This document shows, piece after piece, positions 1 to 64,000 of a stretch of DNA of 64,000 nt. The stretch covers positions 496,001-560,000 of the forward strand of contig NZ_AP027056.1 of assembly GCF_027924965.1 (NCBI RefSeq), given 5' to 3'. The DNA is from Limnohabitans sp. TEGF004. Its GTDB lineage: Bacteria; Pseudomonadota; Gammaproteobacteria; Burkholderiales; Burkholderiaceae_C. The position numbers were made by a program, and so were the translations under genes. The notes under the pieces were generated by a model. That model saw only the letters and a program-made list of their open reading frames with translations. It was not told the origin of the DNA and searched no databases. Within the stretch, counting starts at the first letter, position 1; every line of letters begins with the position of its first letter.

Positions 1-1099
1 CCCAAGCCTTGACAGGCGCGAGGCTGTTGAACCCATTCATGCCCCAGTTGCGCAGCGCTTGCACGCCAGGGTTGGGGTGGGCGAACAGGCGTTGCAAGCC
101 ATCGCAGGCTAGCCATGTAGGCACCATATCGGCTTTGCGGGCACGTTCGTAGCGGCGCATGAAGTAGCGGTCGCCCACACTGCGCCAGTAGTCTTTGGCT
201 TCACGGGCTTTCAGTACGTTTGCCAACTCTGCAACATCGGCCAAGCCGAGGTTGAGCCCGAGGCCAGCGAGGGGGTGAATGTTGTGCGCCGCATCGCCCG
301 CCAATGCCCATGCGCTGCCATTGGCAAAGTTGCCGGTCCAGCGGTCGGCGTGGGCCAGTTGCAGCGGCCACATGGCGCGTTCGCTGGTGAGTTCGATTTG
401 GCCAAGTACGCCATTGCTGGCGTTTTCTAGCGCAATGCCAAATGCGTCGGCGCTCAAGGCGAGCATGTCTTTGGCCCGCTCAGGCGGCAGCGACCACACC
501 AAGCTGGCCGTGTCGCCCTGCGCGCCGCCCAAAGGCAGCAGCGCCAAAATTTCTAAGCCCTGTGCACCGTGGTGAAACCACTGCAAGGCTTGCTGGCGGT
601 GCGGCGTGCTGCAACGCACGCGTGCCGCCACGGCATGTTGCTGATACGGCCGCACGTCAAAGTTCACACCCAGCTCATCGCGGGTGGCGCTGGCGCGGCC
701 CTCGCACACCACTGTCAAAGCGGCAGGTTCGGGGGCGGAAAGGGGGGTAATTTCGGCTTGGTAACGCACGGCTTCAGCCAGTTGGGCTTCGAGCACGGGC
801 ACATCCACGATCCAAGTCAGGCCCTCGGGCGTGGGGCTTTCAAAGTGGGTAAAGCCGCCATCGTCGCCCCACACACGCATGTGTTGCACGGGGGTGGCGT
901 GCAGGGCATCTGGCCAGCAGCGCAATTCAGATAGCAAGCTGCGAGAAGCGCTGTTGAGTGAGTAAGCCCTAACGTCCTGAGCGGCTTTAGGGGCTGAGGT
1001 GACCAAACCCACTCGCAGTCTTTGGCGTGCGAGCAGCAAGGCCAAGGTGCGTCCCACCATGCCATCGCCGCGAATACAAACATCCAGTTTTTGAGCCAT
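1..1099 (-). CDS. UbiH/VisC-family FAD-dependent monooxygenase (partial, C-terminus beyond window)
   Basis: Reading inward from the ATG at 1099, 366 codons are open to the window edge. The N-terminus has the dinucleotide-binding Rossmann motif with a GDGMVG core (about residues 11-16). Near residue 270 lies the second FAD motif, GDAAHNIHPLAGLGLNLG, which is characteristic of the UbiH/UbiF/VisC flavin hydroxylases. These enzymes usually hydroxylate the ubiquinone ring using NAD(P)H and oxygen at the membrane. Family length is about 390 residues, so only the last few dozen are missing. The gene is divergent from the MOSC gene, with 32 bases between start codons. Which ubiquinone position it modifies cannot be told from this sequence. 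Confidence 0.85.
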   Translation of the reverse strand, partial: MAQKLDVCIRGDGMVGRTLALLLARQRLRVGLVTSAPKAAQDVRAYSLNSASRSLLSELRCWPDALHATPVQHMRVWGDDGGFTHFESPTPEGLTWIVDVPVLEAQLAEAVRYQAEITPLSAPEPAALTVVCEGRASATRDELGVNFDVRPYQQHAVAARVRCSTPHRQQALQWFHHGAQGLEILALLPLGGAQGDTASLVWSLPPERAKDMLALSADAFGIALENASNGVLGQIELTSERAMWPLQLAHADRWTGNFANGSAWALAGDAAHNIHPLAGLGLNLGLADVAELANVLKAREAKDYWRSVGDRYFMRRYERARKADMVPTWLACDGLQRLFAHPNPGVQALRNWGMNGFNSLAPVKAW

Positions 1100-1131
1100 G
1101 CGCAGATTGTAGGAGGGCGGCACAATGCCGC

Positions 1132-2130
1132 ATGACGTCAAGCTTTCAGCCCTCCATTTCGCAAGCTCAAGAGGCCGCTTTGCCCATACATTCGCCCGCC
1201 GAGTTTGAAGCCTGCATTGCCGCCTTGTGGGTGTTTCCCATCAAGTCGTGCGCAGGCATCTCGGTGCAGCAAGCGGTGCTCACCCCTACGGGCCTCGCCC
1301 ATGACCGTGCGTGGATGGTGGTCGACGCCGACGGCGAAATGGTCACCCAGCGCGAACTGCCGCGCATGGCGCTGATTCAACCGGAGTTGGTTCATTCAGG
1401 GACGGGCTTGGTCGAGCTGGTGTTGCATGCAAGTGGGATGGCCGCTTTGCACTTGCCTTTGACGACTGACGGGTGCTTTGTGCGGGCAGCCAATCCGTCT
1501 GTTTTATCCGAGGCTCGCACCGTCAAAGTCTGTGTGTGGGACGACCAAGTACCCGCTTTCGATATGGGCGCAGAAGCCAGCAAGTGGCTGACTGATTTTT
1601 TGGGCAACAGCCTAGGCCCTTTGCGTTTGGTGCGCTTTGACGACAACCACCATCGACCCAGTAACGTCAAGTGGACGCAAGGCTTTTCCTCGTTCAACCA
1701 GTTCAGTGACGGTTTTCCTGTGCTGGTGGCCAGCACCGCGTCGCTGGATGAACTCAATGCGCGTTTGCAAGCCAAAGACGAAGCGATGGTGGATATGCGG
1801 CGTTTTCGTGCCAATGTGGTGTTGGGTGATATGGAGACGTCGTATCCGTTGAACGCACACGACGAAGACCGCATTGGCACGCTCACGTGTCACACCGAGC
1901 ATGAGGCGGTGCAGCTCACGCCCGTTAAGCCTTGTCCACGTTGCCCTATCCCCAACATTAACCCCGATTCAGCCCAAAGCCACCCTGCGGTGAATGACAC
2001 CTTGCAGGCCTATCGACAAGACCCGCGCGTCAATGGCGCATTGACCTTCGGCATGAACTGTTTGCCCGTGGCGGGCATTGGCCAAGTTCTGCGCGTGGGC
2101 CAACGCGTCAGCGCCGATTGGGTGTTTTAA
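1132..2130 (+). CDS. MOSC-domain molybdenum-cofactor protein (YcbX/mARC type)
   Basis: A protein of 332 residues beginning MTSSFQPSISQ. An N-terminal beta-barrel module opens with VFPIKSC, and the C-terminal MOSC domain has the KPCPRCPIPNIN motif, whose cysteine binds the molybdenum cofactor in YcbX and mARC proteins. Known relatives reduce N-hydroxylated compounds with electrons from a flavin or ferredoxin partner. No ferredoxin domain is fused here, unlike E. coli YcbX. The frame is open further upstream, but ATG 1132 is the first start that avoids overlap with the divergent gene and matches the expected family N-terminus. The substrate is not predictable. Confidence 0.85.
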   Translation: MTSSFQPSISQAQEAALPIHSPAEFEACIAALWVFPIKSCAGISVQQAVLTPTGLAHDRAWMVVDADGEMVTQRELPRMALIQPELVHSGTGLVELVLHASGMAALHLPLTTDGCFVRAANPSVLSEARTVKVCVWDDQVPAFDMGAEASKWLTDFLGNSLGPLRLVRFDDNHHRPSNVKWTQGFSSFNQFSDGFPVLVASTASLDELNARLQAKDEAMVDMRRFRANVVLGDMETSYPLNAHDEDRIGTLTCHTEHEAVQLTPVKPCPRCPIPNINPDSAQSHPAVNDTLQAYRQDPRVNGALTFGMNCLPVAGIGQVLRVGQRVSADWVF

Positions 2131-2155
2131 GTCTGGGCATTGAAGCCCGCAGAGC

Positions 2156-2587
2156 TCAGCGATCAGGGTTGGGCGCAATAGGTCGCGTCACCTCGCGCAA
2201 GATGCCGCCACTTTGCACACTGCCCGTGCTGTTGCCATCCCCACGCACACGGGCTTCGCAGGCCTCGCGGTCGTCGCCCTTGAACACGCGGCAGCGCTTG
2301 AGTTGGTTCTTTTCAAACAAGTTGGCTGTGGTGTCGCTCAGCAGGTTGCGTTTGGCTTCGGCCAAGGCATTGCGTGCTTCTAGGCGGCAAGCGGCTAAGT
2401 CTTGCGTTGCTTGCTGGGCTTCGCATTCGGTCAAGTCTTGTTGGTAGCGGGCCGTGAGTTCGTCTTGCGGCTGTGCAGGTGTTTGAGCTTGTACGTGCAG
2501 GCAAAAGCTGGCGCAAATTAGCACTTGGGCGGCGAGCAAAGCGGGGCGAAAAACGATTGAAAAAATGGTGCTGTTTATGCGGTTCAT
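2156..2587 (-). CDS. Small secreted hypothetical protein
   Basis: A protein of 143 residues with a plausible Sec signal peptide: a hydrophobic stretch through about residue 33, then a VQAQ cleavage region. The mature part is highly charged and predicted helical, with regularly placed cysteines (CEAQQ, CRLEA, CRVFKG, CEARV). I do not recognise a characterised family. It is convergent with the MOSC gene and divergent from ychF, with 62 bases to the ychF start. Likely periplasmic; function unknown. Confidence 0.6.
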
Positions 2588-2618
2588 CTGTGGTTCCTAG
2601 GCGAGCAACCCGCCTCAT

Positions 2619-2624
2619 TACAAT
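2619..2624 (+). promoter_or_regulatory. Candidate -10 box for ychF
   Basis: TACAAT lies 25 bases upstream of the ychF ATG in the short gap between divergent genes. A -35 element 17 bases further up is weak, so this is a tentative sigma-70 call. Confidence 0.3.
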
Positions 2625-2649
2625 CTACACCAGTTACAAGGATATTTTT

Positions 2650-3741
2650 ATGAGTTTGAAATGCGGCATCGTGGGTTTGCCCAACGTTGGCAAATCCACC
2701 CTGTTCAACGCCCTGACCAAAGCGGGCATCGCGGCAGAGAATTACCCCTTTTGCACCATTGAGCCAAACACCGGCGTGGTCGAAGTGCCTGATCCACGCT
2801 TGCAACAGCTGTCAGACATCATCATCCCAGAGCGCGTGGTACCTGCCATTGTGGAATTTGTGGACATCGCTGGCCTCGTAGCTGGCGCCAGCACGGGCGA
2901 AGGCTTGGGCAACAAGTTCTTGGCCCACATCCGCGAAACCGACGCCATCGTCAACGTGGTGCGCTGCTTTGAAGACGACAACGTCATTCACGTGGCCAAC
3001 AAGGTTGACCCCATTGCCGACATCGAAGTGATTCAGACCGAGCTGTGCTTGGCCGACTTGGCTGCTGTGGAAAAAGCCATTCACCGCGTGAGCAAAATTG
3101 CCCGCTCTGGCGACAAAGAAGCCGTCAAGCAAATGGCGATTCTTGAGAAGTGCCAAGCCGCGTTGAACGACACTAAGCCCGTGCGCACCATCGACTTCAG
3201 CAAAGAAGAGCGCGCCGAACTCAAGCAGTTCTTCTTCATCACAGCCAAGCCCGCTATGTTTGTGGCCAACGTGTCGGAAGATGGCTTTGAGAACAACCCG
3301 TTCTTGGACCGCCTCAAAGAGTTTGCGAAAGCGCAAAACGCACCCGTGGTGGCCATCTGCGCCAAGATCGAAGCCGAGTTGTCCGAGATGGAAGACGCTG
3401 ACCGCTTGGAGTTCCTCAAAGAACTCGGCCAAGACGAGCCAGGCCTGAACCGCCTCATTCGCTCTGCCTACACCTTGCTGGGCTTGCAAACTTACTTCAC
3501 CGCTGGCGTGAAAGAAGTGCGCGCATGGACCATCCATGTGGGCGACACCGGCCCACAAGCCGCTGGCGTGATTCACACCGACTTCGAAAAGGGCTACATC
3601 CGCGCCCAGACCATCGCGTTTGACGACTTCATCACCTTTAAAGGTGAACAAGGCGCCAAAGACGCAGGCAAGATGCGCGCTGAAGGCAAGGAATACGTGG
3701 TCAAAGATGGCGACGTGATGAACTTCTTATTCAGCTCTTAA
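2650..3741 (+). CDS. ychF: Ribosome-binding ATPase YchF
   Basis: A 363-residue Obg-family P-loop protein, the same length as E. coli YchF. The P-loop is GLPNVGKST (residues 9-17), the DxxG motif is in VDIAGLV, and the nucleotide-specificity motif reads NVSEDG rather than NKxD, the change that makes YchF prefer ATP over GTP. The C-terminal TGS domain holds the motif [10 protein letters not shown] and ends in MNFLFSS. It binds ribosomes and links to stress and translation control. The frame is open upstream to 2473, but [14 protein letters not shown] at 2650 is the conserved start. A strong terminator follows 15 bases after the stop. Confidence 0.97.
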
Positions 3742-3756
3742 TTGCGCATTGCCCAC

Positions 3757-3787
3757 AAAAAAGCCCGCTTACAGAGCGGGCTTTTTT
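3757..3787. terminator. Bidirectional rho-independent terminator between ychF and accD
   Basis: Inverted repeat AAGCCCGCT / AGCGGGCTT with a five-base loop, flanked by an A-run on the left and a T-run on the right. It can serve the convergent ychF and accD transcripts. Confidence 0.9.
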
Positions 3788-3805
3788 GATGGGGCGTGGC
3801 TTTGG

Positions 3806-4678
3806 TCAGACCACAGCATCCGCGGGCTGACGTTGCAACATAGCCAAGGTGCTGGCAATGGTTTTGCGCAGTTCGCGACGGTCGCAAATCATGTCGATGG
3901 CGCCTTTTTGCTGCAAGAACTCGGCACGTTGGAAGCCTGCGGGCAATGTCACGCGCACGGTGTTTTCAATCACGCGTGGGCCGGCAAAGCCAATCAGCGC
4001 GTTAGGTTCAGCGATAACCACGTCACCTACAAACGCAAAGCCGGCTGACACGCCGCCCATGGTGGGGTCGGTCAACACGGCGATGTAGGGCAAACCTTTT
4101 TTGGCCAAGCGGGTGAGCGAGGCGTTGGTTTTGGCCATTTGCATGAGCGAGAGCAATCCCTCTTGCATGCGTGCGCCGCCGGTGGCGGTGAAGCAGATGA
4201 ACGGCACTTTTTGCTCAATGGCGGCGTGCACGCCGCGCACAAAGCGCTCGCCCACGACCGAGCCCATTGAGCCGCCCATGAAGTCAAATTCAAAACAGGC
4301 CACAACCACGTTGATGTTGTGCACCGCGCCGCCCATGACCACCAAGGCGTCTGTTTCGCCTGTGTTTTGCATGGCTTCTTTGAGGCGCTCTGGGTACTTG
4401 CGGCTGTCTTTGAACTTCAAGGCGTCCACAGGCAGCACTTCTTGACCGATTTCGTAGCGGCCTTCGGCGTCGAGGAACATGTCCAAACGGTCGCGGGCGC
4501 TCATGCGGTGGTGGTGGCTGCAAGTAGGGCAGACGTTGTGGTTGGCTTGCAAGTCGCTCTTGTAGAGCACGGTTTCGCAGCTGGGGCACTTGACCCAAAC
4601 ACCTTCGGGCACGCTACGGCGCTCAGACGGTTCGGTGTGTTGAATTTTTGGGGGAAGCAGTTTTTCGAGCCAACTCAT
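3806..4678 (-). CDS. accD: Acetyl-CoA carboxylase carboxyltransferase subunit beta
   Basis: A 290-residue protein with the N-terminal zinc finger CPSC...CPTC (cysteines 31, 34, 50, 53) and the crotonase-like carboxyltransferase core with GGARMQEG and PTMGGVSA. With AccA it transfers the carboxyl group from biotin to acetyl-CoA, the first step of fatty-acid synthesis. It is the last gene of the leu-asd-trp block. The folC gene that often follows accD in Burkholderiales is absent; the convergent ychF terminator comes next. Upstream spacing from trpA is 73 bases. Confidence 0.97.
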
Positions 4679-4751
4679 GGTGAGCCTTTCGTCAGTTCTT
4701 TTGGAATTGATTGATTTTAACGGGCGGGGTAGGTATCGTTTTGAGAGACGT

Positions 4752-5561
4752 TCAAGCGTCCAAAGCCTGGCGAATGCCTGTCAAAAACGCGTGCGCAGCA
4801 GCCACTTCTTGGCCTGCTGGCGCGGCTTCGAGCAGCTGGATGATGCGGCTGCCAATCACCACAGCATCGGCCACGCGGCCCACGGCTTTGGCGGTGGCGG
4901 CATCGCGAATGCCAAACCCCACACCCACGGGGATGTGCACATGCTGGCGAATGCGCGGCAGCATGGCTTCCACAGCGTCGGTGTCGAGGTTGCCAGCGCC
5001 GGTCACGCCTTTGAGCGAGACGTAATACACGTAGCCGCTGGCAATGCGTGCCACTTGTTCCATGCGTTTGTCGGTGCTGGTGGGCGCGAGCAAGAAGATC
5101 AAGTCCATGCTGTGCGCGCGCAGGGTCGCGGCGAACTCTTCGCATTCTTCAGGTGGGTAGTCGACGATGAGCACACCGTCCACGCCTGCGGCAGAAGCGT
5201 CTTTGACGAACGAATCTGCGCCGTGCTTGAGGTTGTAGCACTCCACGGGGTTGGCGTATCCCATCAGCACCACGGGGGTGGTGTTGTCGGTTTTACGGAA
5301 CTCGCGCACCATGTCCAGCACTTGGGCGGTGCCAATGCCAAAACGCAGCGCGGCTTCGCCCGCTTTTTGAATCACAGCGCCGTCGGCCATGGGGTCGCTA
5401 AACGGCACGCCCAGCTCGATGATGTCAGCGCCTGCATCCACCATGCCGTGCATGAGGGCGGGCGTGATGTTGGCTTGCGGGAAGCCTGCCATCACATAGG
5501 GGATGAGAGCTTTGCGGCCTTGGGCCTTGAGGGCGGCGAGGGTGGTGTCGATACGGCTCAT
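4752..5561 (-). CDS. trpA: Tryptophan synthase alpha chain
   Basis: A 269-residue TIM-barrel protein starting [15 protein letters not shown]. The motif [11 protein letters not shown] and the segment LIVDYPPEE carry the catalytic Glu and Asp region that cleaves indole-3-glycerol phosphate to indole. Indole is channelled to TrpB. The frame is open 83 codons upstream inside trpB, but the ATG at 5561, eight bases after the trpB stop, is the family start and implies translational coupling. Confidence 0.96.
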
Positions 5562-5569
5562 GGTGCGGT

Positions 5570-6859
5570 TCACTTCACAAATTTCATGGTTTGTTCGGCA
5601 GGGCCGCCCTTGACCGTTTGGCCTTGGCAGCTGGGGCGGCAGAAGAAGTCTGCGTTGCTCAGGTCTGCCACCGTGCCAATGTCTTTGTCGCCACGGCCAG
5701 AGAGGTTCACCAAGATGGACTGCTCGGGCTTCATGGTCTTGGCCAGTTTCATGGCGTAGGCCACGGCATGGCTTGATTCCAGCGCGGGGATGATGCCCTC
5801 GGTGCGGCACAGGTAGTGGAAGGCTTCCAGCGCTTCTTTGTCGGTGATGCCCACGTACTCGGCGCGGCCGATGTCCTTGAGGAATGCGTGCTCGGGGCCC
5901 ACGCCGGGGTAGTCAAGGCCAGCGCTCACGCTGTGCGTTTCGGTGATTTGGCCGTTCTCGTCTTGCAAGATGTAGGTGCGGTTGCCGTGCAACACGCCGG
6001 GTGCGCCCAGCTGCAGCGAGCACGAGTGACGGTCGGTGTCCATGCCTTCGCCAGCGGCTTCCACGCCAATGAGGCGTGTGTTGGCGTGGTTGATGTAGGG
6101 GTAAAAGATGCCCATGGCATTGCTGCCGCCGCCCACGCAGGCGATGACGGCATCGGGTTGTTCTTCAGCCATCTTGAGGCTCTTGAACATCTCAGGCATT
6201 TGCGTGAGGCATTCTTCGCCAATCACGCTTTGGAAATCGCGCACCATCATGGGGTAGGGGTGTGGGCCCGCCACCGTGCCGATGATGTAGAAAGTGTTGT
6301 CCACGTTGGCCACCCAGTCGCGCATGGCTTCGTTCAGCGCGTCTTTGAGGGTGCGGCTGCCGCTTTCCACGGGCACAACGGTCGCGCCCAAGAGCTTCAT
6401 GCGGTACACGTTAGGGCTTTGACGCTTGACGTCTTCAGCGCCCATGTAGACCACGCATTCCAAACCGTAGCGTGCACAAATGGTGGCGGTGGCCACGCCG
6501 TGCTGGCCTGCGCCAGTTTCGGCGATCACGCGGGGCTTGCCCATGCGCTTGGCCAGCATGGCTTGGCCGATGGTGTTGTTGATCTTGTGTGCGCCGGTGT
6601 GGTTCAAGTCTTCACGCTTCAAGAAGATTTGCGCACCACCCATTTCGCGGCTCATGCGGGCTGCGTGGTAAATGGGCGAAGGGCGTCCTACAAAGTGAGC
6701 AAGTTCGTTTTTGAACTCGGCGATGAACGCGGGGTCGTGTTGGTATTTGGCGTACGCGTCTTTGAGCTCTTCAATCGCGTGGGTCAGCGTTTCGCTGATG
6801 AAGCTGCCGCCGTAAATGCCAAAGTGGCCTTTGGCGTCGGGTTGTTGGTAGTTCGACAT
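5570..6859 (-). CDS. trpB: Tryptophan synthase beta chain
   Basis: A 429-residue PLP enzyme. The PLP lysine is K92 in HTGAHKINN, the phosphate-binding loop GGGSNAMG is present, and the N-terminal YGGSF motif is intact. It joins indole and serine to make tryptophan in the alpha2beta2 complex. It is followed directly by trpA and sits 69 bases downstream of trpF. The C-terminus is about 20 residues longer than E. coli TrpB, ending [12 protein letters not shown]. Confidence 0.97.
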
Positions 6860-6928
6860 AGGTTACCTGCAATAGTTGCCTTGGGGCGTCTGCCTCAAGT
6901 GCTTCAAACAAAAAATAGGGAAGGAGGC

Positions 6929-7621
6929 TTAGAGCGGGTGCTCTGCGTCTGCTGCGCGTACGGCTCTGACGAACTCGTGAATCTTGGCAGCATCTTTGAT
7001 GCCTTTGGCCGATTCCACGCCAGAGCTCACGTCCACTGCCAATGAATGGCCGTGGTTACGCAGCGCGCGAATGCCATCGGTCACGTTGGCAGCGTTGAGT
7101 CCACCAGACAAGACGAGGTGAGCGTTGACGTTTGGAGGAAGCTGTGACCAATTGAATGTTTTGCCGCCGCCACCGTAACCGTCGACATGGGCGTCGAGCA
7201 GCACCGCTTGGGCGTCTGAGTAATCTTGCGCGTATTTTAAGAGGTCGAAAGGTTCTTCGCCCGCAGGGGTTTCTAGCGGGATGCGGGCAGCGCGCATCCA
7301 GCGGCGGCCCAAGGTGCGGGCAATCTTGCGGCAGTGGTCAGGTGTTTCATCGCCATGGAACTGCAGCCATGCACCCGGCACTTGCACACAGGCGTGGGCA
7401 ATGGCTTCAGGGGTTTCATTCACAAACAGCAGCACAGGCGTCACGAAGGCGGGCAGGCGCAAGGCTAGCTCGGCAGCGCGCTCCACCGTCACAGCACGGG
7501 GGCTGGGGGCGTACATCACAAAGCCAATGGCGTCCACTCCAGCGGCCACGGCGGCGTCGACATCTTGCTCACGGGTGAGTCCACAAATTTTGATACGTGT
7601 TCGGTTGATGGTGCGGTTCAT
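6929..7621 (-). CDS. trpF: Phosphoribosylanthranilate isomerase
   Basis: A 230-residue TIM barrel with the conserved N-terminal KICGLT catalytic cysteine and LLDAHVDGYGG / LSGGLNAANV phosphate-binding segments. It performs the Amadori rearrangement in tryptophan synthesis. Its ATG overlaps the truA stop by four bases (ATGA), so it is probably translationally coupled to truA. ATG 7621 is used; a second in-frame start a few codons in would skip the first residues. Confidence 0.95.
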   Translation of the reverse strand: MNRTINRTRIKICGLTREQDVDAAVAAGVDAIGFVMYAPSPRAVTVERAAELALRLPAFVTPVLLFVNETPEAIAHACVQVPGAWLQFHGDETPDHCRKIARTLGRRWMRAARIPLETPAGEEPFDLLKYAQDYSDAQAVLLDAHVDGYGGGGKTFNWSQLPPNVNAHLVLSGGLNAANVTDGIRALRNHGHSLAVDVSSGVESAKGIKDAAKIHEFVRAVRAADAEHPL

Positions 7622-8415
7622 GGCAATCCATCATACGCAGGGGTACGGTCAGGCAAATTCCACTGTGCGTCGTAGCGGGGGCCCAAGAAATACAAGCCAT
7701 CGGGGCTGAAGGTGGGGGCGGCGGCATCGCGGTCGCGGGCAGCCAGCACTTCGGCCATCCACTCGGGCGGTTTGTCGCCACTGCCAATCTTCACAAAGCA
7801 GCCCATGAGGTTGCGAATCATGTGGTGCAAAAACGCGCTGGCTTCAAACTCAAAGCGCCACACGGCTGAGCCGGGTTGTGTGCTTTTGCGGGTGATGTCG
7901 ATGCGCGTCATGGTTTTGACGGGTGTGAGGGCTTGGCAGCTGGAGGCGCGAAACGAGGTGAAGTCGTGTTCGCCCATCAGGTACTGCGCGGCTTTTTGCA
8001 TGGCTTCAAGGTCGAGCGGGCGGTACACCCAGCCCACGCGGCCAGCTTCGACGCTGGGGCGCACGGCGGATTCAAGCACCACATAGGCATAGCGGCGCGC
8101 GATGGCGCTGCCTCGGCAGTGGAATTCACGCGGCATTTCTCGCGCCCATTGCACGGCAATGTCGAGCGGCAAATAGCGGTTGGTGCCGCGCACCCACGAG
8201 TAGGGCGTGCGGTCAAGCTCGGTGTCAAAGTGAATCACTTGCATGAGGCCATGCACGCCGGCATCGGTGCGGCCTGCACACAAGCTAGAGACGGGGGTTT
8301 GGGTGAACTTAGACAGCGCTTTTTCAAGCTTGTCCTGCACCGTTTTGCCCGAGGACTGGCTTTGCCAGCCTTCGTAGGCTTGGCCGTTGTAGCTCAAGCC
8401 CATCGCAATGCGCAT
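7618..8415 (-). CDS. truA: tRNA pseudouridine(38-40) synthase
   Basis: A 265-residue protein with the catalytic aspartate D51 in CAGRTDAGVHG and the family motifs YNGQAYEGWQ and FLHHMIRNLMG. It modifies uridines 38-40 in the anticodon arm. It sits between fimV and trpF, the order usual in Burkholderiales. Confidence 0.96.
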   Translation of the reverse strand: MRIAMGLSYNGQAYEGWQSQSSGKTVQDKLEKALSKFTQTPVSSLCAGRTDAGVHGLMQVIHFDTELDRTPYSWVRGTNRYLPLDIAVQWAREMPREFHCRGSAIARRYAYVVLESAVRPSVEAGRVGWVYRPLDLEAMQKAAQYLMGEHDFTSFRASSCQALTPVKTMTRIDITRKSTQPGSAVWRFEFEASAFLHHMIRNLMGCFVKIGSGDKPPEWMAEVLAARDRDAAAPTFSPDGLYFLGPRYDAQWNLPDRTPAYDGLP

Positions 8416-8420
8416 GCGGC

Positions 8421-10088
8421 TTAGCCTCGCTCAGCCAGCCACTTGAGGGCTTTTTCTTTGTCAGCGCCAGAGGCTTCGTTGGCCACTTCTTCCATCAACG
8501 CACGGCTGGTATGCAGTTGGCCTAAGTTCCACAGCTCGTCGGCCAAGTCGATGCGCACTTGGTAGGGGCCAGCGGGTGCATCGTGTTCGTCCAAATCCAA
8601 GGAGATGTTGGGCATCTCCATGGTCGGGCGAATGGGGGGTGCGTCGTGGGGCGCGTGCGTTTCTTCTTGCAGGTCATCCGCGTCATGGGCGTGGTGCTCA
8701 TGGTCGTGGGGATGTTCATGCGTGTCGTGCATGTGCGTGGCCACATCGTGGATGTAGGCGCGTTCGACGGGCTCCGCATGATCGTGCTCAGGCAGGTCGA
8801 GGTTGAACTTCACGTTCAAGGGCGGCAAGCCATGGATGTCGTCTTCGCGCTTGTTCAAAGCGCGACGGCGCCATAAGCCCACCAACACCAAGATGGCGAT
8901 CAGGCTGCCAGCACCCACGGGGGTAAGTGAGTTTTCGCGCAGCTCGTTGAGCCATTCGCTGTTGGCCTCAGCCGCGCTGGCGGGTACATCGACAGCTAAG
9001 ACGCCAGAGGCTGCCTCGGAGGCTGGTGCTGCTGAGCCAGTTACTGTGGCGGCTGCGATTTTGCCGAGTTCAGCGATGTTGCGGCTGAGCTCTGCCGCGC
9101 GAGTTGCCACGTCTTGGGCTTCGCGTTGCTGTGCAATCTTGTCTTCAGCCGCAGTGTCTTTGCTGCCAGGTTTGGCCAAAGTCAATTTGTCTTGGTTGGC
9201 CTTGGCATTTTTGTTTTGTACTTTGGCGTCGAGTTTGCCTTCGGCATCGCGTGACACTTTGGGCACCACACCGCCTGGGGCGCGTGCGGCTAGCTCGGCA
9301 CGGTAGGCCTCAAAGTCTTTGGCCTGGATTTGAATTTCACGGCGCGCTTCTTCGCGCGACACGGCTTTGGCTTCTTGCTCGGTGGGCAAGGTCAGCAAAG
9401 CGCCTTCTTTCATGCGGTTGACGTTGGATTCAACAAACGCATCGGGGTTGCTGCGCAACAAGGCCACCAGCATTTGTTCAAGCGACACACCTTCAGGCGT
9501 TTTGCCCGCACTCAGTTCGCTGGCGGTATCGCCATGTTTGACCGTGATTTGTCCGTTGGACTGTCCATTTTTGCTATAAACCGAAGGCATCTCAGCTGTT
9601 TTGAGATTGCGTTCGCCAATGCCCGGCATCAAAGGGGCGTTAGGCTTTTTGGCACTGCCATCGTCAATGGACAGACTTACATCGCGCAGCAAACGGCCTG
9701 TGGCCCAACGCAAATCAATCAGCAAATCCAAAAAGTTGCTGTTGATGGCTTGTTTGCTGGTGATTTTTAAATAGGGCCAACCGTGGTCTCGGCGCAACAG
9801 TTGCACCTGAACATCGATGGGTTGGCCATTGACCATCGGTACTTCTACCTTGGCTGCTTTGTAAACCTCAGGGCTGGCAATTTTGGCTTCGAGCTCAATT
9901 TGTTCAGCGATGGTGATTTCGCTGACATCGATCTCTACGCGCAAAGCCTCGCCCTGCTTGCTTTGTACGACAGGTCGGCTCAAAGTGAGTGCCTGCGCAC
10001 CGCCGAGGACCGACAGTGACAAGGCTGCCCACAGCGCTGATCGCCGGAACAAATGGGAAGCAGAGCGGTGAGCTTTTTTCATAGCCAA
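8421..10088 (-). CDS. fimV: FimV-family peptidoglycan-binding inner-membrane protein with His-rich cytoplasmic segment
   Basis: A 555-residue protein. In order: signal peptide (about 1-33, ending AQA), FimV N-terminal domain (LTLSRPVVQSKQGEALRVEI onward), LysM-like segment (about residues 180-240, VKHGDTASELS), an Ala/Lys-rich linker, one transmembrane helix near residues 390-410 followed by WRRRALNKRE, and the conserved FimV C-terminal helical domain (about 505-555). FimV proteins help place polar structures such as type IV pili in Pseudomonas. Just before the C-terminal domain, residues about 433-481 hold 14 histidines mixed with Asp and Glu. Short for the family, which often exceeds 800 residues. 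Five bases separate its stop from truA. Confidence 0.9.
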   Translation of the reverse strand: MAMKKAHRSASHLFRRSALWAALSLSVLGGAQALTLSRPVVQSKQGEALRVEIDVSEITIAEQIELEAKIASPEVYKAAKVEVPMVNGQPIDVQVQLLRRDHGWPYLKITSKQAINSNFLDLLIDLRWATGRLLRDVSLSIDDGSAKKPNAPLMPGIGERNLKTAEMPSVYSKNGQSNGQITVKHGDTASELSAGKTPEGVSLEQMLVALLRSNPDAFVESNVNRMKEGALLTLPTEQEAKAVSREEARREIQIQAKDFEAYRAELAARAPGGVVPKVSRDAEGKLDAKVQNKNAKANQDKLTLAKPGSKDTAAEDKIAQQREAQDVATRAAELSRNIAELGKIAAATVTGSAAPASEAASGVLAVDVPASAAEANSEWLNELRENSLTPVGAGSLIAILVLVGLWRRRALNKREDDIHGLPPLNVKFNLDLPEHDHAEPVERAYIHDVATHMHDTHEHPHDHEHHAHDADDLQEETHAPHDAPPIRPTMEMPNISLDLDEHDAPAGPYQVRIDLADELWNLGQLHTSRALMEEVANEASGADKEKALKWLAERG

Positions 10089-10103
10089 AGATATTACTTT
10101 GTT

Positions 10104-11234
10104 TTATGCCTCGAGCAGGATGCGCAACATGCGACGCAATGGCTCGGCCGCGCCCCACAAGAGCTGGTCACCCACGGTGAACGCGCCAAGATAGTCATTG
10201 CCCATGGCCATTTTGTGCAAGCGGCCCACTGGCACTGTCAAAGTGCCGGTCACGGCTGCGGGTGTCAGGTCGCGTTCGCTGATTTCGCGCACGTTAGGCA
10301 CCACTTTGACCCAGTCGTTAGCGCTGGCCAAGATGCTTTCGATCTCGTCCATCGGCACGTCTTTTTTCAGTTTGATGGTCAAACCTTGTGAGTGGCAGCG
10401 CATCGCGCCAATGCGCACGCACAAACCGTCGATTGGGATAGAGCCTGCAGTGCGGAACGCTGGGTTGCCCAAGATTTTGTTGCACTCGGCGCCGCCCTTC
10501 CACTCTTCCTTGCTTTGGCCGTGCTCGACAGGCACGTCGATCCAAGGGATCAAGCTGCCAGCCAAGGCCGTGTTGCGGAAGTTTTTGGTGGGGAACTCAG
10601 CACTGCGCATGGTGGCCGACACTTTGCGGTCGATGTCCAAGATGGCAGAAGAGGGGTTGGCCAAGTCGTCTTTCACTGCATCATGCAAAGCGCCCATTTG
10701 GCTGAGCAGTTCGCGCATGTTTTGTGCACCAGCGCCCGAAGCCGCTTGGTACGTCATGGCGCTGACCCACTCGATCATGTTGTGTTGGAACAAGCCGCCC
10801 AAGCCCATGAGCATCAAGCTCACGGTGCAATTGCCGCCGATCCAGTTTTTGCCGCCTTTGCCCAGCGCGCTGTCAATGACGTTGCGGTTGACGGGGTCCA
10901 AGATGATCACGGCGTCGTCGGCCATGCGCAGGCTAGAGGCTGCGTCAATCCAGTGGCCGTTCCAGCCCGCTGCGCGCAGCTTGGGGTACACATCTTTGGT
11001 GTAGTCGCCGCCTTGGCAGGTGATGATGATGTCGCAGCGCTTCAGAGCGTCAATGTTGTTGGCGTCTTGGAGCGTGGTTTCGTTCTTGGCTTGCGCGGGG
11101 GCTTTGCCACCTGCGTTAGACGTGGAGAAGAACACGGGTTCGATCAGATCGAAATCCTTCTCTTGAACCATGCGGTCGATCAACACCGAGCCGACCATGC
11201 CGCGCCAACCGACTAAACCTACTAACTTGCTCAT
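10104..11234 (-). CDS. asd: Aspartate-semialdehyde dehydrogenase
   Basis: A 376-residue protein with the NADP-binding motif [10 protein letters not shown] (residues 6-15) and the catalytic cysteine C136 in GGNCTVS. It reduces aspartyl phosphate to the semialdehyde for lysine, threonine, methionine and diaminopimelate. The long form resembles gamma/betaproteobacterial Asd. A 317-base gap with a terminator separates it from leuB, so it likely begins its own transcript into fimV-truA-trp. Confidence 0.97.
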
Positions 11235-11502
11235 TTTTCAACGCCTTTTCAAATGTAGAAAACAGTGCCAGACCTGACTGTTTGCCCGGCTCGTCTGGCC
11301 GGGTGGGCGCACGACGAACCGGAGCGTTTAGCCCTTAATGGTCGTGGTTTTGATGGTGTTCACGCGCGCAAACGCAGCCACCAGTGCGGGGGCTGTGAAG
11401 TTCAGAGAGAACGAGCGGGCGTGAAACATGACAACTATTGTAGTGGATGGGTGCTTGGGCCTGGCTGACAGATTTAGAGGATGAAGTTTGATGGCGCTGA
11501 AA
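11235..11502. other. Non-coding gap upstream of asd
   Basis: No supported gene. Open frames here are short and lack family resemblance. A minus-strand frame beginning MFHARSFSLNFTAP at about 11428 encodes 34 residues, right after a TACAAT box; it could be a leader peptide but nothing else supports it. The asd promoter should lie here. Confidence 0.5.
11437..11442 (-). promoter_or_regulatory. Candidate -10 box for the asd transcript
   Basis: On the minus strand TACAAT is followed seven bases later by an ATG. No strong -35 box is visible at 16-18 bases. Tentative. Confidence 0.3.
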
Positions 11503-11528
11503 TAAAAAACGCGCCATGGAGGCGCGTT
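11503..11528 (-). terminator. Rho-independent terminator after leuB
   Basis: AACGCGCC (11508-11515) and GGCGCGTT (11521-11528) form an eight-base stem with a five-base loop. On the minus strand it ends in six Ts, 24 bases beyond the leuB stop. Confidence 0.85.
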
Positions 11529-11551
11529 CTTCATCAGGGGAAAGGCTTGAA

Positions 11552-12637
11552 TCAACGCAAAGCCTTCACCACCGCATCGCCCATCTGAGCCGTACCCACT
11601 TTGGTCGTGCCTTCGCTGTAGATGTCTGGCGTGCGCAAGCCTTGGGCCAACACGGCTTTCACAGCTGTCTCAATACGATCAGCCGCTTCGGTTTGGTTCA
11701 AGCTAAAGCGCAGCATCATGGCGGCGCTGAGGATGGTGGCCAAGGGATTGGCCACGCCTTTGCCAGCAATGTCGGGTGCACTTCCGTGGCTAGGTTCGTA
11801 CAAGCCTTGGTTCTTTGAGTTCAAAGAAGCAGAAGGCAACATGCCGATGGAGCCAGTCAGCATGGAAGCTTCGTCGCTCAAGATGTCGCCAAACATGTTG
11901 CCGGTCACCACCACGTCAAAGCGCTTGGGCTCTTTCACCAGTTGCATGGCAGCGTTATCGACGTACATGTGGTCGAGGGCGATGTCTGGGTACTCTTTGC
12001 CCACTTCACTCACCACGTCTTTCCAGAACTGGAAGGTTTCCAGCACGTTGGCTTTGTCCACGCTGGTCACTCGGCCTTCTGTGCCTGCGGCTTTGCGCTT
12101 GCGGGCAGCTTGGAAAGCCACGTGTGCAATGCGCTCGATCTCAGGCTTGGAGTAGCGCATGGTGTCAAAGGCTTCTTCTGCACCTGGGAAGTGGCCGTCA
12201 GTGGCCACGCGGCGGCCGCGGGGTTGGCCAAAGTAAATATCGCCGGTCAGCTCGCGGATGATCAAAATGTCCAAGCCAGCAATCAGCTCAGGCTTCAAGC
12301 TGGATGCGCCCACCAATTGCTCGTAGCAAATGGCAGGGCGGAAGTTGGCAAACAGGCCCATGTTTTTGCGCAAACCCAAAATGGCTTGCTCAGGACGCAG
12401 AGGGCGGTCGAGGGTGTCGTATTTCCAGTCGCCCACAGCGCCGAACAACACAGCATCCGATTCCATGGCCAGCTTCAGCGTGGCTTCGGGCAGAGGGTGA
12501 CCGTGCGCGTCAAACGCTGCGCCGCCGACCAAGGCTGTTTCGGATTCAAACTTGAGGTCGAGGACGTTCAAGACCTTGACCGCTTCGGCCACGATTTCTG
12601 GGCCGATGCCGTCGCCGGGGAGGATTGCGATTTTCAT
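11552..12637 (-). CDS. leuB: 3-isopropylmalate dehydrogenase
   Basis: A 361-residue decarboxylating dehydrogenase starting [15 protein letters not shown]. It contains the substrate/metal region [10 protein letters not shown] and the NAD-binding [14 protein letters not shown]. It oxidises 3-isopropylmalate in leucine synthesis. Last gene of leuC-leuD-leuB, with a terminator after it. Confidence 0.97.
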
Positions 12638-12658
12638 GTGTTGTTCTTCTAAATGGGT

Positions 12659-13315
12659 TTACATCGTGTGAGCCAACCAAGGCTTGGTGGCCAAGCGCTC
12701 GGCTTCAAAGGCTTTGATCTTGTCGGACTGGCGCAGGGTCAGGCCAATGTCGTCAAAGCCGTTGAGCAAGCAGTATTTACGGAAGGCTTGCACCTCAAAC
12801 GGAATGGGGTCGCCCCCTCCGCCATTTCCTTGGCGCACGATGACTTGGTTCTCAAGGTCAATCGTCAACTCATAGCCGGGGAAGGCATGCACTTCGTTGA
12901 ACAACAGGTCAATCGCGGCTTCGGGCAACACGATGGGCAGCAAGCCGTTTTTGAAACAGTTGTTGAAGAAGATGTCGGCAAAGCTAGGCGCGATGACGGC
13001 GCGGAAGCCGTATTGGTCAATCGCCCAAGGTGCGTGTTCGCGTGACGAGCCGCAGCCAAAGTTCTTGCGAGCCAACAAAACCGATGCGCCTTTGTAGCGC
13101 GGTTGGTTCAGCACGAAGTCCGGGTTGGGCTGGCGGCTGGCGGGGTCTTGGCCTGGTTCGCCGTGGTCGAGGTAGCGCCACTCATCAAACAAGTTGGGGC
13201 CAAAGCCGGTCTTGCGGATGGACTTCAAAAACTGCTTGGGGATGATGGCGTCGGTGTCGACGTTCTCGCGGTCCATCGGAGCCACGATGCCTTTGTGTAA
13301 GGTGAATTTCTGCAT
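12659..13315 (-). CDS. leuD: 3-isopropylmalate dehydratase small subunit
   Basis: A 218-residue swivel-domain subunit with the signature [13 protein letters not shown] and the N-terminal [11 protein letters not shown]. It partners LeuC. Its ATG shares one base with the stop of the upstream lipoprotein gene (TAATG), indicating re-initiation coupling. Confidence 0.97.
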
Positions 13316-13449
13316 TATTTTTTCTTCGCTGCGTCTTCAATGGCCGAGCCGGCCTTTTGCACATCTTGGCCAATGCCGCGTAGGGTGTTGCAAGCGCTGA
13401 GGCCCATCACGGCCACCAAGCCTAAAGCGATCCATAGAAATTTTTTCAT
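13315..13449 (-). CDS. Entericidin A/B-like small lipoprotein
   Basis: A 44-residue protein beginning [16 protein letters not shown] lipobox-like LSAC places the modified cysteine at residue 20. The rest is a short amphipathic tail ([15 protein letters not shown]) ending in three lysines, the entericidin pattern. Entericidins are small cell-envelope lipoproteins linked to stress or lysis in E. coli. It lies between leuC (15 bases upstream) and leuD (one-base overlap), so it is cotranscribed with leucine genes. Confidence 0.8.
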
Positions 13450-13464
13450 AGCGATGCTCCTGAG

Positions 13465-14886
13465 TTACGCGAACTTGCGCACGTCCACAAAGTGGCCGTG
13501 AATGGCGGCAGCGGCTGCCATGGCGGGGCTGACCAAATGGGTGCGGCCACCGTTGCCTTGACGGCCTTCGAAGTTGCGGTTGCTGGTCGACGCGCAACGC
13601 TCGCCTGGCTCTAAGCGGTCGGCGTTCATGGCCAAACACATCGAGCAACCTGGCTCGCGCCACTCAAAGCCAGCGGCTTTGAAAATCTCGTGCAGGCCTT
13701 CTTTTTCCGCTTGTTCTTTGACCAAGCCAGAGCCGGGCACCACCAAAGCGAGCTTGATGTTCTTGGCCACTTTTTGGCCGAGTTTCTTGACCACGGCTGC
13801 GGCTTCGCGCATGTCTTCAATACGGCTGTTGGTGCAAGAGCCAATGAACACTTTGTCGACAAACAAATCGTTCAGCGCTTTGCCTGGCTGCAAGTCCATG
13901 TACGTCAACGCGCGTTCAATCGCACCGCGCTTGTTGGCGTCTTTTTCTTTGTCGGGGTCAGGCACGATGCCGTTGATGTCCAGCACCATTTCGGGCGACG
14001 TGCCCCAAGTGACTTGCGGCAAGATGTCTTCGGCCTTCAACTCCACCACCGCGTCAAACTTGGCGTCAGCGTCAGAGTGCAAAGTTTTCCAATACGCCAC
14101 GGCTTGGTCCCATTCCACGCCGGTGGGGGACAAAGGACGGCCTTTGACGTACTCAATGGTTTTGTCGTCCACCGCCACAAGACCAGCGCGCGCGCCGCCT
14201 TCGATGGCCATGTTGCATACTGTCATGCGGCCTTCCATGCTGAGAGAGCGAATGGCAGAGCCCGCAAACTCAATGGTGTAGCCCGTGCCGCCGGCTGTGC
14301 CGATCTTGCCGATGATGGCCAGCACCACGTCTTTGCCAGTCACGCCTTTGGCCAGCGTGCCTTCGACTTTGATGAGCATGTTTTTGGCTTTTTTGGCCAA
14401 CAAGGTTTGCGTGGCCATGACGTGCTCGACCTCAGAGGTGCCGATGCCGTGTGCTAACGCCGCAAACGCGCCGTGTGTGGAGGTGTGGCTGTCGCCGCAC
14501 ACCACAGTCATGCCTGGCAGAGTGGCGCCGTTCTCAGGGCCAATGACGTGGATGATGCCTTGGCGCTTAGACATGAACGGGAAGAACGCGGCAGAGCCGA
14601 ACTCGGCCATGTTGCTGTCTAGCGTGGTGATTTGTTCTTTGCTGATGGGGTCGGTGATGCCGTCGTAGCCCAGCTCCCAGCCGGTGGTGGGCGTGTTGTG
14701 GTCGGCAGTGGCCACGATCGAGCTGACGCGCCAGACCTTGCGGCCTGCTTGGCGAATGCCCTCAAACGCTTGTGGGCTGGTGACTTCGTGCACCAAATGG
14801 CGGTCGATGTAGAGGATGGATGTGCCATCTTCTTCGGTGTGGACGACGTGCTCGTCCCAAATCTTGTCGTAAAGGGTGCGTCCCAT
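13465..14886 (-). CDS. leuC: 3-isopropylmalate dehydratase large subunit
   Basis: A 473-residue aconitase-family protein with iron-sulfur cysteines in IGSCTNSR and GCSMCLAMN, and the motif [13 protein letters not shown]. With LeuD it isomerises isopropylmalate. It is the first gene of the minus-strand leucine operon. The promoter should lie in the 81-base gap to the divergent gene at 14968. Confidence 0.98.
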
Positions 14887-14967
14887 GAGTCTTCCTTAAA
14901 TGGAGCCTGCGATTTTATGCGGGACCACGGCTGCTGATTCATGGAAATGAAATAAAGCCTTCCTACA

Positions 14968-15744
14968 ATGAATCCATGGCGACACCGCGCCGTGTTTCAA
15001 CTTCTATTTTCAGACGTGCTTCGCCTCATCCCTTCCTCTGTTCAGCTGCGCCAAACGCTTCTCGCTTTCGGGCTGGTTGCTCTGTGTGCGAGCCAGGCTC
15101 AAGCCGCTCGCCCCATGAACACCGATGACGCCAACATCGTGGACGACAAAGCCTGTCAGTTGGAGAGTTGGGTCAAAACCACCCACACGTCGCTAGAACG
15201 CTGGGCCATTCCCGGCTGTAACTTGGGTGGCGAGGTGGAGTGGTCTGTCGGCGGCAATGCTCAAACCGATGATGGGCTGGGCAAGACGCAGTTTTGGGTG
15301 GCGCAAGCCAAAAAGCGCTGGGTGCCTGTGGGCGAGGACACGGTGGGTATCTCCACCACTTTGGGCGCCATGGTCACCCGCCCTGCATTGGGCGACAGGC
15401 CTGAAGACAAAGACTATTACCTCAACGTGCCGGTGACCGTGCCCTTAGGGCAAGACCGTTTTGTGCACTTCAACGCAGGTTGGGTCAACCACCAAACCTT
15501 GGGTGTGAATCGGCCCACATGGGGTGTGGGGGGCGAATTGCCACTCACCGCAAAAGTCATCGCGATTGCTGAGACCTATGGCGAAGCCGCCATGGGCACA
15601 CGCTACCAAGTGGGTTTGCGTATGTGGCTTGTGCCCCAGCGTGTGCAGATTGACACCACTTATGGCAACCGCATAGGTCAGCCCGAACACGAGCGTTGGT
15701 TCACGGTGGGCTTGCGTTTGCTTAGCCCCGCGTTTTTGCCCTGA
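14968..15744 (+). CDS. Probable secreted/outer-membrane beta-barrel protein
   Basis: A 258-residue protein with a hydrophobic stretch ending SQAQAARP (about residues 30-47), typical of a signal peptide. The mature part has alternating hydrophobic and polar residues and many aromatic/glycine positions (YYLNVPVTVPLG, VHFNAGWVNH, RYQVGLRMW), as in small outer-membrane barrels of the MetA/phenol-degradation type. It starts at a distance from leuC and is not clearly in an operon. The start codon is uncertain: the signal peptide fits better from an internal start. Function unknown. Confidence 0.55.
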   Translation: MNPWRHRAVFQLLFSDVLRLIPSSVQLRQTLLAFGLVALCASQAQAARPMNTDDANIVDDKACQLESWVKTTHTSLERWAIPGCNLGGEVEWSVGGNAQTDDGLGKTQFWVAQAKKRWVPVGEDTVGISTTLGAMVTRPALGDRPEDKDYYLNVPVTVPLGQDRFVHFNAGWVNHQTLGVNRPTWGVGGELPLTAKVIAIAETYGEAAMGTRYQVGLRMWLVPQRVQIDTTYGNRIGQPEHERWFTVGLRLLSPAFLP

Positions 15745-15789
15745 GCCGTGTCGCCTGCGTGAAGACGTGGGTGCCCAGTTGTTGCGGGC

Positions 15790-17025
15790 ATGGGCACAAT
15801 GCCAAGCATGAACAGCTCAGCCACACACAGCCCCGCCCAAACCCCACTTCACGGCCTGCGCGTGGTCGAACTCGGTCAACTCATCGCAGGCCCTTTTGCT
15901 GCCAAAACGTTGGCCGACTTTGGCGCAGATGTGGTGAAGATTGAAACCCCAAAGACGGGTGACCCGCTGCGCAAATGGCGTTTGCTCAAAGACGGCACGT
16001 CCGTGTGGTGGCAAGTGCAGTCGCGCAACAAGCGTTCGGTGGCGTTGGACCTGAAAGAAAAAGAAGCACAAGACATCGTGCGTCAGCTCGCTAAAGACGC
16101 AGATGTGTTGATTGAAAACTTCCGCCCTGGCGCAATGGAAGGTTGGGGCCTCGGGCCGGACGAACTGTTGGCCATCAACCCACGTCTTATCATGTTGCGC
16201 ATCAGTGGCTACGGGCAAACGGGGCCGTATCGCGACAAGCCCGGCTTTGGCGTGGTGGCCGAGGCCATGAGTGGCTTGCGCCACCTGACTGCCGAGCCAG
16301 GCCGTGTGCCCGTGCGTGTGGGTGTGAGTATTGGCGACACGCTGGCATCGCTGCATGGCGTGATCGGAATTTTGACGGCGCTGCACGAGCGCGAGAAAAG
16401 CGGCCAAGGCCAAGTGATTGATGTGGCCTTGTACGAAGCCGTCTTCAACTGCATGGAAAGTTTGTTGCCCGAGTACAGCGCGTTTGGCGCAGTGCGCGAA
16501 GCAGCGGGCAGTGCATTGCCCGGCATTGCACCCAGCAATGCCTACCGCTGTGGAGATGAGGGTTATGTGCTGATTGCAGGCAACGGCGACAGCATTTTCA
16601 AACGCCTCATGCACACCCTAGGCCGTGATGACTTGGGCAACGACCCAGCGCTGGGCGACAACGCAGGCCGTGTGAAACGCGTGGCTGAGATTGATGCGGC
16701 CATTGGCGTGTGGACCGCGCAGCTCACCGTGGCGCAAGTGCTAGACGCTTTGGATAAAGCCGATGTACCCGCAGGCCGCATCTACACCGTGGCCGACATT
16801 GCGGCTGACCCGCACTACCAAGCACGCGAGATGATTCAACAGGTGCAGATGGATGACGGCACATCGCTGGCCGTGCCCGGCATCATTCCCAAACTGTCAC
16901 GCACCCCCGGCAGCCACCGCCGTAATGCGCCCACCATTGGGCAAGACACGGATGCGGTGTTGAATGAAATTGGCTTGACGTCAGCGCAGATTCAAGCGCT
17001 CAAAGACAAGTGCATCGTGGCCTAA
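15790..17025 (+). CDS. Class III (CaiB/BaiF family) CoA-transferase
   Basis: A protein of up to 411 residues. The family signatures LRVVELGQLIAGPFAA, DFGADVVKIE and IENFRPGAMEGWGLG lie in the N-terminal half, and the catalytic aspartate is likely that of VSIGDTLASLHG. These enzymes move CoA between organic acids. Three in-frame ATGs (15790, 15799, 15808) compete; homology begins after the third, so 15808 is possible. No partner gene indicates the substrate. Confidence 0.88.
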   Translation: MGTMPSMNSSATHSPAQTPLHGLRVVELGQLIAGPFAAKTLADFGADVVKIETPKTGDPLRKWRLLKDGTSVWWQVQSRNKRSVALDLKEKEAQDIVRQLAKDADVLIENFRPGAMEGWGLGPDELLAINPRLIMLRISGYGQTGPYRDKPGFGVVAEAMSGLRHLTAEPGRVPVRVGVSIGDTLASLHGVIGILTALHEREKSGQGQVIDVALYEAVFNCMESLLPEYSAFGAVREAAGSALPGIAPSNAYRCGDEGYVLIAGNGDSIFKRLMHTLGRDDLGNDPALGDNAGRVKRVAEIDAAIGVWTAQLTVAQVLDALDKADVPAGRIYTVADIAADPHYQAREMIQQVQMDDGTSLAVPGIIPKLSRTPGSHRRNAPTIGQDTDAVLNEIGLTSAQIQALKDKCIVA

Positions 17026-17040
17026 GTCGCTCACTTGGCG

Positions 17041-17475
17041 TTAAGGCGCAGCAAATTGCTCCGTGCCCACAATGCCAATCTTGGTCAGGCCCTGACGCTG
17101 TGCGCTGGCCAACACACCCGCCACCGCTTCGTATTTGGCTTTGCCTTGGGCTTTGATGTGCAGCTCGGGCTGTGGCTCTTGGGCTTTGGCCTCTTGCAGC
17201 AGCGCATCGAGTGCGGCGCGGTCGGCCAAGGGCTTGCCGTTCCAGTTGACCACGCTGCGTGCATCCACTTCGATGCGAACCACATTGGGTTTCTTGGTTT
17301 GCGGCGTGGCGCTTTGCGGCATGTCGAGGTTGACCGAATGCAGCTGCACAGGGATGGTGATGATGAGCATGATCAGCAGCACCAGCATCACGTCGATCAA
17401 CGGCGTGGTGTTGATGTCCATCATCACTTCGGGTTCGTCTTGACCTTTCGTCAAAGAGGGCAGGTTCATCGCCAT
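17041..17475 (-). CDS. exbD: ExbD/TolR-family biopolymer transport protein (second copy)
   Basis: A 144-residue protein with one N-terminal transmembrane helix carrying the essential aspartate in NTTPLIDVMLVLL and a periplasmic domain. With ExbB it uses the proton gradient to drive TonB. It is three bases after a second exbD, so the operon tonB-exbB-exbD-exbD carries two different ExbD subunits. Confidence 0.93.
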   Translation of the reverse strand: MAMNLPSLTKGQDEPEVMMDINTTPLIDVMLVLLIMLIITIPVQLHSVNLDMPQSATPQTKKPNVVRIEVDARSVVNWNGKPLADRAALDALLQEAKAQEPQPELHIKAQGKAKYEAVAGVLASAQRQGLTKIGIVGTEQFAAP

Positions 17476-17477
17476 GC

Positions 17478-17900
17478 TTATTTCCCCTGCGGGTCCGTTA
17501 CGAACCTCACCTTGGTCAACCCCGCCACCTGCGCGGCATACAGCACGCGGCCCACGGCTTCAAAGTCGGTCTTGGCGTCGCCACGAATTTGCACTTCGGG
17601 TTGTGGCGTTTTCTCGGCAAAGGTTTGCAGCTGCTTGATCAGGTCTGCGTTGCTGCGCACGGGCGCGTCATACAAATAAGCTTGGCCTTGCGCATTGACC
17701 GACAAGATGATGTTGTCTGGCTTGGTTTCGCGCGGTTGTTGTACCTCTTGTGGCAAATCCACTTTGACAGAGGTGGTTACCACCGGAATGGTGATGAGAA
17801 AAATGATGAGCAGCACCAACATCACATCCACCAAAGGCGTTGTGTTGATGGTGGTTAGCAACTCATCGTCGCCCTCGCTGGGGCCTAGGTGCATGGCCAT
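17478..17900 (-). CDS. exbD: ExbD/TolR-family biopolymer transport protein (first copy)
   Basis: A 140-residue ExbD with the helix NTTPLVDVMLVLLII and its conserved Asp. It resembles the neighbouring copy but differs throughout the periplasmic part, so the two are paralogues and not a recent duplication. It starts three bases after exbB. Confidence 0.93.
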   Translation of the reverse strand: MAMHLGPSEGDDELLTTINTTPLVDVMLVLLIIFLITIPVVTTSVKVDLPQEVQQPRETKPDNIILSVNAQGQAYLYDAPVRSNADLIKQLQTFAEKTPQPEVQIRGDAKTDFEAVGRVLYAAQVAGLTKVRFVTDPQGK

Positions 17901-17903
17901 GGC

Positions 17904-18641
17904 TTACTTCTGTGCCGAACCCAACAACACCGCGTGCAAGTCAGCGCCGAAGGCGTGCACTTCTTCCATCGCCACTTTGTTGCGGCGCACCAACCAGTTG
18001 TAGCCCAACACCGCAGGCACAGCCACAGCCAAACCAATGGCCGTCATGATGAGCGACTCGCCCACAGGGCCCGCCACTTTGTCGATGCTGGCTTGGCCCG
18101 ACATGCCAATTTTTACCAGCGCGTTGTAAATGCCCCAGACCGTGCCAAACAAACCGACGAACGGTGCGGTCGAGCCCACGGTTGCCAACACGGCCAAGCC
18201 GTCTTGCATGCGGCTTTGCACGTTGTTCATGGCCCGTTGGATGCTCATGGTCACCCAGTCGTTGAAGTTGATGTTGCCCAACAAACCGGTGTGCTTGCCT
18301 GCGCTCTCCAAACCTTTTTCGGCGATGAAGCGGAAAGGGCTGTCTTCTTCCAAGCCATCTGCGCCTTGGCGCACATTGCCTGCGGTCCAAAAGTTGTCTT
18401 GCGCCGTTTTGGCAAAGCGCAACACGCGGTTTTGTTCAGCCAACTTGGTGAAGATCACATACCAGCTGCCCATGCTCATGATGACCAAAATCAGCAGCGT
18501 GGCCTTGGCCACCACGTCGCCTTGAGCCCACAGGGCGGACAAGCCGTAGGGGTTCTCCACGGCTTCTTCAGCCATGACGCTGGCGCTGAAGGCCAGTGTT
18601 GAGAGTGCGGCAGCGGCGCGTGTGAAGGTGTGTTGCAACAT
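17904..18641 (-). CDS. exbB: ExbB/TolQ-family proton channel subunit
   Basis: A 245-residue protein with an N-terminal signal-like segment, a first transmembrane helix (about 47-67) and the two conserved helices around TVGSTAPFVGLFGTVWGIY and IGLAVAVPAVLGYNWL. It forms the ExbB pentamer that surrounds ExbD and energises TonB. It follows tonB by 48 bases. Confidence 0.95.
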   Translation of the reverse strand: MLQHTFTRAAAALSTLAFSASVMAEEAVENPYGLSALWAQGDVVAKATLLILVIMSMGSWYVIFTKLAEQNRVLRFAKTAQDNFWTAGNVRQGADGLEEDSPFRFIAEKGLESAGKHTGLLGNINFNDWVTMSIQRAMNNVQSRMQDGLAVLATVGSTAPFVGLFGTVWGIYNALVKIGMSGQASIDKVAGPVGESLIMTAIGLAVAVPAVLGYNWLVRRNKVAMEEVHAFGADLHAVLLGSAQK

Positions 18642-18689
18642 GGGTGTTTCCTTGTGACTGACTTTGTGTGAGCGTGTTGGGTAAGGCGC

Positions 18690-19367
18690 TTATTCCAAGC
18701 GCCAGGTGTATTTGATGCTGGCCCAGCTTTGCTCGGGCTTACCGTCCACCGTGCCGGGGCGGAACTGGCATTTCGATAGCGCATTGCGTGCGGCTTCGTC
18801 CAAGCGGGTGAAGCCTGATGATTTTTCAACATCGGCCTGCAACACCTTACCGTCCACACCAATCAAAAACTTCAGCGTCACTGTGCCTTCTTCTTCCATG
18901 CGGCGCGAGGCGCTGGGGTAGTCGGGCTTGGCGCAATGTGCACCCGCTTGAATGACGGCACCCATGCGAATGGCTGGCGCTTGGGGTGCTGCTGCTGGCG
19001 GTGCCGCAGTTTGCGTGATGGCCGGTGCTGTGCTGGTGGGCGCAGGCGGCGGCGGTGCGGGTGTTTTAGGCAGCGGTGTTTTGGGGGGCGGCGTGGGCGC
19101 AGGCGGCGGCGCCTCAGACATCAGCACGGCCTCGACGGTGTTCTCGGTCATCTGCACCACATCGCGTGCCAAGCCCGTTGAGATGGCCCACAGCAGCAGA
19201 GCGTGGAGCAGCACAACCCAGCCAATGCCAGTCAGATGTTTGCGGGGTGAGCGTTGACGCGCCGCATAGGGCGAAGCTGCCATTGTTTGGATGGCGCTGG
19301 TTGAGGTGTCAGCGGCTGCGTGTGAGGGGGACGAGTGAGGCAAACGAGGATGCTCTGAAAGTTTCAC
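18690..19367 (-). CDS. tonB: TonB energy transducer
   Basis: A 225-residue protein with one transmembrane helix (about residues 47-65), a Pro/Ala-rich periplasmic spacer (about 84-135) and the C-terminal TonB domain with YPSASRRMEEEGTV and GFTRLDEAARNAL. It passes proton-motive energy to outer-membrane receptors. The N-terminal cytoplasmic tail is long, about 45 residues; a later start is possible. First gene of the tonB-exbB-exbD-exbD operon. Confidence 0.93.
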   Translation of the reverse strand: MKLSEHPRLPHSSPSHAAADTSTSAIQTMAASPYAARQRSPRKHLTGIGWVVLLHALLLWAISTGLARDVVQMTENTVEAVLMSEAPPPAPTPPPKTPLPKTPAPPPPAPTSTAPAITQTAAPPAAAPQAPAIRMGAVIQAGAHCAKPDYPSASRRMEEEGTVTLKFLIGVDGKVLQADVEKSSGFTRLDEAARNALSKCQFRPGTVDGKPEQSWASIKYTWRLE

Positions 19368-19418
19368 TCATTTTAAGTGGGCTACATGTCACGCTGTATG
19401 CAGCCCAAGTGGCGCAAC

Positions 19419-19446
19419 ACAGCCTTGCCCTTTGGGTCAAGGCTGT
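19419..19446. repeat. Inverted repeat after the bactofilin gene
   Basis: ACAGCCTTG and CAAGGCTGT flank a loop that itself pairs (CCC with GGG around TTT). It lies nine bases beyond the bactofilin stop. No T-run follows on either strand, so it is a possible RNA-end structure rather than a clear terminator. Confidence 0.5.
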
Positions 19447-19454
19447 CGCAGGTG

Positions 19455-19781
19455 TTAGACCTGCTTCATGGAGCCTTTGACTTTGCCGCCACGTTCGATT
19501 TCGATTTCGCCGTAAGTCACATCGCCCGTGACCTTGCCGGTGTTGCGCACGATGAGCACGCTTTTGCTGGTGATGGACTGGTTCAACTCGCCTTTGACGT
19601 CGATGAAGTCAGCTTCGGTGGTACCGGTGACCACACCTGCAGCACCAATGAGTACATCTTTGGCAACCAAGTCGCCTTCCACCGTGCCTGAGATGATGGC
19701 TTGGTTAGGGGCGTTGATCGAGCCCTTGAACACCACACCGGCGCCAATGAAAATGCTTTTGTCTTTGCTGCCTTCGCTCAT
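19455..19781 (-). CDS. Bactofilin
   Basis: A 108-residue protein starting MSEGSKDKSIFIGAG. The DUF583/bactofilin beta-helix is visible as repeated short strands (VVFKGSIN, AIISGTVEG, DVLIGAAG, SVLIVRNTG). Bactofilins polymerise without nucleotide and act as scaffolds for cell shape or polar proteins. The frame is open to 19856, but AGAAAGA before ATG 19781 and the family N-terminus support the shorter start. Divergent from the ParA-like gene. Confidence 0.88.
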   Translation of the reverse strand: MSEGSKDKSIFIGAGVVFKGSINAPNQAIISGTVEGDLVAKDVLIGAAGVVTGTTEADFIDVKGELNQSITSKSVLIVRNTGKVTGDVTYGEIEIERGGKVKGSMKQV

Positions 19782-19897
19782 ACAGTTGTCTTTCTGAAAT
19801 ATGAATGCTTTCGAGTTTATATGGATATTGTCAATTTCTTCAATTAAATACGCCAAATGGCGTACGAGTGACGTTTATCAGATGAAAATAAAACACT

Positions 19898-20524
19898 ATG
19901 AAAGTCGTTGTTGTTGCCAATCCAAAAGGTGGTGCAGGTAAATCTACCCTCTCCACCAACATTGCCGGTTACTTTGCGTCGCAAGGCCACCAGGTCATGC
20001 TGGGCGATGCAGACACCCAACAGTCGTCCAAGTTTTGGCTGAGCCAGCGGCCTGACACCCTGCCGAGCATTGCCACTTGGGAATACCAACCCGACTTGGT
20101 TTTGACGGCCAAGCCACCCCGCGGTACCACCCATGTGGTGATTGACACACCGGGCGGCATCAGTGGTTGGCGCTTGCAAGAGGTGATTGAGCGGGCCGAC
20201 AAGGTCATCGTGCCCGTCATGCCCAGTGTGTTTGACATGCAAGCTACGAATGAGTTTTTGAATCAGCTGGTGCAAATCACCGCCAAGCTGCCCACGCAAG
20301 TGGGCGTGGTGGGCAACCGTGTGGACACGCGCACCATCTCGGCGGGTAACTTGCGCAAGTTCATCGAGTCCTTGCAAGTACCCGTGCTGACCTACTTGCG
20401 TGATACCCAGTACTACTTGCACATGGCGGCGCACGGCTTGTCGATGTTTGACATCACGCCATCGAAAGTGCAAAAAGATTTAGAGCAGTGGGAGCCTATT
20501 TGCCATTGGCTCGACCAAGACTGA
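19898..20524 (+). CDS. ParA/MinD-family ATPase (orphan)
   Basis: A 208-residue protein with the deviant Walker A KGGAGKST (residues 10-17), switch I around GDADTQQS and Walker B VVIDTPGG. No ParB or parS neighbour is seen, so a role in placing a protein cargo is likelier than DNA partition. Bactofilin-ParA pairs are known in other bacteria to position polar structures. The 116-base gap to the bactofilin gene is AT-rich and should hold both promoters. Confidence 0.85.
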   Translation: MKVVVVANPKGGAGKSTLSTNIAGYFASQGHQVMLGDADTQQSSKFWLSQRPDTLPSIATWEYQPDLVLTAKPPRGTTHVVIDTPGGISGWRLQEVIERADKVIVPVMPSVFDMQATNEFLNQLVQITAKLPTQVGVVGNRVDTRTISAGNLRKFIESLQVPVLTYLRDTQYYLHMAAHGLSMFDITPSKVQKDLEQWEPICHWLDQD

Positions 20525-20537
20525 CGCGGTTGAAGCG

Positions 20538-20894
20538 TTAAGCCGCGTTGTCCACGTAGCGGCCTTTGTAGCCGTGGGTGCTGAATTCCATGGCTTGAAA
20601 ACCTTGGAAGTCGAGCTGGCGAATGAACTCGCCTGATTGCTTGTTGACCACTTTCACCGACAGCGTGCTGGACTGTTTGTCAAACGAGTAATTGAGCTGA
20701 CTGCGATCCAACGATTGGTTCAGGCGTTGCACTCGCACCTCTTTGTCTGCCTGCATCTGCTGAACAGGGTCCACTTTTTTGGCAGGCGCCTCTGCCGGTG
20801 CTTGCGGTGCTGCGCCCGCGCTCACCTTTGCGGGTGCGGGCTTGGCAGCCGGCACAGCATGGGTTTGAGCAGTGGGTGATGCAATGGTGGGCAC
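20538..20894 (-). CDS. FlaG-like small protein
   Basis: A 118-residue protein with an Ala/Pro/Lys-rich N-terminal half and a C-terminal domain of the pattern LSVKVVNKQSGEFIRQL, matching the core of flagellar FlaG proteins. FlaG affects filament length or assembly in some bacteria. It is convergent with the ParA-like gene. No other flagellar genes are nearby, so the functional call is tentative. Confidence 0.5.
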   Translation of the reverse strand: MPTIASPTAQTHAVPAAKPAPAKVSAGAAPQAPAEAPAKKVDPVQQMQADKEVRVQRLNQSLDRSQLNYSFDKQSSTLSVKVVNKQSGEFIRQLDFQGFQAMEFSTHGYKGRYVDNAA

Positions 20895-20972
20895 AGCAGT
20901 TCTCGTAATGTGCAGATTTGATTTTAAATTAGAGAAATTTTAAGTTCAACTCAATAAACCCTGAATGAGCAT

Positions 20973-21000
20973 AAAAAAACCCGCCAATTAGGCGGGTTTT
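20973..21000 (-). terminator. Rho-independent terminator after acs
   Basis: AAAACCCGCC and GGCGGGTTTT pair around AATTA. On the minus strand a run of seven Ts follows, 32 bases beyond the acs stop. Confidence 0.9.
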
Positions 21001-21031
21001 CAGAGCCTTTCGGCTGATTCGGTAAGCCAGA

Positions 21032-22996
21032 TCAGTGGTTGTCTGTCAACTGGTCCAGAATCGCTGGGTTTTCCAAGGTCGAGGTGTCTTGTGTGATCGC
21101 CTCGTTCTTGGCCAAGCTGCGCAGCAAGCGGCGCATGATCTTGCCAGAGCGGGTCTTGGGCAAGTTGTCGCCGAAGCGGATGTCTTTTGGCTTGGCGATG
21201 GGGCCAATTTCTTTGCCCACGTGGTCGCGCAAGATTTTGGCAATCGCTTTGGCTTCGTCGCCTGTTGGGCGTGAACGCTTCAACACCACAAACGCGCAGA
21301 TGGCTTCGCCCGTGGTGTCGTCCGGACGACCCACCACAGCGGCTTCAGCCACCAACTCGGTGCAGCTCACCAAGGCAGATTCGATTTCCATCGTGCCCAT
21401 GCGGTGGCCAGACACGTTCAACACGTCGTCGATACGGCCAGTGATGGTGAAGTAGCCCGTTTTCTCGTCGCGGATCGCGCCGTCGCCAGCCAAGTAGTAC
21501 TTGCCCTTGAATTCTTCTGGGTAGTAGCTCTTGATGAAGCGCTCTGAGTCACCCCAGATGTTGCGAATCATCGAAGGCCATGGGCGCTTGACCACCAAGA
21601 TACCGCCTTGGCCGTTAGGCATGTCGTTACCAGCCTCGTCCACGATGGCAGCTTGAATGCCGGGGAAGGGCAATGTGCAAGAGCCGGGAACCATAGGAGT
21701 CACGCCTGGCAGAGGGGTGATCATGTGACCACCGGTTTCGGTTTGCCAGAAGGTGTCGACGATGGGGCAACGGCTGCCGCCCACGTGCTTGTAGTACCAC
21801 TCCCAAGCCGCTGGGTTGATCGGCTCGCCGACCGAACCCAACAAACGCAGGCTAGACAAGTCGTAGCTCTTTGGGTGCACAGCATCGTTGGCTTCGGCAG
21901 CTTTGATGAGTGAACGGATCGCTGTGGGCGCTGTGTAGAAGATCGAGACTTTGTGGTCTTGGATCATCTTCCAGAAGCGGCCAGCGTCTGGGTAAGTGGG
22001 CACGCCTTCGAACACGATTTCAGTGCCACCCAAAGCCAATGGGCCGTAGGTGATGTAAGTGTGGCCTGTGACCCAACCGATGTCGGCGGTACACCAGAAC
22101 ACGTCGTTGTCTTTCAAGTCGAAGGTCCACTTGGTGGTCAACGCTGCGTGCAGAAGATAGCCGCCGGTACTGTGTTGCACGCCTTTTGGCTTGCCTGTGG
22201 AGCCTGAGGTGTAGAGCAAGAACAGGGGGTGCTCAGCGCCCACCCATTCTGGTTCGCAGGTGGTGGCTTGCTTGTCGGCCAAGTCGGCCATCCATTGGTC
22301 GCGGCCTGCCACCATGGCGATGTCGCCACCGGTGCGTTTGACGACCAACACGTTTTTCACAGAATCGCAACCACCCAAAGTGAGAGCTTCGTCGACGATG
22401 GCTTTCAGAGGCAGATGCTTGCCACCGCGCACTTGTTGGTCAGCGGTGATGATGGCCACAGCGCCTGTGTCTTCCACGCGGTCACGCAAAGATTGGGCTG
22501 AGAAGCCGCCGAACACCACAGAGTGGGTTGCGCCGATACGGGCGCAGGCTTGCATCGCGGCCACGCCTTCGATCGACATCGAGATGTAGATCATCACGCG
22601 GTCGCCTTTTTTCACGCCGACTGATTTCAGGGCGTTGGCGTATTGGCAAGTCTTGGCCAGCAATTGGCTGTAAGTGGCTTTGGTCACTTCGCCGCCGTCG
22701 GCTTCGAAGATGATGGCGGTCTTGTCGCCCAAGCCTTTTTCGATGTTGCGGTCCAAGCAGTTGTAAGAGGCATTCAATGTGCCGTCTTCGAACCACTTGA
22801 AGAAAGGCGCGTTGCTCTCATCGAGCACTTTGGTGAAGGGGGTCTTCCAGCTCAGCAACTCGCGTGCTTGCTCGGCCCAAAAGCCTTCGTAATCAGTCTC
22901 AGCTTTTTTGCACAAGGCTTCGTAGGCGGCCATGCCGGATACGTTGGCTTGCTTGACGAACTCAGCTGATGGCTGGTGAATGGTGATGTCGCTCAT
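21032..22996 (-). CDS. acs: Acetyl-CoA synthetase (AMP-forming)
   Basis: A 654-residue adenylating enzyme with the AMP-binding motif [11 protein letters not shown] and the C-terminal [11 protein letters not shown], whose lysine is the usual acetylation site. It activates acetate to acetyl-CoA. The frame is open to 23089, but ATG 22996 follows a good GAGGAGA ribosome site and gives the family N-terminus. A 135-base gap separates it from zorC. Confidence 0.97.
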
Positions 22997-23086
22997 GAAC
23001 CGGTCTCCTCTTATATGACGGTATCTGTCAAAACCCCGTGACTGTGAGCTTGGGCTCTTACAAGGGTCTGACTTTTTTGGTGCATA

Positions 23087-23113
23087 CAAACCCTTGGATG
23101 GGACGCGGGTTTG
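23087..23113. repeat. Inverted repeat between zorC and acs
   Basis: CAAACCC (23087-23093) and GGGTTTG (23107-23113) flank 13 bases. It could mark the 3' end of the zor transcript, though no T-run follows on the minus strand. Confidence 0.35.
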
Positions 23114-23131
23114 TGTTTTATCAATTTAGCC

Positions 23132-24580
23132 TTATTTACTGGGCGTTTCGCTGGGCATGAGCTCGCTGAGCTCTAAGTGAATACCCAGGTGCTGATCAAT
23201 GAAGTGCCGCGCCGTGTCCTGCCAGCCGCCCAGTTCGGACTCGTAGTGCAACAGGCCGGGGTCGTCCAGCTGGCCATCGTTGAAGTCCAGCGTGGTGGGG
23301 AAACGCAGCTGGAACAGTTCGTACTCGTTTTGGTACAGCTTGGGCGCTTGCTTGGCGTTGTGTGCAATGGCGCGCAAACGGCCTTGGTGGCTCCAGTCGC
23401 AAAACAAGATATTGCCCATGCGCAGCATGAGCACGCATTGGTTAGGCGCGATCTTGCCCAAGATCTTGGCGTAGCTCAGCTCGCCATAGCCCCGCTCCCC
23501 ACTACGGTCGATTTTTTGAAGCTCTGTAATAGCCTGTTCGCCCAAGGCAATCCAAGCTTCCAAAATATGGCCAGCGTGGAAATAGGCTTCCCAGAAGCGG
23601 CGGCGGTAGGGGCCAATGTCATCTTCTGTGTGGCGCAAGATTTCAAAGAATGCATCCATGGTGCGGCTGGTTAGCCAGCGGCTAGCCGTCTCGATGGCTT
23701 CGCGGCGCACGCCCAGCCAGCCTGCGTGGTTGTGGCGCGGGTCGCCCAAGGTGCGCAGCAACTCAGACAGCAGTGCGTTTTTGATGTCTTGTGGCGGGTT
23801 GCGGTCAAACCAAGGTGAGAGCAGGCTGTAGGCAAACTCGTCGCGGCACAGCGGGTAGCGCAGGCGCTGTGTAGGTTGGCCGATGTCGTGCATGGCCCAT
23901 TCGCACATACGCTTCACATAGCCAATGGTGCTGCGTATTTCTTCGGGGGCTTGCAAGGCTTCGATGAAGGCTTGTTTGCAAAAGTTGTTCAGCCAAAAGC
24001 CTTGGGTCAGCGCATGGCGCTCTTGCCACTGCGCCAGTGTTTTGTCGGCGGGCATGCCCAAAATATCGTTGGCCACATGCACGGGGCCATTGAGCGGGTC
24101 CAACACATCGAGGGTGGTGATGAGCCGCTCTAGGCCATTGGCTTCGGTCTCGGACAGCGAAGCCAACACGCGTGGGTCCAAGAAGAACTCGCGTGCCGTG
24201 TGGGCCAGCTTCAAGAACACGGGGTTCTCTGGGTTGAAGCCCTGCAAATAGGTGTGCAGCAAACCACGGCCCCACTTGAGCGGACGGCGTGAGGCCAGTG
24301 CCTCTGGCACGGCCACTTCAAAGTAGCGGTCGGTCAACGGTGTGTGGGTGTGCAGGCCGCGCTCGGCGTCGAGCCACAGCGCGTAGGGAATGTGTCGCCA
24401 ATCGCGTTGGCGCGGTGCGCTGCTGTTGGGTGCAAACTGCACGCGTTCAAACGCGCTGTAGGTGCGCTCGCCCACGGTGCGCAAGTCTGGGTCTTTGCCA
24501 AAGCCGCCGCCACGCTTGGTCCGCGCAGCATGGGCCAGCTGGTCAAAGTCTTGCGGCAGTGGGGCGAAAAACTCGTGCAT
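23132..24580 (-). CDS. zorC: ZorC-like EH-signature-domain protein
   Basis: A 482-residue soluble protein. The C-terminal third carries the EH-signature pattern: YRRRFWEAY (about 325-333) and, further on, MGNILFCDWSHQGRLRAI (about 388-404), with E331 and H398 as candidate signature residues. EH-signature proteins encoded beside a MotA/MotB-like pair define ZorC of type I Zorya, where ZorC acts with the ZorD helicase-nuclease. The gene starts 15 bases after zorB and is the last of the set. No zorD follows; a gap and acs come next. Identification rests on the motif plus order, not on alignment. Confidence 0.75.
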   Translation of the reverse strand: MHEFFAPLPQDFDQLAHAARTKRGGGFGKDPDLRTVGERTYSAFERVQFAPNSSAPRQRDWRHIPYALWLDAERGLHTHTPLTDRYFEVAVPEALASRRPLKWGRGLLHTYLQGFNPENPVFLKLAHTAREFFLDPRVLASLSETEANGLERLITTLDVLDPLNGPVHVANDILGMPADKTLAQWQERHALTQGFWLNNFCKQAFIEALQAPEEIRSTIGYVKRMCEWAMHDIGQPTQRLRYPLCRDEFAYSLLSPWFDRNPPQDIKNALLSELLRTLGDPRHNHAGWLGVRREAIETASRWLTSRTMDAFFEILRHTEDDIGPYRRRFWEAYFHAGHILEAWIALGEQAITELQKIDRSGERGYGELSYAKILGKIAPNQCVLMLRMGNILFCDWSHQGRLRAIAHNAKQAPKLYQNEYELFQLRFPTTLDFNDGQLDDPGLLHYESELGGWQDTARHFIDQHLGIHLELSELMPSETPSK

Positions 24581-24595
24581 GTTTGTGGCGGTTGC

Positions 24596-25348
24596 TCAGC
24601 GCACCGTCTCTTGCATCTTCTTCAAGGTGCTGCTCGGGCCTTTGGCCGCGCCGGTATCGGTGGGCTGGAAGGCCAACACAAAGCGCAGCTCCACGCGGCG
24701 GTTTTGTGTGTCGTTGTCTTTGCTGCTGGGGCGCTCATCGGCATACGAGCTGATGCCAAACACGGGCTGCTCGCGCTCGTTGCGGTAGCTTTGCATGCCT
24801 TCCGAGCCCAGCACTTTGTAAACCGCACGTGCGCGGTCTAGGCCCAAATGCCAGTTGTTGTAGTCGCCACGGTGCAGCGGCACAGAGTCGGTGTGGCCTT
24901 CAATCAGGATGGTTTCAATCTCCACCTGTTGCGGGTTGGGCGGGCAGTCGTCTGGCAGACGGCGGCGTTGCGAATAGATGTAGCAAGGCAAGACTTGTTG
25001 CAGTTGTTCGGCCGATTGGCGCAACGTGCGCACGCCCAAGCCTTCCAGCTCGGCGCTACCGCGTGCAAACAAGGTGTCGGCTGGCAAGCTGATGACGCCC
25101 GAGACTTGGTTGATCGTCACCGGCACACCTGCGTTTTGCAGTCTGGTCCCGATGGTGTGCACCACTGTGGCAAGTGGGTCGGCGGGGGGCTCGGGCGGCT
25201 GCTCGGGCTTGCGTGAGAGCAGCACCATCACCATCACGATGAAGATGAACAGCAGGCCAATCATCAAGTCACTGGCCGAAGCCATGTAACCCGACTCTTC
25301 CACCTGCTCATTGGTGGCTGCGGTGTTGCGGCGTGTTTTGATGAACAT
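24596..25348 (-). CDS. zorB: ZorB-like MotB/OmpA-domain stator protein
   Basis: A 250-residue protein with one transmembrane helix carrying the MotB-type aspartate (D27 in ASASDLMIGLL) and a C-terminal OmpA-like peptidoglycan-binding domain with IEGHTDSVP and NRRVELRF. In Zorya, ZorB forms a dimer inside the ZorA pentamer and ties the motor to the cell wall. It begins 31 bases after zorA and ends 15 bases before zorC. A flagellar MotB is unlikely because no motility genes are near and ZorC follows. Confidence 0.8.
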   Translation of the reverse strand: MFIKTRRNTAATNEQVEESGYMASASDLMIGLLFIFIVMVMVLLSRKPEQPPEPPADPLATVVHTIGTRLQNAGVPVTINQVSGVISLPADTLFARGSAELEGLGVRTLRQSAEQLQQVLPCYIYSQRRRLPDDCPPNPQQVEIETILIEGHTDSVPLHRGDYNNWHLGLDRARAVYKVLGSEGMQSYRNEREQPVFGISSYADERPSSKDNDTQNRRVELRFVLAFQPTDTGAAKGPSSTLKKMQETVR

Positions 25349-25379
25349 GATTGACGCGTTTAACTTTGACTTTTAGGCT

Positions 25380-26930
25380 TTAAGCCTTGGGTGGCAAAGC
25401 GTCGATGAACTCGTCCAACACTTCTTCCAGGTTGGTGATGCTGCCACTCAGCTGGTTCACTGCGCTGGCCAAGTGTTGGTCCATCTTGGTGTGCAGGTCA
25501 GAAATTTGGGTGCTGTAGCCCGACACACCTTTGGTCAGTGCATCCACCGTGCCTGTGAGTGCTTTTTGTGCGTCTTGCAAATGTGAGCGTACATGGCCCA
25601 GCGCTTCTTCGGCAGACACCGCGCTCTGTTTGAGCGTGTCCACGGTTTGGCCGAGGGCTTGGTTCATCGGAATCAAGGCTTCTTTGAAGTCGGTGGCCGC
25701 TGCACGCTGCAAGCCCACCGCGCCTTCTATGGCGTTGGCGCTGTCTTTGAATTTCTCAGCCGTTTGGTCAATGCGCTCGACCGTGCCTTGCAAGCCCGAC
25801 ATCGCGCCTTGCACCGTTTGCACGGTTTGGCCCAAGGTGCCCAGCAGGGTTTCGAGTTGTTGCGTGCCGGTTTGGCCCATCGCGCTGGCGCGTGCCAACG
25901 AAGCATCTAGCTCGGTGATGGTGGTGCGGGTGTTTTGAATGGTTTGTGCCAAAGTGCCCACGGCATCGCCAAACGAAGCGAGGCCGGTTGAGATGCCTTG
26001 GGTCAAGGTCTCGCCCGCTTTGCTCAGCTCGACCGCCGCTTGGCTGCCAGCGTTGCCAAAGCTTTGGCTAGAGGTTTGAATGCTGTCGGCCAGTTGGGCC
26101 AGCTTGTCAAACGCGGGCTGCATATTGCGCGAGAGGGCGTCGCCAATCGCGTTGGCAAAGTCACCTTCAAAGCGGCGCAGTTGGCTCACCTGTGAACGGT
26201 TCTCGTCCAAGATGTCCTGGAACAAAGCCAGCTGCATGCGCACGCTGGCTTCGGCTGCGTTGTCTGGCACTTTGCTGCGCAGTGTGTGGCACAGCGTGTC
26301 GATGCTGGACTGCAAGTTTTCCAGCGCCACTTTGGCGCGCCAGTTCCACACCAGCGAACACAACAAGCCCGCGATGGAGGTGATGAACTTACCGCCCGCC
26401 GTGGCAATGAGCGACTGCAAAGCTTGGTCTTGCTGACGTGCCGATACATCCAGCGCATTGAGCGCCAAGCCTGCTTGCTGCAAAGCCACCGCCAAGAAGA
26501 TGAAGGTACACATCAAGCCAAAACCAATCAGCAAATTGGGCATGGTCTCGAACAAGGCCAAGTTCATGCGGCCACCGAGCACGCTGCGCACCGTCCATGT
26601 GTCGGCGTGGCTGCGAAAGCTGTAGCTACTGCGTGGGCCTTGGTTCACACCATGTTGCGTGGGTAGGTCAATCAGGCCCGCCTCGGTTTCGCGCAACAAA
26701 AACTTCAGCTCGTCGTCGGTGGTTTTACTCTCGGCCAAAGCCAGCGCTTCGCGACTGCTGCCCTGGTGTGCGCCTAGGCGGGCATCGAGCCCCACCACCT
26801 CGGCACGCACGCGCCGAATGCGCGAAGCCCACACGCCGAAGCTGATGAGCGAGAACACAAAAATCACGGCTGCAATGGCCAGTGGCACAGCCAACTGTTC
26901 GAGTTGGACGAGGTATTGATTCGTAGGCAT
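25380..26930 (-). CDS. zorA: ZorA-like MotA/TolQ/ExbB-family motor protein with long tail
   Basis: A 516-residue protein with transmembrane segments at about 13-33, 131-152 and 178-197, the last two in the MotA/ExbB pattern (NLLIGFGLMCTFIFLAVAL, GGKFITSIAGLLCSLVW). The remaining 300 residues form a regular helical tail rich in Ala, Gln, Thr and Leu, like the ZorA tail that projects into the cytoplasm and is needed for defence. The tail is shorter than in E. coli ZorA, which is about 700 residues. It starts only 34 bases after the recD stop. Confidence 0.78.
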   Translation of the reverse strand: MPTNQYLVQLEQLAVPLAIAAVIFVFSLISFGVWASRIRRVRAEVVGLDARLGAHQGSSREALALAESKTTDDELKFLLRETEAGLIDLPTQHGVNQGPRSSYSFRSHADTWTVRSVLGGRMNLALFETMPNLLIGFGLMCTFIFLAVALQQAGLALNALDVSARQQDQALQSLIATAGGKFITSIAGLLCSLVWNWRAKVALENLQSSIDTLCHTLRSKVPDNAAEASVRMQLALFQDILDENRSQVSQLRRFEGDFANAIGDALSRNMQPAFDKLAQLADSIQTSSQSFGNAGSQAAVELSKAGETLTQGISTGLASFGDAVGTLAQTIQNTRTTITELDASLARASAMGQTGTQQLETLLGTLGQTVQTVQGAMSGLQGTVERIDQTAEKFKDSANAIEGAVGLQRAAATDFKEALIPMNQALGQTVDTLKQSAVSAEEALGHVRSHLQDAQKALTGTVDALTKGVSGYSTQISDLHTKMDQHLASAVNQLSGSITNLEEVLDEFIDALPPKA

Positions 26931-26964
26931 GGCGCTATTGTGAACAAGTTAAATTGTGGAAAAG

Positions 26965-28788
26965 TTAAATGCCCAAACCACCGCTGCGCAACACGCGCCG
27001 CGCACAGCCATTCCACAGCACGCCCAACTGCGGGGCCCACAGCGTCAGGCGCTTTTTGGCGCGTGTGAGGCCGGTGTACACCAGCTCGCGCGTGAGCACG
27101 GGGGACTCAAGTGCTGGGATCACCAGCAACACATGCGTGAACTCTGAGCCCTGTGATTTGTGCACCGTCATGGCAAACACGGTTTCCACACTGTCAAGAC
27201 GCGAGGGCATGACCCAACGCACACCACCATCCACCGCAGGGAAGGCCACGCGCAACACACCGTCAGGCCCGGGCAGGCACAGGCCAATGTCGCCGTTCAT
27301 CAGTTCTAGCGCGTAGTCGTTTCGCGTCACCATCACAGGGCGACCGGCATACCAAGCACTTTGGCCTAAGCCCAGCGCGTGCTCGACTTGTGCATTGAGC
27401 TGCACCACGCCCAGCGGGCCTTCGCGCACCGCGCACAACACACAAAACTCGGTGAAGGCTTTGAGCAACGCCACCGCTTGCGCATCGCTGCACGGTGCAG
27501 CTGGCGCTGTTTTACTGGGGCGGTGTGCGTCTAGCAAAGCCAGCCAATTGCGCCAACCGTAGCGCAGGCCCACGGCCAGCTTGGGGTCGCTGGCATTGTT
27601 CAGTTGCAGGCGGGTCACGTCGGGTTCTGCGGCATCGCCCCCTTCGTCAAGGAGAACGCTTTGTTGCAAAGGCAACGTGGCCAGCCAATCGGGTGCAGCG
27701 TTCCACAGGGCTTTGAGGGCGGGTGTGTTGTCGGCCGCGTCCGCGTTCACGGTGCGTGCCCATTGGCCAATGCCGCTCTTGGCATCGAAGCGGTGGCTGT
27801 GAATGAGCGTGACGGTTTGAGCTTTGAGCAAACTGCCCGTGCACAGCTGGGACATGACCGCACCAGCTTCTACAGACGCGAGCTGGTCTTTGTCGCCCAG
27901 CAAAATCAAACGCGCAGTCGGCGGCACAGCTTGCAGCAGGCGGGCCATCATCTCTAAGTCAATCATCGACGCTTCGTCGACCACCACCACATCGGTGGCA
28001 AGCTGATGCACTTGGTTTGCGCGGCTATTGGTTTGCAACAAGCGGTGCAGCGTTTGCGCTTGGCTGGGCATGTGCGGGCGCTTATCGGCGGGCATCTTGG
28101 TGAGTGCGTTGCTGATCGACTCGGTCAAACGCGCCGCTGCTTTGCCCGTGGGGGCGGCCAAGTGAATTTGCAGCTCGCGTGGCGATGTGCGCACTAACAG
28201 CGACAGCAGTTTCACCACCGTGGTGGTTTTGCCCGTGCCGGGCCCGCCGGTGATGAGGGTGATGCGGTTTTGCGCGGCCACCTCGCAGGCCAAGCGTTGC
28301 ATGTCAGGCGTGCCATCGGTGGTGGGCGTGAACAACTCGTCTAAGCGTTGTTGCAAATCCGCAGGCACTTCGCAGGGCAGGGCTAAGCGCTGCGCCAGTT
28401 GCAATCGAATGTTTTGCTCAGCCTTCCATGCGCGGCGTAAATACAAACGTGCGCCTTGTGTGTCTTCGGTCAGCACCAGCGGCGAAGCATCGCCTTGCGT
28501 CCACGGCAAGGTGGCGGCGGCTTCATGCAGCTTGCTTGGGAGTGTGGCGGTTTGTTCGTCGGTCCAGCCCAACAACTCAGCGACTTGCGTTTGTAGCGTG
28601 GCAAGGTCTAGGCACGCATGGCCGCGTCCCCATTGGTGGCTGGTGAGGGCTGCTAACCACAAGTGGCGTGGGTCATCGCTGGGTTGCTTGCTGTGCAGCA
28701 AGTTGGCCAAGGCTGTGTCTAAGCCGGTCAGCGGCGTGGCGTGCGCTTGTCCCCAAGGTTGTTTCAGCAGGTCTTTGAGCATGGTCAT
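26965..28788 (-). CDS. recD: Exodeoxyribonuclease V alpha subunit
   Basis: A 607-residue SF1B helicase, nearly equal to E. coli RecD. Walker A is GGPGTGKT (181-188), Walker B is VVVDEASMI, and helicase motifs LLGDKDQLASVEAG and TVHKSQGSEF are intact. It is the fast 5'-3' motor of RecBCD. Its ATG overlaps the recB stop by four bases. Third gene of recC-recB-recD. Confidence 0.95.
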   Translation of the reverse strand: MTMLKDLLKQPWGQAHATPLTGLDTALANLLHSKQPSDDPRHLWLAALTSHQWGRGHACLDLATLQTQVAELLGWTDEQTATLPSKLHEAAATLPWTQGDASPLVLTEDTQGARLYLRRAWKAEQNIRLQLAQRLALPCEVPADLQQRLDELFTPTTDGTPDMQRLACEVAAQNRITLITGGPGTGKTTTVVKLLSLLVRTSPRELQIHLAAPTGKAAARLTESISNALTKMPADKRPHMPSQAQTLHRLLQTNSRANQVHQLATDVVVVDEASMIDLEMMARLLQAVPPTARLILLGDKDQLASVEAGAVMSQLCTGSLLKAQTVTLIHSHRFDAKSGIGQWARTVNADAADNTPALKALWNAAPDWLATLPLQQSVLLDEGGDAAEPDVTRLQLNNASDPKLAVGLRYGWRNWLALLDAHRPSKTAPAAPCSDAQAVALLKAFTEFCVLCAVREGPLGVVQLNAQVEHALGLGQSAWYAGRPVMVTRNDYALELMNGDIGLCLPGPDGVLRVAFPAVDGGVRWVMPSRLDSVETVFAMTVHKSQGSEFTHVLLVIPALESPVLTRELVYTGLTRAKKRLTLWAPQLGVLWNGCARRVLRSGGLGI

Positions 28789-31700
28789 GCGGAGCCTTTC
28801 TCAAACAACGCATCCAACGCTTCAATCAGCGCCTGCGGCGGCCGCTGCAAATGCACACCCGCACCTTTGGCGTGAATGCCGCGCAAGAACATATACACCG
28901 CGCCGCCCATGTGTTGGGCGTAGTCGTAGCCGGGTAGGCGCACTTTGAGCAAGCGGTGCAGCGCCAAGGTGTACAACACGTATTGCACCTCGTAGCGTTT
29001 GTGCAGCACCGCGTCTTGCAAGGTGTTGGGGTCGTAGCTGGGCAGTTTGTTCGACTTGTAGTCCACCACCCAATAGCGGCCATCGTGCTGCAGCACCAAG
29101 TCCATCGAGCCGGTGAGCATGCCTTGCATCACACGCGCTTGCAGGGCAGGGCGGGGCGTGCCTTCAAACACATGGCTTTGAATGAGCTGGTCCAGCGCAG
29201 TGGCGCTGACGTGGCTCACTTCTAAGTTGAACTCCATCTCGGGCCACATGTGCTCGGTGCTCAGGTCGCGCAATGTCAAAGGCGCAGCGTTGAGCTCATG
29301 CAAAGGCAGCGGCGTTTGCACCACGGCTTGCAGCCATGGCTCTAGTTGTGCGCGTGGTGCATCGTCCAGCTGCAACCAGCTGGCTTTGCGTTCCAGCAAA
29401 TTGGCCCACGCTTGCTTGGCCCACTCGGGCGCATTCTCATTCGCCACAGGCCAATTGTTTTGCGACAGCCATTCCAACAAATCGTGCAGCAGCGTGCCGT
29501 AGCGCGCACCGGCGGGGAAGCTTTGCCATGCGCTGATGCTTTCGGGGTCTGGCGTAGGTGTTACAGAGGCAGCTGATGCAGCCACTGCATAGGGCTGTGC
29601 ATCGGAGGTCGCATCCGTGATGGCATCAGCCACCGCTTCGTCGCGTTTCGATTCAGACACCAGCCCACGCGTGATGGCACTGAAGCTGGCCGTCCACCAC
29701 AGGCTGTGGTGGGTGCGTGTGGGGGTCAGGGCATCTTTGGGTGCGCTGATGGCAGCGGGGGCTTGGTAGCGAATGCCTTGCAACTCTGGCAAGTCGGCCA
29801 CTTGGATGTGGTCACACGTGCCCCACAAGGCGTGCAACTGATTGGCTAAATCACCGCGCTCTTTGCGCATCAGCAATTGCGACAAGGCACTCAGTTTTAA
29901 ATCGCTCTTGGTAGTGGCCTTGCTCAAATCATTTTTGGTTTCGGCCACGCCCATCCACAAACCACGTTGCGCACGCGTGAGGGCCACGTACAGCAGGCGC
30001 ATGTCTTCTTCCACCGAAGTGGCGGTTGGGTCGCTGTCGTCCTCACCTTCGTCTTCTTGTGCGAAGTTGGTCTTGGCTTTTTTCTCCACCGCAAACGCGC
30101 CTGCAAACGGCACAAACACCAGCGGGTATTGCAAGCCCTTGCTCTTGTGATACGTGATGACTTTCACGCACAAGGCATCGGTTTCTAGGCGCGCTTGTTG
30201 TGCATCGCTGTCGTGGTGTTGGTTTTGAATTTGTTCGCCTAGGTGGCGCACCAGTGCGTGCTCGCCTTGCAGGCTTTGCTCGGCGTGTTGCAGCAACTCG
30301 CCCAAGTGCAGCAGGTTACTCAGGCGACGTTCACCATCGGGCTGCGCCAACATGCGCTGCGCCACGTGTTGGCTGTGTAGCCACTGGTGCAGCATGGGCA
30401 GCACGCCGTGTTGTTGCCACAGGCCGTGCCATTGGTGGAATTGTTCTAGCAGTTGCTCCCACTGCGCTTCGTCTTGCGTGGTGGCCAGCACTTCGTGCAA
30501 GTCCAGCGCCCACAAGCGGCTGCCCACTGCGGCACGCACCCAGCCCGTTTGGCGGGGCGAAGCCACCGCACGTAACAAGCGCCACAAGTCGGTGGCCTCG
30601 GTCGATTGATACACGCTGGTGTGGTCAGACAAATACACACTAGGAATGAGTCGCGCACGCAGGGCGTGACGCACCGCATCGGCTTGCTTTTGACTGCGCA
30701 CCAGCACGGCCATGTCGCCGGGGGTGGCTGCGCCTTTGTTCAGCAGGTCTGCTATTTGGTCGGCAAACACTTGTGCGGTGTGGTTCAAGTAGCTGGTGCT
30801 GCTCACCACATCCGCATCACCTTGCGGGTGCATTTGCCACACGGTGAAGGGTGGGCACTCTTCGCCGTTCACCACCAGCGCAGGCTCTTTGCCTTGGGCT
30901 GACACCTCCACAAACTCAATCTCGCCTTGTGTTGATGCAAACGGTTGCTCGGTTTGCATGAACACATGGTTCACCGCTTGCACCAAGCCCACGCTTGAGC
31001 GGTGGTTGCCAGTGAGGGTGTGCAGCGCGTCTGTGTTCGTGGCTTGCGCATCGTTGCGCGCTTGCAGGTACGTGCCCAAGTCTGCGCCACGGAAACTGTA
31101 GATGGCTTGCTTGGGGTCGCCAATCATCACCAGCGCGTTGGCATCTGTGCAAGCGTCTGGTGCATAGATGCGGTTGAGCGTGCCGTACTGCCAAGGGTCG
31201 GTGTCTTGAAACTCGTCCACCAAAGCCACAGGGTATTGCTGGCGAATGGCGGTGGCCAATCGGCCGTCGTCGGCCATCACGGCGTGATGCAGGTTTTGCA
31301 ACAGGTCTGAAAAGTCAAACGCGGCGCGTTGTGTTTTGGCTGCCTTGTAGGCTTCGCCCACCGCGTATGCGGCGTGCAGGGCAATGTGTTTGTCTGTGGT
31401 GGGCTTAGCGTCAAACAACGCCACATAGGTTTGCATCGCTGCGAAGAAAGCAAAGCCTTCTGCCTCGGCCCAACCTTTGTCTTGCAAGGCTTGGGTGGTG
31501 AAGCGCTCTAGCACTTTGAATTCTTCTTTGCTGACTTGCGCCTTCGCGCTTTGCGTGGCCCACGCGTGCAGCGCTTTGAGCCAGTTGGCAAAGTAGTCGG
31601 CACGCAGGCCTTTGATTTTTTTCTGCGCGCCTGCTTCTTGCAGGGCTTGCAGCGTCTTCTCGCTCCACGCTTCACGCGCAGCAAGTGCTGCAGCTTCGAC

Positions 31701-32405
31701 TTGTGCTTGCCACGCCATGTGCGTGTCAATGGCTTGTGTGGGCGTGATGTTGGGTGCAACCACTTCGCGTGGTTTGCGCTCTTGTTCCTTCCACATCTCG
31801 CTCAAGGTTTTCAGCAGCTTGGCTGGGTCTTGGCCGATGAGGGGTGTGATGTGTTGCAGCGTGTCGCCACTCAGCGGGTAAAACCATTCACGCCAATAGT
31901 CTTGCACCAGCGTGAGCTTGAGTTGGTCTGCGTTTTCTAAACGGGTTTGTTCAAACAGGTTGTGGCTCTCTAGCGCGTGCTGCGTGAGCATGCGACGCGA
32001 CCAACCGTGAATGGTGTAGATGGCGGCATCGTCCATCCACTCGGCAGCGCAGTTGAGCTGCAAGGCGCAGCGCGGCCACAGCGAGGCGTCAAAGCTGTCG
32101 CGCAGTGTTTCTAAAAATTCATCCACTTTCAACGAGGCGGGGAACTCGCGGCCCTGCGCGCTCAAGTCAAAGTAAGTGGCGGCTTGGCTCAGGCGTGTAC
32201 GAATGCGTTCGCGCAGCTCGGCGGTGGCGGCGTCGGTAAACGTCATCACCAAAATTTGTGGGGGCAGCAAAGCCTCTGTGCGTTCGTGGCCCAGCACCAG
32301 GCGCAGGTACAGCGCAGCGAGTGTCCAAGTTTTGCCTGTGCCTGCGCTGGCCTCTATCACTTGGCGGCCGTGCAGCGGCAGGGTGTGTGCGTTGAGGGCT
32401 TTCAT
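28785..32405 (-). CDS. recB: Exodeoxyribonuclease V beta subunit
   Basis: A 1206-residue protein. The UvrD-type helicase has Walker A ASAGTGKT (19-26) and VDEFQDTDPWQYG; the C-terminal nuclease has D1102, D1115 and K1117 in MDLVL and DYKSNK. Full length with intact catalytic residues, so both helicase and nuclease should work. It overlaps recC and recD by four bases each. Confidence 0.96.
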   Translation of the reverse strand: MKALNAHTLPLHGRQVIEASAGTGKTWTLAALYLRLVLGHERTEALLPPQILVMTFTDAATAELRERIRTRLSQAATYFDLSAQGREFPASLKVDEFLETLRDSFDASLWPRCALQLNCAAEWMDDAAIYTIHGWSRRMLTQHALESHNLFEQTRLENADQLKLTLVQDYWREWFYPLSGDTLQHITPLIGQDPAKLLKTLSEMWKEQERKPREVVAPNITPTQAIDTHMAWQAQVEAAALAAREAWSEKTLQALQEAGAQKKIKGLRADYFANWLKALHAWATQSAKAQVSKEEFKVLERFTTQALQDKGWAEAEGFAFFAAMQTYVALFDAKPTTDKHIALHAAYAVGEAYKAAKTQRAAFDFSDLLQNLHHAVMADDGRLATAIRQQYPVALVDEFQDTDPWQYGTLNRIYAPDACTDANALVMIGDPKQAIYSFRGADLGTYLQARNDAQATNTDALHTLTGNHRSSVGLVQAVNHVFMQTEQPFASTQGEIEFVEVSAQGKEPALVVNGEECPPFTVWQMHPQGDADVVSSTSYLNHTAQVFADQIADLLNKGAATPGDMAVLVRSQKQADAVRHALRARLIPSVYLSDHTSVYQSTEATDLWRLLRAVASPRQTGWVRAAVGSRLWALDLHEVLATTQDEAQWEQLLEQFHQWHGLWQQHGVLPMLHQWLHSQHVAQRMLAQPDGERRLSNLLHLGELLQHAEQSLQGEHALVRHLGEQIQNQHHDSDAQQARLETDALCVKVITYHKSKGLQYPLVFVPFAGAFAVEKKAKTNFAQEDEGEDDSDPTATSVEEDMRLLYVALTRAQRGLWMGVAETKNDLSKATTKSDLKLSALSQLLMRKERGDLANQLHALWGTCDHIQVADLPELQGIRYQAPAAISAPKDALTPTRTHHSLWWTASFSAITRGLVSESKRDEAVADAITDATSDAQPYAVAASAASVTPTPDPESISAWQSFPAGARYGTLLHDLLEWLSQNNWPVANENAPEWAKQAWANLLERKASWLQLDDAPRAQLEPWLQAVVQTPLPLHELNAAPLTLRDLSTEHMWPEMEFNLEVSHVSATALDQLIQSHVFEGTPRPALQARVMQGMLTGSMDLVLQHDGRYWVVDYKSNKLPSYDPNTLQDAVLHKRYEVQYVLYTLALHRLLKVRLPGYDYAQHMGGAVYMFLRGIHAKGAGVHLQRPPQALIEALDALFEKGSA

Positions 32406-35400
32406 GCGTCAGCCTCCTCAGCGCTGTCTGCACTTAGGTGAATCACCTTGGCGGCTTTGAACATGGGTTCGTACAAGCGGGTGGCCCAATGGTTCAGGTC
32501 TGCTTCCACATCTTCAAAACTCGTGAACACACGTTGCAAGGCGGGCGAGCCTGTGTATTCGCCGCTCTTGCCAAAGCCGCCTTCAAACGCAGCTTGCGCT
32601 TTGCTCATCGCGTCTTTGCTGCCGCCGTACACGCCCATCACAAATGCGCAGGCGGTCTTGGCGGCTACGGGCAGGGGCTGTGTCCATGCTTCTAAATACG
32701 CATTGCACAGGTCTTGCAAATGCACTTGCGCTTTGTCTGCCTCGATGGGCTTGAGTTCGATGGCCGCATCAAAACCAATTTGCACGCTGGTGGTGGGCGT
32801 GCCACTGGCGCACGCGGCCAAGTGGTGCAGCCACAGTTGGCCGAGTGTGTCGATACGGGCGACTTGGTTTTCTTTTTTGCCTTCGGTCACCGCGCCTGGT
32901 CGCAGCGCCACTTGTAGCCACTGCTGTCCAGCGTCATGCGCTTTGCCGTTGGTGTGCCACATGGTTTGGCCATTGGCCCACTCGGCACCCAGGTGTGTGT
33001 GGCCCAGTTGCCAATGGGCAGATTGCACGCTCAAGTGCAGGGGCCACTTGGGCAACAACACATCCAGTTGCTCGCGCAGTTTTTCGCGGTCGTTCTCAAA
33101 CAGGTGTTGCTGCGCTTCGCCAAAACCGGCCATGGCCAGTTGGCCACTCAGGCGCAGTTGGTCAATGGCTTGCTGCGCATCTTCAGCCTGCGCAATGCGT
33201 TGGTTGAGTTTGTATTTTTCTAAACCGTCCAGCGAGAAAGGCTCTTCTTCCTCGGCGGCTTCTTCGGGTTGGTCTAGGCGCAGGCGCAAACGGTCTATCA
33301 AAAACACTTCCACGGGTTGACGCAACAAGCGCTGCAAATGTTGCAGCGTCAGCTCGGTGGGCGCGGCTTCACTTGGCGTTGTTTCGTTTGACGCAGTTGG
33401 CGCAGACGAAGCAGAGGACGACAACAACGCACGCTGCCAATCATCCGCATAGGTTTGAAACGTGGAGTCTTGCGTGAAGTACTTGGGCGAAAACGCTTGC
33501 AGCGGTTGCAACGGTGCAACGCACGCGGGTGCGGGTTCGCCTTTGTCATTGCGCTGCGTCCACACCGCATTGAGGTAGTCCATCAACTGCGCCACCAACA
33601 CCGACGGTGGCTTCACTTCATGGTCCGTCGTGCGCCGTCCTTGCCAACTGATGTAGAGCTTGTCGCGGGCCGACAGCAACGCTTCTAAAAACAAATATCG
33701 GTCGTCTTCGCGGCGCGAGCGGTCGCCTGCGCGCCAGTGCACATTGGCGTAATGTGGGGTGCTACCTGCGTGTGCTGCGTCGCTCATCAAATCAAAGTCG
33801 CGTGGGGTTTGGCTGCGTGGGTAGTCGCCATCGTTCATGCCCAGCAAGCACACGCACTTGAAGGGGATGGAGCGCATCGGCATGAGCGTGGCGAACTGCA
33901 CGCCACCACCAAAGAAGCGGCGTTGCATGGCGGGCTGTTGCAGCTGGGCCATCCAGTGTTCGCGCACCACCACCAGTGGCAGTGGGCTGTCGAGGCGTGC
34001 CAGTTGGCATTCGGCCAGCCATGTTTCTAGCGGGGCCATCACGCGTTCTATCAGTCGCTCATCCGCTTCGTCGCTCGGCTTAAAGAACAACGCGACGAGC
34101 TGTTGCAGCACCGCCACCCATTCGGTGGGCGTGTGTTCTTGTCGCAGTTTGATCAGCGCAATTTGTGTATGGCGCAGCCATTGCAACAGGCCATCGACCA
34201 CGCGTGCGTCTAGCCCGCCCACGCCTGCTTGGGGCAGGGTGTCGGCCCACGGTGTGGCGAGGTCGTCGCTTGCGCCCGTGGCGTAGCCCAACAGCAAACG
34301 TTCGATGCCAAACAGCCAGCTGTTTTGGTTGGCGTCGGCCATGTCGGGCGCAATGCCCCACGGTTTGCGGTGCGGCGCGTCTAAGCCCCAGCGCACGCCG
34401 GCGTCGGCCAGCCAAGTGTCGAGCTGGGCCACGTCGTGTTCTTCTATGCCGAAGCGTTCACGCACAGCGGCGACTTCAAACAGGCTTTGCCATTCCACGC
34501 GCGTCACGCGTAGTTGGGGCAGTTGCAGCAGGGTGTCTAGTGCTTGCACCAGTGGTTCGGTGCGCGGCGTGGTGTCGGCCACGGTGTAGGGTAGATGGCG
34601 CGGGTCGTTGCTGGCGAAGCGCCCAAACACCGCATGGATGTGCGGCGCAAAGTTGGCCATGTCGGGGACCATCACCATGATGTCGGCGGGCTTGAGCGTG
34701 GGGTCTGCATCCAGCCACGCCAGAAGGCGGTCGTGCAGCACTTCTACCTCGCGTTGGGCCGAGTGCGTTTGCACAAAGCGTACGCTGGTGTCGTCTGCGG
34801 GCACGTTGGTTAAGTGGTCGGGCAGAGGCGCAAGGTTGAGTAGGGACGACTGCAAGTGCTCCAGCATCGTGGGCTCGCGGCCTTCGTCGGCGGCTGTGTC
34901 TGCGGGGTCGACAAACACATCCACGCGGTTGAACTGGCCTTTGTATTGGTCTACGTCGTCAAAGCCATCGAGCAAGTGCAAATAGTCGCGGCCATGTTTG
35001 CCCCATGCGGCCAGCAGGGGGTGCGTGTCGGTGTGCAGGGTGTATTGGTCGGCCTCGGACAGCGAGCCATCGTCTTGCGGCACGGGCAAACCGGCTTTGT
35101 GTGCTTGGCGTTGCTTGGACAGCTTGGCTAACTTGATCAAGGGCACACGGCTTTCCACCACATGGCCCCAGTAGTGCTGACAGGGGTTTTGCACCAGCAT
35201 GAGCACTTGGCACACGCGACCCAAAGCGGCCAGCGCCTGCACGGTTTGCATGGGCAGCGACGTCACGCCAAACACCATGATGCGGTGCGGCACACCCGCA
35301 GGGCGTTGGCCTTCGGGGATGGATGCCATCTTGGCCATGAAGGCTTCGTGCACTTTGGCGCGTGAGCTGTAGCTGTGTTGAAGTTCGGCCTTGACTTCGG

Positions 35401-36001
35401 CATCAGCAGCAAGGTCGTCTAGCAAATCGCGCCACAGCTCGGGCTGCCAGCTTTGTGCGGCGGGTAGGGGTGTGGCTGTGCCAGTTTGTGTGCGCAGTGT
35501 GTCTTTGTGATTGGCCCAGTCTTCTAGCCAATCGGCGCGGTAGTTTTGGTAACCGTCTAATACGTCGGCCAGCTGTGCGGCCAACTGATACGCGCGGCGG
35601 TTCATGGGCGACGCGTCAGCCTCGGCTTGGCCAAGGTAGTTTTTCAGTGGTGCAAAGCTGGGCTTGGCCAACAAACTGGGGAGCAAACGCATGATGCGCC
35701 ACACCAGTGGCGACTTGTCCAGCGGCATGTGCGCCGGAACGCTGTCAGGCCCCAACACCGCGCGGTAAATCTGCCACAGCTTCGCAGACGGCAGCTCCAC
35801 CTGCGTAGCCGCGCAAATGCCAAGGTCTTTGGCCAAGGCTAGCTCTAGCCAATGCTTCATGCCGTTGCTTTGCACCAGCAACACCTCGGGCGCGAGCACC
35901 GGCAGCGGGTGGTTGCGGATGAACTGCACCGCCAACTCGCGCAGGCCCTCTAGCTGGTTGCTATGAAGCACCATAAAACCGGTGGCGTGGGGGCTAGACA
36001 T
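32402..36001 (-). CDS. recC: Exodeoxyribonuclease V gamma subunit
   Basis: A 1199-residue protein beginning with a segment ending MVLHSNQLEGLREL, the RecC N-terminal signature, with KHWLELALAKDLGI and LLGMNDGDYPRSQ further in. RecC holds the complex together and recognises Chi. First gene of the apparent recC-recB-recD-zorA-zorB-zorC operon. The region upstream to 36158 contains only AT-rich promoter-like sequence. Confidence 0.95.
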   Translation of the reverse strand: MSSPHATGFMVLHSNQLEGLRELAVQFIRNHPLPVLAPEVLLVQSNGMKHWLELALAKDLGICAATQVELPSAKLWQIYRAVLGPDSVPAHMPLDKSPLVWRIMRLLPSLLAKPSFAPLKNYLGQAEADASPMNRRAYQLAAQLADVLDGYQNYRADWLEDWANHKDTLRTQTGTATPLPAAQSWQPELWRDLLDDLAADAEVKAELQHSYSSRAKVHEAFMAKMASIPEGQRPAGVPHRIMVFGVTSLPMQTVQALAALGRVCQVLMLVQNPCQHYWGHVVESRVPLIKLAKLSKQRQAHKAGLPVPQDDGSLSEADQYTLHTDTHPLLAAWGKHGRDYLHLLDGFDDVDQYKGQFNRVDVFVDPADTAADEGREPTMLEHLQSSLLNLAPLPDHLTNVPADDTSVRFVQTHSAQREVEVLHDRLLAWLDADPTLKPADIMVMVPDMANFAPHIHAVFGRFASNDPRHLPYTVADTTPRTEPLVQALDTLLQLPQLRVTRVEWQSLFEVAAVRERFGIEEHDVAQLDTWLADAGVRWGLDAPHRKPWGIAPDMADANQNSWLFGIERLLLGYATGASDDLATPWADTLPQAGVGGLDARVVDGLLQWLRHTQIALIKLRQEHTPTEWVAVLQQLVALFFKPSDEADERLIERVMAPLETWLAECQLARLDSPLPLVVVREHWMAQLQQPAMQRRFFGGGVQFATLMPMRSIPFKCVCLLGMNDGDYPRSQTPRDFDLMSDAAHAGSTPHYANVHWRAGDRSRREDDRYLFLEALLSARDKLYISWQGRRTTDHEVKPPSVLVAQLMDYLNAVWTQRNDKGEPAPACVAPLQPLQAFSPKYFTQDSTFQTYADDWQRALLSSSASSAPTASNETTPSEAAPTELTLQHLQRLLRQPVEVFLIDRLRLRLDQPEEAAEEEEPFSLDGLEKYKLNQRIAQAEDAQQAIDQLRLSGQLAMAGFGEAQQHLFENDREKLREQLDVLLPKWPLHLSVQSAHWQLGHTHLGAEWANGQTMWHTNGKAHDAGQQWLQVALRPGAVTEGKKENQVARIDTLGQLWLHHLAACASGTPTTSVQIGFDAAIELKPIEADKAQVHLQDLCNAYLEAWTQPLPVAAKTACAFVMGVYGGSKDAMSKAQAAFEGGFGKSGEYTGSPALQRVFTSFEDVEADLNHWATRLYEPMFKAAKVIHLSADSAEEADA

Positions 36002-36088
36002 GTGGGGCAGAACGGGCGAAAAAAGGGGCTAAATATTTGCGTAAGTCAGTGAGCATACTGGATGGCTGGGCGCAAACCATGAGCCTGC

Positions 36089-36152
36089 TAACCGTCTATA
36101 TATCGACACAATAGAATTAACTTAAATTGAATAAACGAATACATAACGGTTA
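36089..36152. repeat. Spaced inverted repeat upstream of the DUF333 gene
   Basis: TAACCGT (36089-36095) and ACGGTTA (36146-36152) lie 50 bases apart and flank an AT-rich stretch between divergent recC and the lipoprotein gene. It could be a looped operator. Chance is not excluded for seven-base arms. Confidence 0.3.
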
Positions 36153-36158
36153 ATTGAC

Positions 36159-36398
36159 ATGCATCTGCCGCAAATTGCCACCCTCTGCGCCATCGCCCTA
36201 GCCAGCTGCGCCTGCTCACCGTCTGACAAGCCCCATGTTCCCGTCGCCGAAATGGCCAACCCCGCGTCGGTCAACTGCATCAACGCAGGCGGCAAGCTGA
36301 TCATCAAACGCACCCCGCAAGGCGAATTTGGCATGTGCCAATTGCCCTCGGGCAAGGTGTGCGAGGAGTGGGCTTTGTTTCGGGGTGAGTGCTCTTAA
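36159..36398 (+). CDS. DUF333-domain small lipoprotein
   Basis: A 79-residue protein. The signal peptide ends with LASC (residues 14-17), a lipoprotein box. The mature part has the DUF333 pattern ANPASVNC, GGKL, CQLPSGKVCEEW and a final GEC. Function of the family is unknown. It lies between divergent recC and the AT-rich gene at 36450. Confidence 0.75.
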   Translation: MHLPQIATLCAIALASCACSPSDKPHVPVAEMANPASVNCINAGGKLIIKRTPQGEFGMCQLPSGKVCEEWALFRGECS

Positions 36399-36449
36399 TT
36401 TACGTTCAATTTTTAGAAATTACATTGTTGATTCAGAAGGACTTTTTAA

Positions 36450-37121
36450 ATGCCCCAAACAACAGCTTGTGTTGCAAAGGAACTTGCGCGTCTGAGCACG
36501 GATTGCTCTTTTTTGTTGACGCATTTGATACGTCAAAACGACGATAAGAATGATGATGAAGCTAAAAAAATTCTTTCTTCGATTCTCGATTTCGTTGGGG
36601 CTCATCAAAAACCTCTGCTGAAAGCATCGAATTCAGGTTGGTACAGCGCAGCAGCCCCGAAGATTTTTAATCCAGTAACCAGAACATTCAATGGTTCAAG
36701 TCATACCAAGGCTGTGTGCTTTACTGAAAGTACCCTTTCAGGGTTGAAAGCGCATCGGGACATGTTTAATGCTAAATACGGTATTGCATTTGATAGAGAT
36801 TTGCTCTTTTCAAAAGGGGCAAATCCATGTCTCAACATTCGCGAATCTTTGCTAAAGAAGAGTTTCGTTTGTAATGAAGAGGTTTATGCACGATTTGTGT
36901 ACAACTTCATTCCAGTTGAGCTGCACCCATTTGTAAACATCATTCATGATGGTTTTGATGCAACTCATGAAAGAGAGTGGCGTGTACCGAACGACTTATC
37001 TTTCGAATTGTGTGAGGTTCTTTTTATTTTTTGCCCAGCTGATGAGTTTGAGTATTTTTCAAAAATTCAGTCGGCAGCTCAACCTATTCTTTTTGATTTG
37101 GCTTGGCTTGACCGTGTGTGA
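36450..37121 (+). CDS. AbiGi-like hypothetical protein, AT-rich
   Basis: A 223-residue protein with the order CFTESTLSGLKAHRD, YGIAFDRDLLFSKGANP and HEREWRVPNDL. The same spacing (CFTE or CFTD, a GI-F segment, EREWR) is what I recall for AbiGi-type abortive-infection proteins, so this is a recalled pattern, not a database match. The gene is visibly more AT-rich than its neighbours, which suggests recent gain. No AbiGii partner follows; LysR is convergent 22 bases away. It lies near the RecBCD-Zorya locus, but on the other strand. Confidence 0.4.
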   Translation: MPQTTACVAKELARLSTDCSFLLTHLIRQNDDKNDDEAKKILSSILDFVGAHQKPLLKASNSGWYSAAAPKIFNPVTRTFNGSSHTKAVCFTESTLSGLKAHRDMFNAKYGIAFDRDLLFSKGANPCLNIRESLLKKSFVCNEEVYARFVYNFIPVELHPFVNIIHDGFDATHEREWRVPNDLSFELCEVLFIFCPADEFEYFSKIQSAAQPILFDLAWLDRV

Positions 37122-37143
37122 CTTTTTAAAATCAAAGAGTTTT

Positions 37144-38058
37144 TCAGCGCTTAAACGCCGCCGCTACAAAATCAATCAAGGCCTTCACCCGCACCGAGGT
37201 GCGGTGGCGTTCGGCGTAGATGGCATAGATGTCGGCATCGGGGCTGTTGTAGCTGGGTAGCAGCTGCACCAGTTTGCCTGACTGCACATATTTCTCTACA
37301 TCCCATTGCGCGCGCAGCAGCACGCCGTGGCCGTCGAGTGCCCAGTTCAACGCCACACCGCCATCGTTGGTGGTGAGGTTGCCGCGAATTTTCACGCTCT
37401 CGGTTTGTTGCTCTTTGGCTTTGCCCTTGGCGGTGGTGAAGCGCCACAGGCCATAGGCTTCGTCGCCTTGGCGTATGCCAATGCAGTTGTGCTTCACCAA
37501 CTCCGACGGTGTTTTGGGTGTGCCAAATTTTTTCAAGTACGCAGGCGAGGCCACCACCACGCGTTGGTTGGCCGCAATGAAGCGCGCAATCGAGCGCGAG
37601 TCAGGCGGGTTGCCAAAGCGAAAGCAAATGTCAAATGCATCGTCGCCACTGGGCGGTGGGTTGACCGAGAGCTGTAACTGCACATCCACCTTGGGGTGCA
37701 GGCGCGTGAACTGCGAGATGAGTGGCGCAATGTGGCTGCGGCCAAAACCCAGTGTGGCGTTCACGCGCAGCAGGCCTTGCGGTGCAGCGGTGGCACCCAG
37801 CAAGTGGGTTTCAAGACCTTCGATGTCGCCCATGATTTTGCGGGCGTAGTCCAAATACACCTCACCCTCGGGCGTGAGGCCCATGCGCCGTGTGGTGCGG
37901 TTGACCAAGGGAATACCTAAGCGCGATTCCATCAACCCCAAGTGGCGGCTGACCGCTGCGGTAGAAATGCCTTGCTCGCGCGCCGCTGCGCTGAGCGAGC
38001 CTGCGTTGGCCAACGCGATGAAAAAGCCTAAGTCGGCAGGGCTAATGAGTTTTGTCAT
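37144..38058 (-). CDS. LysR-family transcriptional regulator
   Basis: A 304-residue protein with an N-terminal winged helix-turn-helix (SLSAAAREQGISTAAVSRHL, about 22-41) and a LysR substrate-binding domain. Divergent from the Bug-ttdAB genes, with 95 bases between starts, so it probably controls them in response to a dicarboxylate. The effector is inferred only from the neighbours. Confidence 0.9.
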   Translation of the reverse strand: MTKLISPADLGFFIALANAGSLSAAAREQGISTAAVSRHLGLMESRLGIPLVNRTTRRMGLTPEGEVYLDYARKIMGDIEGLETHLLGATAAPQGLLRVNATLGFGRSHIAPLISQFTRLHPKVDVQLQLSVNPPPSGDDAFDICFRFGNPPDSRSIARFIAANQRVVVASPAYLKKFGTPKTPSELVKHNCIGIRQGDEAYGLWRFTTAKGKAKEQQTESVKIRGNLTTNDGGVALNWALDGHGVLLRAQWDVEKYVQSGKLVQLLPSYNSPDADIYAIYAERHRTSVRVKALIDFVAAAFKR

Positions 38059-38153
38059 ATCTTTAGCTTTAGGTTAACAATACTTTGAATATAGCGCTGA
38101 ACTTTTACCCTTCAAATATTTACAGTTGTTTCCATCAAATAAAGGAGACAACC

Positions 38154-39122
38154 ATGTTGAACACATTTAAAAAACAAATTTTGGTTGCCGCTATGTGCGG
38201 CATAGCAGGTTTGGCGCAAGCCCAAGCGTGGCCCACCAAGACCATCACCATCGTTGTGCCGTTCCCACCGGGTGGCACTACGGACGTACTGGCCCGTGCG
38301 GTATCCACCAAGCTTTCGGCGAATTTGGGTCAGACCGTCATCGTTGAAAACAAGCCCGGTGCAGGTGCCACTTTGGGGGCTGCACAAGTGGCCAAGGCCA
38401 ATGCGGATGGCTACACCTTGCTGATGGGCGCGGTGCACCACACCATTGCCACCAGTGTGTACAAGGGCCTGACCTACAACTTCGACAAAGACTTCGCACC
38501 CATTACTACCGTGGCCTTGGTGCCCAACGTGTTGGTGGTCAATGCCAAGTCGCCTTACAACAGTGTGAAAGACCTCGTCGCCGCAGGTAAGGCCACGCCT
38601 GATAAGTTGGCCTATGGCTCTAACGGCAACGGTACTGCGCAGCACATGATTGGCACACAATTTCAAGTTGTTTCGGGTGCTCAAATTTTGCATGTGCCCT
38701 ACAAAGGCAGCGCGCCGTTGACAACCGACTTGTTGGGTGGTCAAGTAGACATGTCGTTTGACACTGTCACACCTGTGTTGCCCTTCATCAAAGAAGGTAA
38801 GTTGAAACCGTTGGCTGTGACCACTGCCAAGCGTTCTTCCACGTTGCCCAATGTGCCAACGTTGCAAGAGGCGGGTGTGCCTGGCATTGCCATTGGCACA
38901 TGGTTTGGCTTGCTTGCGCCTGCAGCTACCCCTAAAGATGTGGTGACCAAACTCAACGCAGAAGTGGTAAAGATCATCCACACGCCCGAGTTTAAAAAGC
39001 AAATGTTGGACATCGGCGCAGAGCCCATCGGCAACAAGCCAGACGAGATGGCCAAACAAATCAAAGAAGAAACCGAAAAGTTTGCTGGCTTAGTCAAAGC
39101 AGGCAAGGTCACGCTCGACTGA
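38154..39122 (+). CDS. Bug/TctC-family periplasmic binding protein
   Basis: A 322-residue protein with a signal peptide (ending AQAQA) and the Bug motifs WPTKTITIVVPFPPGG and KPGAGATLGA. ATG 38154 is preceded by AAAGGAG eight bases away, so the longer frame from 38085 is not used. Bug proteins bind carboxylates in the periplasm; the ligand may be tartrate or a relative because ttdAB follow by 30 bases. No TctA/TctB membrane genes are near. Confidence 0.92.
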   Translation: MLNTFKKQILVAAMCGIAGLAQAQAWPTKTITIVVPFPPGGTTDVLARAVSTKLSANLGQTVIVENKPGAGATLGAAQVAKANADGYTLLMGAVHHTIATSVYKGLTYNFDKDFAPITTVALVPNVLVVNAKSPYNSVKDLVAAGKATPDKLAYGSNGNGTAQHMIGTQFQVVSGAQILHVPYKGSAPLTTDLLGGQVDMSFDTVTPVLPFIKEGKLKPLAVTTAKRSSTLPNVPTLQEAGVPGIAIGTWFGLLAPAATPKDVVTKLNAEVVKIIHTPEFKKQMLDIGAEPIGNKPDEMAKQIKEETEKFAGLVKAGKVTLD

Positions 39123-39152
39123 GCGCCCACCCATTTACCAAAGGAGTTCCCC

Positions 39153-40052
39153 GTGAACAAAGAAACAGCAGTAGCAGACCTGACCCATGTGATGGCGAAG
39201 TTCACGTCATACATCGGCAAGCGCTTGCCCACCGACGTGACCGAAAAGCTGGGTGAGTTGCGTGAGAAAGAAGTCAACTTCTTGGCCAAAGAGGTGTACG
39301 AGTCCATGCGTCAAAACCAAGACGCCGCCGACAAGTTAGACCGCCCGAGCTGCCAAGACACCGGCGTCATTCAATACTTCCTCACCGCAGGTTCTAACTT
39401 TCCATTGTTGGGTGAGCTGGAAGAAATTTTGTTGGGCGCCACACAAGGCGCTACCAAAGACGGCCCACTGCGCCACAACGCGGTGGAGACCTTTGTCGAG
39501 AAAAACACAGGCACCAACACCGGTTCAAAAATTCCATGGCTCGATTGGGAAATCGTGCCTGGTGACGACAGCGTCATCATCGATGTGTACATGGCAGGTG
39601 GCGGTTGCACCTTGCCGGGTGCCGCCAAAGTGTTGATGCCCGGCCAAGGCTACGAAGGTGTGGCCGAGTTTGTGTTTGACGTCATCACCTCACGCGGTGT
39701 GAATGCGTGCCCACCTTTGTTGGTGGGTGTGGGTGTGTCCACCTCGGCTGAAACGGCGGCACGTTTGTCGAAGAAAGCCATTCTTCGCCCCGTGACCTCG
39801 CGCCACAGCAACGACAACGCCGCCTTGATGGAAGAGCTGTTGACCGATGGTTTGAACGAATTGGGTTTAGGCCCTCAAGGCCTGACGGGTAACAACAGTG
39901 TGATGGGCGTGAACATCGAGTCATCTGCTCGTCACCCATCGACCATTGGTGTGGCGGTGTCCACCGGTTGCTGGGCGCACCGTCGCGGCAAGATCAAGAT
40001 CAATGCCGACATGTCTTACGAAATCATTTCGCACAAAGGATTCACGCTGTGA
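39153..40052 (+). CDS. ttdA: L(+)-tartrate dehydratase alpha subunit
   Basis: A 299-residue class I hydro-lyase subunit with [13 protein letters not shown] (iron-sulfur cysteine), [18 protein letters not shown] and [12 protein letters not shown], all closely matching E. coli TtdA. It dehydrates L-tartrate to oxaloacetate. Class I fumarases and mesaconases are related, so the substrate rests on the strong match to TtdA/TtdB. The stop overlaps the ttdB start by four bases. Confidence 0.9.
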
Positions 40053-40657
40053 AGAAAATTCTCACCACCCCCATCAAAGACGAAGATCTTGAATCGTTGA
40101 ACATCGGTGACGTGGTGTACCTCACAGGTACGCTGGTCACTTGCCGAGATGTGGCGCACCGCCGATTGATTGAGCTGGGCCGCGAGCTGCCCGTCAACTT
40201 AGAAGGCGGTGCGATTTTTCATGCGGGCCCCATCGTGCGCCAAAAAGAAAATGGCGAATACGAAATGGTGTCGATTGGTCCCACCACCAGCATGCGCATG
40301 GAAAAGTTTGAAAAAGAATTCATCAAACGTACCGGCGTCAAACTGATTGTGGGCAAAGGCGGCATGGGCCCTGAAACACAAGCAGGTTGCATGGAGAACA
40401 AAGCCGTGCATGCCATCTTCCCAGGCGGCTGCGCCGTGTTAGCTGCAACACAAGTTGAGAAGATTGAAGCCGCTGAGTGGACGGACCTGGGCATGCCCGA
40501 AACCTTGTGGGTCAACCGCGTGAAAGAGTTTGGCCCCTTGATCATCTCGATTGACACCAAAGGTAAAAACTTGATTGAAGAAAACAAAGCGGTGTTCAAC
40601 GAAAAGAAGAAACCGATTCTTGAGCGCATCAACCAACAAATTCGCTTCATCAAATAA
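40049..40657 (+). CDS. ttdB: L(+)-tartrate dehydratase beta subunit
   Basis: A 202-residue subunit starting with GTG at 40049 ([14 protein letters not shown]), which fits E. coli TtdB in start and length. It has [29 protein letters not shown] and [10 protein letters not shown]. The longer frame from 39968 is rejected because it would overlap ttdA by 85 bases. Confidence 0.92.
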
Positions 40658-40675
40658 GCGAATTCACAGCCAAAG

Positions 40676-40702
40676 AAAAATCCACCCTAGGGTGGATTTT
40701 TT
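40676..40702. terminator. Bidirectional terminator after ttdB
   Basis: TCCACCC / GGGTGGA stem with a two-base loop, flanked by five As and six Ts. It serves ttdB and the convergent Bug gene that ends at 40704. Confidence 0.9.
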
Positions 40703-40703
40703 G

Positions 40704-41708
40704 TTAAACGCCTTCAGGCTTGATCTGCGCCCGTGCAATCACAGGCTTCCAACGCGCTTGTTCGAGTTTGATGAAAGCTTCAAACTCGACACGCGTGTTG
40801 CCTACGGCCAGTGCGGTGTCTTGGCTGAGTTTGTCATTCACGATCTTGCTGCGCGCAGCGGCAATAGCTTCTTTCTCTAACTTGTCGATGTTGGCTTTGG
40901 CCATTTTGCTAGGGGCCATCAGGCCGTACCACTGCGTCATCTCAAAGCCCTTAAAGCCTTGCTCAGCCACGGTGGGCACATCGGGCAACTGAGGCAAACG
41001 TGTGCTGGTGCCCGTGGCAATGCAACGCAGCTTGCCCGCTTTGATGAATTGCAGCAGCGCTGGTGCGCCGACAGCAGCTGCATCTAAGCGGCCCGCCATC
41101 AGGTCGGTCAACATGGGTCCTGTACCGCGGTAGGGCACGTGCAAGATGAAGGTGTCTGACACCATCTTGAGGTATTCAAACGCCAAGTGGCCCGCGCTGC
41201 CGTTGCCTGCAGAGCCGTAGTTGAGTTTGCCTGGGTTGGCTTTGGCGTAAGCCACAAACTCTTTGAGGTTCTTCACGGGCAAGTCTGGGTGCACCACATA
41301 CAAGCTGGGTACTTTAGAAATTAACGTGATGGGCGTGAAGTCTTTCGCTGGGTCATACGACAGCTTAGGAAAGATATAGGGGTTCACAGCCAAGGTGCCA
41401 ATGTGGCCCAAGATGAGGGTGTGCTCGTCGGTCGAGTTGGCCACTTCTTGCATGGCAATGTTGCCAGCCGCGCCGGGTTTGTTGTCCACAAACACGCTTT
41501 GACCGATCGTCTTGCCCATCTCGCCAGCCAAGGCGCGTGCCACGATTTCAGAGCTACCGCCCGGTGCGAAAGGCACAACCAAACGCAAAGGTTTGCTAGG
41601 CCATGCAGCTTGTGCTTGTGAGAAAGTGGGTGACAAAGCCAGCGCAGAAGCTGCGGTGCTGGCCAAGAGTTGGCGACGTGTGAGTGCGGATGTGTCGAAG
41701 TGGTTCAC
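40704..41708 (-). CDS. Bug/TctC-family periplasmic binding protein
   Basis: A 334-residue protein from GTG 41708. The N-terminus has TRRQLLASTAAS, a twin-arginine-like signal, followed by WPSKPLRLVVPFAPGGSSEIV and KPGAAGNIAMQ. The frame is open to 41768 inside the neighbouring gene, but that start would overlap it by 43 bases and place the signal peptide too deep. Likely cotranscribed with the Bug gene upstream, 17 bases away. Confidence 0.88.
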   Translation of the reverse strand: MNHFDTSALTRRQLLASTAASALALSPTFSQAQAAWPSKPLRLVVPFAPGGSSEIVARALAGEMGKTIGQSVFVDNKPGAAGNIAMQEVANSTDEHTLILGHIGTLAVNPYIFPKLSYDPAKDFTPITLISKVPSLYVVHPDLPVKNLKEFVAYAKANPGKLNYGSAGNGSAGHLAFEYLKMVSDTFILHVPYRGTGPMLTDLMAGRLDAAAVGAPALLQFIKAGKLRCIATGTSTRLPQLPDVPTVAEQGFKGFEMTQWYGLMAPSKMAKANIDKLEKEAIAAARSKIVNDKLSQDTALAVGNTRVEFEAFIKLEQARWKPVIARAQIKPEGV

Positions 41709-41725
41709 TGTTTTCTTTTCAGGGG

Positions 41726-42724
41726 TTATTCGGTGGTGATGCCACGTTCTTTGATCACGCGACTCCACTGGTTGATTTGTTGGTCGATGAATTTCTTGGT
41801 CTCATCGGGTGAACCTTTTTGAATGTCGCCACCCAGTTGTGCCACACGTGCTTTCACCTCGGGTGACTCCAGCGCTTGTTGAAACGCCGCAGCCAGTTTT
41901 GCCACCACAGGTTCGGGGGTGTTGGCAGGTGCGAACACGGCATTCCACTCGTAAATTTCAGCGCCTTTCAAACCTGCTTCTGCCAAGGTGGGTACCTCGG
42001 GCAAGATGGGTGAGCGCTTGGCGGATGTCACCGCCAATGCTTTGAGCTTGCCTGATTGCACGTGTTGCAAGGTCGATGCGAGGTTGCCAAAGAACAAAGG
42101 CACTTGGCCACCAATCACATCATTCAGTGCGGGGCCGCCACCTTTGTAGGGCACGTGCACCATGTCTACCTTGGCTGCCGATTCAAACAAAGCGCCTGCC
42201 AAGTGTTGGGCCGATCCATTGCCCGATGAGGCATACGACACTGCGTCTTTTGTCTTGCGTGCAGCAGCAGTTAACTCGGCAATATTTTTGGCAGGGAAGT
42301 TGGCATTGACCAACACCACGTTGGGGAACAAGGCCACCACACCAATCGGCTTGAAGGCTTTGAGGCTGTCATACGGCAGCTTGGGGTACAGCGCTGGATT
42401 GGCTGAGAAAGAAGACGCATCCAACATCAAGGTGTAGCCATCGGGTGCAGCTTTGGCCACGGCCGATGCGCCAATTTGTCCGCTGGCACCCGGTTTGTTT
42501 TCGATGATGACGGCTTGACCCAGTGCTTCACCCATCTTGGGGGCAATCAAACGCGCCATGGCATCTGCACCACCGCCAGGTGGGTAGGTGACCACCAAGG
42601 TGATAGGTTTGTTCGGGAATGCGCCTTGCGCCATGGCTGCAGGTGCAAACGTGCACAGTGCGAGGGAAGCCAAAGCAAGCACCTTGAGTGCATTGCGGCG
42701 AAGGTGAGGTGTGTGAGGGGTCAT
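41726..42724 (-). CDS. Bug/TctC-family periplasmic binding protein
   Basis: A 332-residue protein with a signal peptide (MTPHTPHLRRNALKVLAL... ending AMAQG) and the motifs FPNKPITLVVTYPPGGGAD and KPGASGQIGAS. Fifteen bases downstream of the gntR gene and in the same direction, so it may be regulated by that protein. Confidence 0.92.
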   Translation of the reverse strand: MTPHTPHLRRNALKVLALASLALCTFAPAAMAQGAFPNKPITLVVTYPPGGGADAMARLIAPKMGEALGQAVIIENKPGASGQIGASAVAKAAPDGYTLMLDASSFSANPALYPKLPYDSLKAFKPIGVVALFPNVVLVNANFPAKNIAELTAAARKTKDAVSYASSGNGSAQHLAGALFESAAKVDMVHVPYKGGGPALNDVIGGQVPLFFGNLASTLQHVQSGKLKALAVTSAKRSPILPEVPTLAEAGLKGAEIYEWNAVFAPANTPEPVVAKLAAAFQQALESPEVKARVAQLGGDIQKGSPDETKKFIDQQINQWSRVIKERGITTE

Positions 42725-42739
42725 CTGTTGTCTCCTGTT

Positions 42740-43480
42740 TTATTGCAACTGTGCGGTGTACTTGAATGAGAAGGCGTCGCCACGCGTGGTGCGCAGTTCA
42801 ACGCAACGTCCGGCCATGTCAAACGCATGGCGTTCCACCAGCACGCAGGGGTGCGCGGGGGCGAGCTTGAGGCGTTTGGCTTGGGTGGCGTTGAGCTGTG
42901 AAAAGCTCAAGCTGTCTTGTGTTTTTTGAATCACCACGCCGCAGCGTTGTTGAAACATGGGGTAGAGCAAGTCGTCCCACGCATCCGTGTCGGAATCCAC
43001 CAACTTGCCAAACAGCGGCAGTGGCAACACGATGGTTTCTAGTAAGCAGGGTTCGTTGCCGATGCTGCGCAGGCGTTCGAGTTGCAGCACCTGCGCTGCT
43101 TTTGCGATGCCAAAAGCATTGGCTTCTTGTGTGGTGGCCGTGCGCAGGCGGCTAGACAAAATGCGTGACTGTGGGGCTTCGCTGCTGGCGTCGTCCACGC
43201 CTCGAAAGCGAAAGAAACGCATCATCGATGCGCCATCCACGCCTTTGGTGACAAAGGTGCCTTTGCCGTGACGGCGTTGCAGCACGCCGTCTTCCACCAG
43301 TAGGGCCAGTGCTTGGCGAATGGTGCCCAGTGCCACACCGTAACTTTGCGCCAAACTGGATTCAGCAGGAATCACCTCGCCTGGCGTCCATTCGCCTTGC
43401 ACGATGCGATCGCGCAAGGCCAGTGCCAATTTGCCATAACGGCTTTGACCAGGTGTGTGAGATAGAAGTGTGGTGTTCAT
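42740..43480 (-). CDS. GntR/HutC-family transcriptional regulator
   Basis: A 246-residue protein with a GntR winged helix (LAQSYGVALGTIRQALALL, about 42-60) and a UTRA ligand-binding domain (FRFRGVDDASSEAP onward). ATG 43480 is used because the alternative at 43495 lies inside the operator-like repeats at 43488-43508. It reads toward two Bug genes and is divergent from a hydrolase gene, a usual layout for local control. Confidence 0.88.
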   Translation of the reverse strand: MNTTLLSHTPGQSRYGKLALALRDRIVQGEWTPGEVIPAESSLAQSYGVALGTIRQALALLVEDGVLQRRHGKGTFVTKGVDGASMMRFFRFRGVDDASSEAPQSRILSSRLRTATTQEANAFGIAKAAQVLQLERLRSIGNEPCLLETIVLPLPLFGKLVDSDTDAWDDLLYPMFQQRCGVVIQKTQDSLSFSQLNATQAKRLKLAPAHPCVLVERHAFDMAGRCVELRTTRGDAFSFKYTAQLQ

Positions 43481-43487
43481 GCGTAAA

Positions 43488-43508
43488 CTAGACATCTAGA
43501 GGACTAGA
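43488..43508. promoter_or_regulatory. Triple CTAGA operator-like repeats
   Basis: CTAGA occurs three times with an eight-base period (43488-43492, 43496-43500, 43504-43508). The first with its surroundings also forms the palindrome CTAGA-CA-TCTAG. It fills the gap between divergent gntR and the hydrolase gene, so the GntR protein is the likely binder. Confidence 0.55.
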
Positions 43509-43517
43509 ATGTACACC

Positions 43518-44327
43518 ATGAATAAAAAACAGTCAAAGAATTGGGTAGACACCCACTTTCATGTGTTTCATGCAGGTGTGGCTGTGAAAGGTGCGCGCTA
43601 CGTGCCGCCATACAACGCCGCGCTGCAAGACTGGATGGCGCTTGCGCAAGGCGTGGGTGTGACACGCGGTGTTTGGGTGCAGCCCAGCTTTTTAGGCGTC
43701 GACAACAGCCTGATGGTGAGCGCCCTCAAAACGCACTCGGATGTTTTGCGTGGTGTGGCTGTGGTGGCTGCCACCGCAGATGTCGAAGTGTTAGAGGCTT
43801 TGCATGCGGTGGGTGTGCGGGGGCTGCGTTTGAATTTGGCAGGCATCTCGCATGACATACCCGAGTGGACACAGGCTGAACCTGTGTGGCACACGATGCG
43901 CCAACTGGGTTGGCATCTTGAAGTGCATACCGATCAAGGCGGCTTACCCAAGGTGTTGGCGCAGTTGCCAACCGACATGCCACTGGTGGTGGATCACATG
44001 GGCAAACCCAACGAAGCACACGCAATGGATGCCAGCGTGGCTGCTTTGATTGCCCGTACGAAACATGTGCCCACCTATGTCAAGCTCAGTGGCGCATACC
44101 GCCTAGGCGGCGTAGATGCTTTAAATCTTGCTCGTATTTGGTTGCACGAACTCGGACCTTCGGCTTTGCTTTGGGGGAGTGATTGGCCTTGCACCAACCA
44201 TGAGCAACTGGCGAGTTACCCGGACTTATTTGCTTCGCTTGAAACCTGGGTTGGCCACGAGCACCTGGACCAAGTGCTGTCACATAACCCACAGCGTTTG
44301 TATTGGTCTGATGCTGTACCGTTGTAG
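43518..44327 (+). CDS. Amidohydrolase-superfamily hydrolase (2-pyrone-4,6-dicarboxylate lactonase-like)
   Basis: A 269-residue TIM-barrel protein. Metal or substrate sites are DTHFHVF near the N-terminus, VDHMGKP in the middle and WGSDWPCTNHE near the C-terminus, the pattern of the LigI lactonase family. ATG 43509 would add three residues and start in the operator region. It is followed by a Bug gene 28 bases on. A lactone or dicarboxylate substrate is likely but not determined. Confidence 0.8.
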   Translation: MNKKQSKNWVDTHFHVFHAGVAVKGARYVPPYNAALQDWMALAQGVGVTRGVWVQPSFLGVDNSLMVSALKTHSDVLRGVAVVAATADVEVLEALHAVGVRGLRLNLAGISHDIPEWTQAEPVWHTMRQLGWHLEVHTDQGGLPKVLAQLPTDMPLVVDHMGKPNEAHAMDASVAALIARTKHVPTYVKLSGAYRLGGVDALNLARIWLHELGPSALLWGSDWPCTNHEQLASYPDLFASLETWVGHEHLDQVLSHNPQRLYWSDAVPL

Positions 44328-44355
44328 CATCTGTGCGCATAACACTTGGAGTTGG

Positions 44356-45333
44356 ATGATGAAACGATCGACGTTTTTAATAGCGCTCGCCACCTTGGCC
44401 GCTTCGACTGCATGGGCCGAGCCAACGTATCCCAGCAAGCCAATTCGCATCATCGTGCCGTTCACGCCTGGTGGCAGCCCTGATGTGTTGGCGCGCACCA
44501 TCGGCCAAAAAATTACTGAGAGCACGGGTGCGGCCGTGGTGATTGAAAACGTGCCAGGTGCTGGCGGCACTATCGGTGCGGACCGCGCGTCTAAGGCCGC
44601 CCCCGACGGCTACACCTTGTTGATGGGCCATGTCGGCACTTTGGCTGTTGCACCCTCGGTATATCCCAACTTGCCTTATGACCCTGTGAAGTCTTTTGCC
44701 CCGGTGGCTTGGGTGGCCAAGGTACCTAACGTGTTGGCCATTCATCCATCAGTGCCAGCTAACAACGTGACCGAGTTGGTGAAGTACCTCAAAGCCAATC
44801 CAGGCAAAGTCAATTACGGCTCGGGTGGCAATGGCAGTGCCGCGCATTTGGCGATGGAATATTTCAAACTGTCGACCCAAACCTTTGTGGTGCATGTGCC
44901 CTACAGAGGCACCGCACCGTCGGTGACCGATGCCGTGGCCGGACAAATTCAAATGGTGTTCACGGGTGCGCCCGCGTTGGTTCCGATGGTGAAGGCCGGC
45001 AAGCTGCGTGCCATTGCCGTGTCGAGCCCCAAACGTTTGGATTTATTGCCCGATGTGCCCACGTTGGCTGAGTCAGGCGTGAAAGGTTTGGAGGGGTTCG
45101 AGGCCGACCAATGGTATGGCTTGGTGGCGCCCGCGGGCACTCCTACAGCCGTGGTGCAAAAACTCAACCAAGTCGTCAACGCCAATTTGTCTACGCCTGA
45201 AATGGTGGTCCGACTCAAGACCGAAGGTGCAACGGCAACGCCGACAACGCCCGAGGCGTTTGGCCAACTGATTCAGCGCGAGATCAAGCGTTGGCGACCT
45301 GTGGTGTTGAACGCCAAGATCACGGCGGACTAA
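44356..45333 (+). CDS. Bug/TctC-family periplasmic binding protein
   Basis: A 325-residue protein starting MMKRSTFLIALATLAAS, with signal cleavage after AWA and the motifs YPSKPIRIIVPFTPGGSPD and GAGGTIGAD. TTGGAG lies four bases before the ATG; the frame is open to 44128 but that region lies in the hydrolase gene. The stop overlaps the convergent czcA stop by four bases. Confidence 0.92.
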   Translation: MMKRSTFLIALATLAASTAWAEPTYPSKPIRIIVPFTPGGSPDVLARTIGQKITESTGAAVVIENVPGAGGTIGADRASKAAPDGYTLLMGHVGTLAVAPSVYPNLPYDPVKSFAPVAWVAKVPNVLAIHPSVPANNVTELVKYLKANPGKVNYGSGGNGSAAHLAMEYFKLSTQTFVVHVPYRGTAPSVTDAVAGQIQMVFTGAPALVPMVKAGKLRAIAVSSPKRLDLLPDVPTLAESGVKGLEGFEADQWYGLVAPAGTPTAVVQKLNQVVNANLSTPEMVVRLKTEGATATPTTPEAFGQLIQREIKRWRPVVLNAKITAD

Positions 45334-48300
45334 GCTGTTGTTTCTTTTTTAGGTGTGGAGAACCACGCCACATACAGGGCTGGCAACACCACCAGCGTCA
45401 GCAGTGTGGCCGTGACCAAGCCACCAATTACCACAATGGCCAAGGGGCGTTGGGTCTCAGACCCAATGTCTCGGCTCAGTGCCATGGGCAGCAAGCCTAG
45501 CGCGGCCAACATGGCGGTCATCAGCACCGTGCGCAGGCGCTGCAGTGCACCTTCTTTCACAGCATCCAGCACGGTGTAGCCTGCATTACGCAGCTGCTGA
45601 AACACCGACAACATCACCACACCATTCAGCACCGCTTGGCCCGACAGCGCGATGAAGCCAATGGCCGCAGACACCGACAGCGGAATGTTGAAAATCCACA
45701 GCGCCACAAAACCGCCAATCAAAGCCAAAGGCACGTTGATCAAAATCAGACCTGCGGTTTTGAACGAGCTGAACGCATCAAACAGCAACACAAAGATCAG
45801 CAAGAGCGAGATGGGCACCACCACGGCTAAGCGTTGCATGGCGCGTTCTTGGTTTTCAAATTCGCCCGACCAGGTGAGTGCGTAGTTGCGGGGGATTTCC
45901 ACCTTCTTGGCCACGGCGTCTTTCATGTCGGCCACGATCGAGCCCATGTCTCGGCCCTTGATGAATATGCCAATCGCCATGGTGCGGCGGCCCGCTTCAC
46001 GTGCGATGTTCATCGCGCCACTGCTTTCGCGAATGGTGGCCACGCTGCTGAGTGGTGTGCTGCCGCCGTTGGGCGTAGGGATCAAGATGCTGTCGAGGTT
46101 GACCATGGCACGTCGCTGTTCAGACAAACGCACCGCCACAGTGAAGCGGCGTTCGCCTTCCCACAGGTTGGTGGTGGCTTTGCCGGCTAACGCGGTTTCA
46201 ATCACGTCTTCAATGTCACCCACGTTCAGGCCAAGTCGTGCGGCGCGTTCACGGTCAATGTCGATCAAGAGCTGAGGCAGTTCACCTTGGCGGTCAATCT
46301 CAGCGCGGTAGACGCCGCGCACATGGCGCACTTCTTTTTCCACCGCCTCGGTGGTGTGGCGCAGCACATCCAAGTCGTCGCCAGAAATCTTGATGACGAT
46401 CTGGCCATCAATTTGCGAAATCGATTCGAGCACGTTGTCGCGAATCGGCTGTGAGAACGTGGGCTGCATGCCGGGCAACACCGACACGGCGTGGTCCATG
46501 TCTTCAATCAGTTGTTCACGCGTCAGGCCTTTGCGCCATTGCTCGGGTGGTTTCACATCTACAAACACCTCGGCCATGCTGATGGTTTTGGGGTCTGTGC
46601 CGTCTTCGGGTTGGCCCGCTTTCGACACGGTGGTGCGCACTTCGGGCACGGTCATCAAAGCCTTGCGCACGTTGTGCAAAGTTTTGGCTGCTTCGTCGTT
46701 CGAGATGCTGGCAGGCAAACGCACGTTCACCCAAATCGTTCCTTCGTTCAACTCAGGCAAAAACTCAGAGCCCAGTTGTGAGGCCACCAACATGGAGAGT
46801 AAGAAGCCCGACACAGCCATGGTCACCACTTTGCGTGGCTGCGCGATAGACCAATTCAAAACAGGTTCGTACACGCGCTTGGCCCAAGCCACCACCGCGT
46901 TGTCGCCGTGGGGAATGCCTTTGCGCAACATCCAATATGCCAACAAAGGCACAAGGGTGAGCGAGAAAATCAGCGAGCCCACCAGCGCGGTGGTGACCGA
47001 CAAAGCCATAGGCTGGAAGATGCGGCCTTCGTGGCGTTGCAGCGCAAAGATAGGAATGTGCGCTGCGATGATGATGAGCATCGAGAACAACGTAGGACGG
47101 CCCACTTCGTTGGTGGCTTCGGTGATGAGGGTGCGACGTTCTTTCTCGTTCATGCCTTCGCCACGTTCGGCCAAGCGGTGCATGATGTTTTCCACCACGA
47201 TCACCGCGCCGTCCACGATGATGCCAAAGTCCATCGCGCCCAAGCTCAGCAAGTTGGCAGGCACGCCCATGATCTTCAGGCCCATGAAGGTGGCCAGCAG
47301 CGACAGCGGAATGACCACCACCACAGCCAACGATGCGCGCATGTTCGACAAGAACAAGTAGAGCACCAGTGCCACCAGCAATGCGCCTTCGACCAAGTTT
47401 TTAAACACGGTGGTGAGGGTCTTGCCCATCAACCAACTGCGGTCATAAAACGGCACGATCTGCACGCCCGCAGGCAACACGCGTGCGTTCAAATCTTCAA
47501 TGCGTTCTTTCACGCCTTTCAACACCACGCTGGGGTTTTCGCCTTTGCGCATGATGATGATGCCGGTCACCACGTCGTCGTCCATGTCCTGACCCACGGT
47601 GCCCAAGCGGGGCACTGCCCCGATGGTGACGTGTGCCACATCGCGCACAAGGATGGGCGTGTTGCCACGCGCAGTCACCACCACGCGACCAATGTCATCG
47701 GCCGAGTGCAGCAAGCCCAAACCACGGATGGCGTATTGCTGTACGCCTTGCGTCACATAGCTGCCGCCTGCGTTGCTGTTGCCACGGCCCAAGGCCTCAG
47801 ACAAGTCTTGCAGCGTGAGCTTGAACTGGCTGAGCTTTTGCAGGTCGGGCTGCACTTCGTATTGTTTGATGAAGCCGCCCATGGCCACCACATCGGCCAC
47901 GCCCGGCACTTGGCGCATGCTGCGCTCCACAGTCCAGTCTTGCAGGGTGCGCAGCTCGGTGGTGCTCAGGCCGTCGCCACGCAGGCGGTAGCGCATGATC
48001 TCACCCACAGGTGTGGCGTTGGGCGCAATTTGCGCTTCCACACCTTCTGGGAGCTGAATGCCGCGCAAGCGTTCGTTCACTTGTTGACGCACCAAGTTGA
48101 CCTCGGCGTTGTCGTTGTACGTGACCACGGTGAACGACAAACCAAACTGCGTGTGCGAGAACACACGAATCGAATTAGGCAAACCCGCCAGCGCCACTTC
48201 GATGGGCAGGGTGACTTGCTTCTCCACCTCTTCAGCCGCACGGCCGGGGTAGAGCGAGATGACCGTCACTTGCGTGTCGGTCACATCAGGAAAAGCTTCG

Positions 48301-48404
48301 ACCGATAAGTTCTTGAACGCAAACACGCCCGCCATGACAAACAGCAGCGTGCCCAGCAAGATGAAAAGCGGCTGGTTGAGCGCGTAATGAATCAGGCGCT
48401 TCAT
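45330..48404 (-). CDS. czcA: HME-RND heavy-metal efflux pump (CzcA-like)
   Basis: A 1024-residue RND transporter. The fourth transmembrane helix has D392, D398 and E405 in DFGIIVDGAVIVVEN, the triad seen in CzcA-type Zn/Co/Cd pumps rather than in CusA. It uses protons to move metal from periplasm or cytoplasm outwards. It overlaps the upstream fusion-protein gene by four bases. No outer-membrane CzcC is next to it, so a TolC-like protein elsewhere may serve. The exact metal is not provable. Confidence 0.88.
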   Translation of the reverse strand: MKRLIHYALNQPLFILLGTLLFVMAGVFAFKNLSVEAFPDVTDTQVTVISLYPGRAAEEVEKQVTLPIEVALAGLPNSIRVFSHTQFGLSFTVVTYNDNAEVNLVRQQVNERLRGIQLPEGVEAQIAPNATPVGEIMRYRLRGDGLSTTELRTLQDWTVERSMRQVPGVADVVAMGGFIKQYEVQPDLQKLSQFKLTLQDLSEALGRGNSNAGGSYVTQGVQQYAIRGLGLLHSADDIGRVVVTARGNTPILVRDVAHVTIGAVPRLGTVGQDMDDDVVTGIIIMRKGENPSVVLKGVKERIEDLNARVLPAGVQIVPFYDRSWLMGKTLTTVFKNLVEGALLVALVLYLFLSNMRASLAVVVVIPLSLLATFMGLKIMGVPANLLSLGAMDFGIIVDGAVIVVENIMHRLAERGEGMNEKERRTLITEATNEVGRPTLFSMLIIIAAHIPIFALQRHEGRIFQPMALSVTTALVGSLIFSLTLVPLLAYWMLRKGIPHGDNAVVAWAKRVYEPVLNWSIAQPRKVVTMAVSGFLLSMLVASQLGSEFLPELNEGTIWVNVRLPASISNDEAAKTLHNVRKALMTVPEVRTTVSKAGQPEDGTDPKTISMAEVFVDVKPPEQWRKGLTREQLIEDMDHAVSVLPGMQPTFSQPIRDNVLESISQIDGQIVIKISGDDLDVLRHTTEAVEKEVRHVRGVYRAEIDRQGELPQLLIDIDRERAARLGLNVGDIEDVIETALAGKATTNLWEGERRFTVAVRLSEQRRAMVNLDSILIPTPNGGSTPLSSVATIRESSGAMNIAREAGRRTMAIGIFIKGRDMGSIVADMKDAVAKKVEIPRNYALTWSGEFENQERAMQRLAVVVPISLLLIFVLLFDAFSSFKTAGLILINVPLALIGGFVALWIFNIPLSVSAAIGFIALSGQAVLNGVVMLSVFQQLRNAGYTVLDAVKEGALQRLRTVLMTAMLAALGLLPMALSRDIGSETQRPLAIVVIGGLVTATLLTLVVLPALYVAWFSTPKKETTA

Positions 48405-49630
48405 TTGGGCTCTGCCGGTTTGTGTGCGTTTTCTTGGGCAATGCGGAACTCGCGTGCCAACAGCAAGCCGTTGTCTTTGACGATTTGTTCACCCGCTTGC
48501 ACGCCTTCGACGATCAGCACCTCTTTGATGCCTTCGTAGCCCAGCTTCACGCGGCGGGGTTCATACACACCGGCTTCGGTTTGCACATAAGTCCAGTGCT
48601 CGTTGCCGCGCAACTGCACGGCGCTAGAAGGCACCAATACGCCAGTGGCCAGTTTGCGCTGAATGCGAGCCGTGCCTAGCATTTCGGCCTTGAGCAAACG
48701 CTTGGCGTTGTCAATCACGGCACGCACTTTGATGGCGCGGGTGGCGCTGTCAATGAAGTCGCCCGTGGCGGCGATCTTGGCTTCAAAGCTTTGGTCGGGG
48801 TAGTTGGGCAGGGTCAATGAAATTTTGGTGCCCGGCTGCAGCGAGGCAATGTCTGCTTCGCGGGCATCAATTTGCACCCACAGCACGCTGGGGTCGCTCA
48901 CCACAAACAGGGCGGGGTTGCCGGGGCCACCTTGGTCGGGGCGCACTTCTTGGCCCGCACTGAGGTTGCGCTCGACCACCACGCCTTTGACGGTGGCAGC
49001 GAGGCCCAGTTGTTGGTTCACGTTCTGGGCGCTGCCATACATGCGGGTGCGGGCTTGGGCGCGGGCCAGTTCGGCGCGGGCACGCAGGGCTTCGGCTTCG
49101 GTGCTGTCGAGTTCTTTGCGCGAAATTACATCGGCTTCAAACAAGGTTTGGTGGCGTGCCAGCGCACGGTCGGCCACTTGGGCATCGGCCATGGCTTTGG
49201 CAGTGTCGGCTTGGGCTGCACCAAACTCGGGCGAGGCGAGGGTGGCCAGCACTTGCCCTGCGTTCACGCTTTGGCCAATGTCGGCATTCAGGCTCAGCAC
49301 GCGGCCCGCAAACGCGGGGTAGATGCGCTGGGTGCGTTCTTCGTTCCACACCAAGCGGGCAGGCAGCTCGATGGTGATGCTTTCAGCGGCTTTGGCCGCT
49401 ACTGTGCCCAGCAGCGCAATTTGTGGATGGCCTGCAGGAAAGCGTAGCTGCTCGCCTTGCACGATGGGTTCGGGTGTGGGTGGTTTGGCTGTGGGGGTGG
49501 GGTTGAGCACGGTATAGGCCAACACGGCGATGGCCAATGCACTGCCCCCCGCGATGATGCGTTTGGTGGGCGTGTTGAAAAGGGCGGCGGCTTGGCGCAG
49601 GGGCGCTTGCAGGTTCTGTCGTATGCTCAT
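48401..49630 (-). CDS. czcB: RND membrane-fusion protein (CzcB-like)
   Basis: A 409-residue periplasmic adaptor with one N-terminal membrane helix (about 25-45), barrel-sandwich half-motifs (IYPAFAGRVLSLNADIGQSVNAGQ and VKGVVVERNLSAGQEV) and an intervening helical hairpin. It links the RND pump to an outer-membrane channel. First gene of the pair, divergent from the response regulator with 63 bases between. Confidence 0.88.
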   Translation of the reverse strand: MSIRQNLQAPLRQAAALFNTPTKRIIAGGSALAIAVLAYTVLNPTPTAKPPTPEPIVQGEQLRFPAGHPQIALLGTVAAKAAESITIELPARLVWNEERTQRIYPAFAGRVLSLNADIGQSVNAGQVLATLASPEFGAAQADTAKAMADAQVADRALARHQTLFEADVISRKELDSTEAEALRARAELARAQARTRMYGSAQNVNQQLGLAATVKGVVVERNLSAGQEVRPDQGGPGNPALFVVSDPSVLWVQIDAREADIASLQPGTKISLTLPNYPDQSFEAKIAATGDFIDSATRAIKVRAVIDNAKRLLKAEMLGTARIQRKLATGVLVPSSAVQLRGNEHWTYVQTEAGVYEPRRVKLGYEGIKEVLIVEGVQAGEQIVKDNGLLLAREFRIAQENAHKPAEPK

Positions 49631-49693
49631 GCCACGTTTATCGTTGACCGTGGCTGACCAGCCCCTGACTTAACTTTTACATCTGTCACCCTT

Positions 49694-50383
49694 GTGCGAA
49701 TCTTGTTGATTGAAGACGATGCCGTGCTGCAAGCGGTCATGCTGCGCAGCCTAGGCGATGCGGGCCACCGCGTGGACGCCGCCAGCCATTTGGAAGAAGC
49801 TGCACACTTTTGGCAAGTGCAGGCCTATGACGCCGTGCTGCTGGACCTCAACCTGCCTTTGAACGGTCAAGCCCACGCGGCACAAGGCAGCGGTCTGCAG
49901 CTCCTGCGCGAAGCACGTGCGCGTGGTGACCGCACACCCGTGCTGGTGCTGACGGCGCGCAACCGCACCGACGAACGCATAGCCGGTCTAGATGCCGGCG
50001 CTGACGACTATCTGGGCAAGCCCTTTGATTTAGAAGAAGTGGAAGCCCGCCTGCGTGCCCTAGTGCGTCGCACGCAAGGTGTGGACGACGAGGTGCAAGT
50101 GGGCCAACTGCGCCTGCACCGCAAGCTGCGCCGCATCTTTGTGAATGACGCCGATTTGGCTTTACCCGCCAGAGAGTTTGAGGTGCTGTGCGAGCTCATG
50201 ACGCCACCGGGTCGCGCGGTTAGCAAGCGCGTGTTGTCTGACAAGCTGTCTGGCTTTGATGAAGCTTTGGGCGACAACGCACTCGAAGCTTTTATTTCTC
50301 GCTTGCGCAAAAAGCTGGCTGACAGTGGTGCGTGCATTCGCACCCTGCGCGGTATCGGCTATGTTTTAGAAGAACAGCCATGA
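49694..50383 (+). CDS. OmpR/PhoB-family response regulator
   Basis: A 229-residue protein from a GTG start. Phosphoacceptor D51 lies in LLDLNLPL, the acidic pair is IEDDA, the lysine is in DYLGKPF, and the C-terminal winged helix ends RTLRGIGYVLEE. It overlaps the kinase gene by four bases. Location beside czcBA suggests control of metal efflux. Confidence 0.93.
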   Translation: MRILLIEDDAVLQAVMLRSLGDAGHRVDAASHLEEAAHFWQVQAYDAVLLDLNLPLNGQAHAAQGSGLQLLREARARGDRTPVLVLTARNRTDERIAGLDAGADDYLGKPFDLEEVEARLRALVRRTQGVDDEVQVGQLRLHRKLRRIFVNDADLALPAREFEVLCELMTPPGRAVSKRVLSDKLSGFDEALGDNALEAFISRLRKKLADSGACIRTLRGIGYVLEEQP

Positions 50384-51780
50384 GTCAGACCCAAAGCAAA
50401 CCCTCGTTGCGCAACCGGCTGCTGCGCCATGTGTTGATTCCACTCGCCGTCACTTGGCTGGTGGGCACGGCTTTGGTGGTGGGCATTGCCTCGTACTTTG
50501 CGCAGCAGGCGTTTGACCGTGCTTTGTTAGACGATGCTTATTTGGTGGCCAGCCATGTGCGCCGGGCCAATGACGCCAGCGGTGGTGGCCTAGAACTGAG
50601 CCTATCTGCGCAAGAGATGAGCACCGTGCTGTTTGACCAAAGCGAAACTTTGTATTTTGCGGTGCTGCGCCCAGATGGCTCGCTGTTGGCAGGGCACCCA
50701 GGGCTGCGGCCCACACGGCTGCAAGAAGACTTGAAGCCCATGTTTGATGCGTTGGATTACCAAGGCCGCACACTGCGCAGCGTGACGGTGCACCGCCAAC
50801 AACCGGCAGATTTTTATGTGGTGATGGCGCAAACCACGGCCAGCCGCGACAGCTTGTTGCAACGCTTGCTGACTTTCTCGGTCATTCCCCAAGTGCTGTT
50901 GTTGGGTTTGTTGGCTGCGTGGTTGTACCGCGCGATTGAAGAAGATTTGGTGCCCCTAGCTGAGCTAGAAACGGCAGTGGGTCAACGTGACGTGCGCGAC
51001 CTCACACCTGTGCCCGTGACCGCCACCACCCACGATGTGCAGCGCTTGGGCCAAGCCATCAATGCGCTGTTGGGTCGCATTGCCTTTAGCGTGCAAGCGC
51101 AGCGCGAGTTCTCGGGCAATGTGGCGCACGAGCTGCGCACACCGTTGGCAGGCATTCGCGCCTTGGCCGACTACGGCCTCCGCCACACCGACCCACAGGT
51201 GTGGCACGAGCAGCTGCACGGCATTGCTAAAAGCCAAGAGCGAGCTAGCCATTTGGTCGACCAGCTGCTGGCGCTGGCCTTGGCAGATGAAGCGCATCAA
51301 GATTTAGAAAAAACTGCGGTGTCATTAGATGCACTCGTGGGCGAAGCCGTGCTGCGGTATTTGCCCAAGGCCGATGCCACAGGTGTGGACCTCGGTGCCA
51401 AAGGCATTGACCATGCGGTGGTCGTGCAGGGCAATGCGGCGCTGATAGAAGGCATCTTGAACAACCTCATCGATAACGCGCTGCGCTATGGCCGTGCACA
51501 CAACGGCGAGAGCCACATCACCGTTGCGGTCGAGACGACGCCTTATAGCGTGGTGCTGTCGGTCACTGACAACGGCGCGGGTGTACCGCCCGACAAGCTG
51601 CAGCAAATCAGCCAGCGTTGGGTGCAAGGCGCAGCGGGCGAGACGCTCAAAGCGGGCGTGGGTTTGGGCTTGGCGATTGTGGGCACCTATGCCAAACTGC
51701 TGAGCGCGCGTGTTGCCCTTGCTGCTGCGCAGCCGCATGGCTTGTGTGTGCATGTGACGTTTGACAAGTCGTCGCTGTAG
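50380..51780 (+). CDS. Sensor histidine kinase
   Basis: A 466-residue kinase with transmembrane helices at about 17-38 and 166-184, a 2CSK-type periplasmic sensor between them, HAMP-like segment, phosphoacceptor H250 in NVAHELRTPLAG, and ATP-binding boxes NLIDNALRYG and DNGAGVPP. The longer frame from 50332 is rejected; ATG 50380 overlaps the regulator stop. Partner of the response regulator. Confidence 0.92.
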   Translation: MSQTQSKPSLRNRLLRHVLIPLAVTWLVGTALVVGIASYFAQQAFDRALLDDAYLVASHVRRANDASGGGLELSLSAQEMSTVLFDQSETLYFAVLRPDGSLLAGHPGLRPTRLQEDLKPMFDALDYQGRTLRSVTVHRQQPADFYVVMAQTTASRDSLLQRLLTFSVIPQVLLLGLLAAWLYRAIEEDLVPLAELETAVGQRDVRDLTPVPVTATTHDVQRLGQAINALLGRIAFSVQAQREFSGNVAHELRTPLAGIRALADYGLRHTDPQVWHEQLHGIAKSQERASHLVDQLLALALADEAHQDLEKTAVSLDALVGEAVLRYLPKADATGVDLGAKGIDHAVVVQGNAALIEGILNNLIDNALRYGRAHNGESHITVAVETTPYSVVLSVTDNGAGVPPDKLQQISQRWVQGAAGETLKAGVGLGLAIVGTYAKLLSARVALAAAQPHGLCVHVTFDKSSL

Positions 51781-51803
51781 CGTGGCCCTTATGCACTCTT
51801 CTC

Positions 51804-52634
51804 TCAGCGTCCCGTTTTAGAACTGCCCCATTGGTCCATCACGCGTTGGTCACGCGCCATCTCAGCTTCGATGGAGTCTTTCGGTAATTGCCTCAAGCAC
51901 TCTTCCATGGCCTTTGCATCTAGTTTGGGCTGCGGGGGTTCGCTATGAGTTTTGGTTTGCTCAGATTTGCCGTCCCACGCGAACGGATTTTTAAATGACG
52001 GTGTGTCTGGCAGGCAGTCGTCTTTGTAGCTTGGCGCACCATCTGATGCGAATGGCGAAAACGAAATTGTTTTTTCAAAAATCAGGGGCTTGCCAGTGGG
52101 TGTAGGGGGCAAGGGCGGCATGTTTTGAATCGCTTGGCGCGCCAGTTTTTCTGCGAGTGCCGAGGTGCTCCACAAAGTATCCAGTTGAGCCAGCGTGCCG
52201 TTGGGCGCTATTTCGATGCGAAAGCGCACTTCACCCTGATCGGGGCCCTCCACCGCTGTGCCCATCATGCTGCGCACTTGTTGGCCCCAGCTGTGACGAT
52301 AGCCTTTGCTGTTTTTATTGGTGTACTGAGCGGCAAATGCCCACTCTTCAGCGGTAGGCGCTGAGGGGGCCGACAGGGTGGCAGGTGTTTTTTCGGTTTT
52401 GGCGTGGGTCGTGTCGGCATCCATGGTCGACATGGTTTGCTCGATCTGTGGTGCAGCGCTAGGTGGTGGCTCGGCTTTGATGAAAAACACCTCGGCTTCT
52501 AGCTCTTGCACCTTGGCAGTTTGTCTGACGCCAAACAAATGTTGGCTCGCGCCAATGATCACCACCACGTGTAACGCGATGGCGACAGTCAAAAATATCA
52601 GGCGTTGTGGGCCGCTTAGCAAGCGCGTGGGCAC
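51804..52634 (-). CDS. TonB/TolA-like envelope protein
   Basis: A 276-residue protein from a GTG start (no ATG is available near). One transmembrane helix (about 11-31), a linker with prolines, and a TonB/TolA C-terminal-like domain (QGEVRFRIEIAPNGTL ... LARQAIQNMPPLP). The last 100 residues are charged and unassigned. An ExbB/ExbD partner is not next to it. It might be an orphan TonB. Confidence 0.6.
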   Translation of the reverse strand: MPTRLLSGPQRLIFLTVAIALHVVVIIGASQHLFGVRQTAKVQELEAEVFFIKAEPPPSAAPQIEQTMSTMDADTTHAKTEKTPATLSAPSAPTAEEWAFAAQYTNKNSKGYRHSWGQQVRSMMGTAVEGPDQGEVRFRIEIAPNGTLAQLDTLWSTSALAEKLARQAIQNMPPLPPTPTGKPLIFEKTISFSPFASDGAPSYKDDCLPDTPSFKNPFAWDGKSEQTKTHSEPPQPKLDAKAMEECLRQLPKDSIEAEMARDQRVMDQWGSSKTGR

Positions 52635-52657
52635 GGGTTGTTAAATAAGTAGGATCT

Positions 52658-52679
52658 AATATTATTGACCAATATTATT
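52658..52679. repeat. Direct repeat AATATTATT upstream of the methyltransferase gene
   Basis: Two copies (52658-52666, 52671-52679) in the 63-base gap between divergent genes. It may be an operator or just AT-rich promoter sequence. Confidence 0.35.
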
Positions 52680-52697
52680 TTTGAATAGGAGTGCACC

Positions 52698-53309
52698 ATG
52701 CACCCATCTGACCATTGGGAAAACGTCTATCGCAACAAGTCATTTGATGCGGTGAGTTGGTATGCACCTCACTTGGGCGAGTCGCTGCGTTTGATTCAAG
52801 AGTTATGCCCCGACGCCAACGCCTCCATCATTGACATTGGTGGTGGCGAGTCCACTTTGGTGGATGACCTGCTGCATCGCCAATACGTCGATGTGTCGGT
52901 GTTAGACATCTCGTCCACAGCGATTGACTTCACACGCCAACGTCTTGGGCCGCTTGCTCAAGAGGTGACGTGGCATGTGGGCGACATCACGCAACACGAC
53001 TTTGGTGACCAGCGGTTTGATTTATGGCACGACAGGGCCGTGTTTCATTTCCTGACAGACCCAGCCGCCAGACAGGCCTATGTGGAATTGGTTCGGCGTT
53101 CTGTGAGGCCAGGCGGCTATGTGTTGATGGCGACGTTTGGACCTGACGGCCCTTTGCAGTGCAGTGGTTTAGATGTGGTGCGCTACGACGATCAAAGTTT
53201 GCATCATGAGTTTGGGGAAGGCTTCCAGATGATGGGAAGCCAGCTAGCCGAACACAACACCCCTATGGGAACACGCCAACAGTTTTTGTATTGCTGGTGT
53301 AGGGCTTAA
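52698..53309 (+). CDS. Class I SAM-dependent methyltransferase
   Basis: A 203-residue protein with SAM motif I IIDIGGGEST (about 44-53), the acidic loop VLDISSTAID and motif VRPGGYVLMATFG. A GAATAGGAGTG ribosome site precedes the ATG. Similar small enzymes act on tellurite, thiopurines or unknown acceptors; the substrate is not apparent. Confidence 0.8.
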   Translation: MHPSDHWENVYRNKSFDAVSWYAPHLGESLRLIQELCPDANASIIDIGGGESTLVDDLLHRQYVDVSVLDISSTAIDFTRQRLGPLAQEVTWHVGDITQHDFGDQRFDLWHDRAVFHFLTDPAARQAYVELVRRSVRPGGYVLMATFGPDGPLQCSGLDVVRYDDQSLHHEFGEGFQMMGSQLAEHNTPMGTRQQFLYCWCRA

Positions 53310-53384
53310 AAATAGTTAGACGATGAGAAATGCAAATGAGTCGCCAAGCAAGTGCTGCGCATGCTGTGAGCTGAGATGTCAGCC

Positions 53385-53999
53385 TCAGGCGGGTGGCCGT
53401 GACATCTTGAACAGCTGCTCTGGCCCAATGCTGAAGTAATCAGCCGGACCGCCGCCACGCAAAATGTGGCCCGCGTTGGCGGTGTCGTACACACCGTCTT
53501 TGAGCAAGTGGCTGGCAATGTGCACACCGACCACTTCACCCAGCACCAACCATGTGGGCACTTTTTGTTTGTCCAGTCCTTCGAGTTGAATGATTTGCGT
53601 GCTGCGGCATTCAAACGACACAGGGCTGTCGGCCACACGCGGCACATCCACCACGCGTGAGGGCGCGGTCTTCAAACCGGCCAATTCAAACTCATTCACC
53701 TCGGGGCCCACAGGCGCGCAGGTTTGGTTCATAGCTTCGGCTAAAGGGCGCGTGACCAGGTTCCACACAAACATGCCGTTTTCTTGCACGTTGCGCAAAG
53801 AGTCTTTGGGGCCGGTGCTAGAAAAACCAATGATGGGTGGGATGTAGTTGAACGCGGTGAAGAAACTGTAAGGGGCAAGATTCAACACGCCGTCATTACT
53901 GACGGTCGAGACCCAGCCAATGGGCCGAGGGCCAACAATGGCGTTGAAGGGGTCGTGGGGCAGGCCGTGGCCGTTTTTGGGTTCGTAAAAATGTGTCAT
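53385..53999 (-). CDS. Flavin reductase-like FMN-binding protein
   Basis: A 204-residue split-barrel protein with the FMN motif PRPIGWVST near the N-terminus and GFSSTGPKDSLRN. ATG 53999 (MTHFYEPKNGHG) is preferred over 54026. Such proteins reduce FMN with NAD(P)H or bind flavin for other redox tasks. No oxygenase partner is near. Confidence 0.8.
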   Translation of the reverse strand: MTHFYEPKNGHGLPHDPFNAIVGPRPIGWVSTVSNDGVLNLAPYSFFTAFNYIPPIIGFSSTGPKDSLRNVQENGMFVWNLVTRPLAEAMNQTCAPVGPEVNEFELAGLKTAPSRVVDVPRVADSPVSFECRSTQIIQLEGLDKQKVPTWLVLGEVVGVHIASHLLKDGVYDTANAGHILRGGGPADYFSIGPEQLFKMSRPPA

Positions 54000-54056
54000 G
54001 GGTGTACGGTAAACGCAAACCTGCACCCCTGCTGTCGCAGGGTTAACTCATGACAC

Positions 54057-55661
54057 TCAGCTCGGCTTTTTATCCAACAGGTTCAGCACCGCCAACGCAG
54101 CTGTTGCATCCCCTGTGGTGTGGGTCAGGCTCTGGCGCAGTGTGTCGGTGCCCGTGGCTTGGGCAATCAAATCCAGCTGCGCGACCAGGAGGTTGAACTG
54201 AGCCGCTGCGAGTTGAGGGTGTGCTTTGGCGTCGAGTATCAAACCATTGGCTTGGGTGAGTTGTTCGGTGGCTTTGGCTTCAAATTCGGCCTTGGCTTCT
54301 GCAGTGAGTCGCTTGACTTCTTCATGCGACAAGTGCAAACGCTCAGCTTCGGCCACGATGAGTTCGCGTTCAGCGCCATCGAGCATGCCATCTTCAAAAG
54401 CCATCATCAAGCGGTGCTTGAAGGCATCGCGGTCAATGCGCAATTGGTCAGTGAAGGCCGATGCCAGCAAGCCTGCTGGGATGGCAAAAATACCAATGCC
54501 CAGCAACGCCAGCACCACGGTAAGTGCGCGGCCCATGGGAGTGATGGGCGAGATGTCGCCATAGCCCACCGAGGCCAGTGTGACCACGGCCCAATAAATG
54601 GATTGGGGAATGTTCTCGAACTTGTCGGGTTGTGCAGGGTGCTCAAACAAGTAACCCAAGCTGGCGGTGAGCACCACCAATAGCATCATCACGAACACCG
54701 AGGCAAAGATGATTTGCCACTCGCGCAGCACCACTTTGTAAAGCGTTTCCATGGCCGAGGTGTAGCGCGTGAGTTTGAGCATGCGCATCAAGCGGAAGAC
54801 CCGCAAAAAACGCAAATCCAAATGCTGGCTGAACAAACTCTCGAGGATGAACGGCAAGATGGTGAACAAGTCGATGATGGCTTGCCCCGTGCGCACATGG
54901 GCCCAATGCGGCATGCGCAGGTGCTTGTATTTCGGGTTTTCTGGCGCTGAGTAAACGCGTGCAATGTATTCGAGGGTGAAGATGGTGAACGCAATCACGT
55001 CAATCACCATGAACTCGGTGGCGAACAAGGCGTGCACAGACGCCACGGTCTCAAACACCACACAGGTGATGGACAAGGCAATCCAAAACACGATGAAGTT
55101 GTCGATGTAGGTGTGTAAGCGACCCGAGTGGCCGGTGGGCTCCAACATGGCAAACACTTTGGCACGCAAGCTGCGTCCCGCATTGAGTTCTTGAAACTCA
55201 TGCCACGCAGGAATGAGTTGGCGCGAGAGTTTGAACATTCGCGCCAGTCGCATGACTCGCAAAACGCGCAACATCTCCACGTCCACATCGACAAAGCGTG
55301 CGAAGTAGAACGGGGCAATGGCGATCAAATCGACCAACGCGTAAAAGCTGAATGCATAACGCAAACGCGGAAAAGACTTGCCCGCAAAGTCGGGGTTGAC
55401 GTGGGCAGTGGCCACACGCAGCAGGTATTCCGCTGTGAAGATGCCCACAGTCACCACATCAAACCAATGAAACCATGCGGTGTGAGCGTTGTAAATCTCG
55501 GGTGTGTTTTCAATCAACACCGCGATGACGCTGGCGACGATGAGAAATCCAATGCTGCGCTCGACGACATGGTGAAAACCGTGTTTGAACTCTGGGTCAA
55601 ACAACCACTTGTAGATCTTGGCAAGCAGCGAAGTGTGGGTGTGTGTCATGTGGGTCGTCAT
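54057..55661 (-). CDS. Dual-voltage-sensor potassium-type channel protein (second copy)
   Basis: A 534-residue protein. VSD1 spans about residues 31-150, with the S4 arginines at 132, 135, 138, 141 (plus K144, R147). Without any S5-S6 in between, VSD2 follows at about 181-300, with S4 charges at 284, 287, 290, 293, K296, R299. The pore has S5 (about 318-340), the filter TLASVGYGD (361-369) and S6 (380-402). The tail (404-534) holds the EDGMLDGAERE module. Tandem VSDs sharing one pore are not a layout I know in bacteria. The start at 55661 lies 12 bases after a hairpin, so it may have its own promoter. The M at 55649 is an alternative start. Confidence 0.88.
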   Translation of the reverse strand: MTTHMTHTHTSLLAKIYKWLFDPEFKHGFHHVVERSIGFLIVASVIAVLIENTPEIYNAHTAWFHWFDVVTVGIFTAEYLLRVATAHVNPDFAGKSFPRLRYAFSFYALVDLIAIAPFYFARFVDVDVEMLRVLRVMRLARMFKLSRQLIPAWHEFQELNAGRSLRAKVFAMLEPTGHSGRLHTYIDNFIVFWIALSITCVVFETVASVHALFATEFMVIDVIAFTIFTLEYIARVYSAPENPKYKHLRMPHWAHVRTGQAIIDLFTILPFILESLFSQHLDLRFLRVFRLMRMLKLTRYTSAMETLYKVVLREWQIIFASVFVMMLLVVLTASLGYLFEHPAQPDKFENIPQSIYWAVVTLASVGYGDISPITPMGRALTVVLALLGIGIFAIPAGLLASAFTDQLRIDRDAFKHRLMMAFEDGMLDGAERELIVAEAERLHLSHEEVKRLTAEAKAEFEAKATEQLTQANGLILDAKAHPQLAAAQFNLLVAQLDLIAQATGTDTLRQSLTHTTGDATAALAVLNLLDKKPS

Positions 55662-55672
55662 GGGTGTGATTT

Positions 55673-55696
55673 AAAAAGGCTCCAGTAGGAGCCTTT
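55673..55696 (-). terminator. Terminator-like hairpin before the 534-residue channel gene
   Basis: AAAGGCTCC / GGAGCCTTT with a four-base loop; on the minus strand it ends in five Ts. It lies between the DUF4337 gene and the last channel gene, so part of the upstream transcript may stop here. Confidence 0.65.
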
Positions 55697-55714
55697 GAGT
55701 GGTGTGTGAGGGGC

Positions 55715-56287
55715 TTAGATCAAAAGCAAAAAGCCGTTGAGCGTTGAAAAAATGCCCAGGATACCTAGGGCGCATGGCACCCAGAACAGCACATGTGCGC
55801 CAGTCAGAATGGCCACCGAGGTCAGCACGATGGCAATTTGCAACAAGGCTTCTGCGTAGTCAAACCATGGGTCTTGGCGCAAAGCGATGTCGCGCTCGTG
55901 TTCATGCGCTTTGGCTTTTTCCATCAACTCTTTTTTGCCGTCGCCAGTCTCTGGCTCGGACTCATAGCGGGCGATGTTCTTTTCGTAGGCTTCGAGCTTT
56001 TTCTCAGCCAAAGCTTTGGCGGCAGACGAGAGCTTGTCGTTGGCAATTTGGATGCGCAATTCGTCAGCCGCAATTTTGTAGTCGGTCTGGCGGATGTTTT
56101 TGGCTTGGTAAAACGAATACGCGTTGGCTGCCAAGATGTTGTTGCTCATGCTTTCTTTGGCAGCGTTGTTACCACCTAAGCTGGCAATGGCCAAACACAT
56201 GGCCAAGATGGACACCAACATGGCACAACGGGTGCGAAAGGGGTCGTTGCCGTGCTCTGGTAATTCGGTTTCTGGCACTTCACTCAT
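55715..56287 (-). CDS. DUF4337-type membrane protein
   Basis: A 190-residue protein with one N-terminal helix (about 20-40, MLVSILAMCLAIASLGG), a long charged helical middle (about 65-130) and two C-terminal membrane helices. The segment with ESMSNNILAANAYSFYQAK is the recalled DUF4337 signature. It may be an accessory subunit of the channel cluster, because it lies between channel genes and 12 bases from a small membrane gene. Function unknown. Confidence 0.65.
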   Translation of the reverse strand: MSEVPETELPEHGNDPFRTRCAMLVSILAMCLAIASLGGNNAAKESMSNNILAANAYSFYQAKNIRQTDYKIAADELRIQIANDKLSSAAKALAEKKLEAYEKNIARYESEPETGDGKKELMEKAKAHEHERDIALRQDPWFDYAEALLQIAIVLTSVAILTGAHVLFWVPCALGILGIFSTLNGFLLLI

Positions 56288-56299
56288 GGTTTTTCCTTG

Positions 56300-56509
56300 T
56301 TATTCTTTGTGGTCGTCGGAATGCTTGTTTTTGCGTTTGGCAAAAATTTTATACAAAGCAAACACGGCCAACACCACGGCCACCACACACACCACCAATT
56401 CAGCGTTCGTTAATTTGTGGACAAACTGATCGACGTAGTCGTAGGTCGACAGCGGCGTGTAGACGTCGGGGTTCTCTTGTTTGTACTTTTGGTAGGCGCC
56501 GTTGTCCAT
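56300..56509 (-). CDS. Small single-pass membrane protein (69 residues)
   Basis: One transmembrane helix at about 38-56 (ELVVCVVAVVLAVFALYKIF), followed by a Lys-rich tail (AKRKNKHSDDHKE), so the tail is likely cytoplasmic. It lies 18 bases after the 322-residue channel gene and 12 bases before the DUF4337 gene. No family recognised; a small channel accessory subunit is a reasonable guess. Confidence 0.6.
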   Translation of the reverse strand: MDNGAYQKYKQENPDVYTPLSTYDYVDQFVHKLTNAELVVCVVAVVLAVFALYKIFAKRKNKHSDDHKE

Positions 56510-56527
56510 GATGACCTTTGTTGGGAG

Positions 56528-57496
56528 TTACTTGGATTGCTTGTTGGCTTCTGAGATGTGTTTTTCTTCTTGCATCTGGTGTTTGATGGCTTCAACTTGC
56601 TCGTCAGACATCCCCAGCTTAGCTTGCATGATTTTAAGTTGAGCTTGCTCCTCTTCGGTGACAACACCATCGGACAGTACGGAACGAACTTCCATTTCAT
56701 ACAGGGCTTGACGGCGCTCCACCTGCGCGGTGTACGCCGTGGCCACCACACCGGTCAAGATGGCAGCCAAGGCGATGGACAAGATTTGGGTGAGGATGAC
56801 CAACACCGTACCCACAAATGTCACGGGGTCTACGTTGCCCCAACCCGCAATGATGGTGATGACAAACCAGTGCATGGCCGCTGGAATGGATGGGAAGACA
56901 TCAGGTTGCTCATGGCCTTCGATGATGTAGATCAGTGAAGAGAAAAGCAAGCAACTGATGAACAACAAGAACACGGCAGACGAAAAAGAGTCTCGCTCCG
57001 CCTTGACCGCAGCCACCATGTCTTCAAACGCGCTGTTGTAGCGAGAGAGCTTGAAAATTCGCATCAAGCGGAACATGCGCAGCACGCGCAAGTCGGCGCC
57101 TGGGAAAAGCAATTGCAAATAAAACGGCACGGTGCTGACAAAGTCGATGATGCCGTAGAAGCTGAACACATATTCTTTGCGGCCTTGCCATGCGGTGCCG
57201 CCACTGTGGAGGTACTTTTCGCTGTACGACCACACGCGCAAGATGAATTCGACAGAGAACACGGCCACGCTGAACACGTCAAAGGCATGGAACTCGTACA
57301 TGAAGGCTTCATGGATCTCCGGCACGGATTCCAAGATGATGCCCACCACGTTGGCGACCACCAAGAGCGCGATGAAGATTTCGACGAAATGGCTGTACTT
57401 GTCGGGGACTTCACCTTCCATGATTTCGAAGGTGCGGCGCTTGATGCGCTGGTAAGTCGTGAGGTTAGCGGCTGCTGTGTTCATGGTGGCGCTCAT
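56528..57496 (-). CDS. Six-helix voltage-gated channel with GWGN filter
   Basis: A 322-residue protein with S1 to S6. S4 charges are R137, R140, R143, R146, K149 and R152. The filter reads TIIAGWGN (214-221): one residue shorter than TLASVGYGD, with Tyr replaced by Trp and Asp by Asn. Such a loop is not expected to hold a canonical potassium filter, so its selectivity is open. The C-terminal helical module SDGVVTEEE follows (275-283). The gene overlaps the upstream channel gene by four bases. M5 (57484) is an alternative start. Confidence 0.82.
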   Translation of the reverse strand: MSATMNTAAANLTTYQRIKRRTFEIMEGEVPDKYSHFVEIFIALLVVANVVGIILESVPEIHEAFMYEFHAFDVFSVAVFSVEFILRVWSYSEKYLHSGGTAWQGRKEYVFSFYGIIDFVSTVPFYLQLLFPGADLRVLRMFRLMRIFKLSRYNSAFEDMVAAVKAERDSFSSAVFLLFISCLLFSSLIYIIEGHEQPDVFPSIPAAMHWFVITIIAGWGNVDPVTFVGTVLVILTQILSIALAAILTGVVATAYTAQVERRQALYEMEVRSVLSDGVVTEEEQAQLKIMQAKLGMSDEQVEAIKHQMQEEKHISEANKQSK

Positions 57497-58404
57497 TCAT
57501 TCGATGAGGATTTATTTTTCGCGCGCAGCATCATGGCTTCGACCTGTTCATCGCTGAGGCGGTAGTGCGCTTGCAAGCGCTGCAGTGTTTGTTGTTCTTC
57601 TTCAGACATGTTGCCGTCTTTGAAGACTTCGCGCAGTTGCGCTTCAAACGCCGCCTTTTTACGCGCCACTTGGTTGGAGAAGGCCGAGGCCACGATACCG
57701 GTCATGATGGCGGCCATACACACCCCCAAGAAGCCGGTGATGAGCGCAATGGCTTCGCCGGCTTTGGTGGTGGGTTCGACGTTGCCGTAGCCAGATGTGA
57801 TGGTGACGATCGCCCAATAGATGGAATGTGGAATCGTGCCAAAGAACTCTGGCTGGTGATGGCCTTCTGCGAAGTGCATCAACGAAGCTGACACGATGGT
57901 GGCAATGGTCAACAAAAACACCGCAGAACCAAACGCCTGACGTTCAGAATGGATGGCATGAAATAAGTCTTGCAGTGCGGTGTTGTATTTGGAGAGTTTC
58001 AAGATTCGCAGTAAGCGCAAGACGCGCAAGATACGCAAATCCAGTCCTGGCAAGAAGATGTGCATGTAGTAGGGCATGGTGGCAAAAAAGTCCACCAATC
58101 CGAACGGGCTGAGCATGTATTCGAAGCGACCTTTCCATGAGCCGCCATGCGCCTTGTCATATTTCGCACCCAAGGACCACACGCGTGAAATGTATTCACC
58201 CGTGAAGAACATGACGCTCCAGAACTCCAACTCGTGGAAGAAGTCTTTGAATTCAGCGTGAATTTCTGGGACGGAATCAAGAATCACTGCAGAACAGTTG
58301 ACCAGTACCACCAGGGTGATGGCCCATTCGACGTAACGGCTGGCAGCGTGCTTGGGCGAGCCGTCCAATATTTCCATCAGTGTGTGTTTGGGGCCTGTTG
58401 TCAT
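57493..58404 (-). CDS. Six-helix voltage-gated channel with GYGN filter
   Basis: A 303-residue protein with one VSD; S4 charges R124, R127, R130, R133, K136 and K139. The filter is TITSGYGN (201-208): GYG is retained, but the Val before it is missing relative to the dual-VSD paralogues and Asp is Asn. The tail FKDGNMSEEEQ (261-271) matches the module of the other channels. It overlaps the next channel gene by four bases, so the two are probably made together and may co-assemble. Confidence 0.85.
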   Translation of the reverse strand: MTTGPKHTLMEILDGSPKHAASRYVEWAITLVVLVNCSAVILDSVPEIHAEFKDFFHELEFWSVMFFTGEYISRVWSLGAKYDKAHGGSWKGRFEYMLSPFGLVDFFATMPYYMHIFLPGLDLRILRVLRLLRILKLSKYNTALQDLFHAIHSERQAFGSAVFLLTIATIVSASLMHFAEGHHQPEFFGTIPHSIYWAIVTITSGYGNVEPTTKAGEAIALITGFLGVCMAAIMTGIVASAFSNQVARKKAAFEAQLREVFKDGNMSEEEQQTLQRLQAHYRLSDEQVEAMMLRAKNKSSSNE

Positions 58405-58446
58405 GGCGAAGGTCTAACGATATTGAATTTATAGGGCTTAATTGAT

Positions 58447-58477
58447 AAGCGGTCACACAGCATGTGTGTGACCGCTT
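58447..58477. repeat. Hairpin between two channel genes
   Basis: AAGCGGTCACAC (58447-58458) and GTGTGACCGCTT (58466-58477) form a twelve-base perfect stem. A T-run follows on the plus strand only, so it could stop antisense transcription or act as a processing site on the minus-strand transcript. Confidence 0.65.
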
Positions 58478-58512
58478 TTTTTAAGACTTGAGTCATCAAG
58501 CCAAGCGGCGTT

Positions 58513-60156
58513 TTAAGCCTTGCCTTGAATTTTTTGCCACAAGGCAAATTCGTTAGCAGACAGGCGATCGCCTTGTTGTGCAGCTTGGTCAAACTGTGCG
58601 GCATCCACTTGCACGCCGAGTTGTCGGATTTGGCCCAACAACACTTTGTAATGCTCCACAGCCAAGGCTGGGTTTTCAGCAATTTTGTGGATCGGCAGCG
58701 GGTTGCGCTCCTCGAGCTCGTGCTCTTTGATCACCACTTCAATCAACGCATTCACTTCTTCCACCGTCAAGTGCAAGCGCTTGGCTTCTGCACGGATGAT
58801 GGCAGCCTCGGCTTCAGTGATGTGGCCGTCTTTCAGAATGCTGAACAGTTTGGCTTTCAACTGGTCGCGTTCTTTCACCAACTCGTCGCTGAAAGCTGAG
58901 GCCAGCAAAGCAGCGGGGATGGCGAAGATACCAATGCCCATCAGCGCCAAGATGCTGGTCATCGCGCGGCCCATCGGTGTGACAGGTGAAATGTCGCCAT
59001 AGCCCACAGAGGCCAAGGTGATGACCGCCCAATAAATGGAGGTGGGGATGTTTTCAAACTTCTCTGGCTGCGCGTCGTACTCAAACAAATAGCCCAAGCT
59101 GGCGGTCAAGACCAACAGCAACATCATGATGAAGGTGGCCGCGCCCATGACAGGCCACTCACGCACCACCACTTTGACCAACACCGCAGTGGCATCGCTG
59201 CCGCGTGTGAGTTTGAGCAGTCGCGCCAAACGGAAGACTCGCAAGAAGCGCAAATCAAGGAGGTGATGCAAGAACACTTCTAAGAAGAAGGGCAAGATGG
59301 CCAAGAAGTCGATGAGTGTCGATGGCGATTTGGCTTGCTTGAAGCGGCCGATGATCGAACCTTTGTAGCCAGGCTCTTCCACACAAGCGTACATGCGCAT
59401 GCAGTACTCCACGGTAAAGATGGCCACAGCCACGGCGTCCAAGATGACGAATTGCAAATGCAAGACGTAGTTGATGCCTTTGACCGATTCCAAGATCACG
59501 GCCAGCACAGACAAGATCACCCACACACCAATGAACACCTCAAAGATGTGTTGCATGGTGCCGCCGAATTCGCTTGGGAACACCAAGGCGTGCACTTTCT
59601 GACGAAAGGTGCGCCCTTTGTTGAGCTCTTTGAATTCAGCAATGGCAGGAATCAAGACGCGGAACAACTTCATGATTCGCAAGAGTCGCAGGAATCGCAA
59701 CACGCGCAAGTCGATGGGAATGAAGGCTTGCAAGTAGAACGGTGCCACAGCCAAGAAGTCGATGATCGCAAAGGGGCTGGTCACAAAGCCCAAGCGTGCG
59801 TTCTTGCGGTTTTTGAACTCTTCGTCTTCAGGTGCGAGGTAAAAGCGCAGGGCGTATTCAATGGTGAACACGGCCACTGAGAAGATGTCAAAGCACTCAA
59901 ACCAGACGCGGTACGGTTCGTACACCGCAGGAACGTGCTCGAACATCAAGGTGAACAAGTTGATGATGATCAGATAGCTGACCCATTTGTCCAATTCTTT
60001 TTGAAAGTTACCGGGGATGTTTGGATCGAGCAACCATGCGTAAAGCCACTTGCGCATGGGCAAGTTGCGGTCGATGTTGGCTTCTACGTCTTGGCCCAGA
60101 ATGGCTTTGACGTCGAGGTCTTCGAGGAATTTGTCGTGTTTGGATGTTGTATTCAT
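58513..60156 (-). CDS. Dual-voltage-sensor potassium-type channel protein (first copy)
   Basis: A 547-residue protein. VSD1: S1 about 58-76, S4 151-166 with R151, R154, R157, R160, K163, R166. VSD2: S1 about 205-222, S4 303-318 with R303, R306, R309, R312, K315, R318. The link between them (about 169-200) contains no pore helices. One pore follows: S5 about 336-357, filter TLASVGYGD (380-388), S6 about 399-421. The C-terminal domain has LKDGHITEAEA (441-451). The GYGD filter predicts potassium selectivity. It is the longest gene of the cluster and lies eight bases after the 191-residue gene. Confidence 0.9.
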   Translation of the reverse strand: MNTTSKHDKFLEDLDVKAILGQDVEANIDRNLPMRKWLYAWLLDPNIPGNFQKELDKWVSYLIIINLFTLMFEHVPAVYEPYRVWFECFDIFSVAVFTIEYALRFYLAPEDEEFKNRKNARLGFVTSPFAIIDFLAVAPFYLQAFIPIDLRVLRFLRLLRIMKLFRVLIPAIAEFKELNKGRTFRQKVHALVFPSEFGGTMQHIFEVFIGVWVILSVLAVILESVKGINYVLHLQFVILDAVAVAIFTVEYCMRMYACVEEPGYKGSIIGRFKQAKSPSTLIDFLAILPFFLEVFLHHLLDLRFLRVFRLARLLKLTRGSDATAVLVKVVVREWPVMGAATFIMMLLLVLTASLGYLFEYDAQPEKFENIPTSIYWAVITLASVGYGDISPVTPMGRAMTSILALMGIGIFAIPAALLASAFSDELVKERDQLKAKLFSILKDGHITEAEAAIIRAEAKRLHLTVEEVNALIEVVIKEHELEERNPLPIHKIAENPALAVEHYKVLLGQIRQLGVQVDAAQFDQAAQQGDRLSANEFALWQKIQGKA

Positions 60157-60164
60157 GTCAGACC

Positions 60165-60740
60165 TCAGAATTCGAACTCAGCAACTTTGATAGCCGCGCC
60201 ACCTTTGTCGCATACAGAAAGTCGCAATTGCATCTTGTAGTCAATGCTGTCGGTCTCAAGCAGCTGCGACGCCACAAAGGGAGTGGCTGAGCCGGGAGGG
60301 GTAGGCATCAAGTCTTCCAACAGAACGGCACCCATCAAGGTGCGATCTTTGGGGTCACAGGCCGCCACGAAATGGGGGGGCTTGTTGAAAAATGTGTTGA
60401 CTTGGTCTTTCAGCTCGGTCGTCGCCATGATGTGAGCCAAGCAAGCGCCCCAAGTGCCGGGGGTGTCGGCTTTGGCATCGGCTGTAGGTTTGACACCACC
60501 TTTGCACGCAGGATGCGGCGTGTTGGCCTCAAAACGTGTGGTGCCAGTTTCGGTTAACCATGCCACCCAAGCTTCACCGTTGCTTTTGGCTTGTTCGGTT
60601 TTGAGTGCTTCTTGGTAGTTGACAACGCCCAGCCAAGTGACGCCCGCCACAATCAAGACCAAAAAGGCCAGAAAAAGCTTGTCTGTTGAGTTGGGGCCGA
60701 GATGCACGTGCTCGGTGGTGTGTTCACTGGAAGATGCCAT
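60165..60740 (-). CDS. Single-pass membrane protein with cysteine-containing periplasmic domain
   Basis: A 191-residue protein with one transmembrane helix (about 22-42, LFLAFLVLIVAGVTWLGVV) and an outside domain with four cysteines (in PACKGG, GACLAH, AACDPK, SVCDKG) that could form two disulfides. First gene of the channel cluster, and closely followed by a channel gene. No family recognised. A periplasmic sensor or assembly subunit for the channels is plausible. Confidence 0.6.
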   Translation of the reverse strand: MASSSEHTTEHVHLGPNSTDKLFLAFLVLIVAGVTWLGVVNYQEALKTEQAKSNGEAWVAWLTETGTTRFEANTPHPACKGGVKPTADAKADTPGTWGACLAHIMATTELKDQVNTFFNKPPHFVAACDPKDRTLMGAVLLEDLMPTPPGSATPFVASQLLETDSIDYKMQLRLSVCDKGGAAIKVAEFEF

Positions 60741-60811
60741 GTGTATCGCCTTGAATAGAGGGGATCCGGCGTGCCAAGGTAGGCCTAGCGCTGGATAAAA
60801 GTGGCACTGAT

Positions 60812-60858
60812 GATATTCGTAAATTTGGCGAATTTATCGAATTAAGGCTAGATATTCG
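60812..60858. promoter_or_regulatory. Repeated TTCG/CGAA motifs upstream of the channel operon
   Basis: GATATTCG occurs at 60812-60819 and 60851-60858, and CGAATT at 60829-60834 and 60838-60843. The cluster is in the AT-rich gap between the first operon gene (start 60740) and a terminator at 60894. It is a good candidate operator and promoter region for the seven-gene operon. Confidence 0.4.
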
Positions 60859-60893
60859 ACGAACTTACGGTTTCTAATGAATATTAAAGGCGT

Positions 60894-60921
60894 AAAAAAA
60901 GCCGCGGTTGAAGCGGCTTTT
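60894..60921 (-). terminator. Rho-independent terminator facing the minus strand
   Basis: AAAAGCCGC / GCGGCTTTT with a seven-base loop; on the minus strand a run of seven Ts follows. No protein gene reads into it from upstream, so it may end a small RNA. Confidence 0.75.
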
Positions 60922-61057
60922 GAAAGCATAAAAGGCCTCTCATTTTCAATGATGGCGCCCTGTGCATTTTCACTTGCTGTATGTCTCAACCCAATCGTTA
61001 TGCACAGCTCCCCATGCCAATGGTGAAACCAGCAGCAAACGAATGGTTGATGTGCGT
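60894..61057 (-). ncRNA. Candidate small RNA ending at the terminator
   Basis: A minus-strand promoter-like pair (TTGAAT at 61082-61087; TCTAAT at 61060-61065; 16-base spacing) precedes about 160 bases that end in the strong terminator. Inside, CTGTGCAT (60960-60967) and ATGCACAG (61000-61007) can form a stem. The region has no convincing ORF. It resembles no RNA family I can name. Confidence 0.3.
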
Positions 61058-61137
61058 TCATTAGAATGGGAGTGGGTGTTCATTCAATGTTGAGTCAACA
61101 GGTTTAGCGTCGGTCGGGCCGCCACGCGAGAAAACCT

Positions 61138-62406
61138 GTGTTTGCCATGACTCCTATTTCTATTGAGTGGGTGGCTGCTGTTTTATTTGCAGTCGCCCTG
61201 ATTCATACCTTTGCCACCAAGTTCTTTGAGCGGCTGTCCCATCGTTACTCTGAGCATGCTGGCTTGTTTCACCTCTTGGGTGAAGTCGAGGTGGTGTTTG
61301 GCTTTTGGGCCATCGTCCTGATCGTGTGCATGGCGTGGCTGCAAGACGGCACGCAAGCGCTGACCTATGCCGAGTCGCGCCAATACACCGAGCCACTGTT
61401 TGTGTTTGTGGTGATGGTGGTGGCGGCGTCAAAGCCAATCTTGACCTTTGTCATTTCTGCCGTGGATGCCTTGTCGCGCCTCATGCCCATGCGCGCTTCG
61501 TTGGCCAAGGCTTGGTTGGGCTTGTTTGCCGTGCCTTTGCTGGGCTCGGCCATCACCGAACCCGCGGCCATGACCATTGCCGCGCTGATGCTGGCCCCCC
61601 AAGTGTTTCGTCCCGAAGTGCCTGAGCGGGTGAAGTACTTTGCGCTGGGCGTGTTGTTTGTCAATATTTCGATTGGCGGCACGCTCACTTCATATGCTGC
61701 ACCGCCCGTGTTGATGGTGGCCACTGTGTGGGGCTGGGACAGTGCGTTTATGTTTACCCAGTTTGGCTGGAAGGCTGCGTTGGCTGTGCTGGTGAATGCC
61801 ACTGTGGCGGTTTTTGTGTTGCGCAACCATTTGGGTGCAAATACCAGTGCAAACGAATCGCCCGTGACAGATCGCATTCCTAAAACCGTGGTGCTTGTGC
61901 ATTTGGCGTTTTTGGGCGCTGTGGTGGTGATGGCGCATCACCCCGTGGCGTTCATTGGCCTGTTTGTGATGTTCATGGGCTTTGCACAAGCCTATGAGCG
62001 CTACCAGAACCCGCTGATTTTGAAAGAGGCTTTGTTGGTGGGCTTTTTCTTGGCGGGCTTGGTGGTGTTGGGCGGCATGCAGCAGTGGTGGTTGCAACCC
62101 ATTGTGTCGACCATGGACCCGCAGGTGTTGTTCTACGGAACCACGGTGCTGACCGCCTTCACCGACAACGCTGCCCTGACATATTTGGGCTCGTTGATTT
62201 TGGATATCTCGGACGAAGCCAAATACAGCTTGGTGGCTGGTGCGGTGGCAGGCGGCGGCTTGACCGTGATTGCCAACGCACCCAACCCCGCAGGCGTGGC
62301 GCTGCTGCGTGCGGGGTTTGCCGATGCGTCGGTGGGGGCGGGTGGTTTGCTGGTGGGGGCGTTGTTCCCTACACTGGTGGCCATGGCAGCCTTACTTTAT
62401 TTATGA
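61138..62406 (+). CDS. Putative Na+/H+ antiporter family protein
   Basis: A 422-residue protein with about eleven hydrophobic segments and the central motif LLGSAITEPAAMT, plus FTDNAALTYLGSL near the C-terminus, typical of the NhaD-like/PF07399 antiporter group. The GTG at 61138 is chosen because GAGAAA lies five bases upstream; ATG 61147 is possible. It is divergent from the channel operon, and its stop overlaps the next start by four bases. Confidence 0.65.
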   Translation: MFAMTPISIEWVAAVLFAVALIHTFATKFFERLSHRYSEHAGLFHLLGEVEVVFGFWAIVLIVCMAWLQDGTQALTYAESRQYTEPLFVFVVMVVAASKPILTFVISAVDALSRLMPMRASLAKAWLGLFAVPLLGSAITEPAAMTIAALMLAPQVFRPEVPERVKYFALGVLFVNISIGGTLTSYAAPPVLMVATVWGWDSAFMFTQFGWKAALAVLVNATVAVFVLRNHLGANTSANESPVTDRIPKTVVLVHLAFLGAVVVMAHHPVAFIGLFVMFMGFAQAYERYQNPLILKEALLVGFFLAGLVVLGGMQQWWLQPIVSTMDPQVLFYGTTVLTAFTDNAALTYLGSLILDISDEAKYSLVAGAVAGGGLTVIANAPNPAGVALLRAGFADASVGAGGLLVGALFPTLVAMAALLYL

Positions 62407-64000
62407 AACCCACCCCCCAATCGCTGTCTGGACTGATTCCATTCATTCGCCCTTACCGTGTTCAGGTGGCCCTTGCGGGTGTGTTTTTGTTGCTGGCGGC
62501 TGGCACGACCTTGGCCTTTCCGTGGGCGCTGCGCACGCTGATTGACCAAGGCTTGGCCGAGCAGGCCACGCCCGAGGTGTTGGCCACTCAGTTTGTTGAG
62601 CTGTTCATGGTGGCAGCGGCCTTGGCGGTGTTTTCGTCGGCACGGTTTTACATGGTGAGCTGGCTGGGCGAGAAGATCACGGTGGACTTGAAAAACAAGG
62701 TCTACGCCCATGTGCTGCAGCAAAGCCCCACGTTTTTTGAAACCACGCAGTCGGGCGAGGTGCTGTCGCGTTTGACGAGCGACGCCACCTTGATTCAAAC
62801 CGTGGTGGGTTCGTCGTTGTCGATGGGGCTGCGCAATGCGGTGATGGGTGTGGGCGCAATGGCCATGCTGATTTGGACCAACCCTTGGCTGATGTTGCAA
62901 GTGATTGGGGTGCTGGCGCTGGTGGTGTTTCCGAGTGTGTATTTGGGGCGCCGCGTACGCCGCCTGTCGCGGGCCAGCCAAGACCGTGTGGCCGATTCGA
63001 GCGCGATGGCGTCTGAGGTGCTGAATGCCATTTCGGTGGTGCAAAGCTACACGGCCGAGCGGCGCGAGGCTTTGCGCTTCAGCGGCTCTACCGCGCAAGC
63101 CTTGGCCACCTCGCTGCGCCGTGTGCGGGCGCGTTCGGCTTTGGTGGGTTTCATCATCATGGCGTCGAGTGCGGCCTTGTTGTGGGGTTTGTACATGGGC
63201 GCGCTGTCGGTGCGTGCGGGCACGACCACCGCTGGTGAGCTGGGCCAAACCGTGGTGTATGTGGTGTTGCTGGCCAGTGCCTTTGCCGTGCTGGGCGAGG
63301 TGTATGGCGACGTGCTGCGTGCCGCAGGCGCGACCGAGCGGCTGATGGAGCTGCTGCACACCCAGTCGGATGTGCGTTCGCCCGAGCAGCCACAGCGTGC
63401 GCCTTGGCCCACACACGGTTCGAGCTTGGTGTTGCGTGAGGTGAGTTTCAACTACCCGTCGCGGCCCGCGCAGCGCGCCCTCAATGGCTTGACGGGCGAG
63501 GTCCATGCAGGGCAAACCGTGGCCATTGTTGGCCCCAGTGGTGCGGGCAAGACCACGCTGTTTTCTTTGTTGATGCGGTTTTATGCGCCGCAGCAAGGCG
63601 AGGTGCTGTTAGACGGCGTGGCGATTGAGCAAATGGATTTGCACGACTTGCGTCAGCGCATTGGCGTGGTGCCGCAAGAGCCGGTGGTGTTTTCGGGCAC
63701 GGTGATGGAGAACATCCGCTACGGCCAACCCGATGCCACCGACCAAGCCGTGCACGCTGCGGCAGAAGCGGCGTTTGCCACGGAATTTATCAACGAACTG
63801 CCCGAAGGCTTTGACACGTATTTGGGTGACCGAGGCGTGCGCTTGTCTGGGGGGCAGCGTCAGCGCATTGCGATTGCAAGGGCTATTTTGAAAAACCCGC
63901 CCATGCTGCTGTTGGACGAAGCCACCAGCGCTTTGGACGCCAACAGCGAGCGCATGGTGCAAGCCGCTTTAGAGAAAGCCATGCAAGGCCGAACGACTTT
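62403..64000 (+). CDS. ABC exporter with fused permease and ATPase (partial)
   Basis: At least 532 codons, open to the window edge. Six-helix permease (about residues 1-320) followed by an ATPase with Walker A GPSGAGKTT, signature LSGGQRQRIAIARAIL and Walker B MLLLDEATSALD. MsbA/lipid-A type exporters share this design. Overlapping ATGA with the antiporter gene points to coupling. Substrate unknown. Confidence 0.9.
   Translation, partial: MKPTPQSLSGLIPFIRPYRVQVALAGVFLLLAAGTTLAFPWALRTLIDQGLAEQATPEVLATQFVELFMVAAALAVFSSARFYMVSWLGEKITVDLKNKVYAHVLQQSPTFFETTQSGEVLSRLTSDATLIQTVVGSSLSMGLRNAVMGVGAMAMLIWTNPWLMLQVIGVLALVVFPSVYLGRRVRRLSRASQDRVADSSAMASEVLNAISVVQSYTAERREALRFSGSTAQALATSLRRVRARSALVGFIIMASSAALLWGLYMGALSVRAGTTTAGELGQTVVYVVLLASAFAVLGEVYGDVLRAAGATERLMELLHTQSDVRSPEQPQRAPWPTHGSSLVLREVSFNYPSRPAQRALNGLTGEVHAGQTVAIVGPSGAGKTTLFSLLMRFYAPQQGEVLLDGVAIEQMDLHDLRQRIGVVPQEPVVFSGTVMENIRYGQPDATDQAVHAAAEAAFATEFINELPEGFDTYLGDRGVRLSGGQRQRIAIARAILKNPPMLLLDEATSALDANSERMVQAALEKAMQGRTT

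Follow-up and report, generated by a model that had tools for sequence, protein, structure and literature searches.

How are four voltage-gated channel genes lying together in one bacterial genome to be understood: as one complex, as several channels with a common task or as mere neighbours? In bacteria, voltage-gated channels are usually regarded as homotetramers encoded by one gene each. The window analyzed here, a stretch of 64,000 nucleotides from Limnohabitans sp. TEGF004, carries seven minus-strand open reading frames named g1 to g7 (Table 1). A sequence-only reading had described them as an operon with gaps of -4 to 108 bases, encoding four channels, two with a standard and two with a shortened filter, and suggestive of a hetero-oligomeric complex. 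The ORF coordinates confirm the gaps, which measure from g1 to g7 8, 108, -4, 18, 12 and 53 bases, g3 and g4 overlapping by 4 bp. The two kinds of filter were found as described, with SVGYGD in g2 and g7, TSGYGN in g3 and IAGWGN in g4.

Table 1. Positions in the window, strand and main characters of the seven genes and of the hairpin between g2 and g3.
Feature	Position	Strand	Characters
g1	60165..60740	-	191 aa; no Pfam family
g2	58513..60156	-	547 aa; VSD-VSD-pore K+ channel; filter TLASVGYGD; Ion_trans twice, Ion_trans_2 once
g2-g3 gap hairpin	58447..58477	-	13-bp stem; terminator-like or processing element
g3	57493..58404	-	303 aa; 6-TM voltage-gated channel; filter TITSGYGN, one residue short
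g4	56528..57496	-	322 aa; 6-TM voltage-gated channel; filter TIIAGWGN, one residue short
g5	56300..56509	-	69 aa; probably one TM
g6	55715..56287	-	190 aa; DUF4337 membrane protein (E 5e-46)
g7	54057..55661	-	534 aa; second VSD-VSD-pore K+ channel; filter TLASVGYGD

The four channels match the Pfam family Ion_trans (PF00520) with 160.9 (g2), 103.2 (g3), 85.9 (g4) and 140 bits (g7) for a cut-off of 25, and the six matches obtained at E<=0.001 in a search of the whole genome are confined to these four ORFs. No Pfam match above the curated cut-off was obtained for g1 and g5. In g2 and g7 the Ion_trans domain occurs twice, a second voltage-sensor domain preceding the 6-TM channel, which the sequence-only reading had not mentioned. 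The cNMP_binding domain of the CNG/HCN type gave no match at E<=1 in any of the window channels, the TLESW-type filter of BacNav channels is absent from all four, and Pfam lists for them none of the 2-TM Kir families (NirBac/KirBac); they are Ion_trans proteins with an S4 segment. The search for sigma-70-like promoters was uninformative (one site found versus 4.3 expected by chance). A plasmid or phage origin was considered and rejected: among the matches listed (8 of 77 plasmid and 6 phage records), the g3 homologues are all below 60% identity. An association with the Na+/H+ antiporter gene was likewise rejected, the gene being matched in a single one of 80 loci (L092). Among the open-licence papers listed, none appeared to deal with this cluster.

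Relatives also carry g1-g7 genes, as observed among 84 genomes of the genus, the named loci including Limnohabitans strains. All six genes tested (g1-g4, g6 and g7, with g5 excluded) are under purifying selection, with median dN/dS values of 0.04-0.10 at a dS of about 1 in comparisons with six to nine close relatives per gene (0.042 for g3 and 0.07 for g4). Because gene order and filters recur in dozens of genomes and six genes are under purifying selection, the cluster is not due to chance. The sequence-only reading would have been abandoned had the homologues never occurred together elsewhere; the order g1-g2-g3-g4 recurs in relatives.

The conserved unit is made of these four genes, which split into the modules g1-g2 and g3-g4. 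Where the sequence extends more than 800 bases upstream of g4 (73 loci), g3 lies directly before it in 72, and g1 and g2 precede g3-g4 in 55 of the 60 loci with more than 3.7 kb. Median gaps across loci are 8 (g1-g2), 89.5 (g2-g3) and -4 bases (g3-g4). An alternative context was found in six loci of two families, where P-II-like genes lie upstream and a CLC channel downstream of g3-g4. The two partner sets never occur together: among 80 loci, 65 have g2 and g3, four have the P-II/X252 set and none has both, the other 11 being cut by contig ends (10 loci) or having neither set beside g3-g4 (L151); two further P-II/X252 cases come from family f18. In another locus (L150), g3 and g4 are 2.3 kb apart, and the space between them is occupied by a gene on the opposite strand. 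Conversely, g1-g2 occurs without g3-g4 in two genomes (G615 and G640). Stems of at least 8 bp are present in 27 of 63 g2-g3 gaps versus 1.8 expected, the remaining 36 having none, and T-tailed stems in 20 of 63 versus 0.9 expected. Both sides of the stem are changed in 5 of 12 pairs of close relatives, indicating covariation; the T-tail of the window hairpin on the coding strand is weak. Since both modules occur apart and are often separated by a hairpin, the complex of all four channels that had been envisaged is not favored, a heteromer restricted to g3 and g4 being favored in its place. The frequent adjacency of the two modules would also be expected of a four-protein complex, and what looks like old conservation could result from transfer between families.

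The proteins g3 and g4 are paired paralogues sharing the loss of one residue between the pore helix and the filter. The spacing from the pore-helix W to GxG is 7 in 75 of 79 g3 and 80 of 81 g4 ORFs (155 of 160 in the 80 loci); the five exceptions are three fragments (L119) and two genes with TSGNGN that are still short (L109 and L110). The spacing is 8 in all 75 fetched loci of standard relatives, short in none; this set leaves out L171-L173, L178 and L179, from the window genome and from G549/G605. No g3 or g4 ORF has a spacing of 8, so that the K+-selective Kv signature with its spacing is absent from both, while the S4 charge motif R..R..R..R..K is kept in 73 of 74 g3 and 80 of 80 g4. Phylogenetically, all 30 short-filter rows fall on one side of a single branch (100/99), and the second family is represented in both the g3 and the g4 group. 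The nearest row is a 6-TM Kv-like protein of the order (L211, 97/95); others (L210, L219-L223) join less surely (88/77). These neighbors differ by their full filter of the TTVGYGD type, and none was seen to be paired with another gene of its kind. One of them, L210 of genome G491, precedes a g2-type gene by 475 bases, and the link of the two channel types may therefore predate the short filter. The best solved relatives of g3 by sequence are Kv/KCNQ-type chains of the PDB; its predicted structure (pLDDT 63.8) was too poor to use.

In the g1-g2 module, the closest solved relatives of g2 by sequence are likewise KCNQ/Kv chains. Two S4 charge motifs (R..R..R..R..K) were counted in 58 of 62 orthologues. 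The filter is of the GYGD type, with 8 residues from the pore-helix W to GYG, in 66 of 68 g2-labelled ORFs and 11 of 14 g7-labelled plus-strand ORFs, the misses being two short g2 fragments and three weak g7-labelled matches (scores 50, 26 and 23). The K+-selective Kv signature is thus carried by g2 and g7, judging from the window sequences by eye and from the orthologue counts. The g2-type channel directly follows g1 in 55 of 60 loci; the same order was seen in two genomes that belong to another family. The g1 protein consists of a 51-residue N-terminal helix with one TM and a beta domain with four invariant cysteines; the domain is probably periplasmic and g1 probably a single-pass partner of g2. 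No PDB match was found for its fold with Foldseek at E<=0.001, and a search of PDB sequences with the g1 alignment gave no E value below 0.33. A weak similarity to the type IV pilin-like fold, in which a long N-terminal helix lies against a beta sheet, was seen at a second look and not adopted.

The genes g5-g7 were added among close relatives. They do not belong to the conserved unit, contrary to the seven-gene arrangement first proposed: by matches to the window proteins in the 80 loci, they occur only in close relatives (12 loci for g5, 11 for g6), g7-like channels at other places being excepted. In 7 of 8 relatives with a downstream g7 on the same strand, g6-g7 is interrupted by other channel genes. 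In relatives, a BacNav gene overlaps g7 by 4 bp in all six loci measured, and the TLESW-type filter was found in L072, L074, L076, L077, L079, L080 and L130. The BacNav protein of L076 matches solved chains named Ion transport protein or NavAb with an E value of 3e-70. No sodium channel was matched in the window genome by the whole-genome Ion_trans search, and a sodium-driven action potential is therefore not applicable to it. Two of the BacNav loci come from records without MAG label, strains Jir61 and JirII-31, which were probably cultured.

Several explanations can be weighed against these data. The subunits g3 and g4 could be modulatory and non-conducting, forming mixed tetramers with g2 (and g7) in the manner of KvS and Kv2, whose heteromers exist according to the available text of PMC12113274. 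The contiguity of g1-g2-g3-g4 in 55 of 60 loci, the adjacency in G491 and the C-terminal tails of g2, g3, g4 and g7, similar by eye, speak in its favor. However, each module is kept without the other, six loci from two families having g3-g4 but no g2, hairpins separate them in many loci, and loops of unequal length would be expected to break fourfold packing; we regard this explanation as unlikely, at perhaps one chance in a few. It is less probable still that the genes are four independent homotetrameric channels gathered in one region with no common function. Such neighbors would account for the variability of g5-g7 and of the other channels between relatives, but not for g3-g4 adjacency in 72 of 73 loci, their median overlap of 4 bases and a pairing that persists in both families and with either set of partners.

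The short filter might otherwise pass NH4+ released by urease, and a role in urea or ammonium metabolism was suggested by ureD (UreD by Pfam), which follows g4 on the same strand within 2.9 kb in 34 of the 68 loci that extend 2 kb or more downstream (the weak matches of L077 and L079 not counted), and by the P-II-like genes of the alternative context. By hand count, however, ureD is present in 44 of the 57 genomes of the genus that have short-filter genes versus 22 of 27 without, and that of the window genome is at a distance of about 456 kb. As ureD is as common without short-filter genes and is unlinked here, the urease function was set aside as very improbable.

The reading that we prefer, at slightly better than even confidence, is a modular voltage-gated channel island in which g3 and g4 would form an obligate heteromer with altered selectivity, the K+ channels being separate from it. 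The heteromer, suggested by the gene pairing, would be a voltage-gated cation channel in which g3 and g4 co-assemble, probably two plus two; since their filter is altered, it would probably not be strictly K+-selective. The proteins g2 (with g1) and g7 would form separate voltage-gated K+ channels with a tandem sensor in each subunit. When open, the g3/g4 channel would change the membrane potential, which the double-sensor K+ channels would afterwards restore; a role in membrane-potential control is plausible. Relatives have extras, either a sodium channel of the NavAb type that is coupled with g7 or, next to g3-g4, an anion channel of the CLC type, and the whole set may represent a toolkit for membrane-potential switching with exchangeable parts. 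More tentatively, and with odds well below even, the heteromeric g3+g4, the double-sensor g2/g7 and the NavAb-type channel of relatives could constitute an excitability toolkit of freshwater Burkholderiales that fires and resets membrane-potential transients in single cells.

These proteins share with Kv/KCNQ-type K+ channels the S1-S4 sensor with its arginine ladder and the S5-P-S6 pore. They differ by the second sensor domain in g2 and g7 and, in g3 and g4, by one residue fewer before GxG and, behind it, by N instead of D. CNGA/CNGB are heteromeric eukaryotic channels of paralogous subunits. Like them, KvS/Kv2 are eukaryotic, while g3 and g4 are bacterial, encoded by neighboring genes and both shortened in the filter; the likeness with KvS/Kv2 lies in paralogous subunits thought to act jointly (available text of PMC12113274). 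NirBac proteins, as the available text describes them (PMC4607889), are prokaryotic members of a family of K+ channels whose pore loops are altered and non-selective. They resemble g3/g4 in the altered loop but have Kir architecture, do not sense voltage and have filters described there as unrelated to known ones, whereas g3/g4 keep the GxG core. In dinoflagellates and oomycetes, tandem Kv channels also repeat channel domains within a chain, the whole 6TM unit according to the available text of PMC7576140, while g2 and g7 repeat the sensor only.

Overall, a near-inseparable g3-g4 pair with a filter short by one amino acid means that bacteria may build mixed-subunit voltage-gated channels. The conserved shortened-filter pair would amount to a natural experiment on what the K+ filter can do without, and two voltage sensors per subunit offer a new test of electromechanical coupling. 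The overlap of sodium and K+ channel genes in relatives makes electrical excitability directly testable in Limnohabitans.

All seven minus-strand ORFs reported by the sequence-only reading, spaced -4 to 108 bases apart, are present at 54057-60740 of the window (g1 to g7 in gene order), and Pfam bears out the four voltage-gated channel genes that it claimed, placing Ion_trans in g2, g3, g4 and g7. The product of g6 is a DUF4337 protein, and g1 and g5 have no Pfam match above cut-off. The six Ion_trans matches found in the whole window genome (2.77 Mb; 2.62 Mb for the contig bearing the window) all lie within these four genes; other genomes of the genus hold 16 (G246), 14 (G251) and 11 (G228). 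Purifying selection was observed on g1, g2, g3, g4, g6 and g7 (dN/dS 0.097, 0.075, 0.042, 0.07, 0.055 and 0.10, each gene compared with 6-9 close relatives). Among the 84 genomes searched in the genus, 56 carry a g4 match at E<=1.5e-98 (hand count; many genomes are incomplete), and G270 adds a weaker, partial match (hand count). Limnohabitans strains Jir61 and JirII-31 are among the loci nearest to the window's.

Recurrence elsewhere holds for only part of the cluster. The order g1-g2-g3-g4 recurs, but g5 and g6 were matched in only 12 and 11 of the 80 relatives' loci holding g3/g4, the g4 accompanying them sharing 84% identity or more with the window's g4. The real unit is two plus two genes, g1-g2 and g3-g4, not seven. 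Where more than 800 bases precede g4, g3 lies directly 5' of it in 72 of 73 loci; in the exception, L150, the two are separated by 2.3 kb that include an opposite-strand gene. Directly before g3-g4, g1 and g2 are found in 55 of the 60 loci where the sequence on that side exceeds 3.7 kb; the other five are L092, L099 and L111 (other module), L150 (genes spread out) and L151 (neither). Family f32 has g1-g2 without short-filter genes (G615, G640) and family f18 has g3-g4 without nearby g1-g2 (G549, G605). Median gaps are 8 bases for g1-g2, 89.5 for g2-g3 and -4 for g3-g4. An ORF with a cNMP-binding domain, identified by Pfam in L121 and by matches in 13 other loci, starts at the end of g4.

Coordinates of the features discussed, with the aligned filters of three channels
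Feature	Sequence	Coordinates	Strand	Filter alignment
g1	window	60165-60740	-	
g2	window		-	SIYWAVITLASVGYGDISP
g3	window		-	SIYWAIVTITS-GYGNVEP
g4	window		-	AMHWFVITIIA-GWGNVDP
g7	window	54057-55661	-	
nhaA-I RNA	window	61074-61126	+	
Na+/H+ antiporter gene	window	61138-62406		
g3, variant filter	L109	2349-3428		
g3, variant filter	L110	456-1361		
cNMP-binding ORF	L121	9771-11330		
~380-aa protein	L092	11255-12406		
~380-aa protein	L099	11205-12413		
Sodium channel and g7	L072	9579-12019		
Sodium channel and g7	L076	12121-14609		
g7-like gene and neighbours	L092	14733-17841	-	
Standard-filter sister and g2-type gene	L210	6473-9509	+	

The g3-g4 pair keeps other gene company in L092, L099, L111 and L100 (of the 80 loci) and in L208 and L209 of family f18. 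Encoded 5' of it are a P-II protein, another that is P-II-like and a ~250-residue protein of no assigned role; a CLC chloride channel is encoded 3' of g4, and a DUF1538 protein precedes the P-II set in five of the six loci, the L100 contig starting past that point (Pfam calls for L208 and L092; other loci by matches to L092 proteins). The two contexts are exclusive across the 80 loci: g2 with g3 in 65, the P-II set in 4, both in 0; contig ends truncate 10 loci, and neither context is present in L151. We infer that g3 and g4 are one functional unit because the same pair occurs with two partner sets in two families, which is the strongest evidence. The protein following the CLC gene in L092 has an Ion_trans match confined to the sensor portion of the model; its counterpart was seen in L099.

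The claimed division into two standard and two shortened filters was confirmed: from pore-helix tryptophan to first glycine, g2 has 8 intervening residues against 7 in each of g3 and g4, and both g2 and g7 carry the K+ filter signature. This signature is absent from g3 and g4 although they belong to the voltage-gated superfamily; they are ordinary 6-TM channels save at the filter, with intact voltage sensors. The 7-residue spacing was scored in 75/79 g3 and 80/81 g4 ORFs of the 80 loci. The five others are three L119 fragments and two full g3 genes (L109, L110), whose filter TSGNGN is still short, asparagine replacing the filter tyrosine. Among standard-filter relatives, every one of the 75 loci fetched has a spacing of 8; five loci, from the window genome and G549/G605, had been excluded from this set in advance. 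A maximum-likelihood tree was built from 58 chosen sequences and rooted at midpoint only; one of its branches (support 100/99) sets apart all 30 short-filter proteins, which split into a g3 and a g4 group, both including two genomes of f18, another family of the order. The placement of some standard-filter rows is unsure because their branches are very long. The simplest history would be a deletion followed by duplication and then by lineage splitting; another that would fit is transfer between families.

Since g2 and g7 each give two Ion_trans matches but a single Ion_trans_2 pore match, their predicted layout is a voltage sensor followed by a full six-helix channel (VSD-VSD-pore). Two S4 ladders (R..R..R..R..K) occur in 58 of 62 g2 orthologues. 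Full-length relatives are scarce: in 299 phylum genomes, matches from the first sensor onward were confined to the window's g2 and g7 (E<=1e-60), and G491 was the sole addition in 300 order genomes (E<=1e-90). Further relatives are in G615, G640 and the same-genus G227.

The same-strand gene g7 lies downstream in eight loci (L072, L075, L076, L077, L079, L080, L081, L130). It adjoins g6 as in the window in L075 alone; an opposite-strand Kv gene intervenes in the other seven, six of which have a TLESW-filter gene directly before g7. The L076 protein matches NavAb-type chains (3e-70), and in 6/6 loci the last 4 bases of the sodium channel ORF are also the first 4 of g7. This bacterial sodium channel (BacNav) gene and the double-sensor K+ channel gene constitute a Nav-Kv pair, probably in one operon. 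In L092, a g7-like VSD-VSD-pore gene lies between two sodium/calcium-type channels with TGDGWS filters, on the same strand and with overlapping ORFs. No such sodium channel was found by the whole-genome Ion_trans search of the window genome. An nhaA-I RNA (Rfam RF03057, 44.7 bits vs 37), which we take to be of the lithium-type riboswitch class, lies just 5' of the antiporter gene (PF07399), divergent from g1.

Among 63 g2-g3 gaps (window and 62 loci), a stem of at least 8 bp was found in 27, where shuffled sequences give an expectation of 1.8, and one followed by a T-rich tail in 20 (0.9 expected); 36 have no such stem. When twelve close sequences were trimmed by eye to the region around the stem, 95.1% of alignment cells paired, with both-side changes in 5/12 pairs. 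The T-tail of the window hairpin is weak on the coding strand, and terminator, attenuator and processing site are therefore indistinguishable candidates.

The proposed mechanism is that g3 and g4 would assemble together, with changed selectivity, and that g2 would form its own channel, because a single tetramer would poorly accommodate the shorter loop alongside g2 loops of full length. Counting against this proposal, G491, of another family, has a standard-filter g3/g4 sister 475 bases 5' of a g2-type VSD-VSD-pore gene (L210), so that the two channel types may share an old link. A urease link, raised by ureD neighbours in 34/68 loci, was set aside because ureD occurs in 44/57 genus genomes with short-filter genes and in 22/27 without (hand count), and lies ~456 kb away in the window genome.

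The cluster was not found described in the open-licence papers searched. The closest precedent found is NirBac, which is bacterial, is related to K+ channels and has a remodelled, non-selective filter, but is without voltage sensors (PMC4607889). Protist tandem Kv channels repeat the whole unit, whereas the sensor alone is repeated in g2 and g7 (PMC7576140). The channel set would control membrane potential and, on a bold reading, the gene set would be a bacterial excitability toolkit.
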